IMG/VR virus record: IMGVR_UViG_3300045999_006694
Location: 1-45,543 of that record
DNA: 45,543 bases
Strand: one strand, 5' to 3'
DNA from: a virus
Each line of letters begins with the position of its first letter. Position 1 is the stretch's first letter. Below, piece after piece: positions 1-45,543 of the stretch. Position numbers and translations under genes: made by a program. The notes beneath the pieces are model-generated. The model saw nothing but the letters and a program-made list of their open reading frames with translations. It had not been told where the DNA came from and searched no databases.

Positions 1-69
1 GAAAAACTCCTCCGAAGAGCCCTCCTCTGCACAAACGTAACCCTGTCGGGGTTTGCAAAATGCCAGTAA
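1..69 (+). CDS. 3' end of junction-spanning small ORF (circular genome)
   Basis: The first 23 codons stay open to TAA at 67-69 and continue, in frame, the ORF that starts at 45394 and runs off the right end of the window. Joined, the two pieces encode about 72 residues. The residues meeting across the junction are LLRRFEK and LLRRALL, a 21-base (7-codon) repeat. That suggests a basic amphipathic helix and supports a circular or permuted molecule. The product is unrecognised. It lies just upstream of the small terminase gene, whose own ribosome binding site is at 83-90. Confidence 0.5.
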   Translation, partial: EKLLRRALLCTNVTLSGFAKCQ

Positions 70-96
70 ATTTCACACACTCGGGAGGGGTCAGGG

Positions 97-666
97 GTGA
101 CCACGAGCGACACACCGGATCAATCGATGACTCGCAGCGACCTGCAAACGGTCGAAACGGCAGTCAAAAAAGGCTGGCAAATTCCAGAGGATACTTTTGC
201 GGGACTGCCAGCGAAGTTGTGGCAGATCGTCCAGACTGGCAAGCCGCGGGAGGTGATTCGAGCCGCGAATATCCTTCGCATGCTCAACGACTCAAACGCC
301 CCGCACCTGCCCGCCGTTCACCTGCACCCGCCACAATTGCCAGCGACTCAGGCAACTGTGATTCCTGTGCATGTGGAGCCTATTGATGTCAGCGACGCTG
401 GACGATCTGAGGGACCTGCAGACGCTGCTGACCGACTGCAGCGAATCCGAGCTATCATCTCTCAGCACCAGCGAGAGGGAGGCGCTGCAGCAGTTGTTAT
501 TGATGCAGAAACACTCCCAGCTGGAGCATCGGAAGCAGGCTCAGGAGCAGGCAGCAGCAGCGAAGCGACTGGCCAACCGCGAGAAGGTGGCAAGGCACAG
601 GGCAGCCCTGCGGGAAATCGGCGAAATCCCCGCCGTGGCCGACCCCGCAAAGCGAGCGGAGTGTGA
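97..666 (+). CDS. Terminase small subunit-like protein with C-terminal AT-hook-like motif
   Basis: Predicted small terminase, the DNA-recognition part of the packaging motor. It starts at GTG 97 with a strong GGGAGGGG site at 83-90. The N-terminal ~70 residues are helical (VETAVKKGWQIP..., then PREVIRAANILRML), the style of small terminase subunits that sit directly before a large terminase. The last ~90 residues are Ala/Gly/Ser-rich and end in a basic tail with RGRPRK at residues 180-185, the core of an AT-hook minor-groove DNA-binding motif. The last 281 bases (386-666) also encode the N-terminus of the large terminase in another frame. The assignment rests on position and general style. 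Confidence 0.65.
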   Translation: MTTSDTPDQSMTRSDLQTVETAVKKGWQIPEDTFAGLPAKLWQIVQTGKPREVIRAANILRMLNDSNAPHLPAVHLHPPQLPATQATVIPVHVEPIDVSDAGRSEGPADAADRLQRIRAIISQHQREGGAAAVVIDAETLPAGASEAGSGAGSSSEATGQPREGGKAQGSPAGNRRNPRRGRPRKASGV

Positions 667-2608
667 CCGGTCGTTACAGGTGTTTTTGGAGACATGTTTC
701 CCAGATGTCTTTCACCTTGAGTTTTCCCGCGCCCATCTTGATTTGATTGCCGCCATTGAGCAAGCCACCACACACGGTGGGTATGAGGCATTCGCCTGTG
801 AGCGAGGGTTCGGCAAAACACAGCTGTCAATCGGTGCCGCCGTCTGGGGATGCCTCACTGGGCGGGTCCGCTATGCGATAATCATCGGGGCAAACGCTGA
901 CATGGCGACGGCCCAGCGCGAGGGAATCAAGCGCCGCCTTGAAACCTCCCCGACCCTCTACGACCTGTATCCCGAAATCTGCTACCCCATGCGGACTCTG
1001 GCAGGCTCGCAGAAAAATTCCGCCACGTACCATGGCGAGCTGCTGCGGATCCGCTCCCGCCCGGATCTGGTACTGCCTCACATTCCGGGGGCCCCCGGAT
1101 CGGAAGCCGTGATTTCCTGCACTGGTATCGACTCCGGATCCATCCGTGGCCGGTACTACGACCGCGCCGACGGGACCACCGTCCGGCCGGAGTTGGTGAT
1201 GCTGGACGACCCGCAAGACGACAATACAGCCCGGCAGACCAAAGAGGTTGAGTCACGGAGTAAAAAAATTCGGCAGGCCGTGGCTGGCACACGGGGCCCA
1301 GGAGAAAAGTTAGCCATCCTGATGCCCTGCACCGTGATCGCGAAGCGTGATTTGGCGTATGAATTCACCGACCGCGACCAGAGGCCGGAGTGGTCAGGCC
1401 GCCGCATTCCAGCAATGCCGCGCATGCCTGACGACCTGCAAAAGGATCAACCACTCTGGCACCACTATGATGAACTGCGACGCGAAGACCTTGCCGGAGG
1501 CGACAAGACCCGCCAGCGAGCCACCCAGTTTTATCTGGACCATCGGGCCGAGATGTCCGCCGGCTCTGAAATCACATGGCCAGCACGTGTCGAAATCGGC
1601 TGTGTCGATGCTCTGCAAGGCCTGATGGACAAATACCTGTCCGACCGCATGTCGTTTCTGGCGGAGCAGCAACAGGATCCACAAGGCGAGGACGATCTGT
1701 CCATCTATCTGGACTATGCCGGCATCCTGAGCCGTCACAATGGGATCAGGCGAGGCCAGATTCCGCCGCAGGCCTCAATCCTGCTTACCGGAATTGACGT
1801 TCAGGAGCATCTGCTTTACTGGACTCAAATCGCGTGGTCTGACCAGCTGACCGGGTGGATCGTCGAGCGCGACACCTTCCCCCGCCAGCCCGTGGCCGAC
1901 TTCCATCACTTGCGACCACCCCGCACGATTCACCAATGGTGCCGCTCAAAATTCCCCCTGCAGCAGATGTCATGGGAGGAGGAGCACAGCGCCGCCATTG
2001 TCGAGTTGTTGGGCATGCTGCCGACTCCGGAACGCATCACCATGGGGCCAATCATGATCGACAACCGGTGGCACAAAGCTCAAGACGTGGTCCACCGAAT
2101 CGCGTCTGATGACCGCTTTTCCGGGCGCCTGATTCCCTCCGGGGGCCTGTTCATTTCGGGCAATGAAACACCAATCAGTTCCCGCAAAATGCAACCCGGC
2201 TCGAAGCGAGTAGACAAGGCTGTGGAGTGGTACACCAAACGCGAGGGCAGCAACCGCCGCATGTTGCTTTTTGACGCGAATTTCTACCGCTCTCAGCTGC
2301 AGAAGGGGCTTGCCATGGAGCCCGGCTTGCCCGGCTGCATCACGTACAATGCCACGTCCCCCGACACGATTCTGGCTGGTCACCTGTCCGCAAAAGTCGT
2401 AAAGAAATCCACCGAAACAAAACGCGAGGTGGAAGTCTGGCAGAACAAACCGGGCATCGATCAGGACCACTGGTTGGACTGCTGTGTACTCTGCCGAGTG
2501 GGCGTGGAAATGGCCGGATTCCGTGCCAGTGGCGAACGAAAAACGGAACGCAAACGACCGCGATTGACGCAAGCCGACCTGCTGGCCAATTTGGAGAAAC
2601 GCCGGTGA
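386..2608 (+). CDS. terL: Terminase large subunit (ATPase-nuclease)
   Basis: DNA-packaging motor, 740 residues. ATG 386 is chosen over an upstream ATG at 371 because GGAG lies 7 bases before it. Residues ~10-95 are charged and helical. The ATPase domain follows, with a variant Walker A ERGFGKT (residues 139-145) and Walker B LVMLDD (270-275). The C-terminal RNase H-like nuclease shows LTGIDVQ, PIMIDNRW and a late acidic DHWLD motif, matching the three acidic clusters of TerL nucleases. Its start lies inside the small terminase gene, in a different frame. The stop overlaps the next GTG by four bases. Confidence 0.92.
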   Translation: MSATLDDLRDLQTLLTDCSESELSSLSTSEREALQQLLLMQKHSQLEHRKQAQEQAAAAKRLANREKVARHRAALREIGEIPAVADPAKRAECDRSLQVFLETCFPDVFHLEFSRAHLDLIAAIEQATTHGGYEAFACERGFGKTQLSIGAAVWGCLTGRVRYAIIIGANADMATAQREGIKRRLETSPTLYDLYPEICYPMRTLAGSQKNSATYHGELLRIRSRPDLVLPHIPGAPGSEAVISCTGIDSGSIRGRYYDRADGTTVRPELVMLDDPQDDNTARQTKEVESRSKKIRQAVAGTRGPGEKLAILMPCTVIAKRDLAYEFTDRDQRPEWSGRRIPAMPRMPDDLQKDQPLWHHYDELRREDLAGGDKTRQRATQFYLDHRAEMSAGSEITWPARVEIGCVDALQGLMDKYLSDRMSFLAEQQQDPQGEDDLSIYLDYAGILSRHNGIRRGQIPPQASILLTGIDVQEHLLYWTQIAWSDQLTGWIVERDTFPRQPVADFHHLRPPRTIHQWCRSKFPLQQMSWEEEHSAAIVELLGMLPTPERITMGPIMIDNRWHKAQDVVHRIASDDRFSGRLIPSGGLFISGNETPISSRKMQPGSKRVDKAVEWYTKREGSNRRMLLFDANFYRSQLQKGLAMEPGLPGCITYNATSPDTILAGHLSAKVVKKSTETKREVEVWQNKPGIDQDHWLDCCVLCRVGVEMAGFRASGERKTERKRPRLTQADLLANLEKRR

Positions 2609-2853
2609 CCAGACAGGAACATGGATGCGACCTGCCAACCGAGTGCGACCGTTGCGGGTGTCCCCGGTTTACGATCGTTCGCCAATACAAAACGCGCGGA
2701 TTGATCCATGCGATATGGAAATGTGACTACTGTCACGCTATGAATCGAACGCAGACGGCGAATAAGTGGATTGAAGCGAAAAAGGTTGAGGAGGCGAAAA
2801 GTGGAAGTAAACGACGCAGCAAACGCCCCCCTGAGAAGCGTGATTGGTGGTGA
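2605..2853 (+). CDS. Small zinc-ribbon protein
   Basis: 82 residues starting at a GTG that overlaps the large terminase stop (GTGA). Two CxxC pairs, CDRCGC near residue 14 and CDYC near residue 40, form a treble-clef or zinc-ribbon-like motif. The C-terminal half is very basic and ends EKRDWW. Its place between terminase and portal suggests a packaging or head-assembly accessory, but no function can be assigned. Confidence 0.7.
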   Translation: MTRQEHGCDLPTECDRCGCPRFTIVRQYKTRGLIHAIWKCDYCHAMNRTQTANKWIEAKKVEEAKSGSKRRSKRPPEKRDWW

Positions 2854-2986
2854 GACCATCGAAGAGCACAACCTGAAAGACCGCATCGAATTCGAGCGGT
2901 GGAAGGCTCAGCAGAACTCAGCAGCAGAACTCCCAGACGGCAGATCGATGATTCGCCGAACACGATTGACACACAGAAGGCCGTGA
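2801..2986 (+). CDS. Small conserved-position protein before portal
   Basis: 61 residues, starting at GTG 2801, about six bases after the strong GAGGAGG at 2788-2794. It overlaps the end of the zinc-ribbon gene by 53 bases. A TTG 30 bases upstream in the same frame has no comparable ribosome binding site. The product is hydrophilic, with a helical middle (LKDRIEFERWKAQQN). Function unknown. Confidence 0.6.
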   Translation: MEVNDAANAPLRSVIGGETIEEHNLKDRIEFERWKAQQNSAAELPDGRSMIRRTRLTHRRP

Positions 2987-2990
2987 GACA

Positions 2991-4571
2991 ATGGCACGCA
3001 AGAAAAACCGAGTAACGAAGCAATCCGCACGGGTTCAGACCCAGCGGCAGCGAGTGGCCCACGTGGTCGAGATTCAGCACGGGCAGCAGCAGTTAAACGC
3101 CGCCTTCGATTACGCTGAACTGAACCCTGAACTCAACGAGTTATTCGCACGCGCTAAGCACGAATCTGGACTCACCGGATACGACAGGCAGGCCCGCCGG
3201 ACGCTGATTGACCGCAGCCGTTACGAGGTGCTGCAGGCGAACAAATGGTTTAAGGGCGCCGCCCGAGCTGCGGTCACGTGGGTTATCGGACGGGGTCCGT
3301 TTTTGGAGGTGAAGATCGCCGGAAACGCTGAGGCCGCCCGAAGTGTCGAGCTACTGTTTAACCAGTGGTTTAAGCTTCGACACGGTCCCCGCAAGCTCCG
3401 CGTCATGTGCTGGTCAAAAATTACCGACGGCACTGGACTTGCGATGATTACAACCAGCCCTGGGCCGCCACGCCCGGATTCTCAGGCACCAACGGCCAAA
3501 GACATTTCGCTGAATTTCGTGCCGTTTGAAGAGGACCAGATTCAGCAGCCTTTTGCCGATTTGTACGGCGAGGCTTTCAATACTCGCTACTTGCTGGACG
3601 GCAAAGAACTGGACAGCCAAGGCGAGCCGGTCAGGTACTGGGTTCTGCCATACCATCCCGCCGATGAACCAGTGCTAAACCCGCAGCCAGTGCCGGCGGA
3701 ATTCGTGATTGATGTGTGGGACTGGCAACGCCCTTCGCAGGGCCGCGGTTATCCGGAAATGGCGACCTCAATTGGTGATGGCCCAATGCTGCGAGTGTAT
3801 GACCGCGCCGTTGTAGATGCCGCCGCGACTGCCGCCAAGCACACTGTGCTGGTCGAAACAAACGTCGATCGATTTGAGGATGGGGACGTGAATTTTGACG
3901 CCGTTGATCCTGGCGTTACGATGCCGATTGCCTATGGGATGCAGTCGTTTCTGCCGGCTGGCCACAAGGCCACGCAGATGAAACCTGAGCAGCCCACAGC
4001 ACAGCACGGGGATTTCATCCGCACGAACACCTACGGCGCAGCCAGACCGCTTGGGCAGCCTTCGCAGATCAGTACAGGCGATTCGGCTGGGATAAACTTT
4101 GCCGGGGGCCAACTGGGACGTCAAGACTACGAGGCCGATGTTGACATTCAGAGGCAGGACTGGGAAACCCTGTGCCTTGACAAGTTGCTGGGCCATTTCC
4201 TGCGCGAGGCAGTTCTACTCGGCTTGATCCCCGCCGATATCGCCGAGCTGGCTGAGGTGTCGCATGAATGGCGATGGACACGCAGACGGCATCAAGACAC
4301 GAATCGCGAGTACACTGGGCGTCAGAAGGCCTGCTCTTCTGGTCTCACGTCCCCCGCATTTTGGCAGGAGGACGATGGAGTTGACCCGGAGGAAGAGGAT
4401 CTCGCTTCAGCTCGATCATACGGCCTGACCATCGAACAATTCCGGGAAGCCAGATTCCGCGCACTGTATCCTGACGCTGCCGTTGCGGTTCTTGGGCCCG
4501 GACTCACGCCGCAGAAAGCAACCAACACACAGAGAGGACAGCAGCCAAATGGCACGCCGAATCAGCCTTAA
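2991..4571 (+). CDS. Portal protein (lambda gpB-like)
   Basis: 526-residue portal, the dodecameric ring at the capsid vertex through which DNA passes. Recognised by size, by its place after terminase and before protease-capsid, and by a portal-type order: basic N-terminus; helical segment (NKWFKGAARAAVTWVIG); central domain with ITDGTGLAMI and PEMATSIGDGPMLRVYDRAVVDAAATAAKH; Asp/Glu-rich C-terminal region. The C-terminus is low-complexity (QRGQQPNGTPNQP), and its coding sequence overlaps the capsid-fusion start by 23 bases. A lambda-type family is the likeliest assignment. Confidence 0.85.
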   Translation: MARKKNRVTKQSARVQTQRQRVAHVVEIQHGQQQLNAAFDYAELNPELNELFARAKHESGLTGYDRQARRTLIDRSRYEVLQANKWFKGAARAAVTWVIGRGPFLEVKIAGNAEAARSVELLFNQWFKLRHGPRKLRVMCWSKITDGTGLAMITTSPGPPRPDSQAPTAKDISLNFVPFEEDQIQQPFADLYGEAFNTRYLLDGKELDSQGEPVRYWVLPYHPADEPVLNPQPVPAEFVIDVWDWQRPSQGRGYPEMATSIGDGPMLRVYDRAVVDAAATAAKHTVLVETNVDRFEDGDVNFDAVDPGVTMPIAYGMQSFLPAGHKATQMKPEQPTAQHGDFIRTNTYGAARPLGQPSQISTGDSAGINFAGGQLGRQDYEADVDIQRQDWETLCLDKLLGHFLREAVLLGLIPADIAELAEVSHEWRWTRRRHQDTNREYTGRQKACSSGLTSPAFWQEDDGVDPEEEDLASARSYGLTIEQFREARFRALYPDAAVAVLGPGLTPQKATNTQRGQQPNGTPNQP

Positions 4572-6786
4572 CGCATCGTCTCCCGTTGTGATTCCGATCC
4601 CCGGAGGGCTTGCCACACTGGAAGCCGCCGGGGGCTCAGGAGTCCGCAAGTTTAACCTGCTGGCCTACACTGGCAGCAAGGCCTACTTGCCTGGCCGATC
4701 CATTCCAGTGGTGTTCGAGTTGTCGACCATGAAACTGGTCGATGGCATGCCGGTTCCGCTGTTGTTGGACCACGACAACACGCATCCAGTGGGTCATGCG
4801 GAAGACGTGAAGATCGGTTCCGATCAGATTACCGCCACAGGCTACGCCAGCGCTGAAACAGAGTGGCGCGACACTGTAGTCGATAGCGCCGCGAATGGCT
4901 TCCGGTGGCAGTTGAGCGTGGGTGTGGTGGCAGATCGGGCCAATTTGATTGAGATTCCTGAGGGCCGGTCTCAAAATATCAATGGGCAGGTGTTGACGGG
5001 TCCGTTTATTTTGGCTAGGCATGCCGAGCTACGCGAAATCACTTTCACCGCGACCGGCGCAGATGCCGGGGGAGCGGTCGCAAAATTGGCCGCCAGTCTT
5101 GGCCCAACGGAGTCAATCACGATGAAGTTTTCACAGTACCTGATTTCACTCGGGCTTACCGCCGCGCTGCTGGGTGCCGAAGCCCTGTCCGCACTGCGAG
5201 CAACATGGCGAGCCGCCAACGCAGACGCTGAAGACGACGTTCCGGTGCCGACTCCGGCAACGCCTCCGGCGCCGGAGAATGCCAACCCGCCAGCCGCTCC
5301 CCCAGCTGCTCCGCCAGCCACTCCGCCTGCAGCCACTCCTCCTGCCAACGCTCCGACCCTGACTCAGTATGAGCAGGACGCCGCCGCCCAGGTGCAGCGA
5401 GTTGAGCAGCTGACCAGCTTGAACGCCAGTCTGTCACCGCCGCCGATTGAGGTGAGTGGTCAGCAGGTGCCGCTTCTGGCTCATGCAATCACGAATCGAT
5501 GGACACCGGAGCGGTTTGAGCTGGAAAGCTTGCGACGCAGACGCCCGCAAGCTCCCGCCGTTCACACCCAGAATCAGCCCGATCGTGATGTCCTTCAGGC
5601 TTCGCTCGCAATCGCCTTCGCTGATCGTTTGGGTGTCCGACCGGATCACCCGGTTTACGAGTCTCGCGACAGCCGAATTTCGCTGAATGCGAGTCTCCGC
5701 CGTTCGGTGAATGACTCGTTCCGTCAGCGAGCCATGGACCACGCAGACCGCTACCGCGGGCACGGGATGGTTGAGCTGTTCGCCCAGGCCGCCCGCCTCG
5801 GTGGTCAGGATCTATCACAACTGGGCCACTGGAGGACCGACGAATGGTTGCGGGCTGCATTCTCCAGCACGTCGATCAGCGACATGTACACACAGGCGCT
5901 GAACGCCCGTGTGATGGCTTCGTGGGTCGAGCAGACCAGCGAGCTGATGCAGCTGGTCACCGAGTCCGACGTTCAGAATTTCATGGCCGCAGAGCGCAAG
6001 GCGCTCGAATTGACCGGTGGGACTCCGAGACCATTGCCGAATCAGGGTGTCGCAAAAGACATCACGATGAGTGCGAATGGTGAGCAGATCCGCGCGAAGA
6101 TGTACGCCGACAGGTTCCAGTTCTCCGAACAGGACCTGATTGACGAACGCTTCGACACCTTGCGTCAGGCTGGGACCGTGATGGGCCAGCGAAGCCGCCG
6201 TCTGTTGTATGACCTGATTGCCTACGTGTTGATTGCCAACCCGACGATGAGCAACACACGAGCATTCTTCAACGCGAACGACGGTAACCTGCGAACCAGC
6301 AAGGCGCTGACCCGCGACAATCTGATTTCCGGATTGACAGCGTTCGAAACGCAGCAGGAAAACGGTGTGAATATCGATGTCCGCCCGACTCACCTTATCG
6401 TGAGCCGTGCAAATCGATTCACCGCTGCAGAGCTGCTGAGCCCGTCTGCTCTGATCACTGGAGAGAACGCAACGCGAAGCTCTCTGAACGTGCTGGCTGG
6501 TCAGATTGGTGGCGTGATGTCCGATGCACGCATCGACAACGGTTTCACCGACCCAACCGACACAGCAGATGTGCCGGCGACTGTTGCGGGTGTTCCCACC
6601 AGCTGGTGGATTGCAGACGCGACGCAGCCCGCAATCGAACTGGTGTATGTGGCTGGTCTTGGCCGTGTCCCACGCCTCCGCAATGGCCAGCTGGGGAACG
6701 GTCAGTTCGGATTCTGGTATGACTGCAGCATGGCAGCTGGCATCGCTCCGGTTCGCCGCAAGTCTGTCCAGCGCAACAACGCCTAA
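4549..6786 (+). CDS. Prohead protease - scaffold - major capsid protein fusion
   Basis: 745 residues, from ATG 4549 after a purine-rich GAGAGGACAG. Residues ~35-185 resemble HK97-type prohead proteases: a histidine in LLLDHDNTHPVGHAE (H75) and a serine in WQLSVGV (S123), followed by ELREITFTATGADAG. A Pro/Ala-rich linker spans ~231-270. Residues ~365-745 are a capsid-like domain (DHADRYRG; MSANGEQIRAKMYADRFQFSEQDLIDE; GNGQFGFWYDCS). No separate capsid gene is visible, so the single ORF must supply both, by self-cleavage, internal initiation, or both. Portal lies upstream and small head genes downstream. Confidence 0.85.
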   Translation: MARRISLNASSPVVIPIPGGLATLEAAGGSGVRKFNLLAYTGSKAYLPGRSIPVVFELSTMKLVDGMPVPLLLDHDNTHPVGHAEDVKIGSDQITATGYASAETEWRDTVVDSAANGFRWQLSVGVVADRANLIEIPEGRSQNINGQVLTGPFILARHAELREITFTATGADAGGAVAKLAASLGPTESITMKFSQYLISLGLTAALLGAEALSALRATWRAANADAEDDVPVPTPATPPAPENANPPAAPPAAPPATPPAATPPANAPTLTQYEQDAAAQVQRVEQLTSLNASLSPPPIEVSGQQVPLLAHAITNRWTPERFELESLRRRRPQAPAVHTQNQPDRDVLQASLAIAFADRLGVRPDHPVYESRDSRISLNASLRRSVNDSFRQRAMDHADRYRGHGMVELFAQAARLGGQDLSQLGHWRTDEWLRAAFSSTSISDMYTQALNARVMASWVEQTSELMQLVTESDVQNFMAAERKALELTGGTPRPLPNQGVAKDITMSANGEQIRAKMYADRFQFSEQDLIDERFDTLRQAGTVMGQRSRRLLYDLIAYVLIANPTMSNTRAFFNANDGNLRTSKALTRDNLISGLTAFETQQENGVNIDVRPTHLIVSRANRFTAAELLSPSALITGENATRSSLNVLAGQIGGVMSDARIDNGFTDPTDTADVPATVAGVPTSWWIADATQPAIELVYVAGLGRVPRLRNGQLGNGQFGFWYDCSMAAGIAPVRRKSVQRNNA
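5109..5124 (+). promoter_or_regulatory. Candidate internal ribosome binding site and start for scaffold-capsid product
   Basis: GGAG at 5109-5112 lies 9 bases before an in-frame ATG at 5122 (codon 192 of the fusion). Initiation here would give MKFSQYLISLGLTAALL... followed by the Pro/Ala linker and capsid domain without the protease. Lambda C/Nu3 uses the same logic. Confidence 0.4.
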
Positions 6787-6823
6787 TCCAGTTTTGATCT
6801 GTTAAACCAATCGAGATAAGCCC

Positions 6824-7081
6824 ATGAAACGCTACACTGTCCTGCAGAAGTTCATCGATGACGGCCAGACCTTTAGCCCGGGGTCTGCTGCCGAATTCGG
6901 TGACCTTCGCGCGGGACAGCTACAGCGTTTTGGGCTTATCTCTGAAGACGCCGCACCACAGCCGGAAGCTGATCCAAAAGAAGAATTGGACGCACCGGAG
7001 CCGATTTTTGAACTCAATTCCGAAACCGATTCGCAAGACGCGGAGGCTGATGTGCAGCCGAAACGCAAGGGGAAAAAATAA
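6824..7081 (+). CDS. Small acidic head-region protein
   Basis: 85 residues, ATG 6824. The N-terminal half is a compact domain (MKRYTVLQKFIDDGQTFSPG ... RFGLI); the C-terminal half is acidic and ends with the basic PKRKGKK. It sits between capsid and decoration genes, and its TAA overlaps the next ATG by one base. Perhaps a minor head protein; not recognised. Confidence 0.65.
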   Translation: MKRYTVLQKFIDDGQTFSPGSAAEFGDLRAGQLQRFGLISEDAAPQPEADPKEELDAPEPIFELNSETDSQDAEADVQPKRKGKK

Positions 7082-7467
7082 TGGTTGCAACAGTCCATGG
7101 TGAATACTCAACTGTCGAGAACGTGACCGCCTTGCGAGCCGTGAGCAGCGGACATCTTCACGAGTGCCCGGATGGCCGGATCGGCTATTACGGTGGGACG
7201 CAGAACGTTGCCAGCGGTGCCGTGATTCCGTCATTGGAAACGGAAGTCGTGTTGAAGATTTCCGCCGGAAACTTCGCTGCAATTGCAGCTGGTCAGCCAG
7301 CCCGAATCAACATGACCACACAGAGCTTGGCATTGTCCGGGACCGTCATTGGTACCTACGTCAAGGACAAGGCACTAAACTCTGCTTTCGGTGTTGTGGC
7401 CCTCAACAACGCTGGCCAGCCAGCCAATACCGCACAGATCCCAACCACGACGACGGCAGCCCCGTAG
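7081..7467 (+). CDS. Capsid decoration-like protein with Thr-rich tail
   Basis: 128 residues, ATG 7081. Directly after the capsid gene, with an Ala/Val/Gly-rich beta pattern (VLKISAGNFAAIAAGQPARINM; SAFGVVALNNAGQPAN) typical of small head-decoration proteins. It ends PTTTTAAP (residues 121-128), the same motif found in the tail tube, a fibre protein and the next tail protein. The threonines use different codons (ACC, ACG), so protein-level selection is likelier than DNA copying. A strong terminator follows, as expected for a highly expressed structural unit. Confidence 0.65.
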   Translation: MVATVHGEYSTVENVTALRAVSSGHLHECPDGRIGYYGGTQNVASGAVIPSLETEVVLKISAGNFAAIAAGQPARINMTTQSLALSGTVIGTYVKDKALNSAFGVVALNNAGQPANTAQIPTTTTAAP

Positions 7468-7491
7468 TCTAACTGAAAATTATCGCCGCAG

Positions 7492-7527
7492 CAGGTTGCA
7501 GTGCGAAAGCCTGCAACCTGTTTTTTT
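7492..7527 (+). terminator. Strong intrinsic terminator
   Basis: Perfect 10-bp stem CAGGTTGCAG / CTGCAACCTG (7492-7501 and 7511-7520), nine-base loop, then seven T. It separates the capsid/decoration genes from the neck genes inside the structural region. Confidence 0.92.
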
Positions 7528-7536
7528 AGGTGACTT

Positions 7537-7890
7537 ATGAGCCGCAGAGATGAAGCCGCAAACCACGTCAGGACACGAATCAAAGTCGTGGCCGGTGAAA
7601 CTGCGACCATCACGCGGGCAGACGAGACGATCGCAGCAGAAATTGAAATCACCCGCGTATCGTCGCGAAAAAACCTGCAGTCTGTTGGCGGTGACTTCAC
7701 GATTGACTCTAATGAGCAGCTGTGGATTATCGGGCTCGATGTATGCGGTGAAGACCTGGAAATCGGTGACCTGATCACGGTTGACGAAATACCGTACCGG
7801 ATCTGTGAATCTGTGACGACCGGCCGACACTGGCAGTGGTGGAACATTGATCGCAGCGCGAAAGTCTACACTTCGAGGCAGTGGGAATGA
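7537..7890 (+). CDS. Head-tail joining / neck protein
   Basis: 117 residues, ATG 7537 after AGGTGAC. A compact beta-rich protein (AEIEITRV, LQSVGGDFTID, EDLEIGDLITVDEIPYRICESV) between the decoration gene and an HK97 gp10-like gene. That is where head-completion or stopper proteins are encoded in siphoviruses. Assigned by context and size; no diagnostic motif. Confidence 0.6.
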   Translation: MSRRDEAANHVRTRIKVVAGETATITRADETIAAEIEITRVSSRKNLQSVGGDFTIDSNEQLWIIGLDVCGEDLEIGDLITVDEIPYRICESVTTGRHWQWWNIDRSAKVYTSRQWE

Positions 7891-8549
7891 GCGGCCAGGA
7901 TTTTGCATTGAGGATGACCGTCAAACAGGCGAAAACCCTGTTTCTGGATCGTCCTGCAATCATAAGCCGACTGGATCGCGTTGCGCGCCAGAGGCTGGCA
8001 AAGTTCGGCGCGTACGTCATGAAGACTGCACGTAACTCACTTGAGCCGAAGCGGGAGATGCGAGCCGATGAACTGCCGCAGGACATTAAGGAACTCATCG
8101 GGCTTGAAAAGTTCGACGCAAAGCGAGACGATCGCGGGAGATTTCTGCCCGGTGCCCGCAAGCAAAAAGAGCAGACACTGAAGGAGATTCTGCAGCCCTG
8201 GCCATGGACCACGTCACGCCCTGGACAGCCTCCGCAATACCGCAAAGATTACACCTACAGCGGCAAATTGTTCAGCCGATTCCGTGATTTGATTTTCTTC
8301 GTTGTCGAGCCAAATTTCGCGTCTGTGGTTATTGGGCCGATCATTTTCAACCGGCAGGACACACCAGGCTTGTTGGAGAACGGCGGGACCACAATGGCCT
8401 ACCGGCCGCGATGGTTCGCAACAAAGGGCGTGGTTCGTGCAGCGTACGAAAAGCAACCTGTGAACGTGGCTCCACGTCCCTACATGGCTCCAGCGTTTGA
8501 TACTGCAGTTGACCGAATGATTCCGAGAATTTTCAGGGAGATAATCTGA
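7887..8549 (+). CDS. HK97 gp10-like neck / tail completion protein
   Basis: 220 residues. ATG 7887 overlaps the preceding stop (ATGA), which favours it over a GTG two codons upstream. Basic and helical at the N-terminus (RVARQRLAKFGAYVMKTARNS); then YSGKLFSRFRDL; near the C-terminus NVAPRPYMAPAFDTAVDRM, the PRPfm-PAl signature of HK97 gp10-like proteins. Follows a neck gene and precedes the major tail protein, as expected for a tail-completion component. Confidence 0.7.
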   Translation: MSGQDFALRMTVKQAKTLFLDRPAIISRLDRVARQRLAKFGAYVMKTARNSLEPKREMRADELPQDIKELIGLEKFDAKRDDRGRFLPGARKQKEQTLKEILQPWPWTTSRPGQPPQYRKDYTYSGKLFSRFRDLIFFVVEPNFASVVIGPIIFNRQDTPGLLENGGTTMAYRPRWFATKGVVRAAYEKQPVNVAPRPYMAPAFDTAVDRMIPRIFREII

Positions 8550-8550
8550 G

Positions 8551-9021
8551 ATGGCTTATAAGCATGGCCTTCGTGGCAAATTCTATGTGTCCGCCACACT
8601 GCATCAGGCTGGCACGCCGATCACGTGGAGTGAGGTCGATCTAACCGAAGCAATCGGGATGGAAGATTCCCGCGCTGTGGCCGACGTCACCAACCGACGC
8701 GGGGAATTCGTGACGCATGGTGTGGGCAAGCGAACGTTGTCCTACACGCTCAGCGTGACGTACGATCCGGATGACGCCGCACAGGCGATTCTGTGGACCG
8801 CCTACCGCAACGGGACGCCCATTGCAATTGCTGACATGGATGGCGCCATTGCCGTTGCTGGCAGCCGTGGAGTGTTCGCCGATATGGTGGTCACCAGTGC
8901 GCCAAAGCCCTCAGACTTGGCCGCATTCAACACGGTCGAATTCGGTTTGCAGCCTGCAGCTGTGAGCACGTACCAGCCGACGTTCAACACGATTGCAGCA
9001 CCGACAACCACAACCGTCTGA
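8551..9021 (+). CDS. Major tail protein (tail tube)
   Basis: 156 residues, ATG 8551. Beta-rich (SYTLSVTYDPDD, AIAIADMDGAIAV, FADMVVTSA), sited between the gp10-like gene and the chaperone/tape-measure genes, the standard position of the siphovirus tube subunit. It ends APTTTTV, a short version of the Thr-rich motif seen in other virion proteins. If glycosylated, hundreds of tube subunits would display it. Confidence 0.75.
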   Translation: MAYKHGLRGKFYVSATLHQAGTPITWSEVDLTEAIGMEDSRAVADVTNRRGEFVTHGVGKRTLSYTLSVTYDPDDAAQAILWTAYRNGTPIAIADMDGAIAVAGSRGVFADMVVTSAPKPSDLAAFNTVEFGLQPAAVSTYQPTFNTIAAPTTTTV

Positions 9022-9044
9022 CGTTCGTTTTCAGTTTCGTAAAC

Positions 9045-9060
9045 GCTTCACGGGGGAAGC
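9045..9060 (+). promoter_or_regulatory. Small hairpin over the ribosome binding site
   Basis: GCTTC (9045-9049) can pair with GAAGC (9056-9060), placing most of the GGGGG Shine-Dalgarno run of the next gene (ATG 9064) in the loop. A weak 5-bp stem, so only a possible modulator. Confidence 0.3.
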
Positions 9061-9063
9061 AAA

Positions 9064-9255
9064 ATGAAACCAGTTCGCCATTGTGTTCAGAATCCAGACG
9101 GCACACTGCAGTGGTTTACTGCGGTGCCGTTCATGACCGTCGATCAGGCCCGGGAGCACGGAGCCGCGAAGATTGTCGATCCGAATTTCATTCAGCAGCA
9201 GATTGCCCAGGCATCTTCTGTGAATCAGGGAGGCAGCGACAATGCCGACGGCTAA
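9064..9255 (+). CDS. Small tail-region protein
   Basis: 63 residues, ATG 9064 after GGGGGA. Contains CVQNPDGTLQWF, then a helical part (TVDQAREHGAAKIV; FIQQQIAQA). It overlaps the next gene by 14 bases. Not recognised; its place between tube and chaperone genes suggests a tail-assembly role. Confidence 0.65.
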   Translation: MKPVRHCVQNPDGTLQWFTAVPFMTVDQAREHGAAKIVDPNFIQQQIAQASSVNQGGSDNADG

Positions 9256-9709
9256 GCTCGCGCGTGGGCAGGAGCTGCAGTGTGAAGCCACACTGGGGCT
9301 CTTGCGCCGCATCAAAAGGATTCACGGGATTGACCTGCTGAGCCGTGATGTGCAAGTGTTCGCCCAGTTCCTGAGTCAGTCCGACGTTTGCTGGCCAGTG
9401 GTCTGCGAATTCTACGGCCTGAAGACTGCTGAACAACAGGAGGAACTCGCCGAAGTCGCGACCGGTGCCGACGTTGCCGCGTTGATTCGCGGCGTGAATG
9501 AAAGCCTCCGCGATTTTTTCCAGACAAGCGGCGAGCCGGAGATGGCCGCCGCGCTGCTGAAGGCAATCGAGGCGGTTCAAGCGGGGAGGCAGGCGCTGGC
9601 CCAGAAGATCCAGACGACGGATCTGGCGAGCGACATCACGCGGGAGATTTTGGCGATGGATTTGAGCCTTGGCACGACGTGTATTTCGCAGCCGGAAGGC
9701 TCGGACTGA
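9242..9709 (+). CDS. Tail assembly chaperone, gpG-like
   Basis: 155 residues, mostly helical and acidic (RDVQVFAQFLSQSDVCWPVV; EQQEELAEVATGADVAALI; EMAAALLKAIEAVQAGRQALAQ). It has the position, size and character of the first tail assembly chaperone (lambda gpG), which coats the tape measure during tail assembly. Its 3' end overlaps the next ORF, which lies in the -1 frame, as in the lambda G/T pair. Confidence 0.6.
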   Translation: MPTAKLARGQELQCEATLGLLRRIKRIHGIDLLSRDVQVFAQFLSQSDVCWPVVCEFYGLKTAEQQEELAEVATGADVAALIRGVNESLRDFFQTSGEPEMAAALLKAIEAVQAGRQALAQKIQTTDLASDITREILAMDLSLGTTCISQPEGSD

Positions 9710-9915
9710 ACCCCGATCCTCTCACTTGGCGGGAACTCGATTTAATGGATCGAGCCCGCCGGTGCGAGGAATGGGAAAAGGCTTCGACCATCATGTCTAT
9801 CATGGTGGGTGTTCACACGAGAAGACCGGGCGACCCGTCGCGATTCAACCCCTACAAAATCGAAAAACCGAAGCCGCCGAAACCCGAAGTCAGTCCATTT
9901 TTGCGGTGGTTGTGA
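9679..9915 (+). CDS. Tail chaperone extension, gpT-like (possible -1 frameshift product)
   Basis: 78 residues if started at GTG 9679, but that GTG has no convincing ribosome binding site. The frame stays open without any start codon for at least 130 bases upstream and reads EPWHDVYFAAGRLGLNPDPL across the GTG, suggesting the true protein includes upstream residues. NPDPLTWRELDLMDRARR matches a motif I associate with the T part of G/T chaperones. A -1 frameshift from the preceding gene is plausible; G_GGG_AGG at 9583-9589 is the best, though weak, slip candidate. Confidence 0.55.
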   Translation: MYFAAGRLGLNPDPLTWRELDLMDRARRCEEWEKASTIMSIMVGVHTRRPGDPSRFNPYKIEKPKPPKPEVSPFLRWL

Positions 9916-9924
9916 GGTTCCCGA

Positions 9925-12126
9925 ATGGCTTCCAGTCGATCAGTCAGAGCAGGTCGGGCGTTTGTGGAATTCTTCTTGGAAGACAATCCACTGAAACGCG
10001 GTTTGACCGTGGCAGAGCGCCGCCTGAGGCAATTCGGGGCGCGTGTACAGAACATCGGACGGACTGCATTTGCTGCAGGCTTCGGCGGCCTTGCTGCAAC
10101 CGCCCTGCCCGTCGCTCAGCTGATCGCGTTTGATGATGCAATCAGAATGACGGGGGCTGTATCACAGGCCACTGGGGCGGATCTGGAGCGACTCAGGAAT
10201 ACGGCGCTTGAACTGGGCCGCACGACATCATTCACCGCCGTGCAAGTCGCTCAACTGATGGGCGAACTCGGAAAGGCTGGTTTCAACGTCGATGAAATCG
10301 ACCAGATGACCGCCGCGGTGCTGAACCTGTCTCGGGCTTCCGGTACGGATGCTGTTATGTCCGCCGGCATCATGGCCGCAACGCTTCGCCAGTTTTCGCT
10401 GGGGGCTGAGCATGCCACACGAGTATCCGATGTGATGACGCTGGCGGCGAATGCCACATTCAACAGCGTAGAGCAGCTGGGCGAGGCGCTTAGTTATGCG
10501 GGACCTGTGGCCGCAGACCTTGGCATGTCACTTGAGGACACTGTTGCAATCCTTGGAACGCTCGGGAATGTCGGCATTCAAGGAAGCAATGCGGGAACGG
10601 CACTGCGCCGCCTCGGCACGATCACCGCAGCCGAAGCCGATAAAATGCGGCAGCTGTTCGGCGTAGAATTTCTGGACGCCGGAAAGAATCTCAGGCCGCT
10701 TGTGCAGGTGATGGGAGAACTGGCAGCCGCAACGAACGACCTGCCAGCTGGTGAGCGTATTGCGAAAATGAATGAAGCTTTTGGGCTTCTCGGAATCACT
10801 GGCGCCACGGTAATGGCAAGCACTGCAGCCGACACAGAAAGGCTGGCAACTGCTCTCCGAGACGCTGGAGGCACGGCACAGAAGACCGCCGCAGACATGG
10901 ACGCCGGACCGGGTGGAGTTTGGAGGCGATTCACTTCGGCGATTGAAGGGGCTGCGATTGCAATCGGAACATCGCTCGCCCCAACGCTGGAAAAGTTTGG
11001 CACATACATCACAGACATCACGGGCAAAGTGACTGAATGGATCGCAAAAAATGGTGAGCTGATTGTCTACGCTTTGAAGACGACCGCCGCCGTTTTTGCT
11101 GCGGGTGTTGCCCTGATTGGCGTGGCGAAAATCCTCTCAGCGTTGTCGGTGGTTGCCTCAGTTGCTGGTGCTGCAGTCGGTGCCATTACGACGGTGTTTT
11201 CGCTTACCACAGGTGCCGTTGGTCTTCTCGGTTCTGCCCTCACGTTGATGCTGAACCCGTGGATTGCAATTCCGACGGTTCTGGCAGCCGCTGGCGTGGC
11301 GATTGCCGCGACCAACATCAACCTGCATGAGATGGCCAACACGCTGCTGACGACCTTCACGCCGGCATTCAATCAGGTTGTGGAGATGATCAAAGCTGGG
11401 GACCTGCAGGGGGCTCTTGAACTTGCCATGGAATCCGCATGGGCCGCGATTCGAATGGGACTGATCAAAATGCGACAGGGGATGAACGAGACGGGAATCA
11501 CAATCCGCGAGATCTGGACACAGCTGTGGTCCAGTATCTCAAATTCCCCCGCGCTGGCATTCGCCGAAATCAAAGACTATGTCCAGCAAATCACTGACTG
11601 GGCAAACGCTCTGGTGGGTCGACAGATCCCCAACCGCATTTCCAATCTGGAGCGACTGCAGGCCCAGCTGCGAGCCGAAGAGGATGACCGGCAGGCAGCC
11701 TATGAACAGGAGCGGCAGGTTTACGCACGCGAAATGCAGGCCGTGCAGCTTGACCTTCAGAACGCAGTGGACAAGGCGAAAAACCGCACGGACCAACTGA
11801 AGCAAGACCAGAAGGAAACCACACTTGCCGCGCCGATCGCTCAGGCGGCCGCCGCACGCATGGCTTCCCCGGGCGGCATGCTCTCACAGCAGTTGCAGAG
11901 GAGCGTGACTGGCGTTGAGCAGGAGCGAGCGGCGTTTGTCGATGCTGTCGACCGCCGGACAGTTGAGGGGCAGCGGGCGATTTACGAATCGCTGAACCAG
12001 ACGACAGCCGTTGAAGAAACCACAGAGGCCGTCAAGTCGCTTGAAGGCACACTGGAAGACGAGTTCGAGCGCACGCGACGCGAGACGCGCCAGAACGCTG
12101 TGGTGATTAGAGGGAGCCGAAGATAA
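9925..12126 (+). CDS. Tape measure protein
   Basis: 733 residues, ATG 9925 with GAGG 7 bases upstream. Sets tail length and probably leaves the tail during DNA injection. Typical N-terminal core (FDDAIRMTGAVSQATGADLERLRNTALELGRTTSF..., SYAGPVAADLG, GNVGIQGSNAGTALRR), followed by a long hydrophobic region (~residues 385-460) that could insert in a membrane, and a C-terminal coiled coil rich in Gln/Glu/Arg (~570-640). It is the longest helical protein and directly follows the chaperones. Confidence 0.92.
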   Translation: MASSRSVRAGRAFVEFFLEDNPLKRGLTVAERRLRQFGARVQNIGRTAFAAGFGGLAATALPVAQLIAFDDAIRMTGAVSQATGADLERLRNTALELGRTTSFTAVQVAQLMGELGKAGFNVDEIDQMTAAVLNLSRASGTDAVMSAGIMAATLRQFSLGAEHATRVSDVMTLAANATFNSVEQLGEALSYAGPVAADLGMSLEDTVAILGTLGNVGIQGSNAGTALRRLGTITAAEADKMRQLFGVEFLDAGKNLRPLVQVMGELAAATNDLPAGERIAKMNEAFGLLGITGATVMASTAADTERLATALRDAGGTAQKTAADMDAGPGGVWRRFTSAIEGAAIAIGTSLAPTLEKFGTYITDITGKVTEWIAKNGELIVYALKTTAAVFAAGVALIGVAKILSALSVVASVAGAAVGAITTVFSLTTGAVGLLGSALTLMLNPWIAIPTVLAAAGVAIAATNINLHEMANTLLTTFTPAFNQVVEMIKAGDLQGALELAMESAWAAIRMGLIKMRQGMNETGITIREIWTQLWSSISNSPALAFAEIKDYVQQITDWANALVGRQIPNRISNLERLQAQLRAEEDDRQAAYEQERQVYAREMQAVQLDLQNAVDKAKNRTDQLKQDQKETTLAAPIAQAAAARMASPGGMLSQQLQRSVTGVEQERAAFVDAVDRRTVEGQRAIYESLNQTTAVEETTEAVKSLEGTLEDEFERTRRETRQNAVVIRGSRR

Positions 12127-13139
12127 TGGCGAATCCACAGGCCCGACTCTGGCGCCGCGAGCTGGCACATGAGCGAGATGGGGAGTTGAATTATCCGCAG
12201 ACCGGGAGCCCGGAACGAAGGGTCACTGAATACTGGAATCTCATCTGCCTCACCACTCAGGCGGATATGTCGGAGGATTTGGCTTCGGCATTGTTTCCGG
12301 ACATCGCGCCGGGCACATATCGGCCGAACGGATACTATGTTGAGCGCCTGAAAATTCAGAAGCTGGACAACTCTGAACACTGCCAAGCCGTTGTGGAATT
12401 GACGCTGACCGTGGGCTCTGGCCGGAACACGGTGAACGATCCAAACCCGCTACGCAGGCCGTTGAGATTCGAAGTAGACACCGACTTCGAGGAGGTTCCC
12501 GCAGAAGTCGACGGCGAAGGCAACCCACTGGTCAACACCGCTGGCGAACCATTACTCGGGATCGTCCGCGAAGAACAGGTTTTGGTGTTCACCGGCAGCA
12601 GATTTGTCACGCAGATTCCACAGTGGCTCGGCGAATTTGCGCACGTGTGCGTGAACTCGGAACCGGTGGATCTTGATGGGTTTATTGCAGAGCCTGAAAC
12701 GTTGAAGATGAAGGGCGTGAAGCTGTCACTGCCTCAATATACTGAGATCGACGGGCGGGAAATCGAATACCGGGAAATGCCGCTGCAGTTCTTCTATCGG
12801 CAATCGACTTGGCGCGAAGAATACCTGAATCAGGGGCTGACGGAATACTTCCCGAAACGCCCCATTTACGGACCATATGACGCGAGTGGGTTTGCGTTTC
12901 TGCTCGGCTACACTCAGGAGATCCGCCGACCGGCAACCGACAGCACTGGCAAATCAGTCGCGAAACCGGTACCACTGAACGCAGAGGGCAACCAGATCCG
13001 CGAGTATGTAAACGTCGCTCCACCCGATACGGCGCCGCAATATGAATGGGTTCTGAAGCAGAAACTGGAAAAGTCTGATCTGCATTTTGTGAAATTCCTG
13101 ATACCGCGCAAGCTCGATTTCAACCTGTTATTTACTTGA
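12126..13139 (+). CDS. Tail protein downstream of tape measure (distal tail-like)
   Basis: 337 residues; ATG overlaps the tape-measure stop (TAATG). Mixed alpha/beta protein without repeats, containing EVDGEGNPLVNTAGEPLLG, LVFTGSRFVTQIPQW and a C-terminal DLHFVKFLIPRKLDFNLLFT. It lies where siphoviruses encode distal tail or baseplate-hub proteins. Not recognised from motifs. Confidence 0.6.
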   Translation: MANPQARLWRRELAHERDGELNYPQTGSPERRVTEYWNLICLTTQADMSEDLASALFPDIAPGTYRPNGYYVERLKIQKLDNSEHCQAVVELTLTVGSGRNTVNDPNPLRRPLRFEVDTDFEEVPAEVDGEGNPLVNTAGEPLLGIVREEQVLVFTGSRFVTQIPQWLGEFAHVCVNSEPVDLDGFIAEPETLKMKGVKLSLPQYTEIDGREIEYREMPLQFFYRQSTWREEYLNQGLTEYFPKRPIYGPYDASGFAFLLGYTQEIRRPATDSTGKSVAKPVPLNAEGNQIREYVNVAPPDTAPQYEWVLKQKLEKSDLHFVKFLIPRKLDFNLLFT

Positions 13140-13149
13140 GAGACACCCA

Positions 13150-16014
13150 ATGCCATTAAATAAATTCCGCGGTGACGCATTGCCGCTGGCTAAAGTGATT
13201 CGCCTGCTATCGCCGGGGACTGCTGGCGTTGTCGATGCTGAGATTTCATGCGGTCCAAGGCTGTTCAAATTCAGCGCGTGGAATCCATCCACGATTGCGA
13301 CCACGCTGCAAAATTCGGGCGCTCCGGAGTTTGCGAACCTGACGTTTGGCGTCAATGGGCAGGACGTGCTTGTGTCCGGAGTCGAAGACGAAGATTTTCA
13401 AATCTTAATGTCCTTCCGGCCGGCCGTCACGGTGACAAACGATCTGGGAGCGACACCAGTCAACCAGATCACTCTGCTGACGTTCAACGGGGCTCGGGCC
13501 GGGACATACAAGCTGACCGTGAATGGCGTGCAAACAAGCGCAATCACCTACGGCGACGCTGCTGGATTGCTTTCCGCAATCGACACAGCAACCGGGAAAA
13601 CCTCTTCAACAGTCATCCGCACGGCGACCGCTGACCAGACTTTGCTGGAATGGCAGGGCAGTTTTGCGGCAACGCCCGTGGCTGTCGTGATGGATGCCAC
13701 AACGCTGCAGAATGGCACGCTGGTGAACGTCCGTGAAAGCACGCCATACAAGGCGGGACCACATGACGTGTGGATGCTCGGTGTAGAAGGGAATTCCACG
13801 TTTACGTTGACCATTGACGGGAACAGCGCCGCGGTGCGATCCGATGACGGCATTGACAAAATGCGGCAAATCGTCAAATCGCTGGCGGCAAATGCAGTTG
13901 AAGTTTATGGAGGATTTTTCAAAAGCGGGGCTGACGTGCCCTCTTCGCATTATGTGCTTGACTTCACAGGGTACACATCGGCGAGCCGCCCAACGATTTC
14001 GATCAGCAGTGTGGTTGGCGCGACGGAATTAAAAAACCTAAACAATCCAACGGCCCAGCTGTCGGTCACAACGGCATTCGGCACGACAAACATAAACTCT
14101 GGATATGCCGCGCACTATCTGTTGGACTTCACCGCGGGAAACACGATCACGCTGGAGTACCAAGGCAAGCAGACCACCATCACAAATTCCGGCAGCACAG
14201 TCCAGCCATATTTTGCAGACACGACTGGGAACGCGGCTTATGCAGCAGCAGCAGCTGCAGCCGCAGCAAGCCTAAATGATATCTCCGATTTCTCAGACTT
14301 CCTGGGCATCGTCGGCAAGCACATTGGGAACGCCGAGACATGGGGAGCCGCAAGCCACGCGCCATATTCTTTTTACCACCCGCAACTTATTCACCTGATC
14401 GACAACGCCGGATTCCTGACCGGCGCCGCAATTGATGGCACACTCCGGCAGGTTGGCGGTACCGGAACACTCCGCAAAATCAACGACGCTGGCAGCACGG
14501 CATCCGCTGCAGTTCATGCGATTTCGGTACCGGCAAAAACCAGCTCGGGAACTTTCCGCCTATTGCTTCCGGAAGGCACCACAGCCGCCATTGCCTACAA
14601 CGCATCCGCCGCTACTGTCGAGGCACAATTTGACGCACTGATTGGGAGTGGGGTTGCAGTCACAGGGTCTGGTACAGAGACCGCCCCGTGGCTGGTGACT
14701 TACGCGACGTCGCAGAAAACCAGACCGCTTCCATCACCGACATCCGTCGCATTGGGTGGCAATGGCACGGGATCTGTGGGCATCTATCGCTATTCAGTCA
14801 CCGCACGCACGCAAAAGGTAACAATCGGAGTGGGCCGCTCCGCAGTCTCGGGCGGATTTTATTTGGCTTACGACGGGCAGGGGCCGATTTACGTACCAGT
14901 CGGCACGTCGGCCGCTTCGCTTCGAACAATGCTGGCCACACTGCCGGGAATCGGCAACGTGGATAACGTGGTAGTGACCTACTCCGCAGACTCAACCAGT
15001 TATTTGGTCACATTCACGAGTGGGCTGGCCAACCAATTGTTGCCGATGTTCTCGGTCACACAGAACGCAATCGACGCATCGACGCTCAACACTGTGGCAC
15101 TGGTGCAGCGAGCGACCGGACCGCGAAACTGGGCAGACGCGACCAACTGGACTCTGGGACGTGTTCCAGGGGCCACTGATGACGTCACGATTGACAACGC
15201 CGCCGGGGACATCCGCTATGGGCTCCGGCAATGGGTTCCGGTGATTGTCGAAACGATTTACACGCCGCTTCCGACCACCACGACCAGTTCGACCACAACT
15301 ACTACGACCGCTCCTCTCGGGGCCCTGGATCGCCTGCGGGCAATTGGTGGGCATGACTTCCGGACTGGTCAGATTGTGCGACTGCAGTCCACTGGCACGG
15401 TTCCCGGTGGGCTCTCGGCGGGGACCAGCTATTACGTTCTCGACGCGGACAACGAAGCTGGAACGTTTCAGCTAAGTGCAACCGCGACCGGAAGCCCAAT
15501 CACGATCACCAGTTCAGGATCGGGGACGATTTACTGCGGGTTGCAGGTAACATCCTTCCGGATCGCCTCCGCGTACACTTCACAACTGGGCCGTTCAGAA
15601 CGCACCAACGTTCAGAACTCGGTGGAATATTTGCCGCGATATCTGTCGATTGGCGTACCATCTGGCACCGCTGCTGAGATCGGTCTGGGGCTCGGCCGGG
15701 GATCTTCGCTGATCCGTCTTGATTTGGGCATCTCCGCCGGTACACTGCGAGTGGTGCGGACAGGATCGAGTGACGAGACGGACAAGGCCGCATGCTGTGC
15801 TCTGGTCAACAATACGAGCGCAGCCGCTGAGGTGATTGCCGGTGAATTGGGACTGGCCGCATTTGACGGCGAGTCGGTGACGCTCGGGACACTTGAGCAG
15901 AACAACGGTCTGGTGATTGGCGGAACAGTGGCTCTTACCACGCTGACCAAAAACGCCGGGCGATTGCTGATGCGACAATTGACGGCCGCTGGTGTGGTGA
16001 CGATTCGGGGGTGA
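13150..16014 (+). CDS. Large tail fibre / tip protein with Thr-rich linker
   Basis: 954 residues, ATG 13150. A long beta-rich, Gly/Thr/Ser/Ala-rich protein with repeated beta modules: GTYKLTVNGVQTSAITYGDAAG and KTSSTVIRTATADQTL early, then related GTFRLLLPEGTTAAIAYNAS and PWLVTYATSQ later. A linker containing PTTTTSSTTTTTTAP (15271-15315) divides the main body from a C-terminal segment with NGLVIGGTVALTTLTKNAGR, which may be a beta-helix. Probably receptor-facing. Confidence 0.7.
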   Translation: MPLNKFRGDALPLAKVIRLLSPGTAGVVDAEISCGPRLFKFSAWNPSTIATTLQNSGAPEFANLTFGVNGQDVLVSGVEDEDFQILMSFRPAVTVTNDLGATPVNQITLLTFNGARAGTYKLTVNGVQTSAITYGDAAGLLSAIDTATGKTSSTVIRTATADQTLLEWQGSFAATPVAVVMDATTLQNGTLVNVRESTPYKAGPHDVWMLGVEGNSTFTLTIDGNSAAVRSDDGIDKMRQIVKSLAANAVEVYGGFFKSGADVPSSHYVLDFTGYTSASRPTISISSVVGATELKNLNNPTAQLSVTTAFGTTNINSGYAAHYLLDFTAGNTITLEYQGKQTTITNSGSTVQPYFADTTGNAAYAAAAAAAAASLNDISDFSDFLGIVGKHIGNAETWGAASHAPYSFYHPQLIHLIDNAGFLTGAAIDGTLRQVGGTGTLRKINDAGSTASAAVHAISVPAKTSSGTFRLLLPEGTTAAIAYNASAATVEAQFDALIGSGVAVTGSGTETAPWLVTYATSQKTRPLPSPTSVALGGNGTGSVGIYRYSVTARTQKVTIGVGRSAVSGGFYLAYDGQGPIYVPVGTSAASLRTMLATLPGIGNVDNVVVTYSADSTSYLVTFTSGLANQLLPMFSVTQNAIDASTLNTVALVQRATGPRNWADATNWTLGRVPGATDDVTIDNAAGDIRYGLRQWVPVIVETIYTPLPTTTTSSTTTTTTAPLGALDRLRAIGGHDFRTGQIVRLQSTGTVPGGLSAGTSYYVLDADNEAGTFQLSATATGSPITITSSGSGTIYCGLQVTSFRIASAYTSQLGRSERTNVQNSVEYLPRYLSIGVPSGTAAEIGLGLGRGSSLIRLDLGISAGTLRVVRTGSSDETDKAACCALVNNTSAAAEVIAGELGLAAFDGESVTLGTLEQNNGLVIGGTVALTTLTKNAGRLLMRQLTAAGVVTIRG

Positions 16015-16017
16015 TTG

Positions 16018-16902
16018 GTGGCAGAAGAGCTTTTCGCGATTGAGCCAGCAGACCGCAGGCCATTCAACAATCTGATCGACTGGTGGCAGCGAGTCGCTGT
16101 CAATGGTCCACAGTTTGGTGGTGGCGGTGGTGCTGAGGCTGTGCCGCTGATGATTTTGCAGTCGCCTGAGGGCTGGACCCTCGGGCGCTATGCTCCGATG
16201 GTTGTGGATCACCTTTACCCCTACAGCTACGACGTCTGCTTGATCGGTTACCCAGCTGCATTCAATGCAGGGCAGATTCAGCCGGGCACATTTCGCGTAG
16301 CATGGCAGGGCGTACAGTCTGAGCCGATTCCATTCAACGCGACTGCTATCCAGTTTCGGGCCGCACTCCCGCAACCGCTGAGAGATCTTTGCAAGGTCAC
16401 AGGCGGGACAATCACAGACACGGTTGGCACTGGGGCCACGTATTATCCTGGGCGGTGGTTTGTTTCGCTTCCTGCACGGTTTCCGGGACTGACCGCCCTT
16501 CCCCTCACTGCTGGCACACTGGACACGGTGGTTCTCCGGGTTTCAGAGTCACCGCTTTCGGTGGCTCCGATGGTCTTCCCGTGTTGGTGTTTAGTTAACC
16601 GAACGACATCACCCAGGATCGCCGCCGGTGCTCTCGGAATTGGATGGTATACACAAAGCCTCGGTCTGATGATCGGGGCGATTGAGCCTCGAATTTACGA
16701 AGAATACAGCGGGATCATTTACCAGCCGACCACGACAACGACCGCCGCTCCGACAGGACCGACAACCACCACGACGGCTGGGCCAGCAACCACAACAACT
16801 GCCGGACCTGCGACCACCACGACATCCGCCCCAGGAACAACGACGACCGCCAACCCATCGACCACGACCACCACATTCATCTTCAGCACAGCGCCGCCGT
16901 AG
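16018..16902 (+). CDS. Tail protein with long mucin-like Thr-rich C-terminus
   Basis: 294 residues. GTG 16018 is preferred to TTG 16015 because GGGGG lies about 7 bases before it. The N-terminal ~235 residues are a folded domain (RRPFNNLIDWWQRVAVNG; PGTFRVAWQGVQSEP; PGRWFVSLPARFPGL). The last ~58 residues (16726-16899) are six P-T-T-T-T-type blocks separated by Ala, Gly and Pro, ending STAPP. Synonymous Thr codons vary freely, pointing to selection on the protein. This resembles a mucin-type stalk; glycosyltransferase genes follow. Confidence 0.7.
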   Translation: MAEELFAIEPADRRPFNNLIDWWQRVAVNGPQFGGGGGAEAVPLMILQSPEGWTLGRYAPMVVDHLYPYSYDVCLIGYPAAFNAGQIQPGTFRVAWQGVQSEPIPFNATAIQFRAALPQPLRDLCKVTGGTITDTVGTGATYYPGRWFVSLPARFPGLTALPLTAGTLDTVVLRVSESPLSVAPMVFPCWCLVNRTTSPRIAAGALGIGWYTQSLGLMIGAIEPRIYEEYSGIIYQPTTTTTAAPTGPTTTTTAGPATTTTAGPATTTTSAPGTTTTANPSTTTTTFIFSTAPP

Positions 16903-16911
16903 TCGCCAAGA

Positions 16912-17007
16912 ATGTCGGTATCCCCAACAACTACCACGGGATCTATCGGCACGGCAGCGCCAACAACAACAACCTCAAATGGCCAATGGCTCCCGGTGTT
17001 CCCATGA
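16912..17007 (+). CDS. 31-residue Thr-rich mini-protein
   Basis: ATG 16912 to TGA 17005-17007. It carries two P-T-T-T-T blocks and ends SNGQWLPVFP. Its stop overlaps the start of the first glycosyltransferase (ATGA), so the two may be translationally coupled. No good Shine-Dalgarno is visible; it may be read by reinitiation after the preceding gene, which stops 9 bases upstream. It could instead be a remnant of a longer Thr-rich tail. Confidence 0.4.
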   Translation: MSVSPTTTTGSIGTAAPTTTTSNGQWLPVFP

Positions 17008-17930
17008 AAATCACAATCGGTTTCGCCACACACAACGATTTCGACGGGCTTTACTTTTCGATCAATGCTCTTCGCCTGTATCACTCTCACGTGATGCAGG
17101 ATGTTGAATTGATTGTGATAGACAACGCTCCGGATTCACCATGTGGACAGCGAGCGAAGGGGCTTTTCGACCACATCAACGCGGGTATTCAGAGTGGTCA
17201 ACCGGGACATCCATTTTCAGCTCGGTGGATTCCATTCGGCGAAATTCAAGGCACCTCGGCGCCTCGTGACAGGATCTTTTACGAAGCCGCCGGTGACGCT
17301 GTACTGGTGATGGATTCGCACGTTATGCTGGTACCGGGGGCCGTGGAGAAATTACTGGCGTTTTACCGCAGTAATCCAGACTGCAGCGACCTGCTCTCGG
17401 GGCCGCTTCTGCTGGACAGTCACGCGACCGTTTACACGCATTTTACTGACACGTGGCGAGATGGCATGTGGGGCACGTGGGGCATCGACGAACGCGGGCG
17501 GGATATCGACGCGCCACCGTTTTCAATTCCGGCGATGGGACTCGGGTTGTTCAGTTGCCGCAAGAATTCATGGCTCGGATTCAATTCGGGATTCCGAGAA
17601 TTCGGCGGGGAGGAATGGTACATCCATGAGAAATTCCGGAAGGCTGGCCATGATTGCAAATGCCTTCCGTTCCTGCGCTGGCAGCACAGATTCGGCGATC
17701 CGGTTGGAGGGCGAAAATCACCGCTGAGTCTACATGGCAAGGTTCGCAACTACATGCTGGGGCATCAAGAACTTGGGCTAAGCCTTGATCGATTGCGGAA
17801 CCACTACATCTACGGCATCAATGAAGACACGCAGCTGGCCGAATCCCGCGACGGACGATTGACCGCCGCACAGTTCGCGACACTGGCCAGCAATCCGCAG
17901 GCCTACCCCGCTCTCTCTCTGTTCTGCTGA
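17004..17930 (+). CDS. GT-A glycosyltransferase, polypeptide GalNAc-transferase-like
   Basis: 308 residues, ATG 17004. Nucleotide-sugar transferase of the GT2/GT27 type: N-terminal beta strands ITIGFATHNDFDGLYFSI and VELIVIDNAPDS; metal-binding DSH at 104-106 (VMDSHVML), the DxH form used by polypeptide GalNAc-transferases; and IPAMGLGLFSCRK...FREFGGEEWYIHEKFRKAGHDCKCLPFLRWQHRF (177-230, given in part), which parallels the catalytic-region order of that family. No signal or membrane segment, so it should act in the cytoplasm. It follows the Thr-rich tail genes. The acceptor is inferred. Confidence 0.8.
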   Translation: MKITIGFATHNDFDGLYFSINALRLYHSHVMQDVELIVIDNAPDSPCGQRAKGLFDHINAGIQSGQPGHPFSARWIPFGEIQGTSAPRDRIFYEAAGDAVLVMDSHVMLVPGAVEKLLAFYRSNPDCSDLLSGPLLLDSHATVYTHFTDTWRDGMWGTWGIDERGRDIDAPPFSIPAMGLGLFSCRKNSWLGFNSGFREFGGEEWYIHEKFRKAGHDCKCLPFLRWQHRFGDPVGGRKSPLSLHGKVRNYMLGHQELGLSLDRLRNHYIYGINEDTQLAESRDGRLTAAQFATLASNPQAYPALSLFC

Positions 17931-17938
17931 GGTGACTC

Positions 17939-18592
17939 GTGAGGATCCCCGCATTCTTGACCGCGCGTGATTTGCTCTCAGTGATTGAGATGGCAAAGAA
18001 GCTGCGCGAAATGAAATCAGTCAGTAGTGTTACGATTATTGACTGTCATTCGACCTACAAGCCGTTGCTGGAAGCCTACTCGAAACTGCCTGGCGGGATC
18101 TCAGTCAGCTATGGCGGAAACGATGGCTGCCGGGCTTTCTGGACTCGCTTCCCAGTCCGCAACTTGTATCCGTTTTACTTGGTCAGTGACGGCGATTTGA
18201 GTATCGACCACTGGACTGGTGACGAAATTCCGATGATGCTCGAGCGACTGCAAAGTCAGCAACATTTGATTAAGGTGGGCTCCGCATTGTCGCTTCATGA
18301 CTTGCCGGACACACCGCTGGCAATGAAGGCGAAATTACACGAAGCCCAGTTCTGGCAGCACACCACTGTGAAGGGCTTTCACGCTGCCGATATCGACACG
18401 ACACTGGCGATTTATCGCACGCCGGACTGGCGTGGATATTATCCAGCTGAACGTTGCTGGATGGCCCAGGCAAAACACCTGCCATGGTATTTGGATGTTG
18501 ATAATTTGCTTCCGGACCACGCGCACTATTTGAGCCGGATCGATCACGTTGAGGGAACACACTGGAGTGGAATACTGAGATGCCGAAACTGA
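17939..18592 (+). CDS. GT-A fold glycosyltransferase
   Basis: 217 residues, GTG 17939 with GAGGTGA just upstream. N-terminal IPAFLTARDLLSVIEMAKKL, then VTIIDCHSTYKPLLEAY and a metal-site region YLVSDGDLSID. This order (start strand, ID-x-x-STY-PLLE, then S/T-D-x-D) is that of a GT2-like family in which I recall variants with the IDNNSTYPPLLEYL signature. Probably a second transferase extending or diversifying the glycan. Overlaps the next gene by 13 bases. Confidence 0.72.
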   Translation: MRIPAFLTARDLLSVIEMAKKLREMKSVSSVTIIDCHSTYKPLLEAYSKLPGGISVSYGGNDGCRAFWTRFPVRNLYPFYLVSDGDLSIDHWTGDEIPMMLERLQSQQHLIKVGSALSLHDLPDTPLAMKAKLHEAQFWQHTTVKGFHAADIDTTLAIYRTPDWRGYYPAERCWMAQAKHLPWYLDVDNLLPDHAHYLSRIDHVEGTHWSGILRCRN

Positions 18593-19377
18593 CACCGCTT
18601 GTAACTTGGATCACACCGACTTATTGCAGGCCGGAAACGCTTTCAAATTTGCTGGCGTGCTTTCTCGCACAGGATTACCCTCGGGAGCATTTACGGCTAT
18701 TGGTTCTCGACGATGCTGATCAGTATTCGCGTGAATGCCGTGGAGACAGCTGGGAGATCGTTTCGATTGGAAGGCGATTCAACAGCTTGCCGGCAAAATT
18801 CAACGCGCTGGTGGGGCTGTGCGAAACCCGTGACGAGTCGGATATCATCATTGTGGCAGAAGATGACGATTCATTCCTTCCGTGGCATACCAGCGCCCAC
18901 GTCAAAGCACTGGCCGACGGCGATTACTCGAAGCCGTCGCGAGTGCTGAGTGATTATGGATGCAACCCGGGCAGCTGGATCACCGAAAAGGCTGACGGGC
19001 GGTTTCACGGATCGATTGCATTCCTTCGCACGCATTGGGCAGAGCGTTGTGGGTGGCCGCTGACCGATCAGGCGAATTTTGATCAGCAGATGATGAGCCA
19101 CTTTGCCGCAGCTGGCCGCACGGTTGACCCGTGCGAGTTCGCGCCGCCCTCGTATGTGTTCAGGTGGCACACCAACAACTATCATGGGCAATCACTGGCT
19201 GATGGTCCCGGGGATTGTGAGTGGTACCGCAACCACGAGCTGAAACGCTTTGACCGCACGCGGATCTATTCACGGCAGCCGATTTTCGACCGATACACTG
19301 AGGCGCTGTATGCACGCATCCACGATCTGCAATCCATGGAATCCGATGCCGGGCTGGCTGCATCCGGGGGCACTTGA
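18580..19377 (+). CDS. Family 2 glycosyltransferase
   Basis: 265 residues, ATG 18580. Classical GT2 start LVTWITPTYCRPETLSNLLACFLAQDYP, then LLVLDDADQYS, and EDDDSFLPWH (around residue 94) as the DxD metal site. The third consecutive transferase of the cluster; no transmembrane segment. Substrate unknown. The 3' end overlaps the next gene by about 30 bases. Confidence 0.82.
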   Translation: MPKLTPLVTWITPTYCRPETLSNLLACFLAQDYPREHLRLLVLDDADQYSRECRGDSWEIVSIGRRFNSLPAKFNALVGLCETRDESDIIIVAEDDDSFLPWHTSAHVKALADGDYSKPSRVLSDYGCNPGSWITEKADGRFHGSIAFLRTHWAERCGWPLTDQANFDQQMMSHFAAAGRTVDPCEFAPPSYVFRWHTNNYHGQSLADGPGDCEWYRNHELKRFDRTRIYSRQPIFDRYTEALYARIHDLQSMESDAGLAASGGT

Positions 19378-20044
19378 TGACCCGATGGCCCCCGCCAATT
19401 ACAGCGACAATCGGGGGTGTTTCGATGCGATCGGGGTGCCTTATCTGTTCGGTGTTTACGGCACTGATGGGGAGACGCTAATCGATGTTTGCCGTCGCAT
19501 TCTGCAGACCACAGGTTATCTATCGCCCTACGCTGACCAGCAATTTCTGGACGATCTGATCGCGACTGAGGGCCCCGAAAAAGCCCAGCGGATTTTCTTC
19601 GACATCTACAACTGGCAGTTTTGCACAAGGCGAAATCTGCAATCTGCAACTGGTGCACAGGGTGGCTTCTTCTGGTTCGGATCGCAGCGCGAACACCCGA
19701 AATGGACGGGGAAATTGTACACCATCCAGGCGAACGAATACCTTCCGCCGGGTGCGTTATTCGCAGAGCCGCCTTCAGAGCCACCAGTTGCGGGACGGCC
19801 CACGATTTTGCAAGGCGACGACTTGCGAAGGTGGTCCATGTATCCACGTACTGCGCCATCCTCGGTGAGCAGTCCGACACCATACAACGTCTGGCAGTCG
19901 TACGACGCTGCAGATGGGAGCACGATCAATCAGCCGGCAGACCTGTATCGGGCGGGCGTGTTCCCGTTTCCGGAGGTGATTTTGTGGGGCTGCAGTCCGG
20001 AAAATTTGATGCAGCGGGTTTTCCTGAGACCGTTGCAACCGTGA
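19346..20044 (+). CDS. Unknown protein closing the late operon
   Basis: 232 residues from ATG 19346; ATG 19385 (MAPANYSDNRGC) is an alternative. Mixed protein with NRGCFDAIGVPYLFGVYG, then TLIDVCRRILQTTGYLSPYADQQFLDDLI and FFDIYNWQFCTRRN. No recognised domain. It lies between the glycosyltransferases and the promoter region, at the end of the structural operon, so a minor virion or glycan-related role is possible. Confidence 0.55.
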   Translation: MPGWLHPGALDDPMAPANYSDNRGCFDAIGVPYLFGVYGTDGETLIDVCRRILQTTGYLSPYADQQFLDDLIATEGPEKAQRIFFDIYNWQFCTRRNLQSATGAQGGFFWFGSQREHPKWTGKLYTIQANEYLPPGALFAEPPSEPPVAGRPTILQGDDLRRWSMYPRTAPSSVSSPTPYNVWQSYDAADGSTINQPADLYRAGVFPFPEVILWGCSPENLMQRVFLRPLQP

Positions 20045-20100
20045 AAACACTGGGTTTAATGTGGTTTTCGTCGATTTTTGCAAAATTCAACGAAATGCGG

Positions 20101-20138
20101 TGAAACGGGGTTGTTTCATTTACCGAAAGTGTTAATAT
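20101..20138 (+). promoter_or_regulatory. Candidate early promoter with inverted repeat
   Basis: TTGTTT (20111-20116), 16 bases, then TAATAT (20133-20138): a sigma70-like arrangement ahead of the early region. The inverted repeat TGAAAC/GTTTCA (20101-20118) overlaps the -35. The spacer contains CATTTACCGAAAGTG (20117-20131), nearly identical to a 15-mer at 42503-42517. The rest of 20045-20222 has no gene; a small hairpin CCAGC/GCTGG lies near 20184-20198. Confidence 0.5.
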
Positions 20139-20222
20139 ACCGGTGTCGACGCAAGACGGTGCGAACGACAAGGTGACACGCAAGCCAGCAGGTAGCTGGC
20201 GAACTTCTTAGGGATTCGAGAA

Positions 20223-20696
20223 ATGAACGCACTTCCAGCCGAAGCTTTCACGGAACTGGTAAACCTGACCACGCGCAACGAAGCTGGTCAGCATTTCACA
20301 GAGTGGTCAATGCACTTCGTTAAGCTGCAGTCTGCCGGGCTGATTGACATCACGATGCCCGTGCATTCAAAGACCGGCATGGCCTACGACAGCAAGCACT
20401 GGACCATGGGAATCACCGAATTTGGTGAGCGAGTCGTGAAGGCATACCAGACCGGCTACGAGAACGCAGACGAGTGCTGCCAGGATTCCGGTAGCAACTG
20501 CATTCCGAGTGGTGGCTGGGATGCGTGGATGATCGAAGGCGTGGGCGGTGACGACGCTTGCAGGATTCTCGGCGAAGATCCAGGCGAGTCCGCTGACGGC
20601 TGGTCCGAGGCGATGCAACTGCTGCTGCAGGCCTATGCAGCTGGTGGTGCGGCATGCTGCGAGGCACGCGAAGCGGAAGAGGATGCGGGACGATAG
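20223..20696 (+). CDS. Early protein of unknown function
   Basis: 157 residues, ATG 20223, the first gene after the candidate promoter. Acidic, with a helical N-terminus (AFTELVNLTTRNEAGQHFTEW), a Cys-containing middle (ECCQDSGSNC) and a helical C-terminus (WSEAMQLLLQAYAAGGAACC). First early genes often encode host-takeover factors; nothing here identifies one. Confidence 0.65.
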   Translation: MNALPAEAFTELVNLTTRNEAGQHFTEWSMHFVKLQSAGLIDITMPVHSKTGMAYDSKHWTMGITEFGERVVKAYQTGYENADECCQDSGSNCIPSGGWDAWMIEGVGGDDACRILGEDPGESADGWSEAMQLLLQAYAAGGAACCEAREAEEDAGR

Positions 20697-20722
20697 CCCA
20701 GCTGTTGCGACAGGTGCGATAA

Positions 20723-20748
20723 CCCCGCCGCGGTGGCGGGGTGTTTTT
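20723..20748 (+). terminator. Intrinsic terminator
   Basis: CCCCGCC / GGCGGGG (20723-20729 and 20735-20741), 5-base loop, then TG and five T. It ends just before the ribosome binding site of the next gene, so part of the transcript probably stops here. Confidence 0.85.
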
Positions 20749-20763
20749 CATGAAAGAGCCACA

Positions 20764-21015
20764 ATGACTGAGCAACTCCTGCAATCAACGGGCTTCACGT
20801 GGGAAGTCACCTGCTTCGCCGATGGCAATCGTCGCAAGCGGCTGGGCGTCTGGTACATTCGATCGAAAACCCGGCAGGGAGCGAAAGACGCAGCGAATAA
20901 AATCAGCGGTGGAAAGCATGCCATTGCATGGCCGTGGGATCCGGGACGCGATTTGCGAGCGTCGGAATACATTCGTGCAGTAGTAGATAACAAAGAAACG
21001 AAGGTGACTCAGTGA
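20764..21015 (+). CDS. Small early protein
   Basis: 83 residues, ATG 20764, directly after a terminator; a longer reading of the same frame would cross that terminator and is not accepted. Contains GFTWEVTCFADGNRRKRLGVWYI and RQGAKDAANKI, suggesting a small alpha/beta fold. Function unknown. The stop overlaps the next GTG (GTGA). Confidence 0.6.
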   Translation: MTEQLLQSTGFTWEVTCFADGNRRKRLGVWYIRSKTRQGAKDAANKISGGKHAIAWPWDPGRDLRASEYIRAVVDNKETKVTQ

Positions 21016-21350
21016 CGAATTCGCAGGAAAATAAGATTCAGGAACTGGAGCAGCAGCTGGCTGGGTGGATGCACTACAGCGAGCACTTGAAGCAGGGAGC
21101 TGCTGAACAAAAGGAAATAATTCGGTCTCTGGTCGGGCAGATCGACAAGCTGAAGGCGCAGGCCAGCACGCAGCAACCGATGGCAGAACCACTGCTAATG
21201 GAGATGTTTGCCCTCCAGTTGGCCTCTACCGAATGGGTGGCAACGGAAATCTGTGACGACCAGCATCCGGAAACACGACTGGCGTGGGTGCGTCGTGTAT
21301 GGTCCACCGCTGCGTTGCTGACGCAAGAAAGACCAAAGGTGAGCCAGTGA
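21012..21350 (+). CDS. Coiled-coil early protein
   Basis: 112 residues from GTG 21012 (AAGGTGA upstream). Residues ~5-55 form a strong coiled coil (KIQELEQQLAGW..., EQKEIIRSLVGQIDKLKAQ). The C-terminal part (LASTEWVATEICDDQHPETRLAWVRRVW) is helical. Function unknown. It overlaps the next mini-gene by four bases. Confidence 0.65.
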   Translation: MTNSQENKIQELEQQLAGWMHYSEHLKQGAAEQKEIIRSLVGQIDKLKAQASTQQPMAEPLLMEMFALQLASTEWVATEICDDQHPETRLAWVRRVWSTAALLTQERPKVSQ

Positions 21351-21442
21351 CTGAACCGCACGTTTATTCGATCCTGTTTGCGTTTGCCATTGGTTTTCTG
21401 ATCGTGTTCGGTTCGAAATCCTCAGATGATGACTCATGGTAA
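21347..21442 (+). CDS. 31-residue single-span membrane protein
   Basis: GTG 21347 overlaps the previous stop (GTGA) and is preceded by AAGGTGAG. One hydrophobic helix (YSILFAFAIGFLIVFG) is followed by a short polar tail ending DDDSW. The coupling and clean membrane span make it a credible small gene. The topology suggests an inner-membrane peptide; role unknown. Confidence 0.6.
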   Translation: MTEPHVYSILFAFAIGFLIVFGSKSSDDDSW

Positions 21443-21529
21443 TTGTGGCCACTGTTCACAACACGCACACCGCGAATTGACAGATCGCAATCCCGGTTTG
21501 GATCTGGGTGGCTGGGCCGAAATTCCTTG

Positions 21530-21542
21530 GTCAATGATTGAC
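21530..21542. repeat. 13-bp perfect dyad before csrA
   Basis: GTCAAT-G-ATTGAC, a perfect odd-centred palindrome 30 bases upstream of the csrA start. Too tight for an RNA hairpin, so it would be a protein-binding operator if functional. The surrounding 21443-21571 has no gene I accept. Confidence 0.4.
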
Positions 21543-21571
21543 TGTGCGTGGTTTTTTTCGAAAGGGAATTC

Positions 21572-21763
21572 ATGTTGGTTTTAACTCGCAGGAAAGAAGA
21601 AGAAATTGTGATCCGGTTTGGCAATCAGGCCGTGCAAATCAAGGTGACTGCCTGCAGTAACGACCGGGTTTCACTGGGATTTACCGCAGCTCAGGGCGTA
21701 GCGATAAACCGGCTGGAAATTGACCAGCGAATACAACAGGAAGCAGCCGTGACCGAGGGCTGA
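21572..21763 (+). CDS. csrA: CsrA-family translational regulator
   Basis: 63 residues, the normal CsrA length. It opens MLVLTRRKEEEIVI, as cellular CsrA does, and ends VAINRLEIDQRIQQEAA, matching CsrA's VSVHREEIYQRIQAE. L4 and the Arg equivalent to R44, both RNA-binding, are present. CsrA dimers bind GGA motifs in mRNA leaders and block or aid translation. ATG 21572 is fixed by AAAGGGA at 21561-21567, itself a GGA site, so autoregulation is possible. Several accessory-gene leaders in this genome also contain GGA in unstructured CA-rich sequence. Confidence 0.88.
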   Translation: MLVLTRRKEEEIVIRFGNQAVQIKVTACSNDRVSLGFTAAQGVAINRLEIDQRIQQEAAVTEG

Positions 21764-21907
21764 AATCCGCTGCCGTCGTTTCCTGGCGGATCGGTTGGGC
21801 GACTGCAGAGAGCCCGCGTGGCATGACGCAATCCTGCAGCTGAGTACTCCGAGAGTGTTCTGGCGTTGGTGGAAGCGCTGCAGTCCTCACAAGGCTGCCG
21901 GAGTAAT

Positions 21908-21935
21908 GCCGCAACGGTGCGGCGCGTTTGTTTTT
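21908..21935 (+). terminator. Intrinsic terminator
   Basis: GCCGCA / TGCGGC (21908-21913 and 21918-21923) with ACGG loop, then TTTGTTTTT. Closes the csrA unit. The stretch 21764-21907 upstream has no accepted gene; it holds an ATCCGC/GCGGAT inverted repeat and several GGA triplets. Confidence 0.75.
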
Positions 21936-21952
21936 GGTGACGGAGGTGTGTT

Positions 21953-22852
21953 GTGGAATTCAGTTTTGATCAGCTATTCAAGCCACCCGCAAAGACTGGG
22001 CAACCGGTGGCGCAGCAGGTAACAACCCCAGCGATTCAGCCATTGCCGGAGGTTTCGCAGATTGAAAAACGCGCTTGGTTTGTGTTTGACCTAGAGACTG
22101 TCCCAGATGAGACTCGCACGCCGAAGCCGGAGGCCAAACAGCCGGAGCCGCGGCCAGTGGTACGGTGTGATTTAGCCGAACTGCTGAAGCGAGCCATCGC
22201 GGACATTAAACCAGTATTGAGTAAGCTGGCTGAGTCGCAACTGCGGGAGCTGACTACTATTGAAGGCGCGGGCAAAAACCGGGCAACATTGCTTGCTGCG
22301 ATCAACGATGAAATCGAGATCCTGACGGGCTGCGATATGTCGGAAATCGAGGAATGGCGGAAGCTGAGCTTCAACCCGTTTGGCTGCAGAATCGTGGCTA
22401 TTGGCGTGGCCACTCCTACCGCAGTCTACGCTGAGGTAGCGAGGAACTTGGACGAAGAGCGGGCCATGCTGACTAAGCTGTGGGGCTTTATCAACATCTG
22501 CTCAACGCGAATCGGCTACAACATCAACGCCTTCGACGATGCAGTAATCATCGGGCGTTCGATCATGCTGGGAGTGCCGACGCAGAACCCGCTGGATCGA
22601 CGGCGATTCGGGAACCGCGAGGCCATTGACCTGATGACGGCGATATTTCCAGCCGGTCAGCCGATGAAACTGAAGGAGCTGTGCCGCCTACTGCAGATCG
22701 TGCCGCCAGCTGGTTACGAGATGAGCGGGGATAAGGTGCTCGACCATGTCGAGGCTGGTGACTATGAGACTGTACTGAAGTACGTTCACAGTGACGCGAT
22801 TATTGAGCGGGAATTGCTACTCAAGATCCGCGATTACGTGAAGCTGGACTGA
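21953..22852 (+). CDS. DEDD-type 3'-5' exonuclease (PolB exonuclease-like)
   Basis: 299 residues, GTG 21953 with GGAGG upstream. Catalytic motifs of RNase H-fold DEDD exonucleases: I, FVFDLETVPDE (D46, E48); II, GYNINAFDDAVII; III, YVHSDAIIERELL. About 80 residues rich in charged helices separate motif I from the strand CRIVAIGVA, an insertion relative to minimal exonucleases. It probably processes DNA ends or proofreads alongside the adjacent RecT-like annealing protein. Confidence 0.8.
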   Translation: MEFSFDQLFKPPAKTGQPVAQQVTTPAIQPLPEVSQIEKRAWFVFDLETVPDETRTPKPEAKQPEPRPVVRCDLAELLKRAIADIKPVLSKLAESQLRELTTIEGAGKNRATLLAAINDEIEILTGCDMSEIEEWRKLSFNPFGCRIVAIGVATPTAVYAEVARNLDEERAMLTKLWGFINICSTRIGYNINAFDDAVIIGRSIMLGVPTQNPLDRRRFGNREAIDLMTAIFPAGQPMKLKELCRLLQIVPPAGYEMSGDKVLDHVEAGDYETVLKYVHSDAIIERELLLKIRDYVKLD

Positions 22853-22871
22853 GTCGATTTCTGTTTGTTGG

Positions 22872-22908
22872 CCGGGCCGCGTGGTCCGGTATGTGTGAGG
22901 GTTTTTTT
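22872..22908 (+). terminator. Probable intrinsic terminator
   Basis: CCGGGCC / GGTCCGG (22872-22878 and 22883-22889; one G-U pair), followed after a 12-base gap by seven T (22902-22908). The gap makes it weaker than the others. Confidence 0.5.
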
Positions 22909-22923
22909 GTTGCGAGGTGTTCC

Positions 22924-23925
22924 ATGTCGGTTGGTTTGGAAAAGTTGTCTGAGGCGGAAACAAAGTCCGCGAACGCCATGGCGGTATATTCGAAAATCGC
23001 TGACCCATTGGCTGCCGTGCAGCAGCTTGGGGAACAGTTCTTTAAGTCGCAGATCATGCGAGTTAGCACGCCAGGAGACGGTGCTGTCTTGGCTCTCACG
23101 TGTCTCTGCGAGGGCATTACACCGCTGGAGTTCGTGCGGACGTACCACATTATCGAAGGCCGCCCAGCGATGCGAGCGGATGCGATGGCGGCCAAGTTCT
23201 TGGCGGCTGGTGGGTCGATTGAGTGGCAGGAACTCGGCGAGCATGGCAAGCCAGCGTCTGCGGTATTTGCCTTCGGCCGTCAAACAATTCCAATGTCGTT
23301 TTCGCTGGAGGACGCGCGGCGAATGCTGGGCAAAACCAAAGACGGCGCGGACGTCATTGATAAGCCAAACTCAAATTGGCAGAAGGACCCGGGAGCGATG
23401 CTCCGGGCTCGACTGGTGAGCAAGGCTGTTCGGATTTTGGCACCTCACATTGTGGCTGGCGTCTACACACCTGAGGAACTGCAGGACGTGGGTGAATCTG
23501 TTACGCAGGCCGCTCCAGCACGGACCAGCAAAAAGGTGAGCCCATCGCCAGCGGCGGAGCCCACGGCAACCACTGAGCCGACACCAGTGACTAACCATGT
23601 GGGCACGGTTATTGACGCAGAATTCACCTTGGTCAACGATACGCAAACCACCGTGACCACAATCCCCCCGGAACATGTGGAGTCTGGCGAAGTATCGCCA
23701 GCGGCAAAAAAGGTTTCGGACGATGACGAGCCGACAACACCTGAGCTGATTACGGAGCTGGTTGCGGTGACGAGCCAGTTTCCCGGCGAAAACGGTGCAC
23801 GCATTACAGCGGACGAAATCCATCGGCGTTTGTGTGCATTCGCTGGGGTTGACAGTCCGCACAAAGCAACGCGCGGGCAGATCCGCAGCCTGATTGGGAG
23901 ATGCCGTGAAGCGCTGTCCCGTTGA
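22924..23925 (+). CDS. RecT-like ssDNA-annealing recombinase
   Basis: 333 residues, ATG 22924 with GAGGTG upstream (an in-frame upstream ATG lies inside the terminator region). The core shows the RecT-type pattern: GITPLEFVRTYHIIEGRPAM, ADAMAAKFLAAGGSIEW, then DPGAMLRARLVSKAVR and GVYTPEEL. The C-terminal ~140 residues are Thr/Pro/Val-rich and disordered, ending in a helical domain (EIHRRLCAFAGV...IRSLIGRCREAL). Such proteins anneal homologous single strands for repair, recombination and module exchange. Next to an exonuclease it forms a Red/RecET-like pair. Confidence 0.78.
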   Translation: MSVGLEKLSEAETKSANAMAVYSKIADPLAAVQQLGEQFFKSQIMRVSTPGDGAVLALTCLCEGITPLEFVRTYHIIEGRPAMRADAMAAKFLAAGGSIEWQELGEHGKPASAVFAFGRQTIPMSFSLEDARRMLGKTKDGADVIDKPNSNWQKDPGAMLRARLVSKAVRILAPHIVAGVYTPEELQDVGESVTQAAPARTSKKVSPSPAAEPTATTEPTPVTNHVGTVIDAEFTLVNDTQTTVTTIPPEHVESGEVSPAAKKVSDDDEPTTPELITELVAVTSQFPGENGARITADEIHRRLCAFAGVDSPHKATRGQIRSLIGRCREALSR

Positions 23926-24172
23926 GTGGCGGCGAATCGTGCACCATGACTTTGGTGATGTGATAGACGAGAGGCGGAACATAGAACATGTGTTGGAGCG
24001 CTGGCACTGGCTTCTGCATTCTCTGATTGATTTGGTTGGGCCAACGGTGGTCTATGACGTTGGTTTGCGTGTTCTCGAATATCCCCCGACGTGGGTGGAT
24101 TCGCATGGCGAGGCCGATCTGGTTGAGTCGGCTGTGTTCGATTTTCTTAGGAGTAAGTACAGTGGGATTTGA
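23906..24172 (+). CDS. Unknown protein in recombination operon
   Basis: 88 residues, GTG 23906 with GGGAGA nearby; overlaps the RecT-like gene by 20 bases. Contains CPVEWRRIVHHDFG, RRNIEHVLERWHWLLHSLID and a C-terminal helix. Unrecognised. Coupling suggests a role in recombination or ssDNA handling. Confidence 0.6.
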   Translation: MKRCPVEWRRIVHHDFGDVIDERRNIEHVLERWHWLLHSLIDLVGPTVVYDVGLRVLEYPPTWVDSHGEADLVESAVFDFLRSKYSGI

Positions 24173-24770
24173 TTTTGATTTTTCGCAGGTGCCAGAAGAT
24201 CCGAGTCGTCTGCAGGAAGGTGGCGGCGATCGTCCGACGCCTGGCCGTGGAATGGCCGTGATTCGCGAGTGGGTTGAGTACGGGTGGGTAAACAAGCAGG
24301 CCCACAAGTTGACACTGGAGTTGGTAGCATGGACCAACGGAACCGATATGGGCAAGTTCCACGAGGAATCGATCTTTTATCAGGACAAGACCGGCAAGGG
24401 GCATCCCATGAAGCGGATGACTACTCTGGCCATGGCAGCTGGCTTGTTCACGCCGGCGGACGTGGCGCGGTGGAAGGCTGAGCGCACCAGTCCGCAGATC
24501 GACATGCAGGCAATGGTGAATCGCCCGATCATGATTGAACTGGCGGAAGAGCCAGACCAGAAGGACCCGTCAAAGAAGTACCTGAGGATCGGCAACATAG
24601 GGCTTGGCTTCTGGCACTGCATGGACCCGCGGACAAAGGACTGGCCGAAGAATGCATCGGTCCTGAATCGCAGTGTGGCGGTAATTGGGCAGTGGACAAC
24701 ACCACAGGCGACGGCGGCGCCAGCGAGGGATTGGGCAGCGAAGGAAGGTGGCAAGCCAGTACCCTGGTAA
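24162..24770 (+). CDS. DUF669-like ssDNA-binding protein
   Basis: 202 residues, GTG 24162 with GGAG upstream. Opens MGFDFDFSQVPEDPS; OB-like strands LTLELVAW, ESIFYQ and MIELAEEP follow; the tail ends KPVPW, a hydrophobic-tipped end as used by SSB proteins to recruit partners. Same neighbourhood as the exonuclease and RecT-like genes. I read it as a phage ssDNA-binding protein; a canonical SSB gene is absent. Confidence 0.55.
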   Translation: MGFDFDFSQVPEDPSRLQEGGGDRPTPGRGMAVIREWVEYGWVNKQAHKLTLELVAWTNGTDMGKFHEESIFYQDKTGKGHPMKRMTTLAMAAGLFTPADVARWKAERTSPQIDMQAMVNRPIMIELAEEPDQKDPSKKYLRIGNIGLGFWHCMDPRTKDWPKNASVLNRSVAVIGQWTTPQATAAPARDWAAKEGGKPVPW

Positions 24771-24795
24771 CTGTTGTGGCGGCGGTGGCATGTTT

Positions 24796-24823
24796 GGGGG
24801 TCGCAATGCGGCCCCCGTTTTTT
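24796..24823 (+). terminator. Strong intrinsic terminator
   Basis: GGGGGTCGC / GCGGCCCCC (24796-24816, AAT loop, one G-U pair), then G and six T (24818-24823). It closes the recombination operon. Confidence 0.9.
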
Positions 24824-24841
24824 CGGTGAGGAGTTTGCGCG

Positions 24842-25096
24842 ATGAGTGGTTCTGAAGTCCGCAGGCAGGTTGGTGGCGATCATTATCTCGACATGGGACT
24901 TGACCCACTGGCGGTGATGGAAGCCACCTTCACGCCTGAAGAAATGCGAGGGGTTTACAAAGGGTTCATCCTGAAGCACACACTGCGGGCAGGCAGAAAG
25001 CCCGGTGATTCACGCGTGCAGGAGTTTGGGAAGGCTCAGCATTACGCGGAGCGGCTACTGGCGTACGAGCGGAAGCAGGAAGGAAAGGAGCATTGA
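24842..25096 (+). CDS. DUF3310-family protein
   Basis: 84 residues, ATG 24842. The signature VGGDHYLDMGLDPLAVME, then GFILKHTLRAGRK and EFGKAQHYAERLLAYE, follows DUF3310 (GGDHY ... IKY-x-R ... KA-x-Y), a family common in phages and loosely tied to nucleotide metabolism. The next gene overlaps its stop. Confidence 0.8.
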   Translation: MSGSEVRRQVGGDHYLDMGLDPLAVMEATFTPEEMRGVYKGFILKHTLRAGRKPGDSRVQEFGKAQHYAERLLAYERKQEGKEH

Positions 25097-25461
25097 TGCC
25101 ACGCAACATGAGTTTTGCACTGACGACAGATCAGATTCGGAATCGAACGAAGACCGTCACCCGTCGCATCGGTTGGGGCTTTTTGAATTGCGGCGACATC
25201 GTAAACGCCTGTGTGAAGTGTATGGGACTGAAGCCCGGCGAAAAGATTGAGCGACTCGGGCAAATTCGAATCGTCAGCACTCGCATAGAGCCATTGTCTA
25301 GCATGGTGCACGACATGGAATATGGATACAGCGAAGCGGCCAAAGAGGGATTTCCGGGAATGACGGGATGTAAGTTTGTCGTAATGTTTTGCGACCACAT
25401 GAAGCCTCCGTTTGGGTCAGACACGTTAGTCAATCGCATTGAGTTCGAATATCTGGAGTAA
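25096..25461 (+). CDS. ASCH-domain-like protein
   Basis: 121 residues, ATG 25096 overlapping the previous stop (TGATG). NRTKTVTRRIGWGFLNCGDIVNAC and KIERLGQIRIV resemble ASCH domains (a K-T-x-T-R-R helix and a G-D turn), RNA-binding folds related to PUA. Phage copies may bind RNA or modified nucleic acid. C-terminal part: GFPGMTGCKFVVMFCDHM. Confidence 0.6.
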   Translation: MPRNMSFALTTDQIRNRTKTVTRRIGWGFLNCGDIVNACVKCMGLKPGEKIERLGQIRIVSTRIEPLSSMVHDMEYGYSEAAKEGFPGMTGCKFVVMFCDHMKPPFGSDTLVNRIEFEYLE

Positions 25462-25464
25462 ACC

Positions 25465-25626
25465 ATGGAATGCCCTCGATGCGGTCACGAGTTCGACGAA
25501 GAAAAGGAGCATCAAGACGCGGACTGTAAGGAGGAATTTGAGGTGGTTTGCGAGGCGTGTGAGCGGGAATTTTGGGTGCAGGCTCAGGTGACTTATGTTT
25601 ATCGGGTGGTTAAGCGGGAGGGGTAG
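25465..25626 (+). CDS. 53-residue zinc-ribbon protein
   Basis: ATG 25465. CPRCGHEF and CEACEREF form two CxxC pairs about 27 residues apart, joined by an acidic stretch; the tail is a short beta segment (VTYVYRVVKR). A minimal zinc ribbon, the first of several Cys-rich mini-genes. Confidence 0.65.
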   Translation: MECPRCGHEFDEEKEHQDADCKEEFEVVCEACEREFWVQAQVTYVYRVVKREG

Positions 25627-25628
25627 CG

Positions 25629-25925
25629 ATGAACGAGCCAATGAAATGTAAATACTGCGGTGCTGCTGCTGCAACGGCGGAAGGCAAAGGCTGGCGTGCG
25701 GCGTGCGGAAGTTGGGATTTTGGGCACGGGCTTTGGTATCGCGGTGAGGGTTGTCTGCTGCGGTCAAAGGTGGCTGAGTTTGACAAGTTGCAGCAGCAGG
25801 TGCAGGAGGCGGTCAGGCGGCTGGCGGCGCTCGATCGAGTGAATTTTTACGACGATGCAAACTATGTATGGAATGCCATTGCTGTGACACAGATTTTGCT
25901 CAAAAAGGCGGTGGGGGATGAGTGA
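25629..25925 (+). CDS. Cys-rich small protein
   Basis: 98 residues, ATG 25629, after GGGAGGGG. N-terminal CKYCG plus later ACGSWDFGHGLWYRGEGC suggest a zinc-binding knuckle; the rest is helical (KLQQQVQEAVRRLAAL). Restriction-alleviation (Lar-type) proteins have a similar look, but I cannot assign that. Confidence 0.6.
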   Translation: MNEPMKCKYCGAAAATAEGKGWRAACGSWDFGHGLWYRGEGCLLRSKVAEFDKLQQQVQEAVRRLAALDRVNFYDDANYVWNAIAVTQILLKKAVGDE

Positions 25926-26097
25926 GACGCCGAAAAAATCCGCTGGCAAATGCAGTCAATGTGGTCAGCACTGCGGGCGGAGGCGTTTATGTCGTCTTCG
26001 ACTGGCTCACAAGTATATCGCGTGGCTAATTGATCAAGAGTTGGAAAAGTTCGGTAAACGGACATCGGCTGGCGGAGATGATAATGGTGAACGTTAA
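25918..26097 (+). CDS. 59-residue Cys/Arg-rich protein
   Basis: ATG 25918 follows GGGGG and overlaps the previous stop. KCSQCGQHCGRRRLCR is a compact Cys cluster next to arginines; the middle is helical and the tail charged. It overlaps the next gene by 14 bases. Probably zinc-binding; function unknown. Confidence 0.5.
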   Translation: MSETPKKSAGKCSQCGQHCGRRRLCRLRLAHKYIAWLIDQELEKFGKRTSAGGDDNGER

Positions 26098-26287
26098 GGC
26101 AATGGTGCTTCAGTATGAGCCGGAGCTTGGATGCTGCCGTTGGGTTGATTTTGTGAGCCGACACAAAACGCATGCAACACTATCGAAAGCGTTGCGTGCT
26201 GGCGTAAGGCGCGGTGAGTGGCACGGATACCGATTGATTCGGATTTACAAAGAAGTTTTAGGCAATTGCGAGGTGGTGGATGAATAA
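26084..26287 (+). CDS. Small unknown protein
   Basis: 67 residues, from ATG 26084 (GGAG 6 bases upstream); ATG 26078 is an alternative. Contains VLQYEPELGCCRWVDF, SKALRAGVRRGEWHG and RLIRIYKEVLGN. Basic. Overlaps the next gene by eight bases. Confidence 0.5.
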   Translation: MVNVKAMVLQYEPELGCCRWVDFVSRHKTHATLSKALRAGVRRGEWHGYRLIRIYKEVLGNCEVVDE

Positions 26288-26711
26288 GCGAGTTTGTGAG
26301 GGGTGTCGATTTTATGAGTCACCCAACAATGACGGCTATGGATTTTGCAGGCGAAACCCGCCGGTTGGCGACGGCTCTGAATTGCCGGAAGTCGGGCTAA
26401 AGGACTGGTGCGGCGAATGGCGGGACAAAACCGTCAGTCCAGAGCAGGAAGAACGCCGCGAGTTGGTCCGGCGGTTTGCGTTGGTGCTGGTTGTAAACCC
26501 TCGTTACAGCCCTGATGACGCATGGGAATGGGCGGTAAAACTGGCGGACGCTGAACCAAAGATTGGAGACGCTCCAACAGAGCAACGCCGATACGTTTGC
26601 GAGCGGTGCGGAGGAAGCGGAGTGCAGCCAGCCGGACTCTGGAGCGGCAAAGCATACGATTCACTCGCCGGGCGTTGTGAGCTCTGTGCAGAGCCGTCCA
26701 GCGATCCTTGA
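26280..26711 (+). CDS. Zinc-ribbon protein
   Basis: 143 residues, ATG 26280. N-terminal CEGCRFYESP...GFCRRNPP and a C-terminal CERCGGSGVQPAG...CELC give two Cys clusters separated by a helical middle (RRELVRRFALVLV, DDAWEWAVKLAD). The second is a classic CxxCxGxG-type ribbon. Role unknown. Confidence 0.6.
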   Translation: MNKRVCEGCRFYESPNNDGYGFCRRNPPVGDGSELPEVGLKDWCGEWRDKTVSPEQEERRELVRRFALVLVVNPRYSPDDAWEWAVKLADAEPKIGDAPTEQRRYVCERCGGSGVQPAGLWSGKAYDSLAGRCELCAEPSSDP

Positions 26712-26764
26712 CTATGGGGTGTAAGTGATGTACGCAATCCACAACAAGGTGACAAGGTGACAAC

Positions 26765-27685
26765 GTGCGAAGAGCTAAAACCGAGGATGAGCGTTTCGAC
26801 GCTCGCAGAATGATTGAGGCGATCAAACAAATCAACATCGACAAAACTGGTCAGCTGATTCAGATCTTTGACCATCCGGAATATATCCCGCTGTGGCGCA
26901 GCTGCTTCCGCAGACTCAACGACTCACTGCGAGCATCCGGCAAAATGCTGACGGTGGTGGGTCGCACGGAATCTAAGGTGGTCTCTAATGGCAGGCGATT
27001 GGCTGAGCTGTGGGTGCGGTTCAAAATCGATCCCGCAGCAATCGACCGGACCGACTGGGCAATCAATGAAAGCCGCGTGATTCCTGGCATTGACAGCGAT
27101 GGCAAAATTTTGTGCTGGTACTGGGACGCAGAAGCCAGAACGGCACAAGCTGATTATCGATGGAAGTTGTTAGACTGGAAAATGGATCTGGCGGAAAAGA
27201 TTCGCATTTCTGGTCCGGGATGGTCCACTGAAATCCGTGTCTGGTCTTCATGCGTGGAGATTATCAAACACGAGCGCGGGCAGATCAGGTTTAATTGTGA
27301 CGTGTGTATGACTCGGAGTGAGATTCGCCGCCGGATTTGGTCGCTCTCCATTGGTGAGGAAATTGTTGTCGATTGTAATCGCCTTGCTGCGTATCGATGC
27401 GTTGAAAGGCAGCGCAAACGCATGAGGGAAACGAACCGCAAATTCCGGTTTGTGACCACCGATGACCCGAATAAAACTCGCGTGAAGCGGGTGGCAGACA
27501 AGCCAGTGTACCGCGTCGATAATTGGCCAGCCGGTGAGATTCGACAATTTGAGGGTCATTCAGGGGCTCGCCATAATTTGTTGAGATCCCTAAACAAGCA
27601 ATTCACGCAGAACGTGGTGGACGCGGCGATTTACGAGACAGAAGAATTTGATGGGCAGAAATTTACAATCAAAAGGATTCGGTGA
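26765..27685 (+). CDS. Unknown protein preceding the RecD2-type helicase
   Basis: 306 residues, GTG 26765 after a duplicated AAGGTGAC. Basic, mixed alpha/beta; contains SGKMLTVVGRTESKVV, VWSSCVEIIKHERGQIRFNCDVC and CVERQRKRMRETNRKFRFVTTDD. Its stop lies 3 bases before the helicase start, so a DNA-metabolism role is plausible. No motif identifies it. Confidence 0.65.
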   Translation: MRRAKTEDERFDARRMIEAIKQINIDKTGQLIQIFDHPEYIPLWRSCFRRLNDSLRASGKMLTVVGRTESKVVSNGRRLAELWVRFKIDPAAIDRTDWAINESRVIPGIDSDGKILCWYWDAEARTAQADYRWKLLDWKMDLAEKIRISGPGWSTEIRVWSSCVEIIKHERGQIRFNCDVCMTRSEIRRRIWSLSIGEEIVVDCNRLAAYRCVERQRKRMRETNRKFRFVTTDDPNKTRVKRVADKPVYRVDNWPAGEIRQFEGHSGARHNLLRSLNKQFTQNVVDAAIYETEEFDGQKFTIKRIR

Positions 27686-27688
27686 CAC

Positions 27689-30034
27689 ATGCGGAACGAG
27701 GAACTGACTGCAGTATTTTGCAGCGAGGATTATGTGTTTGAGAATGACGGCCCAGACAATCGGGCCGTGGTCATTACCGTGAAGCTGCCCAACCGGCAAA
27801 CCCTTCGGTGTCGTGGCGTGGCAGCTGATGGAGCGTTCAACAAAGGCCTGCAGTATCGGCTGTTCGGGCACTACACGACGCACGCGAAATACGGGCGACA
27901 GTTCGCCTTCAATTCGTTCGTCGAAGAAACCCCGCTTGACCCTGAAGCTGTGGTGGCCTACTTGATGCAATGCCGTGGTGTTGAGCGCGGCAGCATCTCA
28001 ATGCGAGTGGCTGAGGCGCTGGTCGAAAAGTACGGTGTCGAGGCGGTGGAAAAGCTAATTGAAAACCCGGCTGAAGCCGCTGATGGAATTAAACTCTGGG
28101 ATGCGACGAAGGCCGCAATTGCTGCGGGAATCCTGCAAAAGCAGCGAAGCACGCAGCGCACAAAGATCGACCTGATACAGCTGTTCGACGGGTACAAGTT
28201 CCCGAAGAAAATCGTCGACATGGTGATCCGCCGATTTGGTGCCGGTGCTGCTGTTGAGATCCGAAAAAACCCGTTTCATCTCTGCCAGTTTCGCGGGGTT
28301 GGCTTCAAGCTGGCCGACCAGTTGTACTGTGCACTGGTTCGTGAGCGATGCAAAACGGCTGAGGAGTTGGCGGAGGCAATGGCCGGGCCGTTTCGTCAGC
28401 TCCACGCCCTGTTTGACGCGGTCTCATGCGAGACGCGCAGCAGTGGCAGCACGTGGCATTCAGTGAACCACATGAGCGGCAAACTCAACGGACTCATTGG
28501 ATCGCGGGCAAACGCTGCCGAAACGCTGGTTCTCGCACAGCATAAAGGCATGTTGCGAGTCAGTAACTGCGGGAAGTTTGTGGCCTGTGAGCCAGCTGCA
28601 GCCCACGAGACGGACATTGCGATTGCGGTCGGGAATGCGAAGCTGAACGGTGATCTGGAATGGCCAACCATCGCAGCCATTGAGCGACAAGCCCCGCCGG
28701 GAAAACCACTGTCAGGCCACCAGCTGGCCGCAATTGAAATCTCAACGTCTCAGCGATACGGGTGCCTGCAAGGTTCGCCAGGTGTGGGTAAAACGTTTTC
28801 GGTGGCCTGTATCGTGAAAGCAATCATGGAGGAACACGGCCAGGATACAGTTGGTGTTGCAGCCCCAACCGGAAAAGCCGCGGTTCGCATGACGCAAAGC
28901 CTCGTGGCCAACGGTGTGATGGTTCAGGCGTCGACCATTCACCGAATGCTGGGAGTTGCGGCGGGTGGTGAGTCGGGCGGATATTCGTTCCTGCACAATG
29001 AAAGGAACCCGCTGCCGTTTCGCTTTTTGGTGATCGACGAATCTTCGATGATCGACACGGACTTGATGGCGGCACTGTTGCGGGCCTGTTCGGTGCAGAC
29101 TCACATTCTTCTGGTCGGTGATTCGAACCAGCTTCCGCCGGTGGGTCACGGCAGGCCGTTTCTGGATCTGCAGGAGGTGCTTCCCACGGGCAGGCTGACA
29201 GAGATTCGCCGCAACTCTGGCCTGATTGTGCGGTGTTGTGCAGCAATACGCGATGAACAGAAATTCCTGTCCGTTGCTTCGATGGATTTAGACGCCGGGG
29301 ACAATCTGATTCTGGTGCAGTGTTCAGACGAGGAGTCCATCAGCACGGTGGAAAACATGCTGGAGCGATTTGGACAGCTCACCAACAACATTGTTGAAGA
29401 TGTGCAGGTGTTGTGCGCCAAAAATGACCGGCGAACGGAACTCAACAAGCGTTTACAGTCGATGCTGAATCCCAATAAAACACCGATCAAAGGCAATCCT
29501 TTTCTGGTCGGCGATAAGGTGGTGTGCGTTAAGAATGGAGCCTATCCGGACGCAAACGATAAACTCACAGTTCATTTTGTCGCCAACGGTGAACTTGGTA
29601 TGGTCCGAGACATTCAGCCCGGGAAAATGATAATTCTTCTGCAGGATCCAATCCGGGAAGTTCTGGTGACCTACTCCGCGGCCAGCGCGGAAAACCAGTC
29701 CGGCGAAGGGGAGCAATCACGCGGAGCGGTCGGCGACTGGGATCTGGGTTACTGCCTGAGCGGTCACAGGTCACAGGGTTCGCAATGGCCTTGGGTGATT
29801 GTGCTGGTCGATCGTGCTGGCGCTATGGTGCAAAGCCGGAACTGGACTTACACTGTAATCAGCCGAGCCGAGAAGGCCACCTTCGTTGTGGGATCCCCAT
29901 CGACGGTGCAGCAATCTATGAGACGTGACGGACTGACAGGACGCGTGACCCTGTTGGTGGATGAAATTCGGCGAATTTCCGGCGCGCGTCGGAAGCTGAC
30001 GGTGGATGAGGTTTTTGCGGGAGCGGTGACGTGA
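27689..30034 (+). CDS. RecD2/TraA-type SF1 helicase
   Basis: 781 residues, ATG 27689. The N-terminal ~330 residues carry helix-hairpin-helix-like segments (QCRGVERGSISMRVAEALVEKYG; FRGVGFKLADQLY), as in RecD2. The motor follows: Walker A GSPGVGKTFS (~362-371), APTGKAAVRM, Walker B FLVIDESSMID, LLVGDSNQLPPVG, and late motifs GHRSQGSQWPWVI and YTVISRAEK. A 5'-3' DNA helicase for replication or recombination. It overlaps the sliding-clamp gene by four bases. Confidence 0.88.
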   Translation: MRNEELTAVFCSEDYVFENDGPDNRAVVITVKLPNRQTLRCRGVAADGAFNKGLQYRLFGHYTTHAKYGRQFAFNSFVEETPLDPEAVVAYLMQCRGVERGSISMRVAEALVEKYGVEAVEKLIENPAEAADGIKLWDATKAAIAAGILQKQRSTQRTKIDLIQLFDGYKFPKKIVDMVIRRFGAGAAVEIRKNPFHLCQFRGVGFKLADQLYCALVRERCKTAEELAEAMAGPFRQLHALFDAVSCETRSSGSTWHSVNHMSGKLNGLIGSRANAAETLVLAQHKGMLRVSNCGKFVACEPAAAHETDIAIAVGNAKLNGDLEWPTIAAIERQAPPGKPLSGHQLAAIEISTSQRYGCLQGSPGVGKTFSVACIVKAIMEEHGQDTVGVAAPTGKAAVRMTQSLVANGVMVQASTIHRMLGVAAGGESGGYSFLHNERNPLPFRFLVIDESSMIDTDLMAALLRACSVQTHILLVGDSNQLPPVGHGRPFLDLQEVLPTGRLTEIRRNSGLIVRCCAAIRDEQKFLSVASMDLDAGDNLILVQCSDEESISTVENMLERFGQLTNNIVEDVQVLCAKNDRRTELNKRLQSMLNPNKTPIKGNPFLVGDKVVCVKNGAYPDANDKLTVHFVANGELGMVRDIQPGKMIILLQDPIREVLVTYSAASAENQSGEGEQSRGAVGDWDLGYCLSGHRSQGSQWPWVIVLVDRAGAMVQSRNWTYTVISRAEKATFVVGSPSTVQQSMRRDGLTGRVTLLVDEIRRISGARRKLTVDEVFAGAVT

Positions 30035-31218
30035 TTAAGACGGTGACGATCAATCGAGAAGCGTTGGCGGTAGCGCTGAAAATCTGCATTCCAATCGCGG
30101 CGAAAAGCACGCGGACGCAGTCCATCTTGCTAAATGTCATGCGTGACGGCGTGACGCTGGAAGCGATTCATGACACGACGGCAGTGATGTACCAACTCGT
30201 GGCTGAGAGCAACTACACAGGCTGTGTGATGCTGTCTCCGAAGATCCTGAAGGCACTTCAGGCAGAGCATGGTGAGCAGGTGTTGATACAGCAGGCTGAC
30301 GACAAGACAATCAGTGTCAGGATTGCAGATGATCGATGGGAGTTCCCAACGGAAGATCCAAACGATTATTCCTCAGCAAATTGGTCGAATGACTGTGTGG
30401 CCAGTGTGCCAGCTGTGGAGCTGCTACAGGCGCTGAAGTTCGTCGAGCATGCGGTTGATAAAGAGAATGGATCCAGCCGGTACGCTCTGGGCGGTGTGTA
30501 TTTTGAATTCCATTGGGGCTCGAAATGTCTGGTTCAGGCCACAAACGGAAAACAAATCGCCCTCACGCAGGCAACGCTGAACGCCGAAGGCAAAGCCGAC
30601 AAAACTGGTAAGCGAGGAATTGTGGTCCCGCTGGACTGCATTAAGACCATTCGCACGCTGTGCAATCAGGCTGAGCTGGTCGAAGTGTTCGAGGTTGGTG
30701 AGCAGATCCAGTTTCAGGCCGGCGGCATGCGAGTTGTTACAAAGCTGCTGGAAGGCCGATTCCCCAACGTGAAGGCCACAACCTGCAAAGGTGAGCCATT
30801 CGCCGCCATTCAGTCCGATGTGCTGCAGAACGCCGTAAAGGCCGCTGCCGTTGTCGCTGACGCACAGGATTCGTCAGTCGACCTGAAGTTTCGGAAAGAC
30901 GGCAGTCCCGGGATGGCGCTTGATGATCCGCCTTTCCTGCATGCCATGAGTGTGAGCCCTATCGGAAAATCGGTTGGGTATGGTTGGTGCGTGATGGTGA
31001 TTGAGGACAAACAGTTGACGATTTCGGCGGAGCTGCTTCTGGATTCCATCAAATCATTGCCGGAAGATTTGCGGCTGGACCTGAGAACAGACGACAGCGA
31101 AAAACTGCAGATCAATTGCGAACATGGAACACTTGTGATTGCTGGGATGACGCGAAATGAACCTAAAAAGCCAAGCGTACAAGACGATAGCAAGCCTGTT
31201 CCGGATCCGGCAGCTTGA
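30031..31218 (+). CDS. dnaN: DnaN-like sliding clamp
   Basis: 395 residues, GTG 30031 (GTGA overlap with the helicase). Pol III beta-clamp pattern: KTVTINREALAVALKICIPIAA... in domain 1, GGVYFEF and QATNGKQIALT in domain 2 (compare ATDGHRLA), then VVPLDCIKTI and KLLEGRFPNVKAT (the LLEGxFP signature). The third domain is more divergent, and a Pro/Lys tail follows. No polymerase gene is present, so this clamp likely serves host Pol III or the phage's nucleases. Its end overlaps the next gene by 62 bases. Confidence 0.85.
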   Translation: MIKTVTINREALAVALKICIPIAAKSTRTQSILLNVMRDGVTLEAIHDTTAVMYQLVAESNYTGCVMLSPKILKALQAEHGEQVLIQQADDKTISVRIADDRWEFPTEDPNDYSSANWSNDCVASVPAVELLQALKFVEHAVDKENGSSRYALGGVYFEFHWGSKCLVQATNGKQIALTQATLNAEGKADKTGKRGIVVPLDCIKTIRTLCNQAELVEVFEVGEQIQFQAGGMRVVTKLLEGRFPNVKATTCKGEPFAAIQSDVLQNAVKAAAVVADAQDSSVDLKFRKDGSPGMALDDPPFLHAMSVSPIGKSVGYGWCVMVIEDKQLTISAELLLDSIKSLPEDLRLDLRTDDSEKLQINCEHGTLVIAGMTRNEPKKPSVQDDSKPVPDPAA

Positions 31219-31915
31219 AGATTTCCGCAGTGTGAAGGCTGCTGAAATTCTTGCGGTGCAGGGAATTGGCAAGGTGTTTCTGAATAAGCTTAGGCTGCAT
31301 CTGGCACGCCATCAGGTTGCACTGCGAAACGACAATCCGCCGGCATATTGGCTGCAGGCCCTGACGCCGCCTAGTGATCCAGCTGAAGCTCGTGGAGTGT
31401 GCCCGTTCACGATCGTGATCGATGTGAATGAAACACTCCCGTTTCAGTTTGCGGACATTCTGGACAGCGACAACAACGCGATTGCCATACCCACCACCCG
31501 CCGTTCTCAATGGTCGATTGGGCTGGCGGATTATTCAATCGACGGGATGGAACATCTGATTCAGATTGAGCGTAAAGGCGATGACCTGCCCAGTTCGTTG
31601 GCGGGCCGTCGCGAAGAATTCGAGGGTGAGATTCGCAGGCTCTCCGAAGGCTGCGAATTTGCCGCTGTGGTTGTGGAGCATCCATGGCGGGACTTCTTCC
31701 AGGACACCCACGAACACGGAGCCCGGGCCAGATCGATCTTCCGCACAGTTTTGCAGTGGCAGATCGATTACCCTGGCGTCCATTGGTGGTTCTGCGAGGG
31801 CCGCGCCCACGCGGAGCAGGTGACGTTTCGGCTGCTGGAAAAATTTTGGTGGCAGCAGCAGAGACAGCAGGCTGAGCAGTCGTGGCAGAATCGACTGGAT
31901 CAGATTTTTAGTTAA
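31157..31915 (+). CDS. XPF/ERCC4-family structure-specific nuclease
   Basis: 252 residues, ATG 31157, starting inside the clamp gene. An HhH-like segment (RSVKAAEILAVQGIGKVFLNKL) opens the protein. The ERCC4 nuclease region follows: WSIGLADYSIDGMEHLIQIERKGDD (shown in part; ERK is the catalytic signature), then SLAGRREEFEGEIRRL and FAAVVVEHPW. The C-terminal coil is Gln-rich. Such enzymes cut branched or flapped DNA; the neighbours are the clamp and the primase-helicase. Confidence 0.78.
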   Translation: MNLKSQAYKTIASLFRIRQLEDFRSVKAAEILAVQGIGKVFLNKLRLHLARHQVALRNDNPPAYWLQALTPPSDPAEARGVCPFTIVIDVNETLPFQFADILDSDNNAIAIPTTRRSQWSIGLADYSIDGMEHLIQIERKGDDLPSSLAGRREEFEGEIRRLSEGCEFAAVVVEHPWRDFFQDTHEHGARARSIFRTVLQWQIDYPGVHWWFCEGRAHAEQVTFRLLEKFWWQQQRQQAEQSWQNRLDQIFS

Positions 31916-31935
31916 GCATTGGTGACGACATAACC

Positions 31936-31962
31936 ACGCGACAGAGTGCGAGTCTGTGGCGT
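31936..31962 (+). promoter_or_regulatory. Hairpin in the nuclease-primase gap
   Basis: ACGC-G-ACAGA / TCTGT-G-GCGT: nine pairs with one G/G mismatch, 7-base loop. It lies in the 138-base gap before the primase-helicase (start 32054). No T-run follows, so it is a leader structure rather than a standard terminator. Confidence 0.45.
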
Positions 31963-32053
31963 GTATCCGTTTCGAACTCCCGTCCGGAAACCCCGGATAT
32001 GCCACGGGCTGCGCTCGCACCGCAGCCAGTGGTCAATACACGCTGGAGGCGAA

Positions 32054-34864
32054 ATGGTTGTTGCATTCAACGCGGCTGAAGTGCGCCGCACGCTGGAATT
32101 GTTCTGCGGTGGGAATGTCGCAGAGGTTCGGATCATTAACGCATTCGGGAGCAAGAGCCGCACGGATGCAGGGTATTTTTCGCGGTACGAGATTGCAGCG
32201 GGGGCGATTGCTGGCCACGCCATGCACCCCAAAAACTCTGGCATTTACTTTGTGCTGAATGAGTTTGCCCCAGACCTGCAGAACCGAGCCAGTAACCGAA
32301 TTGCGGAGCGAATCGACAGCACTGCCTCTGATGCCGACATCACGCGCCGCCGATGGTTTTTCATCGACTGCGATCCAAAGCGGCCCGCAGGGATTTCGTC
32401 GAGCGAAGCTGAGTGGATGGCCGCCAAAGCGACAGCCGACGCGGTGGCCCTGTTCCTTGCAAGCCGTGCATTCCCCGCCCCGATCATGGCAAGCTCTGGC
32501 AACGGCTGGCACCTGCATTACAGGATCGACGTCCCGAACAACGAAGCGGCAACGGAGACGATCAGAAACGCACTGCGGGAGCTGTCCAACCGATTCAGCA
32601 ACGGGGCAGTAACAGTTGACACCAAAGTCTTCAACGCCGCGAGGTTGTGCAAGCTGTATGGCACTGTGGCACGCAAAGGAGACCATTCGCCAGAACGCCC
32701 GCACCGCGTCAGTGAACTGGTCAGTGTGCCAGAAACAATCCACGTCTGTGATTGGTCGAAAATCGAAGCACTGGCTGCAGACGCGCCGAAAGAAAAGCCC
32801 AAAGCAACCCGCGAAAAATCACGAACAAAGCCGCGCCGCTCGATTGTGGATCGCGCTGCCGCGTATCTGACGAAGATCCCGCCGGCAGTCAGCGGTGAGT
32901 CCGGGCATGATGTGACATTCCACGCCGCCTGTGTGCTGGTCCGCGACTTCGATTTGAGTGTTGAAGACGCCTTGCCGATTTTGGCGGAATGGAATGAGCG
33001 ATGCAGCCCCCCGTGGTCCGATCGTGAGCTGCTGCACAAACTGCAGGACTCGGACAAGGCCCCCGGAGAGAGAGGCCGGGCCCTGCAGTCTGATCGGTGG
33101 GAGCCGGATCCAATCGCGCCACGGTCCGCAGCGGTGGCGATTGCAATTCCCGCGTCTACACAGCTGGTACATGATCCGGATCCGATTGTGATTCCCGAAC
33201 ACCTGCGGATGCACAAGGCGATTCTTGACACACTTGGAATCATCTACTGTGCAGCTGAGGACACCAGTTCGGCAATTGAGATCTTCAGCGACGCAACGCG
33301 CAAGTTCTCACGCTTCAAGGATCCCTCTGCGATCAAATACGAACAACTCGTATTGGCTGCCGGTCACCCGATAATGATCCATGTTCAGCGGACCGGGGAC
33401 GATTCTGGGCAGTTTACCCTCTCGCAGGTCAAGCTCGCCATTGCCTCAGTGGCTGCGCAGACTTCAGCAGTCACCGAAAAGCGGGGCGTCGGTGTGTGGG
33501 AATCCGGCTGCAATCTGGTGATCGTGTCGAGTCGGCAGCTGGGAATCCTCAACGGCAGTCCACAGCTGAGCGTATCGCAGAATCCGGTGTTCAGAAATCA
33601 GGCGTATGACGTGGGTGACCGCTGTGAATGGATCGACATGCCAAAATTGGCGGAACAGATTTGCGGTGTCGGTGCACAGCCTGGCAGACTTCACGTCGAT
33701 GATGTGTTCGCGCTTCAAGGCCTGTTTGCCAAATGGACATTCAGGAATCCTGACGGGGTGATTCCTGAGGTACTGACCGGGCTTGTCATGGCCAGCTTTG
33801 TCCAAACCCTCTGGCGATGGCGCCCACAGGTGTTTTTGATCGGTCAGGCCTACGCTGGCAAAACCACCATGATGCACGCGCTGGCCGCGATCTTCGGGGC
33901 CTTGGAAGCCAACTCCGCCCAGTCCTCCGCCGCAGGTATCCGCCAGGCTTTGCGGAATTCGGGCCGGATCCCGCTCTGTGACGAGCTCGAAAAGAACAAA
34001 CACCGCCCCGAAATCTTTGAGATGATCCGGAGCAGCGGACGCGGTGACGAAGTTTTTCGTGGCACAGCTGGCCAGCACGGGCATGTTGCCTTCAAGCTGC
34101 AGCACATTTTTTGGTGTGCGTCGATCGAGTCGGGCCTGCTGACCGAAGCAGACTCCAGCCGGTTCATCGTGATTGAGCTGCAGAAAACGAATCAGAAAAT
34201 CGATGTGCCAGACAACGAGACACTGGATGCTCTGGGTCGCCGCCTTGCCGCTTCCGCAATTGTCAACGTCCGTCGCGCTCGAGAGGTTGCCGATTATTGC
34301 CTGGCTCGTCGCCCCGATGGCGTCCACGGTCGCGTGTGCGAGTCCTACGCGGTCCCTGTGTCGATGTATGCGGTAAGTGTCGGGATGAGCGAGACAGAGG
34401 CCTTGGCGCTGTTCCTGCGGGCTTTGGATGGGATTTCCGAGTCTGATCAGGTGGAGTCGGACGCGGAGTCCCTGCTGCACGAACTGATGCTGTCACAGGT
34501 GCAGGTCGCAGGAGGCCGCAGGCTGTCACTGGCCAGCGCTCTTGAGTCTCGGTATCAAACTCCCGTCGAAGAGGCTCTGGAGGCCGTTGGAGTGATCGTG
34601 GAAGGTGATTCAGTACTGTTCAATAAATCGCTCGCCCTAAGATACCTTCTGACTCACGACTGGAAGGGGAAACGGATTGACCAGATTCTTTCCCGGATCC
34701 CGGGAGTGTCACGAGTGGTAAGGAGGTCGGGAAAAACCTCCCTACGGTACATTTGTATTCCTCGTTCGCTTTTCGGAAAGCTGAAATCTGACCCGGAACC
34801 CGAGCAGGCCAGTGGACAGAATAGTGGACGGACAGACCCCTTTGGCCAGAAATTTGAGTGGTAA
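32054..34864 (+). CDS. AEP primase - helicase fusion
   Basis: 936 residues. ATG 32054 is chosen because GGAGGCGAA precedes it; an upstream in-frame reading exists. N-terminal archaeo-eukaryotic primase domain: FIDCDPKRP (D105, D107), SSGNGWHLHYRID (~148-159) and NAARLCKLYGTVARKGD, matching the DxD, sxH and R/K motifs. The C-terminal half is a P-loop ATPase with Walker A GQAYAGKTT (~597-605) and later PLCDELEKN, which may be Walker B; this is typical of primase-helicase replication proteins. The iteron-like origin lies directly downstream. Confidence 0.82.
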   Translation: MVVAFNAAEVRRTLELFCGGNVAEVRIINAFGSKSRTDAGYFSRYEIAAGAIAGHAMHPKNSGIYFVLNEFAPDLQNRASNRIAERIDSTASDADITRRRWFFIDCDPKRPAGISSSEAEWMAAKATADAVALFLASRAFPAPIMASSGNGWHLHYRIDVPNNEAATETIRNALRELSNRFSNGAVTVDTKVFNAARLCKLYGTVARKGDHSPERPHRVSELVSVPETIHVCDWSKIEALAADAPKEKPKATREKSRTKPRRSIVDRAAAYLTKIPPAVSGESGHDVTFHAACVLVRDFDLSVEDALPILAEWNERCSPPWSDRELLHKLQDSDKAPGERGRALQSDRWEPDPIAPRSAAVAIAIPASTQLVHDPDPIVIPEHLRMHKAILDTLGIIYCAAEDTSSAIEIFSDATRKFSRFKDPSAIKYEQLVLAAGHPIMIHVQRTGDDSGQFTLSQVKLAIASVAAQTSAVTEKRGVGVWESGCNLVIVSSRQLGILNGSPQLSVSQNPVFRNQAYDVGDRCEWIDMPKLAEQICGVGAQPGRLHVDDVFALQGLFAKWTFRNPDGVIPEVLTGLVMASFVQTLWRWRPQVFLIGQAYAGKTTMMHALAAIFGALEANSAQSSAAGIRQALRNSGRIPLCDELEKNKHRPEIFEMIRSSGRGDEVFRGTAGQHGHVAFKLQHIFWCASIESGLLTEADSSRFIVIELQKTNQKIDVPDNETLDALGRRLAASAIVNVRRAREVADYCLARRPDGVHGRVCESYAVPVSMYAVSVGMSETEALALFLRALDGISESDQVESDAESLLHELMLSQVQVAGGRRLSLASALESRYQTPVEEALEAVGVIVEGDSVLFNKSLALRYLLTHDWKGKRIDQILSRIPGVSRVVRRSGKTSLRYICIPRSLFGKLKSDPEPEQASGQNSGRTDPFGQKFEW

Positions 34865-35175
34865 GCCCGGTTTGTTGCGCTCTGTTGCGCTACCGAAAAA
34901 TCCAAGCGCAACACTATTGGATAGTCGTAAAGCGTTATAGTAGTAGTAGTTAGTGTAAGTAGATAGGTAAATGTTGCGCTGTTGCGCCTGCCGGCGAGGC
35001 TCGCGGCACTCACACACACTCACTCTCTCACTCATATATATTCAGGCACGTGACCCCGTATAGACGTATGCGTTCGGCAAAAGTAGCGCAACAGCGCAAC
35101 ACTTTTCAGAATTGCAGTGTTTTCATTAGTGAAACCGTGTTTTTTGCAGCGCAACGCAAGGCGCAACTGTTGCGC
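34865..35175. repeat. Iteron-like candidate replication origin
   Basis: Ten copies of GTTGCGC or its complement in ~300 noncoding bases: + at 34874, 34884, 34973, 34981 and 35169; - at 34906, 35086, 35094, 35149 and 35161. Pairs are spaced 8 or 10 bases apart, and the last two form a 15-bp odd palindrome (35161-35175). AT-rich stretches lie between (34921-34972; 35031-35044), candidates for unwinding. About 0.04 copies would be expected by chance. Located after the primase-helicase, it resembles plasmid-type iterons. It could instead be an operator cluster. Confidence 0.65.
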
Positions 35176-35369
35176 GACCATTCCGGACGGCCAATCTGGC
35201 CAGCAAATCGCAGAAATTCAGCAACATGGAGGAAATGCGAATTCAGAGCGCCGTGCCGTTGTTTTTTGGCATGCTTACGGCAATAGTTCTGACGTGACGT
35301 GACGTGGTGACAGTGACAGGTGACAGCGAGACAGAGGCAAATAGTGGCTCAGTGAACCAACCGATCAGG
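35176..35369. other. Noncoding gap downstream of iterons
   Basis: No gene I accept. Contains the dyad GGCCAatcTGGCC (around 35190-35202), a possible 23-codon hydrophobic mini-ORF at 35226-35297, and a tandem GACGT/GTGAC run (35291-35330). It is continuous with the iteron block and the structured leader that follows. Confidence 0.5.
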
Positions 35370-35440
35370 CTCCGCCGCTGGCAAGCGTGATCCGCAGGAC
35401 ACCGTCACCGCCTTGCGTCAGATCTCAGTCAGCGGCGGAG
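35370..35440 (+). promoter_or_regulatory. Structured 5' leader of the thermonuclease gene
   Basis: CTCCGCCGCTG (35370-35380) pairs perfectly with CAGCGGCGGAG (35430-35440). Inside, GCAAG/CTTGC (35381-35385 with 35412-35416) and GTGA/TCAC (35387-35390 with 35405-35408) can nest. The stem ends 5 bases before GGAG (35445-35448) of the next gene. No U-run follows, so it is likelier a translation- or stability-control element than a terminator. Confidence 0.55.
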
Positions 35441-35454
35441 ACCTGGAGTTTACT

Positions 35455-35826
35455 ATGGCCAGCCGAAAACCAAAAAAAGTTTGGCGATACGAGCACGTTA
35501 CGGTGCTGGAAGTCAAAGACGGCGACACGGTGACACTCGAAATTGACATGGGATTCCGGCAGTACACACGACGCGATTTCCGTCTGGTCGGCATCGACGC
35601 ACCGGAGTGCGAAGGCGAAACCAAAGCCGCTGGTGACGCAGCAACGGAATACCTCAGCAGCCTGCTGTGTCGTGGAATTAAATCAATCGTGACGCATGGG
35701 CCAGACAAGTACGGCAGAGAGCTGGTGAGCATCACAGTGTTGTCTGGCATGGGTGATCAGCTTGAGGTGTCAACCGAGATGGTTCGCGCCGGGCACGCCG
35801 TGTGGTACGACGGGGGTAAGCGATGA
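35455..35826 (+). CDS. Staphylococcal nuclease-like (thermonuclease) protein
   Basis: 123 residues, ATG 35455 with GGAG at 35445-35448. SNase pattern: VLEVKDGDTVTLEID, RDFRLVGIDAPE (the R-L-x-G-I-D-A-P-E signature), then GPDKYGRELVSI and EMVRAGHAVWY. No signal peptide, so probably intracellular, for example degrading host DNA. An unusually stable leader precedes it. The stop overlaps the next ATG by four bases. Confidence 0.85.
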   Translation: MASRKPKKVWRYEHVTVLEVKDGDTVTLEIDMGFRQYTRRDFRLVGIDAPECEGETKAAGDAATEYLSSLLCRGIKSIVTHGPDKYGRELVSITVLSGMGDQLEVSTEMVRAGHAVWYDGGKR

Positions 35827-36221
35827 AACCCGACAACGGAAACGACCTGCCAGTCTGCGGCGACGGTACATACCTCGAACTGACTGCCGACATATACCGC
35901 CAGATTGTTTGTGGTAACTCATACTGGATGACGCTGAGCCTGTTTGACGGTTATCGTTGGGACGGTGCGTCGATCCCCCGCTGCCTCTGGTGGCTGTTTG
36001 GCAAACCGCTATCGCCTGAGTTTCGCCTTGCCTCATTGTGGCACGATAGACTCTGCGAGTTGTCTGATTGCATCGAGGACCGCATAATTGCAGACGCGGT
36101 ATTTTTGCGATTGCTGAAGGACGCAGGCGTGAAAAAATGGAGACGTGTTGCCATGTGGGCAGGCGTCAGGTTCTACGCGACTTTTATCTGGAGTTTCAAA
36201 AGATGGCTTCAAAAACACTGA
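35823..36221 (+). CDS. DUF1353-family phage protein
   Basis: 132 residues. GYRWDGASIPRCLWWLFG, then FRLASLWHDRLCE and IADAVFLRLLKDAGVKKWRR, follows the DUF1353 pattern (G-x-x-x-D-G-A-S-I-P ... HD). The family is common in phages near lysis or tail genes; its biochemical role is unsettled. The C-terminus has a hydrophobic helix (MWAGVRFYATFIW) that may be membrane-associated. Confidence 0.78.
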   Translation: MKPDNGNDLPVCGDGTYLELTADIYRQIVCGNSYWMTLSLFDGYRWDGASIPRCLWWLFGKPLSPEFRLASLWHDRLCELSDCIEDRIIADAVFLRLLKDAGVKKWRRVAMWAGVRFYATFIWSFKRWLQKH

Positions 36222-36667
36222 GTGACTTTTTGGGTTCTGTTGTCAGCAAAATTGGGGCATTGGTTTCTGCCAGCGATGACGGCAAAAAGACGCAGATTGA
36301 ACCCCTCACGATCAGCCTGATTATTGGGACTATCGTTCCTACGATCTTTGGTTGGGTGAAGCAATGCCGGGGCCTGAAACATGATAATCAGGTCCAGTCG
36401 TCTGTTGCTGAATTTCACAATGGCCGCAAGGCTGAGCAGCAGCGTGAGCAGCTGGCGAAGCGGATCTTGGTCGAACTGAAGAAGCTGCAGGTTGCCGAGA
36501 AACGCAAGGCGAAGACTGAAGGCCGTCCGGCAGATCTTGGTAGGTTCTCGCTGGACAAGCCTGCAGCCTTGCGAGTGGCTGACAAGTCGATTTCTGAGTT
36601 TGTGTCGATGGGGCCGGAATCCGCTGCCGCAATGGTTGGCGAATGCTGTGCGATGACAGGAGCCTGA
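36203..36667 (+). CDS. Single-span membrane protein with basic tail
   Basis: 154 residues, ATG 36203 with GGAG upstream, overlapping the DUF1353 gene. A hydrophobic helix (LTISLIIGTIVPTIFGWV, ~36-53) is followed by a long basic, Gln/Lys/Glu-rich helical part. One span with a coiled tail, in this module, suggests an envelope-associated lysis or superinfection factor; holin-like is possible but unproven. Confidence 0.5.
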   Translation: MASKTLSDFLGSVVSKIGALVSASDDGKKTQIEPLTISLIIGTIVPTIFGWVKQCRGLKHDNQVQSSVAEFHNGRKAEQQREQLAKRILVELKKLQVAEKRKAKTEGRPADLGRFSLDKPAALRVADKSISEFVSMGPESAAAMVGECCAMTGA

Positions 36668-36670
36668 TTT

Positions 36671-37372
36671 ATGCGTCTGCTGTTTTTCTGCTTGCTGTGG
36701 CTGCAGGATACACCGCCCACAATCGACTTTCCTGAAGGCATGCGACCGCCGAAACAGGAGATCGAGGAGGCTCCTCAACCGCCTGAAGTCGATGAGTTTG
36801 CGACCGACGAGCTGTACCTGATTCAATCGGACAGTGGCCTGCATGTTATTCCGTCACCTCCCGGAGTCGTGCAGGTCACTGCCGTAAAATCGGGGTCGGT
36901 TATTTTCAGCAAATTCGCAGGTGGTCGGGGTCTGGAAGAACGGCAAGTCACGAGGGCGAACGGGTACGTCTTGCGAGGACTGGCAGCGGGGTCTGTTGAG
37001 CTGATAATCTTACCTGCGGGAAGTCAGGATCTGTCAGACATGCGACGGCGAGTGCTGACGGTCAGGCCAATTCAGCAGGTCGATCCGATCACACCAAAGC
37101 CGGACATTCCAGCCGATGACGTGGCTGTGGCTTTCCGGGCTTATGAGCGGGCGTGGCGAGCGGCACAGGGAGACTTGGCGGACAGGCTTGAACGCGGGGA
37201 AATCACGTCCGAAGCGATGGCTGCTGAATGGTTCGGTGCGGCGAATCTGCAGGCACGGAAGGATTCCTTTCTGCCATTGCTTCGGGCTGAGTCTGTGGCG
37301 TTTGGTGGCGATGGATGGGCCGCACAAAAGCAGGCTGCATGGATCAGGAGGTATGCCAATGCCAGGGAGTAG
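36671..37372 (+). CDS. Predicted exported protein
   Basis: 233 residues, ATG 36671. A short hydrophobic N-terminus (MRLLFFCLLWLQ) looks like a signal or anchor. A Pro/Glu-rich linker, a beta-rich middle (GVVQVTAVKSGSVIFSKF, GYVLRGLAAGSVELIIL) and a helical C-terminus follow. Its stop overlaps the start of the papain-like gene by 14 bases, so the two are likely coexpressed. Confidence 0.55.
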   Translation: MRLLFFCLLWLQDTPPTIDFPEGMRPPKQEIEEAPQPPEVDEFATDELYLIQSDSGLHVIPSPPGVVQVTAVKSGSVIFSKFAGGRGLEERQVTRANGYVLRGLAAGSVELIILPAGSQDLSDMRRRVLTVRPIQQVDPITPKPDIPADDVAVAFRAYERAWRAAQGDLADRLERGEITSEAMAAEWFGAANLQARKDSFLPLLRAESVAFGGDGWAAQKQAAWIRRYANARE

Positions 37373-38210
37373 CGAGCTGGTCAGGCCGACGACCGAAGAG
37401 CGGATAGCAGTTGCTGAATCGTTGTCGGTGTCTGTTGTCAGGGCGTCTGACTTCAGCGGTTATTTGGACGTATTGCGAGATCCAAAAAACAGTCCGCTAA
37501 AGGTGATGCAGGTCGAGCGTCAGCAGAGAAATGACTGCCAGGGAAACGCAGCGGCGAACGGCGAGGAATACCGCACGTGGTACTGTTCAGGGCGTCAGGT
37601 CATGCCGACATTGTCGGAGATGTTTGCCTATCAGGCCAGTGAATTCCTGATGAGCGAAGGGCAGGTCGGAAAGGATCAAGGCACGTCGATTCACAGCGGC
37701 GTGCGGTTGCTGGTCGATGGCATTTCTAAACTGGGATTGACTGCGGGAATTCCAATGGAATCCGCATGGCCGTACTCGCGATGGTGCAGGAGTTCGACCG
37801 AGTTCAAGCGGTACTGCAGCGGGCTGAAGATTGAGGATACCCACGTCACAGAGTCGGGGCCAATGCCGGACTGGGACGGGGCGTTAGCGGCTGTGGCTGC
37901 AGGTTCGAGCATTCACATCGGCACGTATTGGAATGTGAATTGGAAGACAGTCGGCAATCGGCGTTGTATGGATTCGGCCCCACGCTCCGGCGGTGGGCAT
38001 GCGACCGAAATTATCTGGGCTGAAGAAATCGGCGGCCAGTGGTATTTGTGCGTTTGGAACTCACACGGCGATGGCTACTACCTGATGAGCCGACGTTGTT
38101 ACGATCAGCTCCAGAAAGACCAGTGCGAGCCGTTCGGGGGCTTTTTGTTGGCACCTGACAAAATGGTGGAACGGTATGACAGAATCACAAGCGGGGGAGG
38201 GTACTTCTGA
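37359..38210 (+). CDS. Papain-like cysteine peptidase
   Basis: 283 residues; ATG 37359 is preferred over 37353 because AGGAGG at 37346-37351 is properly spaced from it. Catalytic set of C1-type peptidases: Cys60 in QQRNDCQGNA with a Gln four or five residues before it, His214 in GGGHATE and Asn234 in CVWNSHGDGYYLM, the order C-H-N of papain. Eight cysteines in all, and no clear signal peptide. In this position it could act as the lysin or as a wall-protein protease. It overlaps the exported thioredoxin-like gene by one base. Confidence 0.72.
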   Translation: MPGSSELVRPTTEERIAVAESLSVSVVRASDFSGYLDVLRDPKNSPLKVMQVERQQRNDCQGNAAANGEEYRTWYCSGRQVMPTLSEMFAYQASEFLMSEGQVGKDQGTSIHSGVRLLVDGISKLGLTAGIPMESAWPYSRWCRSSTEFKRYCSGLKIEDTHVTESGPMPDWDGALAAVAAGSSIHIGTYWNVNWKTVGNRRCMDSAPRSGGGHATEIIWAEEIGGQWYLCVWNSHGDGYYLMSRRCYDQLQKDQCEPFGGFLLAPDKMVERYDRITSGGGYF

Positions 38211-38629
38211 TGCGGACGCTATACGTTTTGATTTTTACGGCGTGCTTCGGGGTGTTGCCGTGGGTTCAATCTGCGGACGAGTCGCCGTCAGCGATTGCGG
38301 ACGCGGTCACACTGGCAAGTCGTGTGGCCGCACTGGAAGCTCGTGTCAGCGATCTGGAGGCGAAAGCTGCACCAAAGGCAGCAGCAGCAAAGCCGGTACT
38401 TGAGATTCACACTGAAGAATGGTGCGCACCATGCAAGGTGCTGAAAGCGGATCTGGCGACAGCGGGGGAATTGCCGGTGGAAATTCGATTCGTCAAATTC
38501 TCGGGGCAGGTTCCGGCTTTTCGATGGGTCGACGCAAGCGGGAAGCAGGTCACGCGGACGGGGTACGCGCGGGGGACGCTGAGCGGCATCGTGTCGGATT
38601 GTGTTGCGTCCGGAGCCTCTGGCGACTAG
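38210..38629 (+). CDS. Exported thioredoxin-like protein
   Basis: 139 residues, ATG 38210 overlapping the peptidase stop (TGATG). Signal-like N-terminus (LYVLIFTACFGVLPWVQSA, cleavage likely near residue 22), an Ala/Glu coiled coil, then a thioredoxin-like domain with WCAPC (C72, C75), ending in a Ser/Gly/Ala tail. It should act outside the cytoplasm in disulfide reduction or exchange. The coupled peptidase suggests joint action on a cystine-rich envelope. Confidence 0.78.
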   Translation: MRTLYVLIFTACFGVLPWVQSADESPSAIADAVTLASRVAALEARVSDLEAKAAPKAAAAKPVLEIHTEEWCAPCKVLKADLATAGELPVEIRFVKFSGQVPAFRWVDASGKQVTRTGYARGTLSGIVSDCVASGASGD

Positions 38630-38674
38630 CATAGTGGTGCAAACAAGTAAAGGACTCCAGCCGGAACGGTGGCG

Positions 38675-38869
38675 ATGGGTGACGAGCAACAAAAAAAAGA
38701 CGACGGAATCGACATCAATCTGCCAGGCTTTGAAGGCTCGGTTGATAAAGAAACCGCGCAGACTCTGCTGTCACACATTGGGCCGGACTTGCGCTGGTTG
38801 GTGTATTCGGCATCAGCAGGACTGTTAGTTGTGGCAGTATGCTACGGAGTGTCATTGGTATGGAACTGA
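38675..38869 (+). CDS. Small single-span membrane protein
   Basis: 64 residues, from ATG 38675 (GTG 38669 also possible). A polar N-terminus (DEQQKKDDGIDINLPGFEG) is followed by one C-terminal membrane helix (LVYSASAGLLVVAVCYGVSLVW). A tail-anchored small protein in a lysis-like module: holin or antiholin candidate. Confidence 0.55.
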   Translation: MGDEQQKKDDGIDINLPGFEGSVDKETAQTLLSHIGPDLRWLVYSASAGLLVVAVCYGVSLVWN

Positions 38870-39360
38870 GCACAGAATTTTACCGGGCGTTGGCGTTTTC
38901 ATGGCTATGCTTCGCGGCAGGGGCCGGTATATTTCACGCATATCGGTGGTGCGACTACGGCAAGGTTTTGAGCCGATTGCTGCTGGCGTTATCGCCGGGG
39001 ATTTTGTCAGCGTATGGCTATCACTCGGTTCAAGTCTGTAACACAATTCTGGCAGCAAAAAGTCAGGGGGAGAACGTCAGTGGAAGAGTCTATCTTACGA
39101 GCACAACCAGAGCAGACCTTGGCGACGGTCTCCGGGTTGAACGAGAGCAGTACAGCGCCGGCGGCCGATCCGTATGTGCTGAAGTGCCGATTGGAGCGAG
39201 GGCAACTACGGGCGCACATGCTGACCCTGAAAGCAATGCTCAAACGACAAGCGGAACTGGAGGATCAGCTATTCGCCTGCGAGGCTGGCGAGCCAATGGC
39301 GGCGATCCTTTCGCGTCCTTCTCCGCTGATGGGGGAAGCGGGCTGGGCGAGCCGTTTTAA
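38860..39360 (+). CDS. Two-span membrane protein, C-terminal half overlapping another gene
   Basis: 166 residues from ATG 38860, or 173 from ATG 38839. Hydrophobic segments ALAFSWLCFAAGAGIFHAY and LLLALSPGILSAYGYH lie in the first ~60 residues. The last 281 bases are also read, in another frame, as the next gene, and this frame's tail is low-complexity Gly/Ser/Arg. The true protein may be just the N-terminal membrane part. Confidence 0.45.
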   Translation: MELSTEFYRALAFSWLCFAAGAGIFHAYRWCDYGKVLSRLLLALSPGILSAYGYHSVQVCNTILAAKSQGENVSGRVYLTSTTRADLGDGLRVEREQYSAGGRSVCAEVPIGARATTGAHADPESNAQTTSGTGGSAIRLRGWRANGGDPFASFSADGGSGLGEPF

Positions 39361-39442
39361 GGCCGAGAATTTGCGGAATTCGCGCGAAGTGATTAATGCG
39401 ATGATGGCGCATATTGCTAAGGCTTTGGGGGTTGACGACTGA
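39080..39442 (+). CDS. Coiled-coil protein nested in a membrane-protein gene
   Basis: 120 residues from GTG 39080, with GGGGGAG at 39066-39072; ATG 39014 is an alternative longer start. Helical throughout (LKCRLERGQLRAHMLTLKAMLKRQAELEDQL..., NSREVINAMMAHIAKAL). It overlaps the upstream membrane gene in another frame and the tail-fibre gene by one base. The overlap recalls nested spanin genes, but no signal or lipobox is visible here. Confidence 0.55.
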   Translation: MEESILRAQPEQTLATVSGLNESSTAPAADPYVLKCRLERGQLRAHMLTLKAMLKRQAELEDQLFACEAGEPMAAILSRPSPLMGEAGWASRFKAENLRNSREVINAMMAHIAKALGVDD

Positions 39443-40479
39443 TGGGAATCGAGGCCCTATTAAGCACACAGATTATCGACACAACCACGGTCGGGCGTGC
39501 GGTGATGACTGCCGTTGACGCAGCAGCGGCACGCACTGTATTGGGGCTGGGGACACTGGCCACGCAGAACGGCGCCATTACCGACTATCTGACAATCGCA
39601 AACGCAGCGACAACCTACCAGCCACTGGACGCGGACCTGACTGCATTGGCTGCCCTGACCGGGACCAACAACATCTATTACCGGTCCGCTGCTGACACAT
39701 GGAGCAGTGTCACAATCGGCACGGGGCTGACATTCACGGGCGGGACACTTGCGGCCAGTGGTGGCTCCGGAATCAGCAGTCTAAACGGGCTGACGGGTGA
39801 GACACAGACCTTTGCCGTTGCGACGACGGGCACCGATTTTGCGATTACTTCGAGCGGCACAGCACATACGTTTGCGATTCCGTCAGCCAGTGCGACGGCG
39901 AGAGGATTAGTCACAACCGGAGCGCAGACAATTGCAGGCAACAAGACGTTTAGCGGGCCTGCCGCATTTGGCGGCGCTACAATTTCTGGCACTGTGAATA
40001 TACCCGCGTTCCAATGGCTGTCGTGGGGTGGAGGAAATATAGTCACGAGCGACACAAATAATCTGAGAATGAACAATTTGCCGATTCAGCGTATTGCGTG
40101 GCTTGGGCTTGGCAGTTCAGACGACGTTCGGCTTGAACGAGACGCAGCGGGAACACTAAATCAGCGGAACGGCACTAACGCACAGACATCGCGTCTGTGT
40201 AACACTTGGACCAGCGCGACATCATACGAGTGGGTATCGATTGGCTGGTCGGCCAACGTCTGCACAATCACGACCGAAAAGGGATCAGCAGGCGGTACGC
40301 TGCGAGGGCTGCGAATCGGCGACGCATCGACCGCACTGCTGGGATTTTACGGTGCAACTCCCGTTGACAGGCCAGACACCGTAGCAGATCCATCAGGCGG
40401 CCTTACAGTTGACGCGGAAGCCCGGACGGCGATTAACGCACTAATTGACAGACTCCAAGAATTAGGATTGATTGCATAA
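39442..40479 (+). CDS. Tail fibre-like protein
   Basis: 345 residues; ATG 39442 overlaps the previous stop. Typical fibre composition: helical N-terminus (AAAARTVLGLGTLATQN), Gly/Thr/Ser beta repeats (TGLTFTGGTLAASGGSG, AIPSASATARGLVTTG), a NKTFSGPAAFGG segment, and a conserved-looking C-terminal tail LLGFYGATPVDRPDTV... with a final helix. Probably a receptor-binding or baseplate fibre. Confidence 0.75.
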   Translation: MGIEALLSTQIIDTTTVGRAVMTAVDAAAARTVLGLGTLATQNGAITDYLTIANAATTYQPLDADLTALAALTGTNNIYYRSAADTWSSVTIGTGLTFTGGTLAASGGSGISSLNGLTGETQTFAVATTGTDFAITSSGTAHTFAIPSASATARGLVTTGAQTIAGNKTFSGPAAFGGATISGTVNIPAFQWLSWGGGNIVTSDTNNLRMNNLPIQRIAWLGLGSSDDVRLERDAAGTLNQRNGTNAQTSRLCNTWTSATSYEWVSIGWSANVCTITTEKGSAGGTLRGLRIGDASTALLGFYGATPVDRPDTVADPSGGLTVDAEARTAINALIDRLQELGLIA

Positions 40480-40868
40480 TGCCTTTACCAGTTCCACCAG
40501 TCCCAGACAACACAGCCGAAGTTTTTGCGGCCAACAAGATACTCCGGTACAATCAGGCCGAGGAGCAAATCGTTGCGGCCTATGTCGGCACCTATGAGGA
40601 TTTCTGGGGCGTCCAATGGCCACCCAAAGGCTCTCGACACACGACCGCAGAAATGCAGGCAATCATCAACGCAATGCCGCAAACTACGGCACTGGCGATC
40701 ATTCAGTCTGCTGAAAAGTTTGTGCAGACTTACGGCAGCGGATTAGCTGAGCGATACCACACACCTGCGTTCACTGTGACAATCCATAACGGGTCGACGA
40801 TTGTTGTTGGCGATTTGAAGGCAGCATGGCAGGAGCCGGTAGAGTCAACGCAAACTGAGGCGGTCTAA
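40479..40868 (+). CDS. Unknown protein after tail fibre
   Basis: 129 residues; TAATG overlap with the fibre gene. Helical (NTAEVFAANKILRYNQAEEQIVAAYVGTYEDFW), then a beta segment FTVTIHNGSTIVVGDL. Possibly a fibre chaperone or minor tail protein, on context only. Confidence 0.55.
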   Translation: MPLPVPPVPDNTAEVFAANKILRYNQAEEQIVAAYVGTYEDFWGVQWPPKGSRHTTAEMQAIINAMPQTTALAIIQSAEKFVQTYGSGLAERYHTPAFTVTIHNGSTIVVGDLKAAWQEPVESTQTEAV

Positions 40869-41911
40869 TGGTACAGATCATTGAGTTTCGGGCGGCACCC
40901 GGCAGAACACTCACGGCGAAAGTCTTTGTGCCCGGGTCTGATACAGTCGTGCAAACAGCATCAGCGGTGGTCGAGGCAACCAACCGCCTTGGCACCTATG
41001 CTGCCACGTTCACCGATTTGACGATTGCAGAATATGAGATCATCGGATTCAGCAGCACAATTCCGGTCTCGCGATGGATGGCAGACGTCACAACGAATGA
41101 TGGCACGTTTGAGTCGTACGAAAAGCCCGCGACATACTGGACAAAAACACGGGCAGGCTATTTGGACGCGGCAATCTCAAGCCGAATGGCAGCAGCATCC
41201 TACACGGCACCACCTTCGGCCGTTACCAACGCTACGGCAGTCCGTACAGAACTCACTACCGAGCTGGCCCGCATCGACGCCGCAATCTCAACTCGCTTGG
41301 CAGCAACATCCTACACCGCGCCCGACAACGCCTCAATCGGATCAATCAAAGCAGTCACCGACAAATTAAACACCACACTCGCCGCCGATGGTCTGCTCTG
41401 GCAGTTCACCATTAACGCATTGGAAAACGCTCCCGGCGGTGGCGGTGGCGGTTCAGCGACACTGGAAAATCAGGAACTCATTCTGGCCAATCTGGACAAC
41501 GTCACAGGGGCTGTAGCTGCAGCTGTGGCGCGCCTGCAACTGGAAACGCAGATCACTGGATTCCCCGCGACGCTGTGCCGCGGGAGCGATTACGATGTTA
41601 TTATCGAGTCTGAAATTCGCCTGCAAATAAAGGACCTCAACGACAATCCAATCACCGAAATCGGCGGAGTCCCGGTCGATGAAATCACGTGGCTATTCGG
41701 GTTTGGGACTGATCGTCAACCGCGATTGGTTGAGGCTGTCTGCAGCTGGGATGATGTCACCGATGAGTTGGTGATTGAGTTGGACGCAGCAGACACGATG
41801 GACACACCACTGGGCGCGGCAACCTGGCAAATCGGAGCACAGATCGGTGATCTGGTGCGATGGCTGGGCGGTGGGACCACTCGCATTATCGAAAGGCAGT
41901 TTGCAGCATGA
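40868..41911 (+). CDS. Baseplate / fibre-like structural protein
   Basis: 347 residues, ATG 40868. N-terminal beta domain (FRAAPGRTLTAKVFVPGSDTVVQTASAVV); then two related repeats of LDAAISSRMAAASYTAP type (about residues 99-115 and 139-152), a Gly-rich hinge (PGGGGGGS), and a C-terminal beta domain (RLQIKDLNDNPITEIGG). The D-A-A-I-S-x-R repeats are common in fibre or baseplate proteins that trimerise. Confidence 0.65.
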   Translation: MVQIIEFRAAPGRTLTAKVFVPGSDTVVQTASAVVEATNRLGTYAATFTDLTIAEYEIIGFSSTIPVSRWMADVTTNDGTFESYEKPATYWTKTRAGYLDAAISSRMAAASYTAPPSAVTNATAVRTELTTELARIDAAISTRLAATSYTAPDNASIGSIKAVTDKLNTTLAADGLLWQFTINALENAPGGGGGGSATLENQELILANLDNVTGAVAAAVARLQLETQITGFPATLCRGSDYDVIIESEIRLQIKDLNDNPITEIGGVPVDEITWLFGFGTDRQPRLVEAVCSWDDVTDELVIELDAADTMDTPLGAATWQIGAQIGDLVRWLGGGTTRIIERQFAA

Positions 41912-42399
41912 GCATCGGCATCATTCCAGCGCCGGGCACAAAGCGCCCCGTGCAACGACAAATTGCCGCAGCGATGGCCGCAGCGATCAACGCAGACGCG
42001 GAGCTGAGCCGCATGTTGATTGCGGAACAAGTGGCGGATCCGCGGCGACGGCTTGAGCAGCTGCGAGAGGGCCAGATGATCTGCGACCTGATCGGGCAGG
42101 GGGCGCGATTCACGCCACGCAACCGACGGGACGGGGACCGCTCGTACATTGTCTGGGTGGCGATCCATCAGAAGCTGGTGGGCGGTGTGGTGACCAATGA
42201 CGCGCTGGATGATTGCGGGTACTGGGCCGAAAAGGTTCAGGAGTTCTTCCACGAGACCGCGCAGAATGGCGTGCGCCTCGAATCAAATCAGATAGCCGTC
42301 CTGACAGGCTCTGAGCCGTTCCCACTGAGCCGGGAAGCCCTATTCGGGCATGGGCTACACATGAGCACGTACCAGTTCACGTGGGAGATGGTCCGGTAG
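41908..42399 (+). CDS. Last structural protein of the second tail block
   Basis: 163 residues, ATG 41908 (ATGA overlap). Contains VQRQIAAAMAAAINAD, DPRRRLEQLREGQMIC, YIVWVAIHQKLVGG and a C-terminal YQFTWEMVR. A compact alpha/beta protein that could be a tail terminator or minor tail protein; function not certain. A strong terminator follows. Confidence 0.55.
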   Translation: MSIGIIPAPGTKRPVQRQIAAAMAAAINADAELSRMLIAEQVADPRRRLEQLREGQMICDLIGQGARFTPRNRRDGDRSYIVWVAIHQKLVGGVVTNDALDDCGYWAEKVQEFFHETAQNGVRLESNQIAVLTGSEPFPLSREALFGHGLHMSTYQFTWEMVR

Positions 42400-42434
42400 T
42401 AGATTCCGGTATTGACACAAAAACCGCTTCACAG

Positions 42435-42459
42435 AACCCCGCAAAAAGCGGGGTTTTTT
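42435..42459 (+). terminator. Strong intrinsic terminator
   Basis: AACCCCGC / GCGGGGTT with AAAAA loop, then six T (42454-42459). It closes the second structural block. The following TTCATTTTTGG resembles the start of the repeated accessory leader. Confidence 0.92.
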
Positions 42460-42499
42460 CATTTTTGGATTTTATTTACAGAAAACATAAAGACAGGAA

Positions 42500-42552
42500 T
42501 TGCATTTTCCGAAAATGAAAGTACAGTAATGATGTCAGACGCGAGTCTGACA
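42500..42552 (+). promoter_or_regulatory. Candidate promoter with shared 15-mer and GNRA hairpin
   Basis: TTGCAT (42500-42505), 16 bases, TACAGT (42522-42527). Overlapping it is CATTTTCCGAAAATG (42503-42517), a perfect odd palindrome almost identical to the 15-mer at 20117-20131. Downstream, TGTCAGAC-GCGA-GTCTGACA (42533-42552) is an 8-bp stem with a GNRA tetraloop, then a CA-rich stretch leading to the next start. Confidence 0.5.
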
Positions 42553-42588
42553 CACAACACAACACAACAACACACAAGGGAACGAGCG

Positions 42589-42822
42589 ATGAGTAAGCCG
42601 ATTCGGATCAGTCAAACAAAACACGCAAACGGAATTTTGGGATACGATTTTGGCTGTCGCACGCATTTTGAAACGATTTGCCTTGGTTCAAAAGGAATTG
42701 GCGTGCGATTGCAAAAAGTAAAGGGCCCATCGCGGTACATGGTTGTAACTGGATGCAGCACACACGAGGGGGCATACGAAATAGCGAGAGCTCTTGCTCC
42801 AGCCTGTGAATGCGAATGCTAA
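42589..42822 (+). CDS. Small accessory protein
   Basis: 77 residues, ATG 42589, preceded by a CA-rich leader ending AAGGGAACGAGCG. Basic N-terminus, then YDFGCRTHFETICLGSKGIG and a Cys-rich end (CECEC). First of the accessory mini-genes. Function unknown. Confidence 0.6.
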   Translation: MSKPIRISQTKHANGILGYDFGCRTHFETICLGSKGIGVRLQKVKGPSRYMVVTGCSTHEGAYEIARALAPACECEC

Positions 42823-42851
42823 TAACGCTACGTGGCATCACAGTCTTTGCT

Positions 42852-42893
42852 CCCCCGTCAACCGGCGGGGGTTCATTTTCAATTTTTGACACA
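42852..42893 (+). terminator. Terminator fused to repeated leader, copy A
   Basis: CCCCCG (42852-42857) pairs with CGGGGG (42866-42871), followed by TTCATTTTCAATTTTTGACACA. The 22 bases 42862-42883 recur exactly at 43591-43612. A CA-rich stretch then leads to the next start, with GGA at 42907-42909 and 42913-42915. Confidence 0.6.
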
Positions 42894-42917
42894 ACACAAG
42901 CACAAGGAAACAGGACA

Positions 42918-43250
42918 ATGAGCACAAACGAAAACACACTGGGAGAACTGGTATCACTGGCAATCAGCATCATCGGCAGCGACCGATTTGACGACGCTGA
43001 CGCGAGTGACGAGGATCAGATTACGAGCCGAATACAAGCGGCGATTGATGCGAACGCTGGCGACTTGACGCGATTCCAGAAAAACGCCTTGCGGTTGCTT
43101 TTGTCGGCATACGACGAGACTGCCGAATTGTGCGACGAAAGCGGCGACACAATCCGCCTGGCGACAATGGGCGAGGCTGTTGAAAGCGGGCTGGCAAGTG
43201 ACGAGGGCGTGATTCTGGTTGGCGGCCGACGATGCTATGTCGAGGGCTGA
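42918..43250 (+). CDS. Acidic accessory protein
   Basis: 110 residues, ATG 42918 after ACAGGACA. Helical and acidic (NTLGELVSLAISIIGSDRFDD, FQKNALRLLLSAYDETAELC), then a beta end VILVGGRRCYVEG. Unknown function; one of the small genes between repeated leader elements. Confidence 0.6.
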   Translation: MSTNENTLGELVSLAISIIGSDRFDDADASDEDQITSRIQAAIDANAGDLTRFQKNALRLLLSAYDETAELCDESGDTIRLATMGEAVESGLASDEGVILVGGRRCYVEG

Positions 43251-43275
43251 GGCTTTTTGGGCTTTTCGGGTTCAG

Positions 43276-43300
43276 CCCCTCCCGCGTGGAGGGGTTTGTT
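43276..43300 (+). terminator. Intrinsic terminator / leader element, degenerate copy
   Basis: CCCCTCC / GGAGGGG (43276-43282 and 43288-43294), then TTTGTTTTCAACA, a relaxed version of the TTCATTTTCAAT leader found in the neighbouring gaps. Confidence 0.7.
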
Positions 43301-43323
43301 TTCAACACTATTTCAGGGGCAGG

Positions 43324-43488
43324 ATGATGTGGGTCGATTGGTCTGGGAAAAATTACACGAGCCAGCACGTCGCGGAGCTACTTGGCTTTTGGTGCGGCGC
43401 AGCATATACGGCTGAGTCTCTCGAGGCCTCGTATGCTGTTGGGCACACGTACCGTAATGGCAAAATTTGGTTTCAGCGGCTGAGCTAA
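43324..43488 (+). CDS. 54-residue accessory protein
   Basis: ATG 43324 (or 43327) after AGGGGCAGG. Contains WVDWSGKNYTSQHVAELLGFWCG and VGHTYRNGKIWFQRL; small alpha/beta with several Trp/Tyr. Function unknown. Bases 43489-43634 after it hold no gene I accept. Confidence 0.5.
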   Translation: MMWVDWSGKNYTSQHVAELLGFWCGAAYTAESLEASYAVGHTYRNGKIWFQRLS

Positions 43489-43590
43489 ATGGTTTGCCAC
43501 GGCAGTGTGATGTGGATTGCGGCTTGCATCTGCTGGAAGAGCGGCTTTCGACTTACGATTTTAACGCTATCTGAGTGCATCGGCGATCGT

Positions 43591-43622
43591 CCGGCGGGGG
43601 TTCATTTTCAATCTTTCACACA
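43591..43622 (+). repeat. Repeated accessory leader, copy B
   Basis: Its first 22 bases match 42862-42883 exactly, and 43597-43622 (26 bases) matches 43853-43878 exactly. Unlike copy A it has no upstream C-run to form the terminator stem. It leads to the membrane-protein gene at 43635. Confidence 0.75.
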
Positions 43623-43634
43623 GGGGGCAGGGCA

Positions 43635-43847
43635 ATGCGTAAAAACCTACTAATGGACATAATTGTGGCGGTTGCTGCCGCTGTAGCGATCGGCACAGTG
43701 GTAACCACTGGCGTCGTAGCATGGTATCACGCATCGGCAGGACTGCTGATGTTTACCATCCCATCTGCATGGGTAACGTACCGTGCGTGCCAGATAGCCT
43801 ATCGCCAACTGCGATATGAAGACGACGGCACGAATTGGCGTAGTTGA
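43635..43847 (+). CDS. Two-span small membrane protein
   Basis: 70 residues, ATG 43635. Hydrophobic segments IIVAVAAAVAIGTVVTTGVV and GLLMFTIPSAWVTYRAC, a basic N-terminus and a charged end. Could be a membrane accessory such as a superinfection-exclusion or holin-type protein; no motif decides. Confidence 0.6.
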   Translation: MRKNLLMDIIVAVAAAVAIGTVVTTGVVAWYHASAGLLMFTIPSAWVTYRACQIAYRQLRYEDDGTNWRS

Positions 43848-43850
43848 TTT

Positions 43851-43878
43851 GCGGGGTTCATTTTCAATCTTTCACACA
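43851..43878 (+). repeat. Repeated accessory leader, copy C
   Basis: Bases 43853-43878 repeat 43597-43622 exactly (26 bases). CACACAGGACACACAC follows, then the ATG at 43893. Confidence 0.75.
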
Positions 43879-43892
43879 CACAGGACACACAC

Positions 43893-44156
43893 ATGCAACC
43901 AACAAAAGTAAAAACATCAATCCTGACCGCAACCGGGCTGATTTCGCACACAACGACGTTTCGGGTTGAGGGCAAAAAGCTTGTGGCAAATCTGGCGGAC
44001 GAAGAGACGATCGAAGTGCTAAAGCAAAGTGGCGAATGGGTCGTGTGTAGGCTGTCTGATGCGGTCCGTACTTGGAGCCAAACTTCTCGGACAAAGCACG
44101 AAGCTCTGCTATTGGCGGCAGGAATTGCAACACAGCTGGCGATGTGCACAGACTGA
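43893..44156 (+). CDS. Small accessory protein
   Basis: 87 residues, ATG 43893; AGGA about 7 bases upstream acts as ribosome binding site. Two beta strands (TTFRVEGKKLVANLA, SGEWVVCRL), then a helix (TKHEALLLAAGIATQLAM). Function unknown. Confidence 0.6.
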   Translation: MQPTKVKTSILTATGLISHTTTFRVEGKKLVANLADEETIEVLKQSGEWVVCRLSDAVRTWSQTSRTKHEALLLAAGIATQLAMCTD

Positions 44157-44187
44157 CGGACTGACAGATCGACACAGCACACAGCAC

Positions 44188-44209
44188 ACAGGACACAGGA
44201 CACACAGGA
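44188..44209 (+). promoter_or_regulatory. Triple ACAGGA leader motif
   Basis: ACAGGA occurs three times in 22 bases (44188, 44195, 44204) within a CA-rich, weakly structured leader. The last serves as a plausible ribosome binding site for the ORF at 44220. Repeated GGA in an open leader is the arrangement CsrA binds, and this genome encodes CsrA. Confidence 0.4.
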
Positions 44210-44219
44210 CGCACACCCA

Positions 44220-44486
44220 ATGACCGCAAACACTACATCACCGCGCCCCCCATTCAGGGGGCGCCCCCGTCGCCATGCTGTTGACTCCATCAGCTGCATG
44301 GTGCGTCTACCTTCGTGGGCTGTCTTGCAGATCGACTCCACCGGCCAGAGCCGACAAGACGCAATTTGCGCCATTGTGGTTGACCACCTGCGCCCCTCAG
44401 CGCACAATGCACCCAACGAGCCCAGCCCGCACGGTGACGCAGCTGGCGTATCAGGTGACCCTCAACCCGCAACCATTCCGCAGTGA
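44220..44486 (+). CDS. Doubtful small ORF before thyX
   Basis: 88 residues, ATG 44220. Pro/Arg-rich start including RGRPRR, a middle with MVRLPSWAVLQID and AICAIVVDHLRPS, and a Pro-rich tail. A perfect 8-bp hairpin (44243-44264) lies within its early codons. Leader placement supports a gene, composition does not; it may be noncoding leader RNA. Confidence 0.35.
   Translation: MTANTTSPRPPFRGRPRRHAVDSISCMVRLPSWAVLQIDSTGQSRQDAICAIVVDHLRPSAHNAPNEPSPHGDAAGVSGDPQPATIPQ
44243..44264 (+). repeat. GC hairpin
   Basis: GCGCCCCC / GGGGGCGC, 6-base loop, followed by CCCCC rather than T. Very stable but not a standard terminator. Confidence 0.6.
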
Positions 44487-44525
44487 CGGCGGACACGCAC
44501 ACTCAACGACAGGAGCCCCGCGCAA

Positions 44526-45377
44526 ATGCCCGGAAACCCCGAACGCTATTACGCAACAGTTCTGGCCGATTCGATCAACCCGACCGATGATCGCGTTACA
44601 ACTCTCCAGATCCGCATGCCTCTGTGCGTCTGGCCGGAATTCCTGACACACCGCACAGTGGCGCGCAACGCCCGCAGTAATCGTGCAGTCCCTTCGCGCG
44701 TCCTGATCAGTGAAGTGATCCGCAATCCATTCATTCCAGAGCACTGGGGCCGCAACAGATCCGGCATGCAGTCCACAGAACCGCTGACCGGCATTCGCCG
44801 AACCATAGCGCGTGAGGCATGGCTGGGAGCACGCTGGGGGGCCGTGGCAGCCGCTTGGGTAATGTCTCGCGCCGGACTGCACAAACAGGACGCCAATCGC
44901 GTACTGGCGCCTTGGCAGTGGGTGGACGCGGTGGTAACTGGAGATCCAACCGCATGGAGTGCTTTCCTGCGCCTCAGGGATCATCCGGCAGCAGACCCGA
45001 AGATTCAGCGGATTGCCGTGCACATCGCAAAGGCAATCGCGATATCGACGCCGCAGAAGTTGGGGTGGAATCAGTGGCACAAGCCTTACTACACGGACAA
45101 GCCGCAATATGTGGCACCTGAAGAAGGCGATCGGATTGATATGTGCATGGCATCAGCGGGAGCGTGTGCGCGTGTGTCCTACGCTGCATTTGATGGGCAG
45201 CAGAGCGATCGGGCGAACGAGGAGCTTGCCAAAAAGCTAGCAAAAGAAACACCCTCACACGGAAGCCCATTCGAGCATGTGGTGAGGGCGAGCATGGATG
45301 GCGATGGATATCGCAGAGCCGGTAGGCAATGCCTGAGAGGCAATTGGGAGACGCTGAGAGCAATCAAGAGGCTGTGA
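44526..45377 (+). CDS. thyX: ThyX-type flavin-dependent thymidylate synthase
   Basis: 283 residues, ATG 44526 after an AGGAG-type site. ThyX makes dTMP from dUMP using FAD and methylene-tetrahydrofolate. The signature RHR-x7-S appears as T41-H42-R43-x7-S51 (FLTHRTVARNARSNR), so the first Arg is Thr. Other family features: NPFIPEHWGRNRSGMQ, AGLHKQDANRVLAPWQW and KLGWNQWHKPYY, near the folate and dUMP regions. It supplies thymidylate during replication. The next ORF begins 16 bases downstream. Confidence 0.85.
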   Translation: MPGNPERYYATVLADSINPTDDRVTTLQIRMPLCVWPEFLTHRTVARNARSNRAVPSRVLISEVIRNPFIPEHWGRNRSGMQSTEPLTGIRRTIAREAWLGARWGAVAAAWVMSRAGLHKQDANRVLAPWQWVDAVVTGDPTAWSAFLRLRDHPAADPKIQRIAVHIAKAIAISTPQKLGWNQWHKPYYTDKPQYVAPEEGDRIDMCMASAGACARVSYAAFDGQQSDRANEELAKKLAKETPSHGSPFEHVVRASMDGDGYRRAGRQCLRGNWETLRAIKRL

Positions 45378-45393
45378 TGATCGGGGAGGCGAT

Positions 45394-45543
45394 ATGGGCG
45401 AGCAGACGAAAGCAAACACCATGCCAAAACGGCAGTCAGGCGACGATTTTCTCAAAAATGAGAATTTTCTCAAAAATGAGAAAAAAGCATGTGACAGGGT
45501 CCTCCCGGGATTCCCTGCTTGTTTGCCACTCCTCCGAAGATTC
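45394..45543 (+). CDS. 5' part of junction-spanning small ORF
   Basis: ATG 45394 with GGGGAGG at 45383-45389, open to the end of the window and continued by bases 1-69. Basic and acidic helical repeats, with FLKNEN and FLKNEK encoded by an exact 18-base tandem repeat, then a Cys/Leu/Arg-rich part. Unknown. It runs from just after thyX to just before the terminase genes. Confidence 0.5.
   Translation, partial: MGEQTKANTMPKRQSGDDFLKNENFLKNEKKACDRVLPGFPACLPLLRRF
45447..45482 (+). repeat. Perfect 18-bp tandem repeat with internal palindromes
   Basis: Two exact copies of TTTTCTCAAAAATGAGAA; each contains the inverted repeat TTCTCA-AAAA-TGAGAA, extended to 8 bp in the second copy. 18 bases is six codons, so the repeat keeps the reading frame of the surrounding ORF. 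Confidence 0.85.

Follow-up and report, generated by a model that had tools for sequence, protein, structure and literature searches.

The question raised by this locus is whether the noncoding gap directly 3' of a large primase-helicase gene serves as the replication origin of the virus and, if so, which protein reads it. The window, by which we mean the whole stretch of 45,543 nt that was analyzed, is the 45.5-kb virus record IMGVR_UViG_3300045999_006694, in which the genes for terminase, portal, head protease, and tape measure form a tailed-phage set and no end repeats were found. The initial annotation had proposed a candidate phage origin in the gap, and this proposal is now supported by a layout that is conserved in close relatives and by arrays at the same place in distant ones. 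We consider it probable that positions 34865 to 35180 are the phage origin, situated immediately after the gene that encodes its initiator, and that the primase-helicase would bind the sites, melt the DNA, and prime synthesis.

The gap contains exactly ten exact copies of GTTGCGC or its complement GCGCAAC between 34874 and 35175, with five on the plus strand (beginning at 34874, 34884, 34973, 34981, and 35169) and five on the minus strand (34906, 35086, 35094, 35149, and 35161), as the initial annotation had counted. The first iteron begins 10 bp past the stop codon of the primase-helicase ORF, which ends at 34864. Across the whole window there are 14 copies versus 14.8 expected from dinucleotide shuffles, indicating that the word is clustered rather than globally enriched. 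The expectation of 0.04 copies derived earlier by base counting was too low, as dinucleotide shuffling gives about 0.10 copies per 311 bp (Poisson P of ~3e-17), and any other 7-mer reaches at most five copies in every 311-bp stretch of the window. From left to right, the array consists of an outer direct pair of exact GTTGCGC with a 10-bp step (34874 to 34890, plus strand), a single inverted iteron (34906 to 34912, minus strand), a central direct pair with an 8-bp step (34973 to 34987, plus strand), an inverted pair with an 8-bp step (35086 to 35100, minus strand) that faces the central pair over a 98-bp spacer, and an outer group of two inverted sites and one direct site (35149 to 35175). The pairing at 8 or 10 bases described previously holds for these three pairs and for the two facing iterons at 35161 and 35169 (8 bp, inverted), besides which there are a 12-bp step between 35149 and 35161 and the single site at 34906. 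The 15-bp palindrome GCGCAACTGTTGCGC reported within the array is present at 35161 to 35175, but it is not a separate element, as it is simply these two iterons facing each other at an 8-bp step.

Three elements overlooked in the initial annotation, a C-free tract, a G-free tract, and a conserved GC-rich block, lie between these sites. The first (34934 to 34976, plus strand) is an AT-rich tract of TAG repeats, 43 nt in length, that is the longest C-free run of the window and a candidate unwinding element; it is located immediately 5' of the central iteron pair, with its last four bases overlapping the next iteron, and its TAG density is 8 in 50 nt, compared to no more than 2 elsewhere. The second (35007 to 35044, plus strand) is a 38-nt tract of CA/CT repeats and ATATAT that constitutes the longest G-free run in the window, and it lies just beyond the GC-rich block 3' of the central pair, so that the C-free and G-free tracts flank this pair. 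The GC-rich block itself (34988 to 35010) has weak hairpin potential; it is conserved in the relative L002, where the loop is longer by a 2-nt insertion, and only partly in the relative L370, while its fold z-score is -2.4 in the window and -0.85 in L002, where folding is unsupported. No RNA families were found. GC skew, suggested earlier as a check, shows no switch at the array and is uninformative here. A host DnaA origin was also considered and was set aside because no DnaA box is present within one mismatch.

Concerning the protein that might read these sites, the primase-helicase gene (31946 to 34864, plus strand) encodes an ORF product of 972 aa in which primase and helicase are fused, with the true start probably near 32054 to 32057. 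Upstream of it are genes for a RecT-like annealase, a RecD-like helicase, a sliding clamp, and an ERCC4-type nuclease, indicating that the primase-helicase is part of a replication module. The clamp gene (30031 to 31218), two genes upstream of the primase-helicase, encodes a phage homolog of the DNA polymerase III beta-clamp, and its ORF overlaps that of the ERCC4-type nuclease (31157 to 31915) by ~60 bp. The AEP primase domain retains the catalytic motifs IDCDP, SGNGWHLHY, and KLYGTVARKGD, which an alignment with distant AEPs also shows in a Bacteroides phage and in a protein of an archaeal plasmid, and the P-loop ATPase/helicase region contains the P-loop GQAYAGKT and is similar to PHROG DNA primases. 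The C-terminal region is the part proposed to bind the iterons. The full-length model of the protein has a pLDDT of 34. For the C-terminal 203 residues, the model is of low confidence (pLDDT of 50) and gave no significant structural match. The best fold match of this poor model is SaPIBov1 Rep, which is insignificant (E=0.04), and the plasmid initiator RepE54 is among the next, so that these matches may be taken as a hint only; a PDB sequence search with the primase-helicase returned no SaPI Rep match. Neither an initiator of the Rep_3/RepE family (in the neighboring or other ORFs) nor a DnaA-like protein was detected among the ORFs scanned. This agrees with the earlier remark that no initiator is evident besides the primase-helicase, which remains the simplest candidate.

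Three close relatives of the window, L002, L370, and L003, were identified, and the array could be compared in two of these, as the sequence of L003 stops within the gene. In L002, the primase-helicase of which is 87% identical, there are ten iteron copies after the gene in the same layout, in the order of a direct 10-bp pair, an inverted single site, a direct 8-bp pair, an inverted 8-bp pair, and a facing pair, with turnover of one iteron and the site at 35149 not kept. In L370, with 69% identity, the outer sites are degenerate, including the 10-bp pair, and the outer facing pair is not intact, but the core is kept: the inverted single site retains the hexamer GCGCAA, the direct 8-bp pair is exact, and the inverted pair reads GCGCAA/GCGCAAC at the same 8-bp step. 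The central pair, GTTGCGCTGTTGCGC, together with the following CCT, is identical in the window, L002, and L370. The identity between the window and L002 is 67/70 in iteron columns and 145/242 in other columns (P of 6e-10), while the corresponding values for L370 are 52/70 and 113/242 (P of 4e-5), and this concentration of conservation in the iterons, together with the indels, argues against the region being coding. The C-free and G-free tracts are also the longest such runs in the available L002 and L370 sequence, and among all three their composition is kept while the sequence drifts. According to the initial annotation, an origin would be contradicted if relatives retained the primase-helicase but had lost the motif; instead, the motif is preserved along with its orientation and spacing at 87% identity, and partly so at 69%. 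Further searches added no close relatives: a nucleotide search of annotated phages with the array gave no match, a genome-contig search with the primase-helicase protein alignment gave no relatives, a scan for the facing-pair pattern matched only the contig of L002 (missing L370 because its inverted pair is degenerate), and a scan for TAG repeats plus a pair returned the known relatives and single chance pairs.

These comparisons also bear on other functions that such an array might perform. A regulator could bind the sites and control the neighboring genes, as operators likewise consist of short intergenic repeats in both orientations, and the region is upstream of the next gene, which encodes a SNase-like nuclease and starts between 35413 and 35455. 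However, the gene following the array in L002 and L370 differs from that in the window, so the array stays with the primase-helicase rather than with its downstream neighbor, a search limited to the sigma-70-like type found no promoters, nor were terminators found, and the arrays of distant relatives described below sit after the primase-helicase gene and not before it. We therefore regard an operator array as improbable. Partition sites and certain packaging sites may also contain iterated short sites, and a centromere-like or packaging function would be compatible with the repeats as such, but there is no ParA or ParB among the ORFs scanned, the terminase gene (371 to 2608) is 32 kb from the array, and in the relatives the array accompanies the replication gene, making this reading very improbable.

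Arrays are also found beside distant homologs of the protein. A scan with the AEP-domain alignment gave 80 loci. Other than the three close relatives, none of these exceeds 46% identity in its best segment, and after removal of near-duplicates 63 loci had enough sequence 3' of the gene. An array was scored where a 7-mer in the 400 bp after the stop codon had a higher copy number than all 200 dinucleotide shuffles gave. By this measure, a significant array immediately follows the gene at 9 of the 63 distant loci, versus 0.3 expected (binomial P of 4e-11), compared to 2 of 68 in the same test on the 400 bp before the gene, and the nine positives exclude the window's nearest lineage (L002 and L003). 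The repeated word varies from locus to locus. Candidate origins directly after the AEP-helicase gene are formed by eleven copies of AGCCGGG in L384 (9700 to 9990), ten of AGTGTCG in L456 (9442 to 9690), nine of ATAATGG in L423 (7100 to 7380), and nine of GGTTACA in L451 (9259 to 9540), and further arrays comprise eight copies of ATCCCGC in L411, seven of ACTCCCC in L430, and six of CGTCACA in L398. The two weaker arrays are of ACTACAT in L382 and GTCCGGA in L448, the latter of which carries no weight because its word is itself palindromic. L453, a homolog of L423, has only three copies of an unrelated word, which is not significant and also carries no weight, and most of the distant AEP-helicase loci have no array by the strict 7-mer test. 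No array follows the gene in the Bordetella phage PBb001 or the Planctomyces plasmid pPL62-4, which encode distant homologs, that of PBb001 being a helicase homolog. Same-strand steps of 7 to 10 bp, summed over the window and eight relatives (L384, L398, L404, L411, L423, L430, L451, and L456), number 21 versus ~5.3 expected under random placement. Among the distant loci, the helicase part is in some cases of the D5_N/DUF5906 type and in others of the DUF3987 type. Distant relatives also have long C-free and G-free runs after the gene, but these follow in part from the AT-richness of intergenic DNA and are not taken as proof.

The words in these arrays provide a clue to the identity of the binding protein. 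In three pairs of full-length homologs the words are identical or similar, as a cognate initiator predicts: L392 and L398 both have CGTCACA, L382 and L404 share an ATTATGT core followed by AGT or TGG, and L411 and L430 have ACATCCCGCA and ACTCCCCA, respectively. In this small sample, the match between word and protein points to a cognate initiator, which is probably the primase-helicase. The alternative that the region is an origin at which the iterons are occupied by a host factor or an unrecognized small phage protein that in turn recruits the primase-helicase is consistent with the weak models (pLDDT 50), which leave a DNA-binding domain in the primase-helicase unconfirmed, and with the case of pRN1, where specific binding of the replication protein to the origin region could not be demonstrated (PMC4234260). 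It also gains from the occurrence of GTTGCGC elsewhere. Scans for paired or tripled GTTGCGC mostly returned coding repeats and chance matches, the useful exceptions being the enterobacterial prophages L122, L009, and L032, in which GCGCAACA arrays are accompanied by a long GC-rich hairpin (10700 to 10870, 6072 to 6240, and 6219 to 6400, respectively). In L122 and L009, the arrays directly follow an unrelated AAA_25-type helicase gene with a primase-like N-terminus, implying that one word can be paired with different helicases, although only the location is informative here, as these prophages were found by searching for the word. Against a separate binder, the word changes in step with the primase-helicase in the three homologous pairs, the array stays beside the primase-helicase while the following gene changes, and the ORFs scanned, which do not include every small ORF, yielded no other initiator. 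On balance, we judge a separate iteron-binding protein to be distinctly unlikely. Two other loci with the word are worth recording: in L367, a related Escherichia coli chromosome, the array region is annotated as a hypothetical protein, and L173, an unrelated virus contig, has fourteen GTTGCGC in both orientations at 9-bp steps (11150 to 11340), adjoining a gene whose product looks like a ParB/methylase-type protein.

Binding by the primase-helicase itself, which we favor, can be framed by comparison with known systems. The initial annotation likened the array to plasmid iterons, and while it is an iteron array as such, a classical initiator of the Rep_3/RepE type would be needed for a close parallel, and the short sites in both orientations and the facing pairs make SaPI-, P4-, and large-T-type origins the more apt comparison. 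The closest working models are those of the SaPI (Rep) and SCCmec (Cch2) elements. A SaPI origin adjoins the 3' end of rep and is recognized through the C-terminal domain of the Rep helicase, a protein proposed to bind as two hexamers (PMC7581432). As in SaPI, the window, L002, and L370 have multiple short noncoding iterons directly downstream of an initiator-helicase gene, and iteron groups bracket an AT-rich or low-complexity region, which in the window corresponds to the facing 8-bp pairs around the 98-bp spacer with its G-free tract; the TAG tract lies outside the left 8-bp pair and not in the spacer. Unlike in SaPI, the helicase of the window is fused to an AEP primase within a tailed-phage genome, whereas the AEP of SaPIbov1 is separate (SaPI5 Rep is a fusion), and the iteron word and the TAG and G-free tracts also differ. 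Any relation between SaPI Rep and the window protein would depend on an insignificant DUF927 match (E=0.07) and the fold match from the poor model (E=0.04). The P4 alpha protein combines primase, helicase, and C-terminal winged-helix origin binding in one protein that acts on short repeats (PMC4234260), and the window similarly has primase and helicase in one protein beside short repeats, but the P4 primase is of the Toprim type, whereas that of the window is of the AEP type with its catalytic motifs. In pRN1 (ORF904) and Bordetella phage BIP-1, AEP primase and helicase are also joined in one protein, and the origin is likewise proposed to be directly 3' of the gene, but as a large stem-loop without iterons (PMC4234260), in contrast to the strong iteron array and weak 34988 to 35010 hairpin of the window. 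By analogy, the best reading would be a SaPI-like origin directly 3' of a self-loading helicase, but on an AEP-helicase fusion.

In such an origin, the primase-helicase, probably via its C-terminal region, would bind the GTTGCGC sites, and the oppositely oriented 8-bp pairs at 34973 to 34987 and 35086 to 35100 could seat two facing helicase rings with the 98-bp spacer between them. Melting would take place in the strand-biased TAG tract and the G-free tract, primers would be supplied by the AEP domain, and a replisome with the phage's own sliding clamp might then load on both sides, so that we infer initiation to be bidirectional. The TAG repeats also recall the bacterial basal unwinding system, in which the DnaA-trio has the consensus 3'-GAT-5' (PMC8287927). 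In the window, L002, and L370, TAG (3'-GAT-5') repeats lie on the same strand just 5' of the tandem pair, as in that system, but the sites are GTTGCGC with no DnaA box and no DnaA-like protein among the ORFs scanned, and mixed TAG and TTAG units break the triplet phase. A broader and rather unlikely extension is that AEP-helicase fusions constitute a wide class of self-initiating replicons in which gene and iteron origin move together as one cassette with the word rewritten as the protein changes, and that this lineage has converged on a DnaA-trio design, with the initiator on the tandem pair extending onto the TAG single strand.

The origins of most environmental phages are unknown, and if the proposed origin is correct, those of many phages with AEP-helicases could be read directly after the replication gene. 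Each initiator would then have its own DNA word, so that a recognition code might be derived from comparisons of protein and word, the suggestion that AEP-SF3-type phage replication proteins use a stem-loop rather than iterons would need revision, and a DnaA-trio-like layout in a phage would become testable. Within the open-access literature covered, the combination of an archaeo-eukaryotic primase, iterons, and a phage is scarcely mentioned, and given this scope any claim to priority is tentative.

The remainder of the window includes two predicted family-2 glycosyltransferases (16986 to 17930 and 18580 to 19377) between the structural and replication genes, as well as a thymidylate synthase-like gene (44526 to 45377) near the contig end.
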